Source: a bacterium (GTDB lineage: Bacteria; Auribacterota; UBA3054; JAPLST01). From it: a stretch of DNA of 38,039 bases. The DNA lies in NCBI GenBank assembly GCA_026417575.1, contig JAOACZ010000198.1, positions 1-38,039 of the forward strand, read 5' to 3'. The translations under genes were made by a program, and so were the position numbers. Below are positions 1 through 38,039 of this stretch, piece after piece (within the stretch, counting starts at the first letter, position 1; every line of letters starts with the position of its first letter). The notes below the pieces were generated by a model, which saw nothing but the letters and a program-made list of their open reading frames with translations, was not told the DNA's origin and did no database searches.

Positions 1-19
1 AGATGTGTATAAGAGACAG
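1..19 (+). other. Tn5 (Nextera) mosaic-end adapter, not genomic
   Basis: The first 19 bases, AGATGTGTATAAGAGACAG, are the Tn5 transposase mosaic end used in tagmentation libraries. Read through in the frame of the first gene they encode the residues MYKRQ, a well-known adapter artefact. Genomic sequence starts at base 20. Confidence 0.97.
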
Positions 20-1411
20 AATGAGGGGAACCATGGTGGGGCATGTGTGGTAGATAGCGGAAGCCACGTAGAGTTCATGGCGCCGGAGTTTGCGTTGGTG
101 ATAGGGAGCAACAGGAGTGCGGGAGTAGGGGGCGCGCTGTGGGTGCGGTCATATGGGACAGTAACGGTGGCAGGGGTGGTACAATTTGTAGGGAACACGT
201 CGGCTTGGGGCGGGGCGATCTTTGCGACGAACCACGCGGTAGTAATAGTTGTGCCCACGAACGGAGTCGGGCCGGTGTTTGTGGGCAACAGCGCGGGGCT
301 GCGGGGAGGTGCGGTATATTTGATGGCGACGTCGCAGTTGACAGCGGTGAATTGTGTGTTTCGGGGGAACAGGGCTGGCGCACACGGTGGTGCGATTGCA
401 AACGCCGCGAGTTACGCGCGGATCGTGCCGAATTTCGCTGAAGCAGGTGGGGGAATTCCGACGTTATTTGAAGGAAATCGAGCATTGTACGGTGGCGCGA
501 TTTACGGGGACAGCGCGCCGTTGACGTGGGTTGACAGTGCGCTGATAGTGAGCAATGTGGGGACGCTTGAAGGGGGTGGAATCGATATGGACAACAAAGC
601 GGTTGGGGAGGTTGTGAATTGCGTCATAATCGGCAATGACGCGAATAATGGCGGAGGTATATGGGTGAGTGGCAGCTCCTCGGCGCGATTGCGGCACTGC
701 ACGGTGGTAGGCAACTCATACGGTGTGGGGAGCGCTGGAGGCCCATTGGTGCTATCAAATTGTATTGTGCGCGGGAACACGTTTGGTCAAGTGACGTCGG
801 GGCACACGGTGCGGTATTCGAATATCGAAGGGGGATATCCGGGGACTGGGAACATCAATGCGGATCCGTTGTTTGTGAACGCGGCGGGGCTGGATTTTTC
901 ACTGAAGTACGGGTCGCCGTGCGTGGATGCTGGGGCGCCGGCTGGGGTGACATGGGATTGTGTGGGAAAGGTGCGGCCTATGGGACTTGGGTATGACATG
1001 GGGGCGTACGAACAGGATCCGGCGCCGGTGCAGGTGGTGCATCCGGTAGTCTTAGACTTTGGGGATGTGGTGATTGGGGATTCGTCGAATCTGGCTGTGA
1101 GCGTGGTGAATGCGGGGAACAGTGCGTTGAACGGGGCAGTGAACTTTGTGCCGGTGCCGACGTTTAGTGTCAGCCCTGGGACGTATACGATCACACCGCA
1201 GGCGGCAACAAACGTGGTGGTGACGTTTAGCCCGGCGATAGAGTACCGTTGGACGCAGACGGTGCAATTTGCGAGCAATGGGGGCAACACGAATGTGACA
1301 TTGATCGGGACGGGGATACCGGAGCCGGCGATAGGAATGGTGATTAGTCTGATATTATTGTTCGAAGCAATAAGACTGACGTGGCGGAAAGGTAAGCGTG
1401 GGCTTTGCTGA
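20..1411 (+). CDS. PEP-CTERM right-handed beta-helix surface protein, 5'-truncated
   Basis: This is the C-terminal 463 residues of a secreted repeat protein; the N-terminus and signal peptide lie outside the fragment, and the open frame continues into adapter sequence. The first two thirds show beta-helix coils marked by recurring GGAI/GGAV/GGGI turns (GGALWV, GGAIFAT, GGAVYLM, GGAIYGD, GGGIDMD, GGGIWVS). A 'choice-of-anchor Q'-like block follows (INADPLFVNA, GSPCVDAG, YDMGAYE), then an Ig-like ASH/choice-of-anchor D domain starting near DFGDVVIGDSSNLAVSVVN. The last 31 residues are a PEP-CTERM sorting signal: IPEP, a hydrophobic segment (AIGMVISLILLFEAI) and a basic end (RKGKR). Family knowledge predicts processing by an exosortase, which is not in the window. 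The cargo function is unknown; such coils occur in polysaccharide-binding or lyase-like proteins, but no catalytic motif is visible. Confidence 0.85.
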   Translation, partial: NEGNHGGACVVDSGSHVEFMAPEFALVIGSNRSAGVGGALWVRSYGTVTVAGVVQFVGNTSAWGGAIFATNHAVVIVVPTNGVGPVFVGNSAGLRGGAVYLMATSQLTAVNCVFRGNRAGAHGGAIANAASYARIVPNFAEAGGGIPTLFEGNRALYGGAIYGDSAPLTWVDSALIVSNVGTLEGGGIDMDNKAVGEVVNCVIIGNDANNGGGIWVSGSSSARLRHCTVVGNSYGVGSAGGPLVLSNCIVRGNTFGQVTSGHTVRYSNIEGGYPGTGNINADPLFVNAAGLDFSLKYGSPCVDAGAPAGVTWDCVGKVRPMGLGYDMGAYEQDPAPVQVVHPVVLDFGDVVIGDSSNLAVSVVNAGNSALNGAVNFVPVPTFSVSPGTYTITPQAATNVVVTFSPAIEYRWTQTVQFASNGGNTNVTLIGTGIPEPAIGMVISLILLFEAIRLTWRKGKRGLC

Positions 1412-2145
1412 GCGGGGGGGACACGCCATGCGCAGAACGGAGAGAGTCAAGGAAGATATGTGTTCGGTGCGAGCGTGAGATTAGCAGGGTAGCAAGGAAG
1501 GTTGACGGAGGTGAGTCGAAACCAGGACGAGAGGTGGGTATGGGTATGGGGAAATAGCAGAGTGAACCTAATGTAACGCGCCACGGGTAGGAGAGCGGTC
1601 ATGGGCCGTGGTGCAGAAAAGCGACGGGGCCGATTACGCGGATCTTTTCGTGTAGCGTGAAAGAGAAGGAAACGTGGGTTGGTGAAGTCGCTGTGCCTGG
1701 ACGCAAGGCTTACGTAATTGCTGGTCCGTCTGGTAAAAATGAGATCGAGACCTGCGGTATAGCAGGACGTGATAACGTTGGCCGTTCCAGATGGCAACCA
1801 GATTTTTGGAACGTATCTCCAGGGCCAGAGCGGTTCGTATACACACGTGCGGATGGCACGCGACCGATTTTGTTTTGCTCGGGGTTGTGATTAGGTGAGC
1901 GGGGTGTGGGAGTGGCGATGAGAAGAGGGAACAGTGACAGCGAAAAGTGAGGTATTTGGGATGGAAGGCGGGGAGTTATTCAACAGCTTCATGACGTTGA
2001 ACAGGGCGCCGACGAACGATAGGTGGCAGCGGACCGCATCGGGCGGTTTGAGAGCAAGGTCAGCGACGTAGCGGTTCAGGCAGGTTACGAGATTATAGCT
2101 GGGTTAATTTGCGTCTGGCGGTGGAGAGGGGGGGTGAGTGTATAG
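1412..2145. other. Low-coding stretch with decayed reading frames
   Basis: No intact gene is visible between the beta-helix gene and the PEP-CTERM tail at 2146. Several short plus-strand stretches look protein-like but are interrupted. Frame 2 from 1763 to the TAG at 1892 reads QDVITLAVPDGNQIFGTYLQ..., and frame 2 from 1922 to the TAG at 2069 reads ...EVFGMEGGELFNSFMTLN.... Frame 1 at 1657-1890 gives a 77-residue ORF I cannot recognise. With the PEP-CTERM tail downstream, the simplest reading is a degenerated secreted-protein gene with frameshifts and stops. No tRNA or known ncRNA motif was seen. Confidence 0.45.
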
Positions 2146-2289
2146 GTGGCTAGCGAGTGGGCAAGATTTGGGTGTTGCGTGCGAGTTTGTGGGGACGCGC
2201 CGGACATGGTGGGGTATGATGCAGTGCCAGAGCCGGGATGGGTGGCAATGGGGTGTGTGCTGGCGCTGGTGGCGGGGAGGATGAAATAG
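2146..2289 (+). pseudogene. C-terminal remnant of a second PEP-CTERM protein
   Basis: A 47-residue open frame (GTG at 2146, TAG at 2287) ends in AVPEPGWVAMGCVLALVAGR followed by MK. This has the PEP-CTERM architecture: VPEP, about 16 hydrophobic residues and a short basic end at the stop codon. The frame is closed upstream by a TAG at 2143, and protein-like pieces further upstream lie in another frame, so it is best read as the surviving 3' end of a broken gene. The signal is short and chance cannot be excluded, but VPEP directly before a terminal hydrophobic segment next to a genuine PEP-CTERM gene makes chance less likely. Confidence 0.5.
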
Positions 2290-2308
2290 GACGGATAGGA
2301 CCTATTTC
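2286..2308 (+). repeat. 23-bp repeat, copy 1 (contains a hairpin)
   Basis: The element begins ATAGGACGGATAG and ends TATTTC. It matches copy 2 (2485-2507) at 20 of 23 positions. It overlaps the stop codon of the PEP-CTERM remnant. Only this copy sits in an 8-bp perfect inverted repeat: GAAATAGG at 2283-2290 and CCTATTTC at 2301-2308 with a 10-base loop. Confidence 0.6.
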
Positions 2309-2326
2309 GAAGTGGAGGAAAGAGTA

Positions 2327-2397
2327 ACGCTTCGTGACGGGCTCTGGTGCGGTTTGTGGAACTCGGTTAAAAACTATTCGCCGGCGTCACGAAGCGT
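2327..2397. repeat. 13-bp perfect inverted repeat with 45-base spacer
   Basis: ACGCTTCGTGACG at 2327-2339 is the exact reverse complement of CGTCACGAAGCGT at 2385-2397. The spacer of 45 bases has no gene. The pair lies between two convergent transcription units, so it could form a large stem in either transcript, or be a protein-binding or recombination site. No T-tract follows, so a standard intrinsic terminator is not supported. Confidence 0.6.
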
Positions 2398-2484
2398 ACG
2401 AGTTGGAGAGGGTCTCCAGCTTTATGGTGACGCTAGTATACTGGAGGCAAGATTGCAGGAAGATGAAAAGCAGTAATAGGGCGT

Positions 2485-2507
2485 ATAGGACGGATAGAAT
2501 GTATTTC
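2485..2507 (+). repeat. 23-bp repeat, copy 2
   Basis: Second copy of the ATAGGACGGATAG...TATTTC element, with three substitutions relative to 2286-2308, 199 bases downstream of the first. It ends 7 bases from the stop codon of the minus-strand radical SAM gene, so each copy abuts the 3' end of a reading frame. The substitutions destroy the hairpin seen in copy 1. Confidence 0.6.
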
Positions 2508-2514
2508 TGAGATA

Positions 2515-4035
2515 TCAGCGGGAGGATTGTTTGGGGCTAAAGTCAAGTAGGTGACCGAGGACGCGGACGCCGGCCATGACGAGGAAGCGCACGTCCTGCC
2601 AGTTGCGGATGCTAAGGATCTTGCGTGTAATAAAGGCGGGGCTAAGGAACGATTTATAAAGCTGCTGAGTGAGGCGGAGCATGTCAGCAGGGGAAATGGG
2701 CGTAGACATGACTGGTTGACGCATATCAAAATCGTCGTAATCTTCGGTGAGAAGCCAGCTGTTCTCTTTGCACTCCTGGTAGAGAGGCGTACCAGGATAG
2801 GGGATGACGATAGTGGCTTGAAGGGTATCGATGTACCCTTTGCGGAAGAGAGAACGGGCGAAGTCAATAGTGCGTTGGGCGTCTTCAAGTGTTTCCCAGG
2901 GATAGCCGAGCATAACGGTGACATGGGGTTCGAGGCCGGCGGCTTTGCACATACGGGCGCCGTCTTCGATTTGTTGGAGGGTGAGCCCTTTTTGGATGCG
3001 GTCGAGGGTGGCTTGATTGCCGGATTCTAGGCCGTAAAGGATGAAGCGGAATCCAGCTTTTTTCATGAGGTGATAGAGGTCTTGGTCACAGGCATCGAAG
3101 CGGAAGTTGCAACCGAGGACGACTTTTTTGTTGTAGCCGCTTTCGATCATAAGCTGGCAGAAGCGACGGAGCCAGTTACCGGCGCGCATGGTGCCGGCGT
3201 CGTCGAAGATTTCCTTGACGGGATAGTGATCAACGATGTGTTTGATTTCGGCGAAGAGGCGTTCGGGAGAGAAGGAGCGGTAGGTGCCGGGAGGATTGAG
3301 CGTGTGGTCCCACACGCAGAAGGTGCATTTATTCCACCAGCAATCGCGACCGCTGTAGACGTAGGTGCCTGGGGTGTACTTATAGTTACCGTTTTCATAG
3401 GCGTAGAGTTCCCAACGAGTGAGGTCGCGATCAATGAAGGGGAGCTCGTCGAGGTTGTGAGTGAGCTGAGCAGGGCCGGTAGTAGCGAGAGCGCGGCCTG
3501 CGGGTGAGATGACGATCTGGGCATGGGGGGCAGAGATACGTGGATGATCAGCTGGGAACCAAAAGCCCGGTGGGAGGGGGGTGCGATTAGTGAGATGACG
3601 GACGAGATCGAGGACGAGGAAATCGTAGTCTCCGCCAGTGATAATGCAATCTATGGGAGCGTGGTCGAAGGACTCTTGAGGCAGGTAAGTGACGTGGTCG
3701 CCGACCCAGACCTGAAGGAGGTGAGGGAAGCGCTGGCGGATGCGGGCAGCGATCTGCCAATGGCGTTTAATGACGGGGCATTTGGTTTCGAGGAGGATGA
3801 GGTCGGGGGAGGCGAGAGCGAGGCGACGTTCCCACTCGTCGTAGGACCATTTTTCGGCGATGCCATCGAGCCAGGTGACATGGAAACCGTGGGCCGCGAG
3901 GTTGGAGGCGGCATAGGCGGGGACCATGGGGTAGATGTAGGTGGGGGTATGGAAGTACTGGAACTGGCGGTTCTGGGAGAGGAGGGGGACGCCCTTGGGT
4001 GATTCGAGGGGAGGATATACGACAGCGATTTTCAT
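2515..4035 (-). CDS. B12-binding-domain radical SAM protein
   Basis: A 506-residue class B-type radical SAM enzyme (COG1032-like). An N-terminal Rossmann-like cobalamin-binding region (about 1-150, starting MKIAVVYPPLESPKG) precedes the radical SAM core. The cluster motif is C232-x4-C237-x2-C240 (DCWWNKCTFCVW), with one residue more than canonical CX3CX2C; I recall the CWWxxCTFC form from a subset of B12-radical SAM proteins. Downstream core elements include IFDDAGT, LYGLESGNQATLDRIQKG and TVMLGYPWET. The substrate cannot be assigned. The ATG overlaps the TGA of the upstream nuclease gene by four bases (ATGA), so the two are translationally coupled, and it is the last gene of the HEAT-nuclease-radical SAM operon. 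Confidence 0.85.
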   Translation of the reverse strand: MKIAVVYPPLESPKGVPLLSQNRQFQYFHTPTYIYPMVPAYAASNLAAHGFHVTWLDGIAEKWSYDEWERRLALASPDLILLETKCPVIKRHWQIAARIRQRFPHLLQVWVGDHVTYLPQESFDHAPIDCIITGGDYDFLVLDLVRHLTNRTPLPPGFWFPADHPRISAPHAQIVISPAGRALATTGPAQLTHNLDELPFIDRDLTRWELYAYENGNYKYTPGTYVYSGRDCWWNKCTFCVWDHTLNPPGTYRSFSPERLFAEIKHIVDHYPVKEIFDDAGTMRAGNWLRRFCQLMIESGYNKKVVLGCNFRFDACDQDLYHLMKKAGFRFILYGLESGNQATLDRIQKGLTLQQIEDGARMCKAAGLEPHVTVMLGYPWETLEDAQRTIDFARSLFRKGYIDTLQATIVIPYPGTPLYQECKENSWLLTEDYDDFDMRQPVMSTPISPADMLRLTQQLYKSFLSPAFITRKILSIRNWQDVRFLVMAGVRVLGHLLDFSPKQSSR

Positions 4036-5453
4036 GTGGGAGGGTATTCGTTTGGTTCGAGGGGGCGGACGCCAGTGGGGGATAGGGAGAAAGCTTCATT
4101 GGCGAACGGGACGATGACTTCGCGAGCGGTGAGTGATTCAAGGTGTTCGGCGAGGGCGAAGGCCTGAGGTTCTTCACCGTGGACAAGGAAAATGGCGCGC
4201 AGGGAAGGTTGGGCTTGAATCCATTGAGCCAAGCCGCGTTGGTCTGCGTGGGCGCTGAAGGTGTCGTAGTTGTCGATGTGGGCGTGAACGGGGACGACTT
4301 CACCATTAATGCGAACGGAGGGTTGCTTATTGAGGAGGAGGCGGCCGAGGGTATCTTCAGCGCAGAAGCCGACGAAGACGACGCGTGAATTCGGATCGGG
4401 GAGATTGCGTTTGAGGTGGTGGAGGACGCGACCTGCCTCGCACATACCGGAAGCGGTGAGGACGATAAAGGGTCCAGGTTGAGAACGCAGGGCGCGGGAC
4501 TCTTCGGAGGAGACGACATGGACAGCCTGGAGGCGGGCGAAGGTGCGATCGGGCCCGTCAGGCATATGGAGGACATCGGGGTGGCGCATGAAGGCGCGGG
4601 ACGCCTCGACGGAGAGGGGACTATCGACATAGACAGGGATATTAGGCAGTTCGCCAGAGGAGATAAGATCGCGGAGTTCGTAGACGAGGCGTTGAGTACG
4701 GCCGACTGAGTAAGCGGGTATTACGACAACGCCGCCGGCAGCGAGAGTGGAGCGGAGGTTACGAGCGAGTTCGCTGCGAGCGTAGAGATAGGGGCGGTGT
4801 TCACAGTCGCCGTAAGTGCTTTCGAGGATAGCAAAGTCCGCGCCGGAGGGGATGGCGGGGTCGGGCATGATCCAATCATTGGTGCGGCCGACATCGCCAG
4901 AATAAACGAGGGAGCAAGAGCCGTGGGTGGAGAGTTCACGTAAGAGGATGGAGCTTGCGCCGGGGATGTGGCCAGCAGGGATGAAGGAGGCGCGAAGGTG
5001 AGGGCCGAGGACGAGTTCCTCATACCATTTGACTGGTTGCATCAAGGCGAGTGTTTGGCGGACGTCGTCATCGGTGTAGAGATCTGGGAGTGGTGGGAGG
5101 CCGCGTTCGAGGCGCCGTTGGTTGATTTGGGCGGTTTGGGTGCGGAGGACGTACGCGCTGTCGGCGAGGAGGAGGGAACAGAAGTCGATAGTAGCGCGGG
5201 TGGCGTAGATGGGGCCGCGGAAGCCGAGGTGGACGAGCCGGGGTAGGCGGCCACTGTGATCGACGTGGGCATGGGAAAGGAGAACGCCGCTGAGGGAATC
5301 GGGACGCACGGGGAGAGCGGCGTTGCGGGTGTACATATCCTGGCGACGGCCTTGAAAAAGGCCGCAGTCGAGCATCCAGCGGCCATCCCGCGTGTCAACA
5401 AGATGAAGGGAGCCGCTAACGGAGCGTGCGGCGCCACAAAAGAGAACTTTCAC
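4032..5453 (-). CDS. Metallo-beta-lactamase/beta-CASP RNA nuclease (YSH1/CPSF-like)
   Basis: A 473-residue MBL-fold protein with the RNA-processing architecture of COG1236. Metal-binding motif HAHVDH is at residues 61-66 and further ligands are likely in GHIPGA and YSGDVGR. The beta-CASP domain follows (VVIPAYSVGRTQRLVYEL, LTASGMCEAGRVLHHL), and the C-terminal RMMBL-type segment carries DTFSAHADQRGL and FLVHGEEPQA. Family members are endo- or 5'-exoribonucleases acting in the cytoplasm on zinc. The start is GTG at 5453, nine bases after the HEAT lipoprotein stop, with no clear Shine-Dalgarno. Its RNA target is unknown. All catalytic motifs I looked for are present, so it is probably active. 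Confidence 0.88.
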   Translation of the reverse strand: MKVLFCGAARSVSGSLHLVDTRDGRWMLDCGLFQGRRQDMYTRNAALPVRPDSLSGVLLSHAHVDHSGRLPRLVHLGFRGPIYATRATIDFCSLLLADSAYVLRTQTAQINQRRLERGLPPLPDLYTDDDVRQTLALMQPVKWYEELVLGPHLRASFIPAGHIPGASSILLRELSTHGSCSLVYSGDVGRTNDWIMPDPAIPSGADFAILESTYGDCEHRPYLYARSELARNLRSTLAAGGVVVIPAYSVGRTQRLVYELRDLISSGELPNIPVYVDSPLSVEASRAFMRHPDVLHMPDGPDRTFARLQAVHVVSSEESRALRSQPGPFIVLTASGMCEAGRVLHHLKRNLPDPNSRVVFVGFCAEDTLGRLLLNKQPSVRINGEVVPVHAHIDNYDTFSAHADQRGLAQWIQAQPSLRAIFLVHGEEPQAFALAEHLESLTAREVIVPFANEAFSLSPTGVRPLEPNEYPPT

Positions 5454-5462
5454 GGCTGGGAA

Positions 5463-6428
5463 TTAGCGATCAAAGGAGAAAGAAGCGCGGTTACGATCCC
5501 ACCAGGCGCGGGCTTCCTCGTAGGACTGGAACTCCTGATCAGTAATGAAGTTGAGGGAGTCGAGAGCATCTTGGCGGATATTGTCGTCATCGTGGAGGAG
5601 GCCTTTTTCGATTAAGATGTCAATCACACGGGGATCTTCGATATCCTCAATGATGATAATAGCTTTTTCACGGATGTCGGGATCAGGGTCCGTAATTGCC
5701 TTGGCCAGAGCATCGATGACATTAGGCGAGGAGATGTAGAGCATGACATTGAGGGCATTATCGCGCACGTCGACATTTTCGTCATCGAGGGCTTTAATGA
5801 GGGCTTCGTTGATGCGGGGGTCGTCGACCTCCATGAGCGCGTCGAGAGCGTATTCGCGGATGTCGGGGTTATCATCGTCGAGTGCTTTGATTACGGCGGG
5901 GATGACAGCTGGGTCGTCAATATTCATGATGACATCGAGAGCAAGTTCGCGGATGTCGGGGTTATCATCGTTGAGGGCCATCATGACAACATCGAGGACG
6001 ATGGGATCATCAATACCGAGTAATTTTTGGAGTGCAGCGATTTTATCTTGGTCGGGGAGGTCGGCGAGAAAGGCGCGAGTTGCGGCGACGACAAGGTCGC
6101 GCATTTCCTGGGTGACTTCGAACTTGATTTTTGTTTCTGGCTCTTCAGTAGGTTCTGAGGGAGTTGATTCAGTGAGTGACTGTAGTTCTTGGCCAGAGAG
6201 GCGTTCGAGCTCTTTACGTTCGCTTTCAGGCATAGATTTGATCATTTCTTCAAGATGCTTGTTACCGTCGCGGAGGGGCTCAGTTGAAGGTTTGAAAGAA
6301 ATGGCGACGGTGTTGGTTGGTTCGCTTGGTTGGGTCGGCGCCTCCTTACGACCGCAGCCGGGGAGGCAGCAGACGAAAAAGAGAGCGACTAGGGTACACA
6401 GGTTTAAGTAAACGAGGGCGCGAGTCAT
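5463..6428 (-). CDS. HEAT-repeat lipoprotein
   Basis: A 321-residue predicted lipoprotein: MTRALVYLNLCTLVALFFVC signal peptide with lipobox LPGC, a Thr/Pro/Ser/Glu-rich linker, then at least five regular 31-residue HEAT/PBS-lyase-type repeats (DDPxVIxAxIxALDDDNPDIREYALDAL...). Repeats are so alike that a 26-base stretch at 5853-5878 recurs exactly at 5946-5971, 93 bases on. The repeats are strongly acidic and probably form a protein-binding solenoid anchored in a membrane. The open frame extends to 6569, but ATG 6428 is chosen because AGGAG lies 7 bases upstream and the signal peptide starts there. It is the first gene of the HEAT-nuclease-radical SAM operon, 94 bases after asnS, and may also be cotranscribed with asnS. 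Confidence 0.85.
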   Translation of the reverse strand: MTRALVYLNLCTLVALFFVCCLPGCGRKEAPTQPSEPTNTVAISFKPSTEPLRDGNKHLEEMIKSMPESERKELERLSGQELQSLTESTPSEPTEEPETKIKFEVTQEMRDLVVAATRAFLADLPDQDKIAALQKLLGIDDPIVLDVVMMALNDDNPDIRELALDVIMNIDDPAVIPAVIKALDDDNPDIREYALDALMEVDDPRINEALIKALDDENVDVRDNALNVMLYISSPNVIDALAKAITDPDPDIREKAIIIIEDIEDPRVIDILIEKGLLHDDDNIRQDALDSLNFITDQEFQSYEEARAWWDRNRASFSFDR

Positions 6429-6430
6429 AG

Positions 6431-6454
6431 AGGAACTCCTAGTTAGTGAGGAGT
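6431..6454 (-). promoter_or_regulatory. Hairpin that could sequester the Shine-Dalgarno of the HEAT gene
   Basis: In the mRNA sense, ACUCCU (from 6454-6449) is complementary over 6 bp to AGGAGU (6440-6435), which is the ribosome binding site 7 bases before the ATG at 6428; the loop is 8 bases. The binding site can also pair with the UCCU that follows it. This could allow translational control, but the stem is short. Confidence 0.35.
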
Positions 6455-6506
6455 GTCGAATGAGATGAAAAAGGATCTGGTGTAAGTGGGGCAAGATCAG
6501 TGCCAG

Positions 6507-6522
6507 ATGTGCATTATGTGCA

Positions 6523-6524
<2 letters not shown>
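6507..6524 (+). repeat. Tandem 9-bp repeat after the asnS stop
   Basis: ATGTGCATT occurs twice in immediate tandem, and the second copy runs into the asnS stop codon (minus strand, 6525-6523). No function can be assigned. Confidence 0.5.
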
Positions 6525-7953
<1,429 letters not shown>

Positions 7954-7963
7954 TAGCACTAGT

Positions 7964-7992
7964 ATTTTAGCGCGTGATGGATGAATTGTCAA
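7964..7992 (-). promoter_or_regulatory. asnS promoter
   Basis: TTGACA (7992-7987), 17-base spacer, TAAAAT (7969-7964) on the minus strand, a near-consensus sigma70 promoter. Ten bases separate the -10 box from the ATG, so the expected start site is near 7957. Confidence 0.75.
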
Positions 7993-8886
7993 TTGAACAA
8001 ATGGGCGAGAGGGGGGCCAAAAGTTGTCAGAGTTATCCGTGTCGTTATCTGATATGCCAGGTTTCTGAATGTACGTGAAGTTACGCGAGGCAAGAACCAG
8101 TTAAGGACCGTTCTAATGCCTACCACATTGCGAAAAGAACTGCAGACGGTGGAGGAGCAAGGCAAGGCGAAGGTATAAAGGAACTGAGGTGGCCGGGCGT
8201 TTGAAAAGCACGGCGCCGTTAGGGAGGGTGTGCGGATGCCCATGAAGTGGCATGCGTGACGCGCGCGTGGGCCTTGTCAACGCAGCTTTCCTGCTCGGGG
8301 TTGGAAGAAGCCAAAGGCGATATCCAAGCGCATTAGGGCAACCGCCCTATACCTTTGATCAGCTTGTGTGTCGGTACGCGCTCATAACGACGTTAAGGAA
8401 CTACACCAGAGCAGGTTGTAAGTACGGCGAGCCCCCAGGCGGGACGTGCAGCTAGGGGTTGCCTTGACGGCAAACGTGTGCGCGGAGGTACGTCAGTCGG
8501 GAAGTGCGCAAGCAATGCCTATCTGGGACAATCAGGGAGTTCGGGCTGAGGCTGAGGGAAGGTGCTGTGCACAGTTTGCCTACGATTCGTGATGGCATAG
8601 AGCTGACGTCGGGTACTCGAATACATGGGCTTACCTTAGTCAACTGCTACTCCGCAAGTAGACAGCGCCATGGTTGCGATAACAAGGACTGCGCATAGGA
8701 TGCGTCAGCGACGCTGTTTTGCTGGGAGAGTCAGCGTGTGTGGCTGTTAAGCCTCGTGAGACGAAGGCGTCTGGGCTCGAAGTGGGGAACGCAGACGGGT
8801 TCTGCGAAACTGGCGCGTATGTTTGTGAGAACAGTGATCATGCTGCGATCAAACAGAACTGATGTGACTACCGGGATCGGTATTGG
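7993..8886. other. Long divergent intergenic region, no gene seen
   Basis: About 0.9 kb between the divergent asnS and carA promoters. Six-frame reading gives only short ORFs without recognisable motifs, and no tRNA, tmRNA, RNase P RNA or riboswitch signature was found. A small stem is visible at 8647-8661 (CTACT-CCGCA-AGTAG). The size is large for the window and could hide an unknown non-coding RNA or a decayed gene. Confidence 0.5.
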
Positions 8887-8915
8887 TTGCGTTTTGCCAG
8901 ATGATTTGTTACCAT
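8887..8915 (+). promoter_or_regulatory. Possible carA promoter
   Basis: TTGCGT (8887-8892), 17 bases, TACCAT (8910-8915). Both boxes are imperfect, but spacing is the same as in the other promoters of the window. It would give a leader of about 31 bases. Confidence 0.4.
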
Positions 8916-8952
8916 GCTGTACGATGAAACAAGGAATCGCTGAGAGGCGCGC

Positions 8953-10122
8953 ATGAGAGGCAGACCAGCGATCTTGGCGCTGGAAGACGGGATGGTGTTC
9001 CGTGGAACGGCATTTGGTGCGCCGTGTGACGCGGGCGGGGAAGTGGTCTTTAACACCTCCATGACTGGCTACCAGGAGATCATTACAGACCCTTCGTACA
9101 AGGGCCAGCTCGTTACCATGACGTATCCCCTCATTGGTAACTATGGTGTGAACGAAGAAGATGTTGAATCAGCGCGACCTCAACTCGAAGCTCTCATCGT
9201 TCGCGAGCTAAGCCGTATTACCTCGAACTACCGTGCAATTTCGTCGTTGGACGAGTACCTGGAGCGGCATGGTGTGCCAGGGATAGAAGGCATAGATACG
9301 CGTGAGTTGACGCGTCATATCCGCGAACAAGGTGCGATGCGCGGTTATCTGTCGAGCACGGAACTGAACGCTGATACGCTAGTGGACAAGGCGCGTGCCT
9401 TGGCGCCGATGGAAGGCAGTGACTACGTGAAGGTGGTTACTTGCAAAGCCCCGTACGAGTGGGATCCTGAAGATCGGCTAAGTGTCGAGTGGCAGGATGG
9501 TTACCGCCGTGAGAAGGAGCCGGCCGTGTTGCCCCCGGCGCGATACCGCGTCGTGGCTGTGGATTGCGGACTGAAAATGAATATTTTGCGCAACTTGCGC
9601 CGGGTAGGGTGCCGCGTGACAGTTGTTCCCGCGGGCACGTCAGCCAAAGAGATCTTGCAGTACGCGCCCGACGGTCTCTTTCTCTCGAACGGGCCTGGGG
9701 ATCCGGCCGCGCTTCCCTACGTCTTTAATGAAGTCCGTGAGCTCTTGGACAAGCTGCCTATTTTCGGCATTTGCCTAGGTCACCAAATGCTAGGCCTTGC
9801 GTTCGGGGGCCGCACCTACAAGCTTAAATTTGGTCACCACGGTGGCAACCACCCTGTCATGAACCTTCGCACCCAGAAGGTTGAAATCACAGCTCAGAAT
9901 CATGGATTCGCCGTTGATTGGGGCTCGCTTAATGAGAAAGAAGTCGAGCTCACGCATCTCAACTTGAATGATCACACTGTTGAGGGGCTACGCCACCGTG
10001 CGTGGCCCGTGTTTTGTGTACAGTACCATCCAGAGGCTGGCCCTGGCCCTCACGACGCGCTCTACCTGTTCAAAGAGTTCACTCAACTGATGGACAAACA
10101 CGGTCGGCGTACCCTCGCGTAG
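8953..10122 (+). CDS. carA: Carbamoyl-phosphate synthase small subunit
   Basis: Glutamine amidotransferase subunit that hydrolyses glutamine and passes ammonia to CarB for carbamoyl phosphate, feeding arginine and pyrimidine synthesis. The 389 residues show the CarA N-terminal domain ([35 protein letters not shown]) and the C-terminal class I amidotransferase domain with nucleophile elbow GICLGHQ and the His-Glu pair in [12 protein letters not shown]. Length and motifs match functional CarA. ATG 8953 follows GAGAGG a few bases upstream. carB is not adjacent: the next gene is a convergent helicase. Third positions and strand composition look less G-skewed here than in most of the window. Confidence 0.95.
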
Positions 10123-10135
10123 CGAGAGGCGGTAC
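10109..10135 (+). terminator. Candidate hairpin at the carA 3' end
   Basis: GTACC-CTCGC-GTA-GCGAG-(AGGC)-GGTAC forms two 5-bp stems with a four-base bulge, spanning the carA stop codon, between convergent carA and the helicase gene. Only a weak T-rich run follows, so it is a plausible but not classical terminator. Confidence 0.4.
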
Positions 10136-10150
10136 ATCGCTTTAGTCTTG

Positions 10151-12157
10151 CTAACGAAGAGCGGAGCGGAGTCGGGCTAAGTAGGATGCAGTTTCTTCTT
10201 CAGATGGTTGTTCCTGATCTGCGTTGTGATGCCATTCGAGCAAATGAGCGGGAATGTCTTTCAAGAATTCCGAAGGGTGGCGGGGCTCCACTTGTCCGTA
10301 GCGAACTCGTGTGCGGGGATAAGAGATTGTGAGCTCATCTCTGGCACGGGTCATTGCAACGTAGAATAACCGGCGTTCCTCCTCAAGCCCACCCGGTAGC
10401 GCAACCGACTTCGCATGCGGAAGAATGCCTTGGTCGCAGCATGCCAAGTACACACAGGAGAACTCTAATCCCTTACTTGCATGGATCGTCATGACGGGGA
10501 CCTTCCCATCCTCAAGCTCCTCGTCATCGTCGTTGCGTAAAAGTGTGATGAACTGCAGGTAGTCTTCCAAAGAGGGCTGCGAGGAGCGTCGCTCATAGGT
10601 GGCGATAGCCTCAAGAAGGGCCTCAACGTTAGCAAGGCGATTAGTGATCTCCTCCGTGGTGCGAGCGGAAGTTTCCAATTCCTTACGGTAGTCGAGCGCG
10701 TTCCACAGCGCGCGTGCCAGAGCTGCTGGCTGTTCCTTAGGCAAGCCACGGCGAAAATCTTCTAGGAAGTGATGCAAAAAGACGAGGGAGCGGGCTGCGG
10801 CTGGTTGAACATGGTCAGTAGGGGGCGTGGCGAGGCATTCGTACAAAGGTCGTCCAGTCTGCGCAGCATGCGCCGCCAGGCGCTCAACCGTCGTTTCTCC
10901 AATTCCACGTGGGGGCACGTTGATGATACGCAACAGGGCCTCGTCGTCTTGCGGGTTCACCAGCACGCGGAGATACGCAAGGAAATCGCGAATCTCCTTT
11001 CGATCGTAAAACTGCGTGCCTCCAACGACTACGTAGGGAACACGGTAGCGCCGCAATACCTCCTCAAATGGCCGTGTGTGGGTGTTCATGCGTAAAAGGA
11101 TTGCGCACGCGCTGTACGGAAGATTGCGCTTCGCACGCCGATCAAGCAAATCAGCGACTACTAATTCTGCTTCGGAGAGCTCGTCAGCTGCGACAAGACA
11201 ACGAATCGAAAGACCACCCTTGCGCGCCGTCCACAGGCGTTTTTCTTTGCGAGCACTGTTACGATGAATCACTGCATTAGCCGCGTCAAGAATGATGGCG
11301 GTAGAGCGATAGGTCTCTTCAAGGCGTACAAGAGTTGCACCTGGGAAATGACGTTCGAAATCGAGAATGTTGCGCACTTCAGCGCCGCGCCAGCCATAAA
11401 TGGACTGATCATCATCTCCCACCACACAAATGTTACGATGTTCACGAGCGAGCTCGTAGAGTAATTTAAATTGCAGAAGGTTGGTATCCTGGTATTCATC
11501 CACGAGAATGTGGGTGAATTGCTCGCGGTACTGTTTGCGAATACGCGGCTCACAGGTGAAAAGACGCAAGGGGAGCTGTAACAAATCTTCAAAATCGACC
11601 GCGTTCGCCGCGCGGAGAGCAGCGCGATAGCGCTCCCAGACGCTTTGGATAACTGTTGTCTCAAGCGCGTCGCGGGGCGGCAGGATCAGCTGATCGGAGT
11701 CAGGCGAGCGCGCAGCTTGCATGGCTGCAAGTATTTCTTCCGCTCGGAATTTTTTCCAGGAAACAGAAATACCGCGCAAGGCTTTTTTCACCAGGGTAAG
11801 CTGATCATTTGTGTCGTAGATGGAGAAATGCGGGTGGAGACCAGCAGCGCGGGCATGTTCGCGCAGAATGCGAAGGCCGAAGCTGTGAAAGGTTGAAATC
11901 TGCATATCGCGCGTTGCACGTCCTGAGAGGGCGTGGACACGCTCCCGCATCTCCTGCGCCGCTTTGTTGGTGAATGTGAGAGCTAAAATGTGTGCAGGGG
12001 GGATCCCTTTGCGCAGCAGGTAAGTGATACGATAGGTAATCGTACGCGTTTTCCCCGTGCCAGCACCGGCAAGCACCAGCACGGGACCGTGGATAGTCTG
12101 GACGGCCGCTCGTTGAGCGGGATTGAGATCGCGTAGCAATGCGTCCACTGTGCTCAT
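10151..12157 (-). CDS. rep: UvrD/Rep-family ATP-dependent DNA helicase, Rep-like
   Basis: Superfamily 1A 3'-5' DNA helicase of 668 residues. Q-motif and Walker A are near the N-terminus (LNPAQRAAVQ; AGAGTGKTRT at about 30-39), followed by LALTFTNKAAQEM, ISTFHSFGLRIL, Walker B DEYQDTN, VVGDDDQSIYGWRG, LEETYRS, MTIHASKGLEF and FYVAMTRARDEL. GDDDQ rather than GDADQ, and a short C-terminus without the usual PcrA/UvrD tail, favour Rep, which helps replication forks past obstacles; PcrA remains possible. The start at 12157 is preferred over 12211 because the only good promoter (12166-12194) lies inside the longer version. No Shine-Dalgarno is present and the mRNA is predicted to be leaderless. Confidence 0.9.
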   Translation of the reverse strand: MSTVDALLRDLNPAQRAAVQTIHGPVLVLAGAGTGKTRTITYRITYLLRKGIPPAHILALTFTNKAAQEMRERVHALSGRATRDMQISTFHSFGLRILREHARAAGLHPHFSIYDTNDQLTLVKKALRGISVSWKKFRAEEILAAMQAARSPDSDQLILPPRDALETTVIQSVWERYRAALRAANAVDFEDLLQLPLRLFTCEPRIRKQYREQFTHILVDEYQDTNLLQFKLLYELAREHRNICVVGDDDQSIYGWRGAEVRNILDFERHFPGATLVRLEETYRSTAIILDAANAVIHRNSARKEKRLWTARKGGLSIRCLVAADELSEAELVVADLLDRRAKRNLPYSACAILLRMNTHTRPFEEVLRRYRVPYVVVGGTQFYDRKEIRDFLAYLRVLVNPQDDEALLRIINVPPRGIGETTVERLAAHAAQTGRPLYECLATPPTDHVQPAAARSLVFLHHFLEDFRRGLPKEQPAALARALWNALDYRKELETSARTTEEITNRLANVEALLEAIATYERRSSQPSLEDYLQFITLLRNDDDEELEDGKVPVMTIHASKGLEFSCVYLACCDQGILPHAKSVALPGGLEEERRLFYVAMTRARDELTISYPRTRVRYGQVEPRHPSEFLKDIPAHLLEWHHNADQEQPSEEETASYLARLRSALR

Positions 12158-12165
12158 AGGGCGGA

Positions 12166-12194
12166 AGTATAACAAGTTGAGGAACGAAAGTAAA
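12166..12194 (-). promoter_or_regulatory. Promoter of the Rep-like helicase gene
   Basis: TTTACT (12194-12189), 17 bases, TATACT (12171-12166) on the minus strand. Only 8 bases separate the -10 box from the ATG at 12157, predicting a leader of about two bases. Confidence 0.6.
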
Positions 12195-12562
12195 GGAGCA
12201 TTAGCTGCCACCCCGAGCTATCAGCATGTGACAAAAGAGGCACCGACGTTTGGTGGTATAGGTGGAGCTCTAGATTGGTTGCAACGGTTAGTTGCCTGGT
12301 TGAGCCCGGGGAGGCATAGGACTTTGGGTTGTAGCCAAGCTAACACTGTGCGCAGGCTATGGCAGAACGATAACTGCGGGAGCAAGACTTTCGGGCATGA
12401 AAATACTGGCAACAACGTGGTAGTGTAAGGCTTGGCGCTAGATCTGAGGGGCAGGAGCAGTACTTTCTTGAAAGTTACACGTGCTTGCGATTGCAAGCGG
12501 GAAAGGTTTGGGCGCTTCCGGATCTCTGGAGCGTCAGTACTGGAGGCGCGATCGTCGGATTG
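12195..12562. other. Divergent intergenic region, no gene seen
   Basis: About 370 bases between the back-to-back promoters of the helicase and the DRTGG gene. No coding signal. A 6-bp stem with a GATT loop is present at 12483-12498 (GCTTGC/GCAAGC). No T-tract follows it. Confidence 0.5.
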
Positions 12563-12591
12563 TTGCGCAGGGTGGAGTGTTTGGGTACAAT
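12563..12591 (+). promoter_or_regulatory. Promoter of the DRTGG-CBS-recG run
   Basis: TTGCGC (12563-12568), 17 bases, TACAAT (12586-12591). The predicted start is near 12598. The short leader holds a 5-bp stem, ACAAG/CTTGT (12598-12602 and 12609-12613), with the GAGGA-like ribosome binding site in its loop. Confidence 0.65.
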
Positions 12592-12616
12592 TAGGTAACA
12601 AGCGAGGACTTGTCCT

Positions 12617-12967
12617 ATGACGGTGCGAGAGTGTATGCAACGATTGGAAGCCGAGGTGGTAGTCGGGGATGAATGGCTTGATCGCAAAGTGGAATCGGTT
12701 GCTGCGTCAGACCTGCTTAGCGATGTGCTCGCAACGCACAAGCACAATTTTTTACTATTGACCGGCTTAAGCACGCCCCAAGTGGTGCGGACGGCTGAGT
12801 TAATGGGAAGCGTGGGGATTGTGTTTTGTCGCGGCAAGTACCCGCCGCAGGATGCAATTGGCATGGCCAAAGTCCACGGAATTCCTTTGCTGTGCACGCG
12901 GCTGCAAATGTTTGAAGCGTGCTGCCGGCTGGCGGGGCTAGGTTTAGAGCAAGACTCGACCCCCTAA
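12617..12967 (+). CDS. DRTGG domain protein
   Basis: A 116-residue stand-alone DRTGG-like domain, a small fold found beside CBS domains and in phosphotransacetylases. Visible features: MTVRECMQRLEAEVVVGDEW, then LLSDVLA, FLLLTGLSTPQVVRTAELM, GIVFCRGKYPPQDAIGMAK and GIPLLCT, matching the usual alternation of sheets and helices. From family context, such proteins are thought to be regulatory or ligand-binding and are common neighbours of GHKL ATPases and bifurcating hydrogenase genes. It begins 19 bases after its predicted transcription start and is followed after 16 bases by the CBS/GHKL gene, so the two are probably cotranscribed and act together. No enzymatic motif is visible. Confidence 0.75.
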   Translation: MTVRECMQRLEAEVVVGDEWLDRKVESVAASDLLSDVLATHKHNFLLLTGLSTPQVVRTAELMGSVGIVFCRGKYPPQDAIGMAKVHGIPLLCTRLQMFEACCRLAGLGLEQDSTP

Positions 12968-12983
12968 CTGGTAAAGAGAGACT

Positions 12984-13937
12984 GTGGCCGACACTCCCAT
13001 CGTCAAAACCTTCCCCACTGAACCACAAAACATCTCGATCATCAGCGAGCTGATGTATCAGCTCAAAGTTCGTGACGTTATGACGGCCAACGTTGCCACG
13101 GCTACTCCACAACAGCGCCTCCGAGACGTGCAACATATCATGCGCGATCGCAAAATTTCAGGGGTGCCGATTGTGGAGAATGGTCGGGTGGTTGGTATTG
13201 TGAGTTTGGATGACATCATCCGTGCTTTGGACAAAGGCGAGATCGAGTTGCCCGTAGCAGAACGGATGACGCGGAACGTCGTAACGATTGGTGACAATGT
13301 TTCGGTAGTGAAGGCGATTGACGAAATGGAGAAGCGCGGTTTCGGGCGGTTGCCTGTTTTGAACAAAGATGGGTACCTGGTGGGGATTATTACGCACTGG
13401 GACATTGTGCGCAAGCTTGTTGATATGCTTCAAGAAGTGGCGATGCAAGCGGAGCAGCGCGAACGAAACCTCGCGCCACCGACTTCACCACCCACTGATC
13501 ACAGTGAGGTAACCATTCTTGAATTTCCTGTTGAAAAAGACGATTTTGAAAACGCTGGCCGCGCCTCAAGCGCTGTGAAAAAGCACCTTCAGCAGCGCGG
13601 CATTGATCCTGCCATCATTCGCCGGGTAGCTGTGGCTATGTATGAGGCAGAAATCAACGTGATTATCCATTCGTACGGGGGCACAATGACAGCCCGCATC
13701 TACCCGGATCGCATCGAGGTCACTGCTCTGGATCGCGGCCCGGGTATTCCGAACATCGAACTTGCAATGAAAGAGGGGTATTCTACCGCGTCCGATCGCG
13801 TGCGCGAGATGGGCTTCGGGGCGGGTATGGGTCTGCCGAATATTAAACGTTGTGCAGACACGTTTGAAATAGAGTCCGCCGCAGGAGCACCCACGCGCCT
13901 GACTTTCACCGTCTACTTCGTCCCGCGTAAGCAATAA
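12984..13937 (+). CDS. CBS-pair and GHKL (RsbW-like) ATPase protein
   Basis: A 317-residue two-part regulator. A CBS pair occupies about residues 25-150 (VRDVMTANVATATPQQRLRD..GVPIVENGRVVGIVSLDDI; AERMTRNVVTIGDNVSVVKA..GRLPVLNKDGYLVGIITHWDI), a module that usually binds adenylates. A GHKL ATPase domain follows (about 195-315): N-box MYEAEINVIIHSYGG, G1 LDRGPGI, and G2-like FGAGMGLPNIKRCADTF. There is no dimerisation/phosphoacceptor domain, so it resembles anti-sigma serine kinases (RsbW/SpoIIAB) rather than sensor kinases. A likely role is energy-state sensing coupled to protein phosphorylation or binding; the target is unknown. The start is GTG 12984. It lies between the DRTGG gene and recG. 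Confidence 0.85.
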   Translation: MADTPIVKTFPTEPQNISIISELMYQLKVRDVMTANVATATPQQRLRDVQHIMRDRKISGVPIVENGRVVGIVSLDDIIRALDKGEIELPVAERMTRNVVTIGDNVSVVKAIDEMEKRGFGRLPVLNKDGYLVGIITHWDIVRKLVDMLQEVAMQAEQRERNLAPPTSPPTDHSEVTILEFPVEKDDFENAGRASSAVKKHLQQRGIDPAIIRRVAVAMYEAEINVIIHSYGGTMTARIYPDRIEVTALDRGPGIPNIELAMKEGYSTASDRVREMGFGAGMGLPNIKRCADTFEIESAAGAPTRLTFTVYFVPRKQ

Positions 13938-14005
13938 CAAATACAGGAACGAGTGATCGTGCGCGCGCAGGGGATGACAACATAGAACGAGAGCGCGGCC
14001 ACGGA

Positions 14006-16198
14006 ATGGACGCGCGGATGAACGCACCCACCACGTCAGTGACGAGCTCGGAGGATCTCCTTCACCAGCCGGTTCAGTTTCTTAAAGGCGTCGGGCCGAA
14101 GCGGGCGGAATTATTACGCCGATGTGGCATTGTGACGATTTGGGACGCCGTTAACTATTTCCCGTTCCGGCACGAAGATCGTCGCGCGTTGACGTTAGTT
14201 CGCGACGTGCAAGACGGTGCGTTTGTTACCATCTGCGGTGTGATTGATTCGATTGATGAGCGTCCCACACGACGCTTCCGGAGCATCGTTCAAGTGGGGC
14301 TAAAGGATCGCACAGGAACGTTGTATGGCACCTGGTTTAATCAGCCATGGATGGGGGAACGATTTCGGCGGGGACAGAAAGCGCTTTTCACTGGCAAAGC
14401 GCAGCTGCGTCCGTACCCCTGTATCTCCCATCCTACCGTTGAGTTGCTCCCCGATGACTTCACTCCTGACGAGTACGAAGGCACGCTCACGCCAATCTAT
14501 CGTTTGACAGAGGAACTGAGCGGGCGGGTTATGCGCCAAACAATCCACTCTGCGTTAGAGGTGGCGCTTCCACTCCTCGAAGAGTACCTTCCAGAAAAGG
14601 TACAACAGCAGTACAACCTCATGCCTCTTCCTCGAGCATACCGGGTGATTCACGCGTACGAGTGCACAGCCATAGATTTGACACCTGAGCAGTTACAACA
14701 AGCCCGGCGGCGGCTGGTGCTGGACGAATTTTTTGTCATTGCCATGGGTCTTTTGCTGAAGCGGCTGCGTACTGAGCAGATGCCTTACACTGTGCGTCAT
14801 CGCCCTCCCGGGCAGCTAGTACGTGCACTGCTCAAACAACTGCCGTTTGAGCTTACTTCCGCACAAAAACGAGTACTGCACGAAATCAAGAACGATCTGT
14901 TGGCGCCAGTTCCCATGAATCGTCTCTTACAGGGAGACGTTGGGAGTGGTAAAACGATCGTCGCTGTGCTTGCCGCACTGATGGCGATTGAGGGTGGGTA
15001 CCAAGTCGCACTCATGGTGCCCACGGAGGTACTCGCTGTGCAACACTACCAGACGATTACGCAGCTCACAAAGGAATTACCTGTGGCCGTGCGGCTGCTC
15101 ACTGGCAGCACCCGTCGCAAGGAACGTGCGGAAATCGTTGGAGAGATTAGCAGCGGGAAGCCAATGCTCGTGATCGGGACACATGCGTTGATTCAGAAGG
15201 AAGTGCGTTTCCCTCGTCTGGGGTTGGCGATCATAGACGAGCAGCACAAATTTGGCGTGATGCAACGGAATCGTTTACGTGATCAGGCGGAGCAACCCGA
15301 CGTCTTGGTAATGACGGCAACGCCCATACCGCGTAGCTTGGCGCTCACTGTGTATGGCGACTTATCAGTGTCACGCATTGACGAGCTTCCTTCTGGGCGA
15401 AAGCCCATCAAGACGTACGTCGTACGGCCAGATCGACTTCCACGCGTTTGGGAATTCGTGCGAAAGCAGGTCCATGCCGGGCATCAAGCATATGTTGTGT
15501 ATCCACTCATTGACGAATCGGACACACTCCCACTAAAACCAGCGGTGGCCATGTACGAACACTTGCGTAGGGAGGTGTTCCCAGATCTCCGTGTTGGGTT
15601 GGTTCATGGGCGAATGCCGGCAGAGGAGCGCGACCGTACGATGTCTGCCTTCAAGCAGGGCGTAATTAATGTATTGATAGCAACGGCAGTTATTGAAGTG
15701 GGTATCGATGTGCCGAACGCGACCGTGATGGTAGTCGAAGACGCGCACCGATTCGGCCTAGCGCAGCTACACCAACTGCGTGGGCGCGTTGGCCGCGGTG
15801 GTGCCACGGCGTACTGCATTCTTGTAGATAACAGCCCGGACGACGAAGCCGGACAAAAAGAAGGGGACACAGTTCAACCACGCCAGCCCGAGCTGCTCGA
15901 AAGCACACGAAGCTCACGTCTGGCTGTCATGGCAGAAACGAATGACGGTTTTCGTATCGCAGAAGAGGATCTGAAATTGCGTGGTCCGGGTGAGTTTTTT
16001 GGTTTGGAACAGACGGGTCTGCCAAGCTTACGCATTGCAGACCTCGTGCGTGACGAGGAAGAACTGCGCCTGGCGCGTCACATTGCAGAAACGTTGCTTG
16101 CGCATCGTGACAAGCTAAAACCTGAGACGCGGGAACGCATCCGTGAGCGACTGCGACGCACCTTTGGTGCCACAATTCGCGGAGTGGATGCAGGGTGA
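14006..16198 (+). CDS. recG: ATP-dependent DNA helicase RecG
   Basis: A 730-residue RecG, the double-stranded DNA translocase that remodels stalled forks and recombination intermediates. The N-terminal wedge/OB region (FLKGVGPKRAELLRRCGI; FPFRHEDRR) precedes the helicase core: FELTSAQKRVLHEI, Walker A LLQGDVGSGKT, APTEVLA equivalent MVPTEVLAVQHYQ, DEQH box IIDEQHKFGVMQR, VMTATPIPRSLALTVYGDL, VHGRMPAEERD, and IEVGIDVPNATVMVVEDAHRFGLAQLHQLRGRVGRG. The C-terminal motif EEDLKLRGPGEFFGLEQTGLP is intact. It follows the CBS/GHKL gene by 68 bases on the same strand. ATG 14006 is used; ATG 14018 is an equally acceptable start and neither has a good ribosome binding site. Confidence 0.95.
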   Translation: MDARMNAPTTSVTSSEDLLHQPVQFLKGVGPKRAELLRRCGIVTIWDAVNYFPFRHEDRRALTLVRDVQDGAFVTICGVIDSIDERPTRRFRSIVQVGLKDRTGTLYGTWFNQPWMGERFRRGQKALFTGKAQLRPYPCISHPTVELLPDDFTPDEYEGTLTPIYRLTEELSGRVMRQTIHSALEVALPLLEEYLPEKVQQQYNLMPLPRAYRVIHAYECTAIDLTPEQLQQARRRLVLDEFFVIAMGLLLKRLRTEQMPYTVRHRPPGQLVRALLKQLPFELTSAQKRVLHEIKNDLLAPVPMNRLLQGDVGSGKTIVAVLAALMAIEGGYQVALMVPTEVLAVQHYQTITQLTKELPVAVRLLTGSTRRKERAEIVGEISSGKPMLVIGTHALIQKEVRFPRLGLAIIDEQHKFGVMQRNRLRDQAEQPDVLVMTATPIPRSLALTVYGDLSVSRIDELPSGRKPIKTYVVRPDRLPRVWEFVRKQVHAGHQAYVVYPLIDESDTLPLKPAVAMYEHLRREVFPDLRVGLVHGRMPAEERDRTMSAFKQGVINVLIATAVIEVGIDVPNATVMVVEDAHRFGLAQLHQLRGRVGRGGATAYCILVDNSPDDEAGQKEGDTVQPRQPELLESTRSSRLAVMAETNDGFRIAEEDLKLRGPGEFFGLEQTGLPSLRIADLVRDEEELRLARHIAETLLAHRDKLKPETRERIRERLRRTFGATIRGVDAG

Positions 16199-16496
16199 TA
16201 GGCGACGGTATCGGACAAGTGAAGAAAGCGCAAAGGATGCTTTTCTCACTGTGAAGTCTGGGAACACTGCCCTCTATGGCCGTGAGCGGAATGACAGGCA
16301 GGTACACGTGAGTGACGTAATGAAGCAGGATGTGGGCCTGACAAGAGTACGAAAGGTAAGAATGCATCTCGAAGAACATGAGCGAGTTCTGCAGACAACT
16401 ACGGGTTCAGCTACAGGACAGGTGGCGGTGTCACGCGAGGAACTCACGAAGCAGTGCGTGGTGCGTTCGCACCATGAACAGGTCGTGGGCGTGTGA
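16188..16496 (+). CDS. Doubtful small hypothetical protein
   Basis: An open frame of 102 codons overlaps the recG 3' end by 11 bases. The product is charged, without recognisable motif, signal peptide or membrane segment. It could be a real small gene coupled to recG or a chance ORF; the opposite strand over 16274-16705 is also open, with an implausibly Cys/Ser-rich product. I list it only because it is the best coding candidate in this gap. Confidence 0.2.
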   Translation: MQGDRRRYRTSEESAKDAFLTVKSGNTALYGRERNDRQVHVSDVMKQDVGLTRVRKVRMHLEEHERVLQTTTGSATGQVAVSREELTKQCVVRSHHEQVVGV

Positions 16497-17139
16497 GAAA
16501 CAGGCAGGAAGGTAACAGCGGGAACGTATTGAAGATGTGCAGCAACCTTTGCAGTAAAGGATTTCTTGGTCTGGTAGCGTAGCGAGGGAGCGACTCCCAT
16601 GCTCGCAACAAACGTCTTTAGATCAGGATGACAGCGTGAAAGGACAAACGTGAGATTGTCTGGGGACTGAGACAGAATCATTAACGGACTGACGCAAGGA
16701 CGCATAGCTAATGTTGCAGGGAAGTGTACCGGCGAACAAATCGTAGGTTAGGTTTCTGTCCAAGTTATTGATGAGTGAATTGGCAGGGCGTTGCAGACAC
16801 TGGATCGAAGCTCGAGCTTCGAGGTTTGGATAAAGAGGGCATACGCAAGTGGTGTCGATGTGTTCGAGCAGTTGAGGGAATATCTAGTTGGGACGAGATG
16901 GCGAGAATGACTTTTTATGCTGACAACATCTCGGGTTATTGGCTATGTAACGGCAAAAATCAATGCTCTCTCGAAAATGTCAGAATAGCAGAGTTTATTC
17001 CGTTTTGCAAGTCGTCTCTTCTCGGCCTCTTCAAAGATAGAGGGAAAGTGGGGCCGCTTCAGATCGCTAATTGGGCGGCAGGTGTGGTCTGGGGACGAAG
17101 GAGCGGCGTAAGTGCAGGATCAGTGCGTGAAGAGTAAGC
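16497..17139. other. Intergenic region between convergent recG and the hydrogenase operon
   Basis: No convincing gene. A 120-codon plus-strand frame from GTG 16775 to 17137 has no family resemblance and no start signal. The only clear structure is the 18-bp palindrome at 16805-16822. Confidence 0.5.
16805..16822. repeat. 18-bp perfect palindrome
   Basis: TCGAAGCTCGAGCTTCGA is identical to its reverse complement. It lies between the convergent recG and acyltransferase genes, where it could be a symmetric protein-binding site or contribute to a hairpin. No T-tract follows. Confidence 0.6.
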
Positions 17140-18111
17140 TCAGAGGAATTTCCGGGCGGCCTGGCGAGAGAGTTTGGACATATCGTGGAGAGTGAAGAAG
17201 TCAATGCACTTGAAGTCTTTGTCGAGGGCTGGCTCGCCGCAAATGACAGCTCCGGCACGAAGGTAGGAGGAGAGGAGGGGTGGGACAAGTTTATGAGCGT
17301 ATTCTTCGACGGTGCGTACATCGAGATTTTCAATCAATTTGATGTAGAGAGGGAGGGCCCGCATACGGTAAGGCTCGAGGGGTGTGACGCGGCAGGAGGG
17401 GTCGGAGGGGTAGTGGGACATAAGGTAGTGATAAATGACAGCAGCTTCCAAAGGGTCAGTGGTTTTGACGCTGGAGCAGCCGAACATGAAGCTGGTATTG
17501 GTTGCTTTAACGTATTCGCTCAGGCCACGCCAAAGGAGGGTGAGGATGACGCCCTTGCGATAATCCTTGTGGACACACGCGCGACCGAGCTCGAGCTTGA
17601 CGCCGGGGAGGGCTGTAATAGCATCGATGGCGAACTCAGTTGCGGAGTAGAAGTGGTCATTGAAAGTGGAGCAATTAAGGCGGTAGGTACCGACGCAGGT
17701 GTTAGATTTTTTCTCGAGAATCATGAGATGATCACAGATGGCGTCGAACTCATCCATGTCGATGGCAAAGAAGCGGCGTTTCTCAAGGAATTCTTTGTAG
17801 AAAACACGGTAGCGAAGGCGTAAGATTTTGTCGAGTTCTGCAGGAGTCTCGACGGTTTTGAGAACGAAGTTTTTGAGTTCGATATAGACGGGGACTTTAC
17901 AGCGGAAGGCGCGGAGACGGAAGCGGTAGGGGAGGACGAGTCCAGTGCTGGCGCGCACGACGGAGCGAAGGACGCTCTGTTTTTGAGGGGGGTGGGTGAC
18001 AGGGCGGCGGAAGAATTGGAGGGGGACGCGGAGGAGGCGTCGGCGAATGCGCGCGACGCGGGCGCGCGTTGAAAGGTGAGGAGGCGCAGATGGCGGCGAG
18101 TCCGGGGGCAT
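17140..18111 (-). CDS. GNAT-family acyltransferase (OlsB / COG3176-like)
   Basis: A 323-residue protein with a basic, Pro/Arg-rich N-terminus (about 1-75) and an Acetyltransf_5-type GNAT domain (about 80-265). Family-typical stretches are LRLRYRVFYKEF, VGTYRLNC, LELGRACVHKDYRKG, LLWRGLSEYV and FMFGCSSVKTTDP. Relatives include OlsB, which transfers 3-hydroxyacyl groups from ACP to ornithine, and exosortase-associated acyltransferases; the substrate here cannot be decided. GGAGG lies about 11 bases upstream of ATG 18111. It begins 23 bases after the hydrogenase large-subunit gene and is the last gene of that operon, which is an unexpected partnership. Lipid or surface modification is the likeliest role. 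Confidence 0.75.
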   Translation of the reverse strand: MPPDSPPSAPPHLSTRARVARIRRRLLRVPLQFFRRPVTHPPQKQSVLRSVVRASTGLVLPYRFRLRAFRCKVPVYIELKNFVLKTVETPAELDKILRLRYRVFYKEFLEKRRFFAIDMDEFDAICDHLMILEKKSNTCVGTYRLNCSTFNDHFYSATEFAIDAITALPGVKLELGRACVHKDYRKGVILTLLWRGLSEYVKATNTSFMFGCSSVKTTDPLEAAVIYHYLMSHYPSDPSCRVTPLEPYRMRALPLYIKLIENLDVRTVEEYAHKLVPPLLSSYLRAGAVICGEPALDKDFKCIDFFTLHDMSKLSRQAARKFL

Positions 18112-18134
18112 GGGAAGCCTTTCCTCCGGGCAAG

Positions 18135-19562
18135 CTAGCGCCGGGAGAGACGCTTGATTAGCTGGCCAGCCGGGGTGACCAGGTCGACGACAAGTGGCAT
18201 TTGGCCGTAGGCGTGGGTGGCACAGCTAAGGCACGGGTCATAGCAGCGAATGCCGGCCTCGATGCGATTGAGGATGCCTTCGGTGATTTCATGGCCGGGC
18301 TTGATGAACTCACGCGCGATGGTTTCGACGGCTTTATTCATCCCGATGTTATTTTGGGTCGTAGCGACGATAAGGTTAACTTTGGTAAGTAAGCCGTCGG
18401 GGTTAATTTTGTAGTGGTGGATGAGAGTACCGCGGGGGGCTTCAATGATACCGATGCCTTCAGTGCGCAGCTCACCGCGGTGAACGAGGTCGTCGTTTTC
18501 GAGGTCGTCGTCCTCAAGGAGGTTTTGGATGACCTCAGCAGCGTGGAGCATTTCTACTAGGCGTGCAATGTGGTAGAAAAGGGAGCCTTTGACGGGTCGG
18601 CCGCTGGCGAGACGTTTAAAGAAGTCGAAATATTTTTGCGCTCGCGGGGTGCCAATACTGTCAGCGACGTTGAAGCGTGCGAGCGGGCCGACACGGTAGC
18701 ATCCGTCAGGGTAGCCGAGTTTGCGGAAGAAGGGGAATTTCATATAGGACCAGTCCTCGACGGCTTCGGCGATTTCAGAGAGATAGTTTTCGTAGGGGAG
18801 CTGGTCGAAGACGATGCGACCCTGAGCATCGATACCGCGAAGTTTACCGTGGTACAGTTGCAATTCACCTTTTTCGTCGACGGTACCCATATAGGGGGTG
18901 TCAAACGAGGCAAAGGAAGCGAAGAGCTCCTTGTTTTTGTTGTAGAAGTCGAGACAGAGATTGACACTTTCTTCGGCCCATTCGACGATGGTGGGGATTT
19001 CGGCGCGAAGGCGTGAACGGTCTGTAGATTTAATTGGGGCGTTCATGCCCCCGGGGATGGCACCAGTAGGATGGATTTTCTTACCACCGGTGGCTTTGAT
19101 GACCTCCTGACCGTACTTGCGCATTTTAATGGCCTTGAGGGTGGTCTGCGGGTCGACGGAGACTAAGCCAACGAGATTGCGAATTGTGGGGTCGGCGTCG
19201 AAGCCGAGGAGGAAGTCAGCGGCGCAAAGGTGGAAGAAGTGGAGGGCATGAGATTGGAGGACTTGGCCGTAGTGCATGAGGCGGCGGAGGAGATCAGCGG
19301 GGCGGGGGACATTGGCACTGACGAGCATGTCACATGTTTTCGCGGCGGCGAGGTGGTGGCTAACGGGACATATGCCGCACATTCGTTCGGACATGACGGG
19401 CATTTCCCAAAAAGGACGGCCCTGGACGAACTTTTCGAAACCGCGGAATTCAATAATATGGAGGCGAGCCTGTTCAACTTTACCAGCGTCGTTGATGACT
19501 AGCGTGACTTTGCCATGACCTTCGACACGGGTGACAGGATTGATTTCAATTTTGCGAGGCAT
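18135..19562 (-). CDS. hoxH: [NiFe] hydrogenase large subunit, group 3 (HoxH-like)
   Basis: Catalytic subunit that binds the NiFe(CN)2CO centre and interconverts H2 with protons and electrons in the cytoplasm. The 475 residues contain the N-terminal pair RMCGICPVSH (C62, C65), INPVTRVEGHGKVTL with the conserved Glu, and the C-terminal pair DPCLSCATH (C444, C447, H450). A 25-residue extension after His450 (AYGQMPLVVDLV...) is the peptide normally removed by an endopeptidase after nickel insertion, so a HoxW/HyaD-type protease must be encoded elsewhere. EFRGFEKFVQGRPFWEMP fits bidirectional HoxH (group 3c/3d) rather than membrane uptake enzymes. It has its own predicted promoter at 19619-19647, besides read-through from hoxY 86 bases upstream. 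Confidence 0.93.
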   Translation of the reverse strand: MPRKIEINPVTRVEGHGKVTLVINDAGKVEQARLHIIEFRGFEKFVQGRPFWEMPVMSERMCGICPVSHHLAAAKTCDMLVSANVPRPADLLRRLMHYGQVLQSHALHFFHLCAADFLLGFDADPTIRNLVGLVSVDPQTTLKAIKMRKYGQEVIKATGGKKIHPTGAIPGGMNAPIKSTDRSRLRAEIPTIVEWAEESVNLCLDFYNKNKELFASFASFDTPYMGTVDEKGELQLYHGKLRGIDAQGRIVFDQLPYENYLSEIAEAVEDWSYMKFPFFRKLGYPDGCYRVGPLARFNVADSIGTPRAQKYFDFFKRLASGRPVKGSLFYHIARLVEMLHAAEVIQNLLEDDDLENDDLVHRGELRTEGIGIIEAPRGTLIHHYKINPDGLLTKVNLIVATTQNNIGMNKAVETIAREFIKPGHEITEGILNRIEAGIRCYDPCLSCATHAYGQMPLVVDLVTPAGQLIKRLSRR

Positions 19563-19618
19563 AGGGTACGTGGAACGCGTGAACGTTCGCGGTGGTTAGG
19601 GTAACCTATTCTGAGATT

Positions 19619-19647
19619 AGTGTACCATAAAGTGCAATTGAAGTCAA
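19619..19647 (-). promoter_or_regulatory. Internal promoter before hoxH
   Basis: TTGACT (19647-19642), 17 bases, TACACT (19624-19619) on the minus strand. Both hexamers and the spacing are identical to the ilvD promoter at 26765-26793. It lies just after the hoxY stop and gives a leader of about 50 bases for hoxH and the acyltransferase. Confidence 0.65.
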
Positions 19648-19648
19648 C

Positions 19649-20209
19649 TTAATCAAACTTAAACAAGGTGTAGGGGATCTGCTCGGGCGGGGGAACACGT
19701 CCGGCGAGCAATTCCGTCAGGACAAACCAGATAACATCGGCGTCGGGTGGACAGCCCGGGATGCAGTAGTCGGTTTTGACTACGTGGGGCACGGGAAGGA
19801 CTTTCGGGAGGAGTTTTGGCAGATCGGGGCCGTTGGGAATCTTACCATTGACGGTGGAGTCGGTATTAAGAAACGCTTCTTCAAGACATTCTTGGAGCGA
19901 GAACATATTGCGCATAGCGGGGAGGTTGCCAAACACGGCGCAGTCGCCAAGGGCGATAAGGAATTCCGCTTTTTCGCGATACAGGTGGAGTGTTTCCACG
20001 TTTTCCTCGTTACAGACGGCGCCCTCGATGAGGGCGATTTTGACCTCGGGTGGCTTTTTGATATCCGTGATGGGGCTTGCCGTGATATCGACGAGCTTGA
20101 CCAGGTCAAGGATTCGCTCATCAATATCGAGGAGGGACATATGGCAACCAGCGCAGCCGCCGAGCCAGCAGGTGGCGATTTTAGGTTTTGAAGAAGGCGT
20201 GACAGACAT
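19649..20209 (-). CDS. hoxY: [NiFe] hydrogenase small subunit (HoxY-like)
   Basis: Electron-transfer subunit that carries the [4Fe-4S] cluster next to the NiFe site. At 186 residues it has the short soluble HoxY/MvhG form without Tat signal. Cluster cysteines are visible in CWLGGCAGCHMSLLDIDE (C14, C19, C22), GAVCNEEN, LGDCAVFGN and DYCIPGCPPDAD, the expected ligand set for one proximal cluster plus extra cysteines. It follows hoxU by 45 bases and precedes hoxH, the standard order of soluble bidirectional hydrogenases. Confidence 0.92.
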   Translation of the reverse strand: MSVTPSSKPKIATCWLGGCAGCHMSLLDIDERILDLVKLVDITASPITDIKKPPEVKIALIEGAVCNEENVETLHLYREKAEFLIALGDCAVFGNLPAMRNMFSLQECLEEAFLNTDSTVNGKIPNGPDLPKLLPKVLPVPHVVKTDYCIPGCPPDADVIWFVLTELLAGRVPPPEQIPYTLFKFD

Positions 20210-20254
20210 AGCGGGTGTAAGTGCAGTGTTAGGAAGATGGATCGCAAGAGGTGT

Positions 20255-21181
20255 TCATGAATTTTGCCTCGACTGCATGCGTCGTGATTTTTTTTGCACT
20301 GTGCGACGAGGTGGGGAGGGGCGTGCAGAGTGTGAAGGGGGTGAAGCAGCGGCCGTTTGCGCAGCGGGAGTTTGCGTTGGTGATGGCGACGGTGTGGGTG
20401 AGGGTGAGGGTGTGGGTGCAGGCGTAGGAGGCTGGGTAGTCGGAGCAGCGGAGGGTGGAGTCGTTGGTGGCCGCTTAGGCGTTGGTAAATACGAGATCGG
20501 GGTGGTATCGTACAGGCGCTCACCGTAGCGGACACTATAGGCGAGTTCGCGTTTGCACAGGGAGCCGGTGGGACACACTTGAATAGCCGCGTCGATCACG
20601 GTGGTGTCTGTGTCGCCAAGTCTTCCGTCGATATTGACGGTGATATCTGATTCGATGCCGCGGCCTTTGATAGCGAAGATGCCTTTTTTGTCGACTTCTG
20701 CGCTCGCGCGGACGCAGCGGCCGCAGAGGATGCAGCGGTTGGGGTCATGAATGACGTCTGAGTGGGATGCGTCCACGTCCTTTTTGGGCCAGAGGAAGGG
20801 GAAGCGGACGTAGCTCATGCCGAGGCGGTAAGCGAGGGCTTGGAGCTCGCAGTTGCCGCTTTTTTCACAGTAGGGGCACTGATGATTGCGTTCTGAGAAG
20901 ATGAGTTCAAGGTTCATTCGACGGAGGGCAACAATTTCAGGCGTTTTGGTATGGACGACCATGTCGTCGGTGGCAGGGGTGGTGCACGCAGAATTGAAGT
21001 TCTGTCGGCCGGTGCCCTCGATTTCCACGACGCACATGCGGCAGGCACCGGAATTGGAGAGCAAGGGATGATGACAGAGGGTGGGGATGTAGATATTTGC
21101 ACGTTTGGCGGCATCGAGGATTGTGTCACCCTCGTAAGCCGAGACACGGACACCGTCGATCGTGAGGAGGATTGTTTTCAT
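20255..21181 (-). CDS. hoxU: HoxU-like iron-sulfur subunit with Pro/Thr/Ser-rich tail
   Basis: Relay subunit linking the diaphorase to the hydrogenase. Residues 1-230 are a full HoxU: [2Fe-2S] ligands C36, C47, C50, C66 (LCHHPLLSNSGACRMC...SAC), the His/Cys cluster HQCPYCEKSGNC (H100, C102, C105, C111), and a [4Fe-4S] set CILCGRC (C150, C153, C156) with C203 in QVCPTGSL. The family normally ends soon after RYGERLYD. Here about 78 residues follow, almost entirely Pro, Thr, Ser and Ala (PTPAPTPSPSPTPSPSPT), ending in a basic segment rich in Arg/Lys. The tail is encoded by low-complexity DNA at 20255-20490, without frameshift up to the stop. It is 35 bases downstream of the hoxF fusion. Confidence 0.9.
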   Translation of the reverse strand: MKTILLTIDGVRVSAYEGDTILDAAKRANIYIPTLCHHPLLSNSGACRMCVVEIEGTGRQNFNSACTTPATDDMVVHTKTPEIVALRRMNLELIFSERNHQCPYCEKSGNCELQALAYRLGMSYVRFPFLWPKKDVDASHSDVIHDPNRCILCGRCVRASAEVDKKGIFAIKGRGIESDITVNIDGRLGDTDTTVIDAAIQVCPTGSLCKRELAYSVRYGERLYDTTPISYLPTPKRPPTTPPSAAPTTQPPTPAPTPSPSPTPSPSPTQTPAAQTAAASPPSHSARPSPPRRTVQKKSRRMQSRQNS

Positions 21182-21216
21182 AGGAGGACGCTAGACATGA
21201 GCGATAGCATGAGAGG

Positions 21217-24200
21217 TTAGCGGATAGGGGCGATAGAAGCACGGTCGCAGTGGAGGCAATGGCGGGCCTCTTCCATAACCTGATCGCGGCTTAGGCCGCG
21301 TTCCACTTCGTTAAAGTTACCGGCACGTTCTTCGACTGGGAGGACATACTGTTCGAACTGCTTGCGCGTCTCGACGTAGTCGTGTTCGTCGTAGGTAGTG
21401 ACGGGAATAAGGGTGGTGCGTGGCTTCCAGAGGATGCCATCGCCACCGAGGAAGCGATCGACGGCGGCGGCAACGCGCTGACCGTCGCCGATCGCGTCAG
21501 CGACCATGGCGGGACCCGTGGTATCATCGCCGGCCGCGAAGACACCGGGGACGTTGGTCATACGGGTACGCTCGTCGACGAGGAAGGTGCGATATTTGGG
21601 GTCAACGAGGATATTCTTTTCCACTTCAGCGAAGTGCGATTCGGGCTCTTGACCAAGGGCGGGAATGACCATGTCAACGGGGATTTCAAATTCTGACCCC
21701 TCGATGATGGAGGTTTTCCGGCGGCCTGTATCGTCGTAGGCACCGAGGCGCATACGGGCGCATTTGAGGGCGACGACATGGCCGTCCACACCGATGGCTT
21801 CGAGGGGAGTAACTAGGAAGGTGAACTTGACACCTTCGTTGATAGCTTCTTCGATTTCTTCCTTCAAGGCGGGCATATCCTCTTTGAGGCGGCGGTAGAG
21901 GACCTCGACGGACTTTGCGCCGAGGCGGAGAGCTGTGCGGGCGGCATCCATGGCGGTATTGCCGCCGCCGACGACGACGACGCGCTTTCCTCTGACCATC
22001 ATGGGATAGCCGATATTAAAGTCGCGGAGGAAGTCCATGCCACCGACGACACCGGCGAGATGTTCGCCTTTGACACCGAGTTTATAGCTGACGTGGGCGC
22101 CGATGGCGAGGCAGATGGCTTTGTAGCCGAGGGCGAAGATTTGATCAATCGTGATGTTTTTGCCGACTTTGACGCCATAGACGATGCGGACGCCCATATC
22201 CGTGATCATTTTGACTTCTTGGTCGATGACCTCGCGAGGGAGGCGGTAGGCTGGTATGCCGAAGCGGAGGGTACCGCCAGGGTAGGGGAGAGCCTCGAAC
22301 ATGACGACCTCGTAGCCTTTTTTCGCGAGGAAGTAGGCGATGGTGAGGCCGGCGGGGCCGGTGCCGACGATAGCGACTTTATCTTTGGTTGGTTTGATGC
22401 GTTCAATGGGGAGCTCTTTTTCGTAGAGGGAGATGTAGCGTTTAATTGCGCGGATGTCGATGGCACGATCAGTTTGGCCACGGCGACACTTGGTCATGCA
22501 GGGGTGGTGGCAGACGCGGCCACAGATGGCGGGGAGCGGGTTCCGCTCACGGTGGAGGAGGAGGGCGTCGATGAAACGGCCTTCGGCGGCGAGCTGGACG
22601 TAGCCAGCTGCGTCGACATTGCAGGGGCAGGCGTTTTCGCAGGGGGCGGTGAACAGTGCGGTACAAACGCCAGCTTTGCAGCGTTTGTCGATAATGTGCT
22701 CCTCGTATTCTTTACGGAAGTAGCGTAGGGTGGAGAGGACGGGGTTAGGAGCAGACTGGCCGAGGCCGCAAAGGCTCATGCGTTGCATCATTTTGCCGAG
22801 CTCGAGCATGCGGTCAATGTCTTCGGGCTGACCTTGGCCTTTGGTGATGCGATCGAGGATATCATAGAGTTGTTTAGTACCGACGCGGCAGGGGGGGCAT
22901 TTGCCGCAGGACTCGCTGACGCAGAATTCCATAAAGAACTTGGCGACATCCACCATGCAGGTATCTTCGTCCATGACGATGAGGCCGCCGGAGCCCATCA
23001 TGGAGCCGATTTCCTTGAGGGTTTCGTACTCCATGGAGATATCGAGGAACTGTTTTGGGATACAGCCACCGGAGGGGCCGCCTGTTTGGGCGGCTTTGAA
23101 TTGTTTTCCATCGGGGATTCCGCCACCGATATCGAAGATAATTTGGCGCAGGGTGGTGCCCATGGGAACTTCGACGATGCCGGTGTTGCGGACACGACCG
23201 GCGAGGGCGAAGACTTTGGTACCTTTGCTGCGCTCAGTACCGATGGAAGCGAACCAGGCGCCGCCGTTACGGATGATGGGGGGTATACACGCGAAGGTTT
23301 CGACGTTATTAATGAGGGTGGGCATACCCCAGAGGCCTTTGATAGCAGGGAAGGGGGGCTTCGGAGAGGGCTGGCCGCGCTTACCTTCGATGGAGTGGAG
23401 GAGGGCCGTTTCTTCGCCGCAGACAAAGGCGCCAGCGCCGATACGGAGTTCGATGTCGAAGTTGAAGGGGGTTTCGAAGATATTTTTTCCGAGGAGGCCG
23501 TATTGGCGGGCGGCGGCGATACCCTTTTCGATCATTTCGATGGCGAGGGGATATTCGGCGCGGCAGTAGATGATGCCGTGTTCGGCGCCGACGGCGTAGC
23601 CCGCGATAGCCATGGCTTCGAGGACGCGATGGGGGTCACCTTCGAGGACGTTGCGGTCCATGAAGGCACCTGGGTCGCCTTCGTCGGCGTTACAGACGAC
23701 ATATTTGCGTTCACCTTCTGCGCGGGCGACGAAATCCCACTTGACGCCGGTAGGGAAGCCGCCACCGCCACGGCCGCGCAGGCCACTGATTTTGACTTCG
23801 TGAATGACCTCCTGGGGGGTCATTTCAGTGAGGACCTTGGCGAGGGCGGAGTAGCCGTCGCGGCCGATGTAGTCTTCGATGCTGGCGGGGTTAATGATGC
23901 CGGCATTTTCCATGACAATGCGCAATTCCTGGCCCTTGAAGAAGTTGGTTTTGCGCATGTTGGCGATGACGTCTTTCGCGTCGAGCGACTCGTCCATGAG
24001 GCGGCGGACGGGGCGGCCTTTGAGGAAATGTTCTTCGATAATTTCATGGACATCGCGTGGGTGGACTTTGACGTACATGACGTCGTCGGGATAGACGATC
24101 ATCACGGGTGCCTGCTTACAATAGCCGACGCAGTCGGAGGTGAGGATACGGACTTCGTCGTCGAGGCCGAATTCCCCGAGGCGGGCGCGAAGTGCGGATT

Positions 24201-24273
24201 CGACGGCAGAAGCGCCTTTTTTCTCACACACGGCGCCGGTACAGATCAGAACACGCAAACGTGCAGTGGGCAT
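21217..24273 (-). CDS. hoxF: HoxF/HydB-like flavoprotein fused to GltD/NfnB-like FAD oxidoreductase
   Basis: A 1018-residue fusion. (1) Residues 1-85: thioredoxin-fold [2Fe-2S] domain, C11, C16, C48, C52. (2) About 100-540: NuoF-type NADH/FMN module with GLRGRGGGGFPTGVKW, NADEGDPGAFMDR, GAGAFVCGEETAL, and a [4Fe-4S] set SCGKCPPC (C456, C459, C462) plus C502; then RCKAGVC (C532, C537), which I recall as typical of bifurcating HydB subunits. (3) About 541-1010: a complete GltD/NfnB-like unit with two cluster motifs (C545/C549/C551 and CGRVCHHPCMTKC at 584-596), FAD site VAIVGTGPAGLTIAYFLAKK, nucleotide site VVVVGGGNTAMDAARTALRL, and NVPGVFAAGDDTTGPAMVADA. Part 3 stands where HydB carries a two-cluster ferredoxin domain. 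The enzyme thus has two flavins and two pyridine-nucleotide sites. All expected motifs are intact. Confidence 0.93.
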   Translation of the reverse strand: MPTARLRVLICTGAVCEKKGASAVESALRARLGEFGLDDEVRILTSDCVGYCKQAPVMIVYPDDVMYVKVHPRDVHEIIEEHFLKGRPVRRLMDESLDAKDVIANMRKTNFFKGQELRIVMENAGIINPASIEDYIGRDGYSALAKVLTEMTPQEVIHEVKISGLRGRGGGGFPTGVKWDFVARAEGERKYVVCNADEGDPGAFMDRNVLEGDPHRVLEAMAIAGYAVGAEHGIIYCRAEYPLAIEMIEKGIAAARQYGLLGKNIFETPFNFDIELRIGAGAFVCGEETALLHSIEGKRGQPSPKPPFPAIKGLWGMPTLINNVETFACIPPIIRNGGAWFASIGTERSKGTKVFALAGRVRNTGIVEVPMGTTLRQIIFDIGGGIPDGKQFKAAQTGGPSGGCIPKQFLDISMEYETLKEIGSMMGSGGLIVMDEDTCMVDVAKFFMEFCVSESCGKCPPCRVGTKQLYDILDRITKGQGQPEDIDRMLELGKMMQRMSLCGLGQSAPNPVLSTLRYFRKEYEEHIIDKRCKAGVCTALFTAPCENACPCNVDAAGYVQLAAEGRFIDALLLHRERNPLPAICGRVCHHPCMTKCRRGQTDRAIDIRAIKRYISLYEKELPIERIKPTKDKVAIVGTGPAGLTIAYFLAKKGYEVVMFEALPYPGGTLRFGIPAYRLPREVIDQEVKMITDMGVRIVYGVKVGKNITIDQIFALGYKAICLAIGAHVSYKLGVKGEHLAGVVGGMDFLRDFNIGYPMMVRGKRVVVVGGGNTAMDAARTALRLGAKSVEVLYRRLKEDMPALKEEIEEAINEGVKFTFLVTPLEAIGVDGHVVALKCARMRLGAYDDTGRRKTSIIEGSEFEIPVDMVIPALGQEPESHFAEVEKNILVDPKYRTFLVDERTRMTNVPGVFAAGDDTTGPAMVADAIGDGQRVAAAVDRFLGGDGILWKPRTTLIPVTTYDEHDYVETRKQFEQYVLPVEERAGNFNEVERGLSRDQVMEEARHCLHCDRASIAPIR

Positions 24274-24323
24274 ATTTCTGTGGACTCAGAGAAGAGTTAA
24301 GGGAAGGAGACGCACAGGACACA

Positions 24324-24716
24324 TCAAGCGGTAGTGGGTGTATTGCCGACATCACCTGGGACAACGACGCGATGGGAAGCGAGAATCTGTCCTCGGACGA
24401 TGTGAGTTTCAAGTAGTTCACGAATCATATCTGGTTTTAAGTTACCGTAGACGACCTTTTCATTGCCGTGATAGATAGCGCACATCGGCTCGATATCATC
24501 GAGGCCGAAGCTGCCGGATTGGGTGACGATGACATTGAGGCCGAGGTTCTGGACTTCCTCCATAATTTTTTTGAGGATCTCGCGGGCACCGTAAAGGATG
24601 CCACTGGTACCCATGCTGACGACGATTTTCCATTCAGGTTCTTGGGCTTGGCGAGCACGCTGCTCGAGTGCGGCAGCAGCACGTTCACGGATTTTGCGTA
24701 ATTCATCAAGGGTCAT
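24324..24716 (-). CDS. Thioredoxin-fold ferredoxin homologue lacking cluster cysteines
   Basis: A 130-residue protein aligning with the small (2Fe-2S) ferredoxin-like proteins encoded in HydABC-type hydrogenase operons: an N-terminal helix (MTLDELRKIRERAAAALEQR), VVSMGTSGILYGAREILKKI, VIVTQSGSFGLDDIEPMCAI, and VVYGNLKPDMIRELLETHIV. In homologues I remember, the equivalent positions read GTCGIAAGAR and QTGCIGxC, with Cys as cluster ligands. Here they are Ser, Ser and Asp, and the codons (AGT, AGC, GAT) are clear. The only cysteine, in EPMCAI, is not at a ligand position. The fold is probably kept for structural or regulatory use without a cluster. It lies 42 bases after the GHKL gene and 50 before hoxF. 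Confidence 0.8.
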   Translation of the reverse strand: MTLDELRKIRERAAAALEQRARQAQEPEWKIVVSMGTSGILYGAREILKKIMEEVQNLGLNVIVTQSGSFGLDDIEPMCAIYHGNEKVVYGNLKPDMIRELLETHIVRGQILASHRVVVPGDVGNTPTTA

Positions 24717-24758
24717 GAGAGTGCAGCGAAGGCATGGAGGGTTAGAGACAGCATCGGG

Positions 24759-25298
24759 TTAGGATGCAGAAAGTTGTTCACGGAACCAGGTAGTCATATC
24801 GGCAGACTGCCAGAGGGCATCGGCATGGGGTCCAAGGGCGCGGCGGACAGGGAGGGTATCGAAGGTGACGCAGCGTTGGTTGCGACGGTGAGCGCAATAG
24901 AAGCGGACGTGAGGGTTTGCTTGAATGAGGGCACGAAGGGTTTCATTCCAGTCACCGAGGGGGGGCTGGTCAACGTTGTCGAGGGGGTACCAGCCGGTGA
25001 TGACTGTGCCACAACCGGGGCGGGATTTAATTTTGAAGCCACCGCCGCAACTTTCGACCAGCTGACGGAAGAAGGGGAGGCCGAGGCCAATGGACTTGCG
25101 GCGAGAAGTTTTGGTCGTCATGAATGGGTCCAAGGCGCGTGTGAGTGTGTGAGGGGCCATACCGCAACCGTTGTCGGCGATGGTGAGGGTGAGGCGATTG
25201 CGGGTGAAATCTTCGTCGAGCCAAATTTTGATGTAGGTGGCGCCGGCGGTGAGGGCGTTTTGAACGAGGTCGAGCATGAAAAGCGCGAGCTCATACAT
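24759..25298 (-). CDS. Stand-alone GHKL-type ATPase
   Basis: A 179-residue histidine-kinase-like ATPase domain with no sensor, HAMP or phosphoacceptor domain. N-box is ALFMLDLVQNALTAGA (near residue 14), G1 is IADNGCGM, F-box region is LDPFMTTKTSRRKSIGLGLPF which also contains the G2 loop, and a final GCGTVITG completes the fold. The C-terminal 60 residues (from about DNVDQPPLGDW) match no domain I know. Small ATPases of this kind accompany bifurcating hydrogenase genes; a role in regulation by protein phosphorylation or ATP-dependent binding is inferred. It starts 8 bases after the NuoE-like gene, so the two are very likely cotranslated. Confidence 0.82.
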   Translation of the reverse strand: MYELALFMLDLVQNALTAGATYIKIWLDEDFTRNRLTLTIADNGCGMAPHTLTRALDPFMTTKTSRRKSIGLGLPFFRQLVESCGGGFKIKSRPGCGTVITGWYPLDNVDQPPLGDWNETLRALIQANPHVRFYCAHRRNQRCVTFDTLPVRRALGPHADALWQSADMTTWFREQLSAS

Positions 25299-25306
25299 GG
25301 GGTAGG

Positions 25307-25816
25307 CTAGGCAGATGTGCGCTGATGCTCGGCCGCAAGTGCGCGGTAGTGATTAATGACGGCGCGCACTTTCGCCGGTGAAATGAGACGGTCATAGACC
25401 TTGTCATTGACCATCATCGCGGGTGCGAGGCCGCAGGCGCCGATACACCGAACCGCCTCGACACTGAACATGCGGTCTTCAGACACTTCGTCGAGGCCGA
25501 TACCGAGTTCGGCTTTCAATTGGTCGACGATCATCGGGCCACCGCGGATGTAGCAGGCCGTGCCGAGGCAGACCTTAAACTGGAAGAGGCCTTTTGGTTT
25601 TAGGTGAAAGAGATGATAAAAGGTAGCGACCCCATAAACTTCACTGACAGGGTGGCCGAGTTTGTTAGCGACATATTCGAGGACTTCGCGTGGGAGGTAC
25701 CCAAAGATTTTCTGGGCGCCGTGGAGGGTTTGGATGATAGGGCCTGGGAGATGTTTGTTTTGCTCGATGACTTCATCGAGTTGGCGATAGAGCTCGGCGC
25801 AATCTTTGCATTTCAT
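25307..25816 (-). CDS. hoxE: NuoE/HoxE-like [2Fe-2S] subunit
   Basis: First gene of the hydrogenase operon. The NuoE fold is clear: LPGPIIQTLHGAQKIFGYLP, VSEVYGVATFYHLFHLKPKG, then the [2Fe-2S] ligands in VCLGTACYIRGG (Cys five residues apart) and CIGACGLAP. It transfers electrons to or from the FMN subunit encoded two genes downstream. The frame is open to an ATG at 25846, but ATG 25816 is used because the family normally starts close to the KCKDCAELYRQL helix and the promoter at 25865-25893 would leave only about 12 bases of leader for the longer version. Neither start has a Shine-Dalgarno. The product is 169 residues with this start. Confidence 0.9.
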   Translation of the reverse strand: MKCKDCAELYRQLDEVIEQNKHLPGPIIQTLHGAQKIFGYLPREVLEYVANKLGHPVSEVYGVATFYHLFHLKPKGLFQFKVCLGTACYIRGGPMIVDQLKAELGIGLDEVSEDRMFSVEAVRCIGACGLAPAMMVNDKVYDRLISPAKVRAVINHYRALAAEHQRTSA

Positions 25817-25864
25817 ACGATGCCGGAGGTGAGGCATTATGCACATGTAACAAATACAGGGGTT

Positions 25865-25893
25865 ATTCTACACAAAGGGACAGGCAAAGTCAA
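25865..25893 (-). promoter_or_regulatory. Promoter of the hydrogenase operon
   Basis: TTGACT (25893-25888), 17 bases, TAGAAT (25870-25865) on the minus strand. It lies between the mntP stop and hoxE. The predicted start is near 25858. Confidence 0.7.
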
Positions 25894-25958
25894 TGAGGGT
25901 GATGGGCCAGTTTGAGGGGGGGGGAATGGGTGAAGAGGCTGTGGTGGAGGGGCAGACG

Positions 25959-26579
25959 TCACCCTCGTAGTCCTTCGAGGAGGATCTTGAGACCGATGAG
26001 GATCAGCATGAGGCCACCTACGATTTCGAGTTTGTTTTCGAAGAGGTGGCCGATGGATTTGCCGAGGTAGACGCCGGCGAGGGAGAGGGCGAAGGTGACA
26101 CAGCCGATGATGAGGGCGGGGAGGATGATACCTATGTTGAGGAGGGAGAGGCTCATTCCGACTGCGAGGGCGTCGAGGCTAGTGGCGACAGAGAGCATGA
26201 GGAGGGTGTAAAAGCTCTGCGGGGGGGTAGGAGGAAGAACGTCGAGTTCATCGGCACCGGGCCAGACATCGCGCGTGGGGCGGGGAGGGGAGGAGTTTTC
26301 AGCGGCTTTGAGGACGCGGGCTTCGTAGATCATTTTAGCGCCAATTGCGGTGAGGAGCGCGAAGGCGACCCAATGGTCGACTGAAGCGATGTAATCACGC
26401 AAGCCGAGCCCAGCCAGCCAGCCGATGAGGGGCATGCCGGCTTGAAAGGCGCCGAAGAAGAGCGCCATGCGCAAGGCGTAGCGTGTCCGCATCGTACGCG
26501 CCGCACAACCACTGGAGACAGCGACAGCGAAGGCGTCCATGGCTAGTCCGAGAGCGATGAAGAAGACGGTGATAGACAT
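25959..26579 (-). CDS. mntP: Manganese efflux pump MntP-like protein
   Basis: A 206-residue inner-membrane protein with the six-helix MntP/YebN fold as two similar halves. The first half begins FFIALGLAMDAFAVAVSSGC and the second LLMLSVATSLDALAVGMSLS; the paired membrane aspartates (MDAFAV, LDALAV) are the family hallmark for Mn(II) export. The central cytoplasmic loop (about 95-125) is longer and acidic/Pro-rich (RPTRDVWPGADELDVLPPTPPQ). ATG 26579 is chosen over the longer frame to 26708, because the promoter -10 box ends six bases upstream and predicts transcription beginning at this A. No room remains for a yybP-ykoY manganese riboswitch. Confidence 0.88.
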   Translation of the reverse strand: MSITVFFIALGLAMDAFAVAVSSGCAARTMRTRYALRMALFFGAFQAGMPLIGWLAGLGLRDYIASVDHWVAFALLTAIGAKMIYEARVLKAAENSSPPRPTRDVWPGADELDVLPPTPPQSFYTLLMLSVATSLDALAVGMSLSLLNIGIILPALIIGCVTFALSLAGVYLGKSIGHLFENKLEIVGGLMLILIGLKILLEGLRG

Positions 26580-26585
26580 GTGAAT

Positions 26586-26614
26586 ATTGTAGTTGTTTGG
26601 AAGAAGTTGTGCAA
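26586..26614 (-). promoter_or_regulatory. mntP promoter, predicted leaderless
   Basis: TTGCAC (26614-26609), 17 bases, TACAAT (26591-26586) on the minus strand. Six bases separate the -10 box from the mntP ATG, so +1 should coincide with the A of the start codon. Confidence 0.65.
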
Positions 26615-26764
26615 GTGTATGTACCCTTCTTCGGGCACTCTTGGAGAAGTCCACGACATTGATGGTAGCGTAACCGCGGGGAAGCGTAGCTACGAGACGG
26701 TTAGTCAAAGAGTGTGACGTTGAAACGTGGGTGGTGTGCGGGTGAGAAGTAGGTCGTCATTATA

Positions 26765-26793
26765 TTGACTTGGATACTTTAGTTTGCTACACT
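26765..26793 (+). promoter_or_regulatory. ilvD promoter
   Basis: TTGACT (26765-26770), 17 bases, TACACT (26788-26793). The predicted start near 26800 gives a 36-base leader with CGAGG just before the ATG. It is divergent from the mntP promoter. Confidence 0.7.
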
Positions 26794-26835
26794 TTGGGCT
26801 GCTTAAACGTGTAACCGTTTTGCGCACGAGGCGCC

Positions 26836-28512
26836 ATGATCAGCAGCACGATAAAAGAAGGAATGGAGCGTGCCCCGCATCGGAGCTTGTTACGGGCCTG
26901 CGGTGTTCATCCGAGTGAATTTGACAAGCCGTTTATAGCGGTGTGCAACGCCTTTACGGAAATCATTCCTGGGCATGTACATTTGAACCGTGTAGCCGAG
27001 ATTGTCAAGCAAGCGATCCGGGAGGCTGGGGGAGTGCCGTTTGAATTTAACGTGATTGGGATTTGCGATGGGATTGCGATGGGGCATAGCGGAATGAAGT
27101 ATTCGCTTGCGAGCCGTGAGTTGATTGCGGACAGTGTGGAGACAATGCTACGCGCGCACTGTTTTGACGGGGTGTACTGCATTCCGAACTGTGACAAGAT
27201 AGTGCCGGGGATGTTGATGGGGATCTTGCGCTGCGACATACCTGCGATCGTAGTGAGCGGGGGTCCGATGGCGGCGGGGCGCACGCCGGATGGGGAGACG
27301 GTGGACTTGATTAGTGTTTTCGAGGGGGTTGGCGCATGCAAGGCGGGGAGGATCAGCGCGGGAAAGTTACAGGAACTTGAGGAATGGGCGTGTCCGGGGC
27401 CGGGCTCGTGCTCAGGGATGTTTACAGCCAACTCGATGAACTGCTTATGTGAAGCGTTGGGGATTGCGCCGCCTGGGAACGGAACAATCCTTGCGACCGA
27501 CCCGCGGCGGATCGAGCTTTGGCGAAGTGGAGCATTCATGTTACTGGAGCTGGTGCGCAAGAACATCCGGCCGCGAGACATTGTGACTGCGGAGGCGCTG
27601 GAGAATGCGCTGATACTGGACATGGCGATGGGTGGTTCGACGAACACGATATTGCATACCCTGGCAATTGCTCACACGGCGGAGATTCCGTTTAATTTGG
27701 GTCGGATTAATGAATTAGCCCAGCGGACACCGACCATTTGCAAGGTAAGCCCGTCGTCGCACTATCATATTGAAGACGTGGATCGTGCGGGGGGAGTGAC
27801 CTCGATTCTCCACGAGCTAAGTCGGATTGAAAACTTGCTGCATTTCAACTGCTTATCCGTCAATGGCAAGACATTAGGAGAAAACATTTGGGGGAAATCC
27901 TCGCAGGATACTGCGTGCATACGCCGGGTAGAGAACGCGTACAGTCCGCGTGGCGGTTTGGCAATTTTGTATGGCAACCTTGCGCCCGAGGGGGCGGTCG
28001 TGAAGACGGCGGGGGTAGCACCTGGGATGCGAAGACATCGCGGTCCGGCGGTGATTTTTGATTCGCAAGAGGAGGCGTGTGAGGGGATACTCGCGGGGCG
28101 AGTGAAGGCAGGCGACGTGGTTGTGATACGATACGAGGGTCCGCGTGGGGGGCCGGGCATGCAAGAGATGCTGGCGCCGACGTCGTACATCATGGGGTGT
28201 GGCCTTGGGGAGAGTGTGGCGTTGTTGACGGACGGACGTTTTTCTGGGGGCACACGCGGGGCGTGTGTCGGGCACATTTCACCTGAAGCGGCGGTGGGGG
28301 GGCCGCTCGCTTTGGTGCGCGACGGCGACATGATAGTGATTGATCTTGATGCGCAGCAGCTGAATGTGGAGCTAGATGAAGGCGAGCTTGCGCGGCGGAG
28401 AGCTGTATGGACGCCGCCGCCAAAGCGTCTTGATTACGGGTGGATGGCGCGCTATCAGCGACTGGCGACGAGTGCGAACACGGGCGCCGTGCTTATGCCG
28501 CCGCGAGAGTAG
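26836..28512 (+). CDS. ilvD: Dihydroxy-acid dehydratase
   Basis: Iron-sulfur dehydratase that converts 2,3-dihydroxy-isovalerate (and the isoleucine analogue) to the 2-oxo acid in branched-chain amino acid synthesis. The 558 residues match IlvD along the whole length: [95 protein letters not shown], and the C-terminal [22 protein letters not shown]. Likely cluster cysteines are in AVCNAF, NCDK and GSCSG. It is first in a plus-strand run with a Gfo/Idh/MocA gene two bases downstream, an epimerase-like gene and queA, none of which belongs to branched-chain synthesis. Confidence 0.95.
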
Positions 28513-28514
28513 CG

Positions 28515-29573
28515 ATGGCGGGCGAGCTCACGTGTGGGATCATCGGTTGCGGTGTCATTGCGCCCGCGCACATTCAGGGCTACCAAGCGATACCGGGGGT
28601 ACGGGTAACTTGGGCGTGCGACTTAATAGAAGAGAAGGCCAGGCAGCGGGCAGCGGAATATGGGATTGCGCATGTGACGAGAGATTATCGCGAGGTGCTG
28701 GGAAATGTGGATTGCATATCGGTGTGCACTGATCATGGGAGTCATGCGAAGATCACGGCAGACGCGTTGAGGGCGGGGACGCATGTGTTGTGCGAAAAGG
28801 CGTTAGCGGCGACGCCAGCGGGCCTGCGGATGATGTTTGAGGCGCATGCGAGATATCCATATCCGATTTTTGCGGCGGTATTTCAACATCGCTTCGATGC
28901 AGAGATACGCTATTTGAAGGAATTGGTGAACGAGGGGGCATTTGGCACGATTTTAACGGCGGGGATGCAAATGCGATGTTTGCGGACGGAGGAGTACTAT
29001 CGAGCGGATAAATGGCGAGGGACATGGGACAAAGAGGGCGGGGCGGTATTGATCAATCAAGCCATACACTTTATTGATGCGCTCGCATGGATCATGGGTG
29101 GGATTGAGGCGGTGCAGGGGACGTATACGAATTTAACGCATAATGGTGTAATTGAGGCCGAAGACACTGCGGTGGCGATGGTTCGGTTTCGCTGTGGAGC
29201 TCTTGGGACGATCGAAGCTACGTGTTCAAGCAACATAGATTGGGAGCCGACGATAGCGATTCATGGCTCGCGAGGTGCGGTAGAGTTACGGCACGGGAAG
29301 CCGACCAAAATTGAGTTTGAAAATGAGGAAGTAGCGGCGCGCGTGCGTGATGGATTTGCCGCGTGTGCCGTGCCGAGTTCGGTGCGTTCGGCGATTCGGT
29401 CGTACTATGGAGAAGGTCATTCTGCGCAGATTGCCGACTTTGTGGACGCTGTGCGACATCATCGTGAACCATTTGTGACTGCGCGCTCCGCGCGGCACGC
29501 CGTGGAAGTTGTGTTTGGGATTTACGAGTCACATCGAACGCGCAAGTGGGTAGAGATCACTTCAGCGGTTTAA
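28515..29573 (+). CDS. Gfo/Idh/MocA-family oxidoreductase
   Basis: A 352-residue NAD(P)-dependent sugar or cyclitol dehydrogenase-like protein. The N-terminal Rossmann domain starts CGIIGCGVIAPAHIQGYQA; the canonical EKP catalytic-lysine motif appears as CEKALAAT, with Ala replacing Pro; the second domain carries GGAVLINQAIHFIDALAWIM with the conserved His. The substrate is unknown. The frame is open from 28440 inside ilvD, but ATG 28515, two bases after the ilvD stop, gives the standard N-terminus and has GAGAG upstream. Tight spacing implies cotranscription with ilvD. Confidence 0.88.
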   Translation: MAGELTCGIIGCGVIAPAHIQGYQAIPGVRVTWACDLIEEKARQRAAEYGIAHVTRDYREVLGNVDCISVCTDHGSHAKITADALRAGTHVLCEKALAATPAGLRMMFEAHARYPYPIFAAVFQHRFDAEIRYLKELVNEGAFGTILTAGMQMRCLRTEEYYRADKWRGTWDKEGGAVLINQAIHFIDALAWIMGGIEAVQGTYTNLTHNGVIEAEDTAVAMVRFRCGALGTIEATCSSNIDWEPTIAIHGSRGAVELRHGKPTKIEFENEEVAARVRDGFAACAVPSSVRSAIRSYYGEGHSAQIADFVDAVRHHREPFVTARSARHAVEVVFGIYESHRTRKWVEITSAV

Positions 29574-29582
29574 AGTACAGGC

Positions 29583-30599
29583 GTGAAGCTTCTTTTCCTT
29601 GGAGGCACGGGGGTCATTAGCGAGGCCGTGTCACAGCTTGCGGCGGAGCGCGGACATGATGTGACTCTGGTGAATCGTGGGTTGACCGTGCCCTCACTGA
29701 CCCAGCGGGCACGCGTTATTCGCTGTGACGTCAGGGACGTACGTGCTCTTGCTACAGCGCTGGCGGGCCACATGTTTGATGTTGTAGTAGATTGGATTGC
29801 CTACGTACCTGAGCATGTGCAAACTGACCTGCGACTGTTTCGGGGCAAGACAGGCCAGTATGTTTTTATCAGCTCTGCAACCGTGTACGAAAAACCCCCG
29901 CGTTCTTATCGCATTACTGAAGAGACACCTCGTGGAAATCCGTATTCAGTCTACGCGCAAAATAAAATTGCTTGCGAAGATCTGTTGTTCGAGGCGTGGG
30001 AGCGTGAGGGCTTTCCGATGACGATTGTGCGGCCATCGTACACGTATGGTAACACAAAAATACCTTCTGACATAGGTGTGACAGATTACACTTTGGTGGA
30101 TCGGATGAAGCGGGGCAAACCGGTGATTGTACACGGGGACGGGCAATCGCTGTGGACACTCACGCACAACAGTGATTTTGCTGTGGCGTTATTGGGTCTT
30201 TGCGGGCAGACGCGTGCACTGGGGGAAGCGTTTCACATTACGTCTGAAGAGGTATTGACCTGGGACCAGATTTATCAGGCGATTGGAGCTGCGGCGGGGG
30301 TAACGCCGCAACTCGTCCATGTGCCTGTAGAGCTCATCGAAGCGTACGATCCGGGGAAGACAGCGGGACTGCGGGGCGACAAGATGTACAGCATGGTGTT
30401 CGATAATAGCAAGGTGAAACGGTTGGTGCCTGAGTTTGTGGCCCGTGTGCCATTTGCGGAAGGGGTACGGCGCGCGGTAGCCTGGTTTGAAGCAGATGCG
30501 GCGCGGCAGCGAGTGAACGACGAAGCGAATGTTTTAATTGATCGTATTATAGCGGGGATGGAGCGTGCGCTTCCGGCGAGAGGCACGGTGAGGTCATGA
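29583..30599 (+). CDS. NAD-dependent epimerase/dehydratase-family protein
   Basis: A 338-residue extended short-chain dehydrogenase. Cofactor loop LFLGGTGVIS is at the N-terminus, VFISSATVYE and the active-site YSVYAQNKIACE (Tyr-x3-Lys) follow, then TIVRPSYTYG and a sugar-nucleotide-epimerase-like C-terminus (HITSEEVLTWDQIYQAIG, VPVELIEAYDP). Members of this atypical subfamily include plant and cyanobacterial RNA-binding/epimerase-like proteins; the substrate is not evident. GTG 29583 is the first codon matching the Rossmann start. Its TGA overlaps the queA ATG (ATGA). Confidence 0.85.
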   Translation: MKLLFLGGTGVISEAVSQLAAERGHDVTLVNRGLTVPSLTQRARVIRCDVRDVRALATALAGHMFDVVVDWIAYVPEHVQTDLRLFRGKTGQYVFISSATVYEKPPRSYRITEETPRGNPYSVYAQNKIACEDLLFEAWEREGFPMTIVRPSYTYGNTKIPSDIGVTDYTLVDRMKRGKPVIVHGDGQSLWTLTHNSDFAVALLGLCGQTRALGEAFHITSEEVLTWDQIYQAIGAAAGVTPQLVHVPVELIEAYDPGKTAGLRGDKMYSMVFDNSKVKRLVPEFVARVPFAEGVRRAVAWFEADAARQRVNDEANVLIDRIIAGMERALPARGTVRS

Positions 30600-31672
30600 A
30601 TCTGGCACGCAAGGATAGGTGTGATCTGCCATGGTGGGACATCCGGGCTTATGACTATGAACTACCCCGGGAACTCGTCGCGCAGAAGCCTGCTGCCGAG
30701 CGTGATGCCAGCCGACTGCTGGTGTATTCGTGTTCTACGCGGACGATCCGGCACCACATTTTTCGCGATTTGCCGCAGCTCTTGCGGCCTGATGACGTGC
30801 TTGTTGTGAACGATTGTCGCGTCATCCCGGCGCGGCTTTATGTGCGACGGGTGGACACGGGGAGAGAGATTGAACTGTTGCTCTGCGAACGACTGGCAGG
30901 AACGCGGTGGGCGGCGTGCGTACGGCCCGGGCGGGGTACACGGGTGGGAACGCGGCTGGAAGTTGGGGGTGTAAGTGTAGTTGTGCAAGCTGTGCGTGAA
31001 GATGGGCTGCGAGAGATCGAGTTTGAATGCACGGAGAGCGGGGTGGAAGCGTTACTTGAGCAGTACGGACGGACGCCGCTTCCGCCGTACGTCAAGAGAG
31101 ATGGGGAGATTACAACGGCTGAGGATCGTGAGCGGTATCAGACAGTATATGCGGCGCGTGGTATGGCGGTGGCGGCTCCGACAGCGGGTTTGCATTTTAC
31201 GCCAGGGCTTATGAAGGAGCTGGAGGCGCGAGGGTGTGAGATTTTAGCTGTTACGCTTGAGGTTGGTCTTGGTACCTTTCAGCCGGTGAAAGGGACTGAC
31301 GCGCGCGAGCATCGTCTGCATGCGGAACACGCGGTGGTGACGCCAGCGGTTGCGGCTCGACTGAACGCGGCGCGACGTGAAGGGAGACGCATAGTTGCGG
31401 TGGGCACAACGGTCGTGCGCACATTAGAGAGCAGTCTGGATACGGAGGGGAAGTTCGGCGCGTTTGATGGTGCGACGAGATTGTTCATTCATCCACCGTA
31501 TCAGATTCGGGCTGTGGACGCATTAATTACGAATTTTCACTTACCGCGCTCGACGCTACTGATGTTGCTTGCGGCGTTTATCGGGCCGGTGTGGCGAGAG
31601 CTTTATGCGGAAGCGATTCGGCGGGGGTATCGGTTTTATTCGTACGGGGACGCGATGTTAGTGGAGAAGTGA
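30596..31672 (+). CDS. queA: tRNA preQ1(34) S-adenosylmethionine ribosyltransferase-isomerase
   Basis: Makes epoxyqueuosine by transferring the ribosyl moiety of AdoMet to preQ1 in the anticodon of tRNAs. The 358 residues contain YDYELPRELVAQKPAAERDASRL, VLVVNDCRVIPARL, GRTPLPPYVKR, DRERYQTVYA, VAAPTAGLHFT, LEVGLGTFQPV, EHRLHAEH, IVAVGTTVVRTLES and TNFHLPRSTLLMLLAAF, the family's signatures in order. The family motif GSVAAPTAGLHF appears as GMAVAAPTAGLHF. Start ATG 30596 overlaps the previous stop by four bases. Its 3' end overlaps the convergent rnhA gene by 15 bases. Confidence 0.95.
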   Translation: MNLARKDRCDLPWWDIRAYDYELPRELVAQKPAAERDASRLLVYSCSTRTIRHHIFRDLPQLLRPDDVLVVNDCRVIPARLYVRRVDTGREIELLLCERLAGTRWAACVRPGRGTRVGTRLEVGGVSVVVQAVREDGLREIEFECTESGVEALLEQYGRTPLPPYVKRDGEITTAEDRERYQTVYAARGMAVAAPTAGLHFTPGLMKELEARGCEILAVTLEVGLGTFQPVKGTDAREHRLHAEHAVVTPAVAARLNAARREGRRIVAVGTTVVRTLESSLDTEGKFGAFDGATRLFIHPPYQIRAVDALITNFHLPRSTLLMLLAAFIGPVWRELYAEAIRRGYRFYSYGDAMLVEK

Positions 31673-32149
31673 GTGGGGGCGCCGGGTGACTGAGTGTGGG
31701 GGCGTGGGGTGAAGCTGTTGGTTGAGGGCTGAGCGGGCGAGCTGGTCTGCGCGCAGGTTGTAGGGGACCTGGGCGTGAGCGGGGACTTTGACGAACTCCA
31801 CCGAGGCGAATTGCTGGAGGAGGCGTTTGATTTGGGCAATAAGAGCGAGGTTTTCGCGTGGTTTCCAGGAGGGGTTGTTGAGGACACCGTAGGCGTAGGC
31901 GCTATCGGTGTAAATTTTGACAGGGATGGAACGACGTTTGATGCGCTGGAGGGCCTCACGAATGGCAGACAACTCGGCGATATTGTTGGTGGCTTGACCG
32001 AGCGGGCGAGCTATTTCCTTGATATGGCCGTTGTACCAAAGAACAGCTGCGCAGGCAGCGGGGCCGGGATTGCCGGCGCAGGCGCCATCCGTGAAGACGT
32101 GAATGACATCAGGAGCCAGTGGGCGAGCTGTGTTGTGGGGAGCGGGCAC
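31658..32149 (-). CDS. rnhA: Ribonuclease HI
   Basis: A 163-residue RNase H type 1 that degrades the RNA strand of RNA-DNA hybrids. The catalytic carboxylates are in FTDGACAGNPGP, NNIAELSAI, YTDSAYAYG and RADQLARSA, and a His is in KVPAHAQVPYN. The usual VKGHAGxxxNERAD loop is altered to VPAHAQVPYNLRAD, but all four acidic residues remain. The last 20 residues (about HPTPPHSVTRRPHSLLH) are an unconserved basic tail, part of which overlaps the queA 3' end. It starts 9 bases after yebC. Confidence 0.9.
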   Translation of the reverse strand: MPAPHNTARPLAPDVIHVFTDGACAGNPGPAACAAVLWYNGHIKEIARPLGQATNNIAELSAIREALQRIKRRSIPVKIYTDSAYAYGVLNNPSWKPRENLALIAQIKRLLQQFASVEFVKVPAHAQVPYNLRADQLARSALNQQLHPTPPHSVTRRPHSLLH

Positions 32150-32158
32150 GGAACAGCG

Positions 32159-32914
32159 CTAGATGGCTGAGACGCGACGCATCAACTCCTCGTCCATATC
32201 GAAGTTGGAGTAGACATCTTGCACATCATCAAGGTCTTCGATAGCTTCCAGGAGCTTGAGCATGGCGGCGGCGTCTTTTTCGTCAGTGATTTTGACGGTG
32301 GAGGCGGGGAGCATGGCGAGCTCGGCGCTGCGAGTGGGGATTTTATGGTCTTCGAGCGCTTTTTTAACTGCCTCAAATGAGTCGACGGGTGTGATGATTT
32401 CGAACGTATCCTCAGTGACCTTCATATCTTCGGCGCCGGCATCGGAGACGAGGAGCAACAAATCATCTTCGTTCGCGTGTTGTTTTTCGACGACGATGAG
32501 GCCCTTTTTTGAGAACTGCCAGGAGACGGCGCCGGTGCCAGCGAGGGAACCGCCTTTTCGTTCGAGGGTTGCGCGGACTTCGCTCGCGGCGCGGTTACGG
32601 TTGTCGGTGAGGACGCGGATGAGCAAGCCGACACCGGCAGGTCCATAGGCTTCATAGGTGATTTCTTCGTAGCTGACGCCGGGCAGTTCACCGGTGCCCT
32701 TCTTGATGGCGCGTTCGATATTGTCGGAGGGCATATTGACAGCTTTGGCGGCCTGGATGGCATTGCGCAAGCGCGGGTTCATATCTGGGTCGCCCCCGCC
32801 GAGCTTTGCAGCGATGGTGATTTCTTTTGACATGCGGCTGAAGATCTTGCCACGTTTTGCGTCAAGCGCTGCTTTTTTATGTTTAATTGTTGCCCATTTG
32901 GAATGACCACTCAT
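32159..32914 (-). CDS. yebC: YebC/PmpR-family protein
   Basis: A 251-residue YebC, a widely conserved DNA-binding/translation-related factor; recent work links the family to relief of ribosome stalling at proline stretches. MSGHSKWATIKHKKAALDAK, GKIFSRMSKEI, NPRLRNAIQAAKAVNMPSDN, ERAIKKGTGE, YEEITYEAYGPAGVGLL and the acidic C-terminus (DLDDVQDVYSNFDMDEE) are typical and full length. It is 26 bases downstream of hldA, within the EF-G2-hldA-yebC-rnhA run. Confidence 0.95.
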   Translation of the reverse strand: MSGHSKWATIKHKKAALDAKRGKIFSRMSKEITIAAKLGGGDPDMNPRLRNAIQAAKAVNMPSDNIERAIKKGTGELPGVSYEEITYEAYGPAGVGLLIRVLTDNRNRAASEVRATLERKGGSLAGTGAVSWQFSKKGLIVVEKQHANEDDLLLLVSDAGAEDMKVTEDTFEIITPVDSFEAVKKALEDHKIPTRSAELAMLPASTVKITDEKDAAAMLKLLEAIEDLDDVQDVYSNFDMDEELMRRVSAI

Positions 32915-32940
32915 AGCTTTGTTCCATGACGTTAGGTAAT

Positions 32941-33915
32941 TTAATCTACGAGACCAACGGTGTCGAGCAGTTCCTGTAACTCCGCGCGGGAGGTAGTAGC
33001 GGTGCCCATTTTTCCGACGACGATGGCGCCGGCGATGTTAGCGAGTTGGCAGGCGTGCCAGAGGGGGGCGCCGGTAGCCACAGCAGCGGCCAAGACTGCG
33101 CAGACGGTATCGCCGGCACCGGAGACGTCGTAGACGCTGTGGGTTTTGGCAGCTGGGCGGCGGCGCACGGTGCCATCGCGCTCGCAGAGGGCGATGCCCT
33201 TGTCGCCGAGGGTGATGAGGAGGTGCTCCACTTCATGTCGTGCAAAGAAGCCTCGAGCGATTTCATTTAAGTAGGCGAGGGCGTCAGAGCTGCTACAAGC
33301 GACACCAGAGAGGATGCGAGCCTCCTCGAGATTCGGGGTTGCGATCATACCACGGTAGGTGATGTTGTGGTAGCGATTTGGGTCGACGATGACTGGTTGG
33401 CTGATGCACTTGACGTGATCGAAGAGGGTGGGGAGGATGAGACCTTTGTGGTAATCTTGGATGATGACGGCATCGCAGGCTGGGAGGGCACGCTCGAGGG
33501 CGTTGATGGCGCCGGACTTACGGACGACGTCGGGGGGGAGGATAGTATCCCAATCGACACGGACGACGTGTTGGTTACGGGCGATGATGCGAGTTTTGCG
33601 AGTAGTGCGGGTACCCGGAGCAGTGAGGAGGTAAGTGCAGTCGACATTTTGTTGTTGGAGCAAATCGCGGAGGCGTTGGCCGTCGGGGTCATCGCCGATC
33701 ACGCCGATCATGATAGCGCGCGCATCGAGGGCGGCGAGGTTCATGGCAACGTTGGCGGCGGCGCCGGGCATATCGTTTTCGTGCTGGACGCGGACCACCG
33801 GTACGGGTGCTTCGGGAGAGATACGTTCGACTTCGCCCCAGACGTAATGATCCAAGACGACATCGCCGAAGACGATGACGCGCCGGCCTTTCATTTGATC
33901 AATAATTGGATGCAT
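32941..33915 (-). CDS. hldA: D-glycero-beta-D-manno-heptose-7-phosphate kinase (HldA/RfaE1-like)
   Basis: A 324-residue PfkB-family kinase that phosphorylates heptose 7-phosphate at C1 for ADP-heptose and LPS core. Signatures: GDVVLDHYVWGEVERISPEA, MPGAAANVAMNLAAL, IIQDYHKGLI, VDPNRYHNITYRGMIATPNL, LITLGDKGIAL, and DVSGAGDTVCAVLAAA with the catalytic Asp. It lacks the C-terminal adenylyltransferase domain of HldE, so a separate HldC would be needed. AAGGAG six bases upstream supports ATG 33915. The gene indicates heptose-containing LPS, hence an outer membrane. Confidence 0.9.
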   Translation of the reverse strand: MHPIIDQMKGRRVIVFGDVVLDHYVWGEVERISPEAPVPVVRVQHENDMPGAAANVAMNLAALDARAIMIGVIGDDPDGQRLRDLLQQQNVDCTYLLTAPGTRTTRKTRIIARNQHVVRVDWDTILPPDVVRKSGAINALERALPACDAVIIQDYHKGLILPTLFDHVKCISQPVIVDPNRYHNITYRGMIATPNLEEARILSGVACSSSDALAYLNEIARGFFARHEVEHLLITLGDKGIALCERDGTVRRRPAAKTHSVYDVSGAGDTVCAVLAAAVATGAPLWHACQLANIAGAIVVGKMGTATTSRAELQELLDTVGLVD

Positions 33916-33957
33916 GCAGGCTCCTTGACACGCGCTTACAAGCGAGGTGGTGCTGAA

Positions 33958-35982
33958 TTAGCCTTGTTCCTGCGCACGGGATTTCCGATAGTTTTCAATA
34001 ACGATCTGGGCTAAGTTGCTGGGCAACTCGGCATAGTGGGAGAGGCGCATACTGAAGCTGCCGCGCCCGCCGGTGATGGAGCGGAGCTCGCCACAGAACT
34101 TAAACATTTCTGCTTGGGGGACTTCTGCTTTAATGATTTGCAGATCGCCGCGGGCGTCCATTCCGATGATGCGCCCACGCTTGGCATTCAAAATGCCGTT
34201 GATGTCACCCATGAACTGCTGAGGGCACTGAACCTCGACGTTCATGATGGGCTCAAGCAAGATTGGATTAGCTTTTTCGACTGCTTCGGCGAGGGCCATG
34301 CGACCGGCGATTTGGAAGGCGATATCTTTGGAGTCAACGGGGTGTTCCTTGCCATCGTAGAGCTCGACGACGATATCTACGACAGGACAGCCGGCGATGA
34401 CACCTTCGGCCATACGGGAGCGAATGCCTTTATCGACGCTGGGGATGAAGTTGCTTGAGATGACGCCGCCGACGATTTTATCAATGAATTCGTAGCCTTT
34501 GTCGCGTTCATTGGGATAGACGCGGATGGCGACTTCGGCGAACTGGCCGGCACCGCCAGTTTGTTTTTTATGGCGATAGCGTACGTCAGCCTTACCGCGG
34601 ATGGTTTCGTGGTAGGCGACTTTTGGAATGGAGGTGAGAACATCGACTTTAAATTTTTCTTTCAGTCGTTTAAAGACGACGTCCAGGTGGACGTCGCCGA
34701 GGCCGGAGACGAGGAGTTCGTGAGTTTCGGGATGCCGTTCGACAATGATGGTGGGGTCTTCCTCCCGTATGCGGTGGAGGCCTTCAGCGATTTTCTCTTC
34801 ATCGCCCTGTTTAGCGGGTTGGACGGCAAGGGTCATGACAGGTGTGGGGAAGGGGATGGGGTAGAAGGTTACCTTGGCGGTGCCTAGGGCGTCGTTGACG
34901 TGGGTATTTTTGAGCTTGGCGACGGCGACGATATCGCCGGGCGTGGCGCGGTCAACGGAGATTTGATCTTTGCCTTGGATGAGGAGGAGGTCGCCCAAGC
35001 GTTCCTTATGACCGCGGGTGATGTTGAGGACGTCGGTGCCGGCGGTGATGGTACCTTGGCGGACGCGGAAGTAGGTGATTTGGCCGACGAAGGGGTCAGT
35101 GACGGTTTTGAAGACCTGAGCGGCGGCTGGGGCGGTCGGATCAGGGGAGAGGGGGTCTCCTTCAGCGGGAGTGTATACGCCGCGATCGAGGGGGGACGGC
35201 AGGGAGGCGATGATGGCGTCGAGCAATTCGGTTATGCCGATGACTTTGGTAGCGGCGCAGGCGCAGACGGGTACGAGTGTACCCTGAATGGTGGCACGGC
35301 GCAAAGCGGCCTGGAGCTCGGCGGGTTCGAGTGGTTGATCGGCGAAGTATTTTTCGAGCAAGTTTTCGTCTGTTTCGGCGACGGCCTCGATGAGGCGAGT
35401 GCGGCAGGAGGCATAGAGGTCGGGGTCTGCGCTAGCTGGATTGTTATCGAGCAAGGAGACGACGCCGGTGAAGGAGGGACCCAGGCCGACGGGGATGGTG
35501 AGCGGGACAAAGCCTTTGCCGAAGGAGTCTGTGAGGGCATCAAGGAGTTCGAGGAAGCGGGCGTTTTCTTTATCGAGTTTGTTAATGACGACGAGGCGTG
35601 GGAGAGCCATTTGGGAAGCTAATTCCCAAGTTTTTTGGGTACCGACTTCGATACCCTGGACGGCATCCACGACGAGGAGAGCGCCGTCGGCGACGCTGGT
35701 GGAAGCGACGACTTCACCGAAGAAATCGGCATAGCCGGGGGTGTCGGCGAGAAAGATGTGATGATCATGGTAGGCGAGGAAGAGGTTGGCAGTGCGGATA
35801 CTGATTTGGCGCTCTTGTTCTTCGGGGCTGGAGTCTGAGACGGTATTCTTGGCGTCGACGGAGCCTAGACGGGAGATCATACCGCTGCGGAAGAGCAGTG
35901 CCTCAGCCAGGCTGGTTTTACCGCTGGCGGCGTGACCTAGCATGACCACGTTGCGCACGTTGGCAATTGGCAGATCCTTCAT
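33958..35982 (-). CDS. Elongation factor G-like GTPase (EF-G2 type)
   Basis: A 674-residue translational GTPase. G1 is GHAASGKTS (residues 16-24), G3 is DTPGYADF, G4 is NKLD; the switch I region reads NTVSDSSPEEQERQISI, characteristic of the EF-G2/EF-G-like branch rather than canonical FusA. Domains II-V are present (VSGLGDVHLDVVFKRLKEKF, YRHKKQTGGAGQFAEVAI, LEPIMNVEVQCPQQFMGDING). The function of this paralogue is not established; a second, canonical EF-G should exist elsewhere. ATG 35982 is chosen over 36111 because AAGGAG lies 7 bases upstream and the GTPase domain starts directly after it. It heads a minus-strand run with hldA, yebC and rnhA. Confidence 0.9.
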   Translation of the reverse strand: MKDLPIANVRNVVMLGHAASGKTSLAEALLFRSGMISRLGSVDAKNTVSDSSPEEQERQISIRTANLFLAYHDHHIFLADTPGYADFFGEVVASTSVADGALLVVDAVQGIEVGTQKTWELASQMALPRLVVINKLDKENARFLELLDALTDSFGKGFVPLTIPVGLGPSFTGVVSLLDNNPASADPDLYASCRTRLIEAVAETDENLLEKYFADQPLEPAELQAALRRATIQGTLVPVCACAATKVIGITELLDAIIASLPSPLDRGVYTPAEGDPLSPDPTAPAAAQVFKTVTDPFVGQITYFRVRQGTITAGTDVLNITRGHKERLGDLLLIQGKDQISVDRATPGDIVAVAKLKNTHVNDALGTAKVTFYPIPFPTPVMTLAVQPAKQGDEEKIAEGLHRIREEDPTIIVERHPETHELLVSGLGDVHLDVVFKRLKEKFKVDVLTSIPKVAYHETIRGKADVRYRHKKQTGGAGQFAEVAIRVYPNERDKGYEFIDKIVGGVISSNFIPSVDKGIRSRMAEGVIAGCPVVDIVVELYDGKEHPVDSKDIAFQIAGRMALAEAVEKANPILLEPIMNVEVQCPQQFMGDINGILNAKRGRIIGMDARGDLQIIKAEVPQAEMFKFCGELRSITGGRGSFSMRLSHYAELPSNLAQIVIENYRKSRAQEQG

Positions 35983-36046
35983 TCCCCGCTCCTTGGAGTT
36001 TACCGTTACGGGCTTGAGCACGAAAACATTGCTTAGACAGGTGAAA

Positions 36047-36075
36047 ATGATAGCAAAAAGAGAAGGATTTGGCAA
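36047..36075 (-). promoter_or_regulatory. Promoter of the EF-G2-hldA-yebC-rnhA run
   Basis: TTGCCA (36075-36070), 17 bases, TATCAT (36052-36047) on the minus strand, giving a leader of about 58 bases with a proper Shine-Dalgarno. The rest of the 35983-36348 divergent intergenic region holds no gene. Confidence 0.6.
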
Positions 36076-36271
36076 GACTGGGTGCAGGTGGTTGGACAGA
36101 GGCAGTTGCACTACAGACGAGAGGGGAGTGACGAGAGAGAAGGTGGGTTAGGTTGTGGGAGATGAGGGATGTAGTGTGATTGAATTGAGAATAAGCATGA
36201 GAGTGTAATCGTTTTGCGTTACTGAATGGCATGTGAATTGCAGGACGGGGCGCATACAGGTGAGAAAATAG

Positions 36272-36294
36272 TATAATGCGTGGTCAAAATGACC
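36272..36294 (+). promoter_or_regulatory. ABC-transporter -10 box and overlapping inverted repeat
   Basis: TATAAT at 36272-36277 is a perfect -10 box, but no -35 box lies at 16-18 bases. A perfect inverted repeat GGTCA-AAA-TGACC (36282-36294) covers the expected start site near 36284, and AAATGAC recurs at 36310-36316. Lack of a -35 box plus a symmetric site at +1 suggests a regulated promoter; the regulator is unknown. Confidence 0.4.
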
Positions 36295-36348
36295 GGTAAG
36301 ATACGTCGAAATGACGCAGACCAGGCATAACAGAAGAGGTGTGAAGGT

Positions 36349-37281
36349 ATGATCAGCGTAGAGCATTTAGTGAAGCGATTTGGGGCGCGGACGGCGGTGG
36401 ACGGCGTGACGTTTGAGGTAAGCGCGGGGGAGGTGTTAGGGTTTTTGGGACCGAATGGGGCGGGGAAATCAACGACGATGCGGATGTTAACGTGTTTTAT
36501 TCCGCCGACGGAAGGGACGGCCAAGGTGCATGGGTACGATATCCTTGAGGAGCCGGTGCGAGTGCGGCAGCACATTGGGTACTTGCCGGAGAATGCGCCT
36601 GTGTATCATGACATGAGTGTGGCGGGGTACCTACGGTTTATTGCGGAGATGCGTGGTCTGCGTGGGTCACGGTTACATTCGCGCGTGGAAGAGATAATCG
36701 AGACATGTTATTTGAAGGGTGTGCGCAATCAGAGTGTGGGGACGCTGTCGAAGGGGTACAAGCAGCGCGTGTGTTTTGCGCAGGCGATATTGCATGATCC
36801 GCCGATTTTGATTTTGGACGAGCCGACGGACGGGTTAGATCCGAATCAGAAGTACGAGGTGCGGCAGTTGATCAAGCGGATGGGGGAGCGGAAGTGCATT
36901 ATATTGTCGACGCACATATTAGAGGAAGTGGAGGCGGTGTGTACGCGAGCGATTATCATAGCGAAGGGGAAGATCGTGGCGAACGGGACGCCAGCGGAGC
37001 TGCGGGCGCGATCCACAGTGCACGGGGCGGTGACGCTGGCGGTGCGGGGTGTAAGTGAGAAAGAGGTTGTGCCATTGTTAGGGAATTTGCCGAACGTATA
37101 TCACGTAAAGGTGCTTGGGGAGAGCAATGGGTGTTTACAGGTGCAGGTGTTACCGAAGCCTGGGATGGCGATTGCGTACAGTGTCTCGGCGGCTGCGCGG
37201 GAGCGGAAGTGGGCGGTGGAGGAGTTTCATGTGGAGCAGGGGCGGCTTGACGAAGTATTTCGGATGATTACGCAGGAATAA
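36349..37281 (+). CDS. ABC transporter ATP-binding protein (GldA/CcmA-like)
   Basis: A 310-residue ATPase of an ABC-2-type exporter. Walker A GPNGAGKST (34-42), Q-loop region IGYLPENAPVY, signature LSKGYKQR (133-140), Walker B LILDEPT (154-160), D-loop GLDP and switch His189 in LSTHILEE are all present, followed by an 80-residue C-terminal regulatory extension. The pairing with the permease 19 bases downstream resembles GldA-GldF, often annotated as gliding-motility transporters but widespread in non-gliding bacteria. The substrate is unknown. AGAGG lies upstream of ATG 36349. Confidence 0.92.
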   Translation: MISVEHLVKRFGARTAVDGVTFEVSAGEVLGFLGPNGAGKSTTMRMLTCFIPPTEGTAKVHGYDILEEPVRVRQHIGYLPENAPVYHDMSVAGYLRFIAEMRGLRGSRLHSRVEEIIETCYLKGVRNQSVGTLSKGYKQRVCFAQAILHDPPILILDEPTDGLDPNQKYEVRQLIKRMGERKCIILSTHILEEVEAVCTRAIIIAKGKIVANGTPAELRARSTVHGAVTLAVRGVSEKEVVPLLGNLPNVYHVKVLGESNGCLQVQVLPKPGMAIAYSVSAAARERKWAVEEFHVEQGRLDEVFRMITQE

Positions 37282-37300
37282 CTGGAACGCGGAGTGTGGT

Positions 37301-38020
37301 ATGGTACGGCATATAGTGAGCATAGCGAAGCGGGAACTGAAGGGGTATTTCAACTCGCCGGTGGCGTACATATTCATTTTTTTCTTTTTGGTGTTATGCG
37401 GTTTTTTCACATTTAACGTGAGCAAGTTTTACGAGGCGGGGCAGGCGGACTTACGGGGTTTTTTCATCTGGCATCCGTGGTTGTATTTATTTTTGGTGCC
37501 GGCGGTGGGGATGCGGTTATGGGCGGAGGAGCGGCGGAGTGGGACGATAGAGATACTGCTGACGTTGCCGATTACGGTGGGGGAGGCGGTGGTGGGGAAG
37601 TTTTTGGCGGCGTGGGCGTTTATAGGGATAGCTTTGGCGCTAACGTTTCCACTGGTATTGACAGTGGGGTATTTAGGTGATCCGGATTATGGTGCGATTG
37701 TGACGGGGTACGTAGGGAGCTTTTTGATGGCTGGAGCGTATTTATCGGTGAGTGGGGTTATGTCGGCGACGACGCGTAGTCAAGTGATTGGGTTCATTCT
37801 CTCGGTAGTGGCGTGTTTGTTTTTGGTGCTGGCGGGGTGGTCACCTGTGACAGATGCGTTGATCAAATGGGCGCCGGCGTGGTTGGTGACGTTGGTGGCG
37901 GAGTTAAGTTTTATGCCGCATTATGAATCAATACAGCGTGGGGTAATTGACTCTCGTGACGTGATTTACTATGCGAGCATGATTGGATTTATGCTGTGTT
38001 TGAACAGCACGGTGTTGAAC
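37301..38020 (+). CDS. ABC-2-type permease (GldF-like), 3'-truncated
   Basis: The frame starts at ATG 37301 (GGAG about 7 bases upstream) and is open to the end of the genomic sequence, giving 240 residues. It begins MVRHIVSIAKRELKGYFNSP, a cytoplasmic helix typical of ABC-2 permeases, followed by hydrophobic segments around VAYIFIFFFLVLCGFFTF, WLYLFLVPAVGMRLWAEERR, FLAAWAFIGIALALTFPLVL, YVGSFLMAGAYLSVSGVMSA and GFILSVVACLFLVLAGW. RSGTIEILLTLPI is the conserved ABC-2 loop. The frame would read on into LSLIHI, which is translated adapter. It partners the preceding ATPase; a GldG-like gene would be expected downstream. Confidence 0.88.
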
Positions 38021-38039
38021 CTGTCTCTTATACACATCT
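38021..38039 (-). other. Tn5 (Nextera) mosaic-end adapter, not genomic
   Basis: CTGTCTCTTATACACATCT is the reverse complement of bases 1-19. Translated in the permease frame it begins LSLIHI, a known adapter artefact. The fragment therefore carries inverted adapters at both ends. Confidence 0.97.

Follow-up and report, generated by a model that had tools for sequence, protein, structure and literature searches.

We find that a promoter of the extended -10 type lies directly against the start codon of a gene for a DNA helicase in an uncultured bacterium, and we consider it probable that this gene is expressed from a leaderless mRNA, as an example of a mode that is regular, though confined to a minority of genes, in the order to which the bacterium belongs. 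The gene lies in a window of 38,039 nucleotides, the whole stretch of DNA that was analysed. The elements of the promoter can be read directly and recur at the orthologous genes of a sister family, and -10 boxes at the same short distance from start codons are in excess across the genome.

The helicase gene and its promoter

The helicase gene occupies positions 10151 to 12157 of the minus strand and encodes 668 amino acids, which NCBIfam profiles and homology allow us to assign to the UvrD/PcrA/Rep type only. The first-pass annotation of this DNA had called the protein Rep-like, a label that is right as to type but loose, since PcrA scores above Rep (673.9 to 588.6 bits) and neither score reaches the curated NCBIfam cut-off for equivalog status (911.2 and 951.45 bits, respectively). 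Homology runs from residue 8 onward and the orthologues start within a few codons; thus, the start codon can hardly lie later than ATG 12157, which is also the choice of a dicodon coding score.

Both direct reading and a promoter scan bear out the layout that had been described for the minus strand, TTTACT-N17-TATACT-TCCGCCCT-ATG(12157), with the -10 hexamer ending 8 bases before the ATG, within the 5-9 bases used as a criterion for leaderless genes. The -35 hexamer TTTACT (12189-12194) matches the consensus at 4/6 bases; the -10 hexamer is TATACT (12166-12171), and the scan finds TG one base before it, in the TGT (12172-12174) that forms the TGn of an extended -10, with 9/12 consensus bases overall. 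This is the sole promoter-like match on either strand between 11900 and 12700 (1 found compared to 0.3 +/- 0.6 in shuffles). The helicase is the first gene of its unit, as its upstream neighbour is divergent and 459 bases off, and between -20 and -4 relative to ATG 12157 there is no GGAG, GAGG or AGGA that could serve as a Shine-Dalgarno sequence.

RNA polymerase prefers to start at a purine, and its usual start point lies 7-9 bases downstream of the -10. The gap between -10 and ATG (12158-12165) is pyrimidine at 7/8 positions, and the bases 7, 8 and 9 after the -10 are C, T and the A of ATG. Since that A is the first purine at the usual start distance, a leader of zero is as likely as one of two bases. 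The two-base leader proposed earlier therefore stands insofar as a start at or near the ATG is predicted, but the leader may be absent altogether; the mRNA probably begins at ATG 12157 or at most two bases before it. Reading these DNA signals together, we propose that an extended -10 promoter of sigma-70 type would transcribe the gene, that its mRNA would begin at the A of ATG or one or two bases earlier, and that the ribosome would presumably load at the AUG of the 5' end with no Shine-Dalgarno sequence, as on leaderless mRNAs elsewhere.

Orthologous promoters and alternative readings

The predicted leaderless layout of the helicase promoter is real and conserved in related species. We searched 59 genomes for helicase orthologues, and those compared here come from the same order. 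In the sister family f3, 8/8 sampled genomes carry TTTTGCTATAAT, followed by 7 mostly pyrimidine bases (GCTCCCT, TCTCCCC or GCTTCCC) and ATG, although these genomes are closely related and do not represent eight independent events. TATAAT stands at the place of the window's TATACT in all eight; when seven of them are aligned with the window, TTG, TATA, T and ATGAG are invariant, the TG of the extended -10 is conserved in all seven orthologues, the upstream spacer drifts, and the -35 hexamer is not conserved. In family f2 (four genomes), the counterpart, a TGnTATAAT or similar box, is found 34-35 bases upstream of the helicase ATG, and in the one genome of f4 the -10 box lies 30 bases before it, positions that would imply leaders some 23-28 bases long. 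In G001, from a sister genus within the window's own family, the helicase is second in an operon, with a four-base overlap with its neighbour, and no -10 occurs within 60 bases upstream of its GTG start. Thus, one promoter appears in three arrangements: leaderless, leadered and operon-internal.

We considered that the box near the ATG might be a chance look-alike, with the true promoter further upstream and an ordinary leader, which we regard as unlikely. Such a -10 occurs in any four neighbouring positions (12-69 upstream) of about 2% of operon-leading genes, so that a single site among the roughly 28 genes of the window is not decisive alone, and the 4/6 match of the -35 is mediocre. However, both box and spacing recur in 8/8 orthologues of the sister family, the region 11900-12700 offers no other promoter-like match, and -10 boxes peak genome-wide at the leaderless distance (see below). 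A misassigned start codon seems more improbable still. A later start would give the mRNA a leader, but homology from residue 8 leaves no room for one; the open frame does reach upstream to the in-frame GTG 12211, a start that would place the promoter inside the coding region of the helicase, but this extension crosses the conserved promoter, is not itself conserved in the alignment, and is passed over by the coding score in favour of ATG 12157.

It is also very improbable, in our judgement, that the promoter starts at least 4 bases early, producing a short and non-functional leader, and that expression comes from a second, leadered transcript. Start-point choice does vary, and a G sits 4 bases after the -10, but 4 bases is an unusually short distance for RNA polymerase, and the orthologues keep a gap that is almost free of purines. 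A further promoter upstream of the helicase may yield a leadered mRNA. We favour the leaderless reading of the promoter at ATG 12157.

Leaderless-type signals across the genome and its relatives

Leaderless expression is, as far as DNA signals tell, a regular minority mode in this order. The first-pass annotation had proposed computing -10-to-start distances and Shine-Dalgarno frequency over the full genome, and we did this on 860 kb (32%) of the 2.70-Mb genome, which is in 239 contigs and 81% complete. Genes were called with a simple dicodon program of our own that is blind to upstream motifs and not benchmarked. After removal of 48 of the 620 genes, which had N in the 200 upstream bases or lacked them, 572 usable starts were left, 325 of them of operon-leading genes and 196 of genes inside operons. 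We defined a -10 box as TA...T with at least 5/6 matches to TATAAT and took the expectation from positions 12-69 upstream.

We observed a -10 box at a gap of 5-8 bases in 26 of the 325 operon-leading genes, compared to 7.3 expected, with a peak at gap 6 (14 genes), and in 0/196 genes inside operons. There was no excess in control genomes from another family of the phylum (G018; 1/84, 3.4 expected) or from outside it (G053; 1/96, 4.8 expected), and a smaller one in G011, a member of f3 (10/114, 4.8 expected). Dinucleotide shuffles of the window's genome gave 2.5 boxes at gap 4-10 (maximum 6 in 60 shuffles) compared to the 31 found, and 46.9 compared to 144 at gap 11-150. If the excess of boxes is taken as the set of recognisable promoters, then about 23% of these lie at the leaderless distance (11% in G011, none in the controls), and at the strict -10 threshold about 9% of operon-leading genes are of the leaderless type. 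The earlier suggestion that leaderless translation is common thus fits the DNA signals at the helicase and genome-wide, but as a minority mode. Base composition averaged over the upstream regions of operon-leading genes, from a smaller sample, shows no visible -10 peak; this flatness agrees with a minority, for which such averages are too blunt.

The boxes at leaderless distance are accompanied by -35 matches. For the 26 hits, the best -35 match at a spacer of 16-18 averages 4.0/6, compared to 2.35 at random positions, and 58% of hits reach at least 4/6 compared to 10% of random positions; boxes further upstream are similar (mean 3.51, 46% at least 4). In G011 the -35 matches of the hits are weak (2.7, compared to 2.44 at random positions). 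Among 87 reciprocal pairs between the two samples, both genes are operon-leading in 21, and these numbers are too small to interpret further: both genes are of leaderless type in two pairs, only the gene of the window's genome in one, only that of G011 in two, and neither in 16. The two shared pairs are the helicase and a 35%-identical repeat protein.

Shine-Dalgarno use in this genome is low. The annotation had noted that many starts lack such a sequence, and indeed an SD-like 4-mer (GGAG, GAGG or AGGA at -20 to -4) precedes only 8/27 complete gene starts in the window. In the 860-kb sample it precedes 118/325 operon-leading genes (36%, compared to 21% in a control stretch) and 88/196 genes inside operons (45%, compared to 19%); the values in G053 are 62/96 and 48/67. 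The 299 operon-leading genes other than the 26 hits comprise 118 with an SD-like 4-mer and 181 with neither that nor a -10 at gap 5-8. Thus, starts without a Shine-Dalgarno sequence are mostly not explained by leaderless promoters, and its absence by itself is no evidence of a leaderless mRNA. A search for SSU rRNA gave a match in 0/19 genomes including that of the window and in 9/14 control genomes.

Two more genes of the window had been listed as near-leaderless, and their promoters, both on the minus strand, agree with this. That of mntP, TGCACA-16-TACAAT (26586-26613), ends only 6 bases before ATG 26579, so that no leader is expected; that of asnS, TTGACA-17-TAAAAT (7964-7992), ends 10 bases before ATG 7953, which predicts a leader of about 3-4 bases. 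The longest frame of asnS opens with the TTG of the -35 TTGACA itself (7987-7992), and the likely start is ATG 7953. The matches of the MntP-like protein (25959-26708) in relatives form two halves around residues 92-119, which suggests that it carries a mid-protein insertion. Elsewhere in the window, a Beta-CASP metallo-hydrolase (4032-5453) scores below the cut-offs both of the type VII CRISPR Cas14 model (332.8 bits; cut-off 800) and of aCPSF1 (230.5 bits; cut-off 580).

We compared 20 of the 31 candidates at gap 4-10 with Pfam and found a family match for 20/20, including LepA, RecJ, a DinB-type polymerase, RibD, TatD, MoaC and a prepilin peptidase. The domains of LepA, RibD, TatD and MoaC begin at residue 1-3, so that these starts cannot be further downstream. 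Four candidates, counting the helicase, belong by family to DNA repair or damage (also RecJ, the DinB-type polymerase and the TatD nuclease). One DinB-family gene of the leaderless type has, in the spacer of its promoter, a perfect inverted repeat, CATACA-TT-TGTATG (L137 4111-4124; G000:C22), which recurs in the sample with one mismatch at L137 9769 and with two mismatches at nine more places; it is a possible candidate for a damage-response operator.

Tests that do not depend on gene calls are consistent for the window's genome, mixed for G011 and flat for both controls. After the 764 -10 boxes of the sample, an ATG occurs at gap 5-8 in 86 cases compared to 51.5 expected, and in G001 in 10 compared to 4.2, with no clear excess in G011 (28 to 26.9), G018 (69 to 67.4) or G053 (41 to 37.4). 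A second test, with a broader box, a gap of 5-10 and the requirement that the frame stay open for 60 codons, gave 92 compared to 60.0 expected in the window's genome, 6 to 4.4 in G001, 39 to 42.2 in G018 and 21 to 25.2 in G053; G011 had 31 compared to 34.6 expected, though 13 of these were at gap 7 alone. There was no excess of GTG starts in the sample (73 compared to 75.6 expected).

We also counted TATAAT-N6-8-ATG in whole genomes relative to TATAAT-N14-16-ATG. The counts were 46 to 26 in the window's genome (p 0.012), 100 to 59 in G001, 42 to 21 in f4 and 333 to 176 in the 8 genomes of f3; families f1, f3 and f4 together (11 genomes) gave 521 to 282, with ratios of 1.5-2.6. The four AT-rich genomes of f2 gave 1020 to 929 (ratio 1.10), 29 other genomes of the phylum 2686 to 2682 (ratio 1.00), and 15 genomes outside the phylum 1035 to 962. 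An uncorrected p <0.05 was obtained in 5 of the 44 genomes outside the order (G021, G033, G041, G047 and G053), where about 2 are expected. One of these, G047 from outside the phylum, had the strongest leaderless signature of all 59 genomes (28 to 2) and served as an unplanned positive. By RpoB identity, the nearest named genomes other than the phylum members are a Verrucomicrobia MAG (56%) and an Omnitrophota MAG (55%), close to the values for four genomes of the same phylum (56-58%).

Relation to known leaderless systems

With these results, the lineages in which leaderless genes are regular come to include an uncultured order, and in it a single orthologous promoter takes leaderless, leadered and operon-internal arrangements across related families, which makes the helicase promoter a natural series for studying leader gain and loss. 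They are also of use for gene-start annotation, since start models based on Shine-Dalgarno sequences may misplace starts in such genomes. A more speculative idea, which we hold to be improbable, is that leaderless expression emerged or spread within this order, the signal being absent from the phylum mates sampled, and that selection maintains it at particular genes, several of them repair genes, for translation when leadered initiation is impaired; the extended -10 of the helicase would then be traceable through leaderless, 30-35-base-leader and operon-internal states. Our literature search showed no study of leaderless genes for any lineage relatable to this one, a result of little weight as the name of the lineage was lacking.

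Leaderless genes as such are a known habit, for instance of Deinococcus and mycobacteria, and the uncultured lineage is the addition made here. Leaderless mRNAs are described as binding directly to the 70S ribosome (PMC5397173), and leaderless transcription has been predicted in 21.6% of bacterial species (as cited in PMC9581028). A near system is the bacterial leaderless class of GeneMarkS-2, with Mycobacterium tuberculosis as an example (Lomsadze et al. 2018, cited in PMC9581028). Zheng et al. (2011) reported TA-like leaderless signals in 207 of 953 bacterial genomes (PMC3160421); as in their account, the signal here is TANNNT about 12 bases before the start, a minority mode, and TAtaaT is kept at medium GC, whereas we set an uncultured order against its own phylum. 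In D. radiodurans a -10 motif lies 6-7 bases before nearly one-third of genes (PMC12340547), compared to the lower share of operon-leading genes found here at the strict threshold. The genes examined here resemble those described for Deinococcus-Thermus in the same source, in that a -10 lies about 6-7 bases before the ORF without a Shine-Dalgarno sequence and the genes are not obviously confined to one pathway; in contrast, -35 matches and TATAAT or TATACT are common among our hits, while in Deinococcus-Thermus TACACT is the most frequent form (PMC12340547).

Follow-up and report, generated by a model that had tools for sequence, protein, structure and literature searches.

The bacterial DNA analysed here (the window, 38,039 nucleotides) encodes a soluble [NiFe] hydrogenase which, judged from its sequence, is a chimera of HoxU and HoxH of the group 3d type and a Bfu-type core, the B subunit of which ends in a GltD-like module. 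We regard it as an evenly balanced proposition that such an enzyme, HoxUYH joined to a BfuBC-type core, would carry out bifurcation at an FMN/B2/C1 centre with NADP(H) replacing ferredoxin. Somewhat more tentatively, it may exemplify a ferredoxin-independent FMN/Fe-S bifurcating [NiFe] hydrogenase, dividing electrons between NAD+ and NADP+ or forming H2 from NADH plus NADPH, that would have evolved at least twice, each time by the joining of [NiFe] modules to a Bfu core in which an StnC-like NADPH module takes the place of the ferredoxin exit. To our knowledge, all characterised bifurcating enzymes of the Bfu kind pair a nicotinamide at the FMN with ferredoxin, no activity is known for any enzyme built on a BfuB-GltD subunit, and nobody has assayed whether a hydrogenase of this kind divides electrons between NAD and NADP with no part played by ferredoxin.

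The operon comprises eight open reading frames, all on the minus strand and spanning 25846-17140, with intergenic gaps of 8, 42, 50, 35, 45, 86 and 23 bases; ORF coordinates and measured gaps agree with the eight genes, positions and 8-86 base spacing given in the initial annotation. Domain searches identify the products, in order, as NuoE/HydC, a GHKL ATPase, a 2Fe-2S thioredoxin-fold homologue, a NuoF + Fer4_20 + Pyr_redox_2 fusion, HoxU, the NiFe small subunit, the NiFe large subunit and a GNAT (OlsB-like) acyltransferase. The gene names proposed earlier are sustained by these searches, save for the supposed HoxF half of the fusion, which is HydB/BfuB instead. The features are:

25865..25893, minus strand: sigma-70-like promoter match (TTGACT-17-TAGAAT) 5' of the first gene; a consensus match only, matches in the region being about as many as in shuffles
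25307..25846, minus strand: NuoE/HydC (BfuC-type) with one [2Fe-2S] cluster, C1 (C93, C98, C134, C138); two possible starts, 25846 or 25816
24759..25298, minus strand: accessory protein with the GHKL ATPase fold, called HisK in Bfu operons, from domain search and neighbourhood of relatives
24324..24716, minus strand: thioredoxin-fold ferredoxin homologue (HydD-like), three conserved Cys replaced (TSG / GS / LD)
21217..24273, minus strand: BfuB(HydB)-GltD fusion, 1018 aa, from domain search and alignments
22663..24273, minus strand: BfuB part of the fusion, with B5 (C11, C16, C48, C52), FMN/NADH domain, SLBB, B1 (C456, C459, C462, C502) and B2 (C439, T477, H526, C532, C537)
22663..22698, minus strand: B2 signature H526-x5-C532-x4-C537, invariant in 48/48 fusions and absent from HoxF
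21220..22656, minus strand: complete GltD/StnC-like module that holds two [4Fe-4S] together with FAD and NADPH domains and replaces the B3/B4 ferredoxin domain, from domain search and alignments
22441..22641, minus strand: GltD dicluster, distal C545 and C596 (+ C1006, C1009), proximal C549, C588 and C592 + K611 (= StnC K170); clusters assigned by homology
21247..21258, minus strand: C-terminal C1006-x2-C1009, completing the distal cluster; assigned by homology
20255..21181, minus strand: HoxU of group 3d type, one [2Fe-2S] and two [4Fe-4S], bearing an additional tail rich in Pro, Thr and Ser, from domain search and tree
19649..20209, minus strand: HoxY, [NiFe] small subunit, one [4Fe-4S], from domain search
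18135..19562, minus strand: HoxH, the large [NiFe] subunit, in which the two metal-binding motifs are intact and the C-terminus is extended by 25 residues
17140..18111, minus strand: OlsB-like GNAT acyltransferase, probable passenger, from domain search and neighbourhoods of relatives

The first 537 residues of the fusion correspond to subunit B of bifurcating enzymes of the HydABC/Bfu family, every B1, B2 and B5 ligand being present, and this part aligns with solved bifurcating HydB/BfuB proteins across 541-585 residues. Its relationship to HoxF is only distant: the tree places the NuoF part with bifurcating B subunits, split from HoxF at 100/100, and this split together with the B2 ligands, which HoxF lacks, rules out that the first half is HoxF. 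A firm grouping with non-bifurcating HoxF, which the initial annotation had named as the outcome that would overturn it, was looked for in this tree and not recovered. The B2 histidine, diagnostic for the Bfu family and absent from non-bifurcating homologues (PMC9304861), is present as H526, and the variable B2 position is T477, Thr being found there instead of Cys in about two-thirds of Bfu sequences (PMC9304861). The window NuoE carries the C1 cysteines and has as its best solved matches HydC of bifurcating hydrogenases, the match to the HoxF N-terminus reaching just 26 bits. The Bfu family is defined in part by its activity, in which ferredoxin and NAD+ are reduced at the same time (PMC9304861); among its defining sequence features, the FMN domain of BfuB, SLBB, B1, B2, the N-terminal [2Fe-2S] B5 and a BfuC with C1 are all found; the C-terminal ferredoxin domain (IPR017896) with B3/B4 is absent and a Fer4_20/GltD module is found instead, and because of this replacement the predicted enzyme is outside the family in the strict sense.

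The exchange of the terminal ferredoxin domain of HydB for a GltD-type module, as originally proposed, is borne out by domain search and ligand alignment, but the module had been likened to NfnB and is instead StnC-like: its proximal-cluster position is Lys611, as in non-bifurcating StnC, where K170 sits at the proximal cluster belonging to an FAD that does not bifurcate (PMC10482914), whereas bifurcating NfnB has Glu. NfnB-type bifurcation at the GltD FAD was dropped on account of Lys611, and the window operon contains no gene for NfnA. The YRR motif that StnC and NfnB, both NADPH enzymes, have in common is kept in the fusions (R794 in 48/48, R795 in 47/48).

We have surveyed 48 fusions of the BfuB-GltD type from many phyla and observed that C439, H526, C532 and C537 are invariant, that exactly 7 residues lie between C537 of B2 and C545 of the GltD distal cluster in all of them, and that Lys occupies the proximal-cluster position in all but one. 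By contrast, five of the eight related NiFe B subunits without a C-terminal exit domain retain B1 but no longer have the B2 ligands. These results indicate that B2 is kept in proteins with an exit domain, either ferredoxin or GltD, and the contrast between fusions and exit-less relatives offers a way to test directly what B2 does, a matter of debate. In several Dehalococcoidia fusions the B5 cysteines are replaced, which counts against the main reading.

In the trees, HoxU and HoxH take a sister position to group 3d enzymes of the ordinary kind and not to HydA and HydL of Acetomicrobium, and HoxY is akin to group 3d by similarity. An affiliation of HoxH with group 3c, based on an NCBIfam VhuA match, was rejected, as the tree places it in 3d with the Mvh references outside. 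Group 3d enzymes (HoxFUYH/HoxEFUYH, for example Hydrogenophilus thermoluteolus 5XF9) thus share with the window these three subunits and the cofactor content; their HoxF-type diaphorase, however, has neither B2 nor a C-terminal exit domain, and the window fusion has both. The window enzyme falls outside the A. mobile clade, as defined by large subunit and HydA, and the Dehalococcoidia enzymes group on the A. mobile side; the combination of [NiFe] and GltD arose at least twice, in the order of the window and in Dehalococcoidia.

The gene order NuoE-GHKL-Fd-fusion-HoxU-HoxY-HoxH is kept in same-order relatives as far as the contigs reach, and its recurrence indicates that the arrangement is not due to chance. 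One locus (L104/G007) has NuoE through HoxH without a listed ferredoxin ORF, four (L144, L145, L146 and L004) hold partial versions, and in another (L003/G001) the operon is split after HoxY. The small ferredoxin homologue is a weak match, in NCBIfam only, and its three conserved cysteines are gone both from the window copy and from those of all 5 relatives where one was detected, so that it should not carry a cluster and was ruled out as an electron carrier. The acyltransferase is probably a passenger, since it accompanies HoxH only within the same family (L103) and is missing beside HoxH in G007; on these neighbourhoods it was rejected as a component of the enzyme. HypD is encoded in the genome, as is a protein of the AIR-synthase fold that would fit HypE. 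A HoxH-processing peptidase was not found in the window's incomplete genome, which counts against the main reading, and is present in three same-order genomes.

As regards known systems, NiFe-HydABCSL of Acetomicrobium mobile (PMC8880783) also sets a [NiFe] module (a one-cluster S, and L) on a BfuBC core with B1, B2, B5 and C1, and its operon likewise carries hisK and hydD (PMC8880783, PMC9304861), so that this accessory set does not mark [FeFe] operons in the way that had been assumed. Unlike the window fusion, its B subunit has a ferredoxin domain with 2x[4Fe-4S] at the C-terminal end; its HydA is a long form (692 aa) where the window has HoxU, and its HydL and HydA belong to clades other than those of HoxH and HoxU, in keeping with the earlier view that the enzyme is a relative of HydABCSL but differs from it. 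The fusion itself is already known with [FeFe] partners: in BfuABC 'sub-type I' of Hydrogenedentota and other phyla, described in 2024, DPD_II + FAD/NAD(P) replaces the B3/B4 domain of BfuB (PMC11406978). There the partner is an [FeFe] HydA, whereas the window has HoxU and NiFe HoxYH and no H-cluster BfuA; the same study reports no [NiFe] case and calls Hydrogenedentota group 3d enzymes probably non-bifurcating. The StnABC transhydrogenase (PMC10482914) shares the BfuBC core and a GltD module that has an NADPH site and, at its proximal cluster, a Lys, but in Stn this module resides on the NuoG/BfuA-type subunit as a mid-potential input and the B subunit retains its ferredoxin domain, whereas in the window it is on the B subunit. 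Group A2 'glutamate synthase-linked' hydrogenases (HydDB, PMC5037454) are also associated with a GltD-like protein, but they are [FeFe] enzymes whose defining trait is a GltD protein encoded downstream, with no NuoF. Within the open-licence literature, to which the search was confined, we found no report of a [NiFe] enzyme with a NuoF-GltD subunit.

In the proposed mechanism H2 would be split at the NiFe site of HoxH and, as solved relatives suggest, electrons would pass through HoxY, HoxU and B1 to the FMN. From there the high-potential branch would take a hydride to NAD+, whereas the low-potential branch would lead electrons one at a time to the C1/B2 pair, after which B2 would deliver them to the GltD dicluster, FAD and NADP+, a route to which ligand conservation and position point; the GltD flavin would act as a relay and not as a second bifurcating site. 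The net reaction would be 2 H2 + NAD+ + NADP+ = NADH + NADPH + 2 H+, reversible, so that during fermentation H2 might be made from NADH and NADPH jointly. Using published cell potentials, H2 at 3 Pa to 7 kPa falls between NADH (-280 mV) and NADPH (-380 mV), and the coupled reaction is calculated to balance near 150 Pa H2. Bifurcation is not strictly needed, because the NAD-to-NADP gap is just about 100 mV, and this also counts against the main reading. If the mechanism holds, the FMN/B2/C1 centre would be a general splitter with a swappable low-potential port, the energy gap known for it would be lowered, and uncultured fermenters and sediment Dehalococcoidia could use H2 to keep their two nicotinamide pools in balance.

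The alternative that survives best, although we consider it unlikely, is a non-bifurcating bidirectional NAD(P)-linked hydrogenase in which B2 and GltD form a second, uncoupled nucleotide port. Against the main reading, the full B1-B5 set is regarded in the literature as necessary for bifurcation, and Hyd1 of Syntrophomonas wolfei, a HydABC without B3/B4, is non-bifurcating and makes H2 from NADH alone (PMC11406978); the ordinary 3d character of the hydrogenase module and the small potential gap also fit such an enzyme. Nevertheless, the B2 ligands are lost in non-bifurcating relatives, invariant in the 48 fusions and mostly gone once the exit domain is lost, and with two ports left uncoupled the NADPH and NADH pools would be short-circuited.

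Next comes the four-substrate version of the initial annotation, likewise doubtful, in which ferredoxin would dock at the GltD dicluster or elsewhere and H2, NAD(H), NADP(H) and ferredoxin would all be coupled. The GltD dicluster does occupy the place of B3/B4, and in Nfn low-potential electrons reach ferredoxin via the similar dicluster of NfnB, which counts in its favour; moreover, Bfu enzymes generally use ferredoxin (PMC9304861). However, ferredoxin coupling becomes less likely than had been suggested because the docking B3/B4 domain is precisely the part lost from the fusion. The ferredoxin homologue of the operon lacks its cysteines, and K611 marks the module as StnC-like, the ferredoxin exit of Stn being B3/B4 of StnB and not StnC (PMC10482914).

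Bifurcation at both the FMN/B2 site and the GltD FAD, for which both flavin domains are present and which has been raised for the Hydrogenedentota [FeFe] sub-type I (PMC11406978), is highly improbable given a proximal Lys, as in non-bifurcating StnC, and not the Glu of NfnB in 47/48 fusions, and an operon without an NfnA partner. The extra flavin of the [FeFe] sub-type I in fact looks StnC-like and is thus probably not a second bifurcating centre, which partially answers a question that had been left open.

The gene identities of all eight open reading frames were confirmed by Pfam and NCBIfam domain searches, so that the minus-strand run described in the initial annotation holds, being also conserved in relatives from the same order. 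The source is a metagenome-assembled genome (2.7 Mb, 81% complete), in which a manganese-efflux-pump gene lies on one side of the operon and the recG region on the other.

25846 to 17140, minus strand: operon of eight open reading frames, intergenic gaps of 8-86 bases

In locus L104, from genome G007 of the same order, NuoE, GHKL, fusion, HoxU, HoxY and HoxH are arranged as in the window, and loci L003, L004, L144, L145 and L146 carry the gene run as far as their contigs extend. In genome G001 the run (L003) ends after HoxY, followed by unrelated sequence (L003 6970-8700), and HoxH, 77% identical, lies on a separate contig (L103) together with the acyltransferase, so that the operon is either broken or misassembled there. 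Between HoxY and HoxH of L104 (8355-8705) there is a 116-aa open reading frame which, by eye only, has the look of a retropepsin-type aspartyl protease.

Over its first 537 residues the fusion aligns, at up to 755 bits, with the HydB/BfuB chains of bifurcating enzymes of known structure, and hydrogenase HoxF (5XF9 chain A) is not among the best 60 matches listed. In the NuoF tree, ordinary HoxF genes, taken both from the same phylum and from others, fall into a distinct, long-branched clade (100/100). This separation, together with the B2 ligands missing in HoxF, rules out a HoxF identity for the NuoF part, and the grouping with non-bifurcating HoxF that had been named as contrary evidence is thus not what the tree gives. 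The residue-by-residue comparison shows complete B5, B1 and B2 ligands in the fusion, including H526, whose equivalent is missing in homologues without bifurcation (PMC9304861), while HoxF is without B2. All four C1 cysteines are present in the window NuoE, which is closer to HydC than to the HoxF N-terminus.

Downstream of the B2 signature, domain searches find no B3/B4 ferredoxin domain and instead a GltD module, which bears out the proposed exchange: a GltD-type dicluster starts seven residues past C537, followed by FAD and then NADPH domains. The module is nearest to the corresponding GltD region of StnC and of StnC relatives. By homology, from alignment to StnC and from what is known of DPYD-type proteins, the distal cluster would be bound by C545, C596, C1006 and C1009, and the proximal one by C549, C588, C592 and K611. 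The latter corresponds to K170 of StnC, a residue at the proximal cluster in a protein whose GltD flavin is considered non-bifurcating, whereas NfnB has Glu at this position; the module is therefore GltD as annotated, but not NfnB-like. Across 48 aligned fusions the B2 ligands C439, H526, C532 and C537 are invariant, the C537-to-C545 spacing is always seven residues (48/48) and position 611 is Lys in all but one, which has Arg. In the AlphaFold2 model (mean pLDDT 87, pTM 0.83; without cofactors) the first half matches bifurcating HydB chains and the second StnC/NfnB.

A natural control is provided by the phylum of genome G055, which has [NiFe] enzymes whose B subunit extends no further than the B2 motif and has no exit domain. 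Loci L107, L209 and L211-L216 encode such [NiFe] enzymes, with BfuB lacking both the ferredoxin domain and GltD. Among eight exit-less subunits examined, B2 ligands are lost in five, each of which retains all its B1 cysteines, and kept in three. Taken with the HoxF case, this pattern points to retention of B2 where there is an exit to feed and to its decay otherwise, which supports electron passage from B2 into the GltD module of the fusions.

In Bfu enzymes, mid-potential electrons enter via B1, a high-potential pair goes to NAD at FMN, and C1/B2 relay low-potential electrons to B3/B4 and then ferredoxin (PMC8880783, PMC9304861). In the window enzyme the NADP(H) module would be the sole exit past B2. 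Calculated with the potentials of PMC8880783/PMC9304861, the H2 potential falls between those of NADH and NADPH at 3 Pa to 7 kPa, so that H2 can serve as the middle partner; the calculated equilibrium of the coupled reaction is ~150 Pa H2, versus 3 Pa with NADH alone. Bifurcation to NAD and NADP without ferredoxin is a plausible prediction, and the overall interpretation of the initial annotation is supported in part. Gene content, ligand conservation and phylogeny are established for this enzyme; its cluster occupancy, electron path, bifurcation and direction in the cell are what we infer.

The GHKL and thioredoxin-fold genes had been read as the set of [FeFe] bifurcating enzymes. They are not confined to these, as the Acetomicrobium NiFe-Bfu operon also carries hisK and hydD (PMC8880783, PMC9304861), the latter presumably encoding a small thioredoxin-fold protein, and such genes are thus not markers of [FeFe] enzymes alone. 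The small protein of [FeFe] operons has three conserved cysteines (TCG, GC, LC), replaced by Ser, Ser and Asp in the window and in the five order relatives with a detected gene; cluster binding has thus probably been lost.

Both metal-site motifs (RMCGICPVSH, DPCLSCATH) are intact in window HoxH. In a 32-sequence tree it is, with two order relatives, sister to ordinary HoxFUYH HoxH (99/96), and Acetomicrobium HydL is placed in a separate clade (96/96) together with the Dehalococcoidia enzymes and an exit-less group; Mvh (3c) falls outside, which rejects group 3c membership. In agreement, HoxU groups with 3d HoxU (100/99). HoxY is similar to the A. mobile and H. thermoluteolus small subunits, which carry one cluster. 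HoxU bears a Pro/Thr/Ser-rich C-terminal tail of ~75 residues (20255-20530), which is lacking in the G007 relative and shorter and of different form in that of G001. Removal of the 25-residue C-terminal tail of HoxH would require a peptidase; no HycI-type peptidase was detected in the window genome (81% complete), and three genomes of its order have one. Elsewhere in this genome, HypD adjoins an AIR-synthase-fold protein consistent with HypE, and a contig edge (G000:C77:8-184) holds the terminal part of a large-subunit domain like that of [FeFe] hydrogenases.

NuoF-GltD fusions are common across anaerobic phyla, most often beside [FeFe] HydA and often accompanied by GHKL and thioredoxin-fold genes; Zheng and Huang describe them as sub-type I BfuB of [FeFe] hydrogenases (PMC11406978). 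In twelve loci (L011, L021, L024, L025, L026, L033, L034, L040, L044, L046, L048, L053) they lie beside NuoG-like proteins that have none of the H-cluster motifs searched for. Partnership with [NiFe] enzymes is found in the window's order and, separately, in Dehalococcoidia (the class of genome G088), and by the NuoF tree, with which the HoxH tree agrees, the [NiFe] fusions must have arisen at least twice. A strong HoxH match occurs in 10 of 148 sampled genomes of that class, most of the ten having the order NuoE-fusion-HydA (about 650 aa)-HoxY-HoxH. Loci L176, L201 and L204-L207 encode NuoE, NuoF-GltD, an H-cluster-free HydA of ~650 aa, HoxY and HoxH, several with two B5 cysteines replaced (His/Gly). 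In two further Dehalococcoidia loci, L200 and L208, a second HydA-like gene and HoxYH come after NuoF and a subunit resembling NuoG (in L200, 890 aa long); these loci perhaps encode a dual formate/H2 enzyme.

Follow-up and report, generated by a model that had tools for sequence, protein, structure and literature searches.

A HydD/HndB-type protein without cluster cysteines encoded in an electron-bifurcating-type [NiFe]-hydrogenase operon

Small proteins with a ferredoxin-like thioredoxin fold are encoded together with several electron-bifurcating hydrogenases. HydD from Acetobacterium woodii and HndB from Solidesulfovibrio fructosivorans were each counted as a subunit of their enzyme, HndB being part of a tetrameric complex. 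For A. woodii HydD, the protein was predicted to contain no cofactor (PMC6288185), and the same has been stated in PMC10084766. In contrast, the conserved cysteines of HydD were described elsewhere as putatively coordinating Fe-S clusters (PMC6085437). The Acetomicrobium mobile operon for NiFe-HydABCSL, an enzyme of the NiFe-Bfu type, contains genes for HydABC homologues, HydS, HydL, HisK and HydD. HydD and HisK are absent from the purified enzyme, and a role in maturation and/or regulation was assumed for them (PMC8880783, PMC9304861). A. mobile HydB, with four cysteines in its N-terminal domain, has an additional [2Fe-2S] cluster, B5. For the related StnB, cryo-electron microscopy identified only clusters B1 to B4 and none in the N-terminal domain (PMC10482914).

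The window, the whole stretch of 38,039 nucleotides analysed here, contains an operon with the order hydC-GHKL-hydD-hydB::gltD-hydA-hydS-hydL, coding for a hydrogenase of the electron-bifurcating type (Table 1). It resembles the A. mobile operon in its HydABC homologues, HydS and HydL and in the presence of HisK-like and HydD proteins, HydD being likened on the strength of its operon. It differs in that HydB carries a GltD-like module, and in that a PHP-type gene beside the operon, as present in A. mobile, was not found in the window. HydB consists of an N-terminal domain with four cysteines, the FMN/NADH core and the ligands for B1 and B2. The B1/B2 ligands characteristic of NiFe-HydABCSL, including the histidine of B2 (for the rule on this ligand, see PMC9304861), are present, with EYEEHIIDKRCKAGVC aligning with the corresponding site of A. 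mobile and A. woodii HydB. The C-terminal ferredoxin domain for the two [4Fe-4S] clusters B3 and B4 is replaced by Fer4_20 and Pyr_redox_2 domains, which form the GltD-like module.

Table 1. Genes of the hydrogenase operon in the window
Product	Position	Strand	Remarks
HydL, NiFe-hydrogenase large subunit	18135..19562	-	VhuA-like; RMCGICPVSH and DPCLSCATH motifs
HydS, NiFe-hydrogenase small subunit	19649..20209	-	
HydA/HoxU-like NuoG-N-terminal subunit	20255..21181	-	without H-cluster; Pro/Thr-rich C-terminal tail
HydB/NuoF-like subunit fused to GltD/NfnB-like NAD(P)H-FAD module	21217..24273	-	1018 aa
HydD/HndB-type protein	24324..24716	-	130 aa; thioredoxin-like [2Fe-2S]-ferredoxin fold without cluster cysteines (S34, S38, S69, D73)
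GHKL/HATPase_c protein	24759..25298	-	179 aa; HisK-like; PF02518 E 5.6e-17
HydC/NuoE/HoxE-like thioredoxin-like [2Fe-2S] subunit	25307..25846	-	four Cys kept

Some further features of the locus were observed. The GltD/NfnB-like FAD/NAD(P)H module of HydB occupies the place where a two-[4Fe-4S] tail is usual, while the B1 and B2 ligands of the Bfu type are retained; 16 further loci with HydB-GltD fusions were identified among the HydD loci surveyed, and the literature searched yielded no account of such a fusion. The tail of the HoxU-like HydA is rich in Pro, Thr, Ser and Ala over about 80-90 residues, which is unusual for a cytoplasmic electron-transfer subunit. Directly downstream of hydL, a PF13444 acyltransferase is encoded (17140-18111, minus strand), with a weak match to FeeM-like N-acyl amino acid synthases. 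The genome to which the window belongs has a second locus near a contig end with matches to HydC and to the HydB N-terminus (L127; G000:C143:4000-10768).

The hydD gene is an intact open reading frame with an ATG start. On the minus strand, the three positions occupied by cysteines in relatives are coded as Ser38 (AGT, 24603-24605), Ser69 (AGC, 24510-24512) and Asp73 (GAT, 24498-24500), and the fourth canonical cysteine position is Ser34 (AGC, 24615-24617). The sequence-only reading, that the fold motifs are kept while the cluster cysteines were replaced with unambiguous codons, was thereby borne out; it had named three replaced positions, which are Ser, Ser and Asp as described, though all four canonical positions are devoid of cysteine. 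Its wording that all cluster cysteines were lost is correct in that no ligand position holds a cysteine; the wider relatives already lack the canonical Cys 1 and have a shifted Cys 2, and one cysteine is kept. This is Cys79 (TGC, 24480-24482), the sole cysteine of the protein, at a non-ligand position and invariant in the clade. The serine codons at positions 34, 38 and 69 are AGY in all seven clade copies, one base away from TGY for cysteine, as would be expected if serines 38 and 69 descended from cysteines, without being proof of it. HydC and the HydB N-terminus, which are thioredoxin-like and encoded in the same operon, serve as an internal control, and each keeps four of four cysteines.

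The AlphaFold2 model of the protein, based on a 64-sequence alignment, has a pLDDT of 87.5 and a pTM of 0.72. In Foldseek searches, it superimposed on 9bp5_B and 9n5u_B with an rmsd of 0.8 A, and on the N-terminal domains of StnB, NfnB and HydB with 0.8-1.4 A. Searches with sequences against the PDB likewise group it with these domains (E 5e-10 to the StnB/HoxF-type N-terminal domain; E 1e-27 for the HydD family profile against 9n5u_B). With the StnB/NfnB domain (8oh5, 9bov, 9n5u), it shares the fold, 30-31% identity and a common motif framework around CGIAAG and GCxGxC; it differs in being free-standing and in having Ser/Ser/Asp in place of the three cysteines. The fold is also that of the Aquifex aeolicus [2Fe-2S] ferredoxin (1f37, 1m2a; TM 0.74-0.81 on the target), which has four cysteines and a cluster where the window protein has none. 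PF01257, the family of thioredoxin-like [2Fe-2S] ferredoxins, did not match it even at E 0.1, and matched 32 of 64 HydD family members at 0.01. Since the four cysteine ligands that define the PF01257 ferredoxins are absent, the protein is, judged from its sequence, not a [2Fe-2S] ferredoxin by function.

By fold and context it is instead of the HydD/HndB type, an assignment based on its fold, its size and the position of its gene in the operon, with HydD and HndB of the named species compared by description. It is free-standing, falls in the size range of about 120-130 amino acids, has the ferredoxin-like thioredoxin fold, and its gene lies directly before hydB in a hydC-(GHKL)-hydD-hydB operon. 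A. woodii HydD and S. fructosivorans HndB, the fourth subunits of bifurcating [FeFe] hydrogenases, are thus similar in size, predicted lack of a cofactor and kind of operon, as judged from their descriptions and not from their cysteine state; their enzymes are of the [FeFe] type, and the one encoded here is of the [NiFe] type.

Whole-genome searches identified hydD in seven genomes of the same order (families f1, f2 and f4), all seven with Ser/Ser/Asp, and six of the seven copies are intact, with 69-78% identity to the window copy. A single scan of named genomes gave six relatives, all from uncultured bacteria. In trees of HydD rows alone, the window HydD joins its clade firmly (100/99), and the HydD rows align over their full length, including the N-terminal helix. 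The alignment of homologues that had been proposed as a check revealed no copy with the cluster cysteines in the nearest clade; a HydD with three cysteines does occur in family f3 of the same order, and it is distant and different.

A first set, drawn from many families, consisted of 61 free-standing HydD proteins, 44 of them with all three cysteines and 17 with none at these positions. It was enlarged to 160 non-identical sequences, sampled unevenly in that one phylum was searched deeply. Of these, 74 keep the full triad and 84 have no cysteine there; two were scored as partial, one being a HydB N-terminus cut off where its contig ends and the other a divergent, misaligned row. At a 75% identity cut-off, 53 sequences with three cysteines and 31 without remain. 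In the latter class, Ser/Glu/Ser is the commonest set of residues, followed by Ser/Glu/Ala, Ser/Ser/Asp, Ser/Phe/Asp and others, and position 38 is a serine in 97% of the non-redundant rows. The loss of the cysteines, fixed in the whole local clade, is therefore widespread, occurring in several lineages, and not peculiar to this operon, and a single lineage-specific loss was rejected. In a tree computed with the trait columns, the 17 cysteine-less rows form one clade (98/91). Without these columns they do not, although a single clade is still compatible with the AU test (p 0.32). Five changes of cysteine state are required on a larger, quickly computed tree of 158 rows, three of them forced by well-supported branches. 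With the trees in conflict, a single loss was not adopted for the family as a whole.

HydD/HndB proteins are a widespread and largely known family, of which many members are cysteine-less. Since the family splits into classes with three cysteines and with none, both published descriptions of HydD, conflicting as they are, fit real sequences. The split amounts to a natural experiment on the role of HydD in electron-bifurcating enzymes. In 158 sequences, the cysteines number three or zero; being kept or lost together, they seem to act as a unit. The three-cysteine HydDs themselves have no canonical Cys 1, the residue at this place being H, G, A or S in all but four of their 74 rows, and their Cys 2 lies one residue away from its canonical place. 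The StnB N-terminal domain, for which no cluster is reported, has the same three-cysteine pattern. The ancestor of the HydD subfamily was perhaps already without a cluster. In the survey of 61 loci, no dependence of the cysteine state of HydD on that of the HydB N-terminus was seen, and HydB with four cysteines occurs with both classes.

The HydD of the window clade is under purifying selection. Of six usable pairs (dS below 1; among G002, G005, G007 and G009), five gave a dN/dS of 0.04-0.11, and the near-identical pair G005/G007, which has few changes, gave 0.19-0.21; most other pairs of the clade are saturated at synonymous sites and gave no usable value. M35, T37, G39, I40, G43, A44, G68, G71, E76 and P77 are about equally conserved in the cysteine-less and the three-cysteine classes, which suggests that the loops around the former cluster site are retained as a binding surface. 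Relaxed selection is disfavoured by the dN/dS and by this conservation. The purifying selection and non-redox role proposed earlier are supported by these values, the conserved loop residues and the retained place in the operon; fold and operon place being kept under purifying selection, a role that needs no cluster is indicated. In the G007 copy (L007 1501-1890), residue 45 is followed by an in-frame TAA, and two leucines are changed to histidine; G007 is a low-coverage MAG with this contig at 7x, so that sequencing error and decay are both possible.

On balance, the window protein is probably a cofactor-free structural or assembly protein of HydABC/Bfu-type oxidoreductases, here in an operon of the NiFe type, which docks on the HydB/HydC core. 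HydD would be related to the thioredoxin-like ferredoxin domain at the HydB N-terminus but hold no Fe-S cluster itself. It would dock by means of the conserved loops near the site of the former cluster, a surface kept once the cysteines had become dispensable, and would act structurally or in assembly, possibly together with the neighbouring ATPase. We infer docking, assembly role and ATPase link from the conservation and gene order described. A point against an assembly role is that the reports on HydD as a stable subunit differ between species, HndB and A. woodii HydD being counted as subunits and A. mobile HydD not. The lack of a predicted interface and the in-frame stop in one of the seven clade copies, that of G007, also count against this reading.

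A wider possibility, which we consider rather doubtful, is that HydD exists in two functional states, the three cysteines forming a functional site for a metal, a cluster or a disulphide, and the cysteine-less form, as in the window, serving for docking only. If so, HydD would serve in Fe-S delivery or redox checking in some lineages, and in others it would be no more than an assembly clamp.

The GHKL protein contains the N, G1 and G2 boxes and has no histidine-kinase dimerisation domain. The order hydC-GHKL-hydD-hydB recurs in many unrelated lineages, with a GHKL gene near 13 of 17 cysteine-less and 18 of 44 three-cysteine hydD genes (31 of 61 loci in all, some contigs being cut). A dedicated ATP-dependent pair of HydD and the GHKL ATPase, acting on the hydrogenase as chaperone or regulator, is unlikely as the main explanation. 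It would agree with this gene order, with the mostly intact ATP-binding boxes of the GHKL proteins and with the assumption of the A. mobile authors that HydD, HydP and HisK act in maturation or regulation. However, no GHKL gene lies nearby in 26 of the 44 and four of the 17 loci, again with some contigs cut. In addition, a tethered AlphaFold2 model, for which the GHKL stop codon was read as glycine, both genes being in one frame, contained well-folded domains (pTM 0.66) joined by a disordered linker with pLDDT below 50, without a confident interface, and was uninformative on contact. The partnership suggested by the sequence-only reading hence stands as to the frequent gene order and gained nothing from the model; a link resting on this frequent, not obligate, order is plausible. 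In the relative G001, a 127-aa open reading frame lies between the GHKL gene and hydD (L002 1909-2292, minus strand), by eye similar to the aspartic protease fold with an LVDTGA motif.

It is less probable still that the mature enzyme contains HydD permanently, as a structural subunit occupying a site on HydB/HydC, and that HydD has no role in maturation. The subunit status given to A. woodii HydD and HndB, and the closeness of the fold to the HydB N-terminal domain, would favour such a role, but A. mobile NiFe-HydABCSL, which is the closest characterised architecture, was active when purified and did not contain HydD.

Binding of a cluster or metal by the Ser/Ser/Ser/Asp site through oxygen ligands is very improbable. 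In its favour, the related Aquifex [2Fe-2S] ferredoxin has been crystallised with one cysteine changed to serine (1m2b, 1m2d), and Ser38, Ser69 and Asp73 do not vary within the window clade. Here, however, oxygen would have to supply every ligand, and two of the positions differ among the sister cysteine-less groups (Glu/Ser, Glu/Ala, Phe/Asp or Phe/Arg), so that no ligand set is conserved. That HydD is a decaying ferredoxin relic, for which the in-frame TAA of the G007 copy could be cited, is scarcely credible in view of the intact remaining copies with their identity to the window copy and of the low dN/dS.
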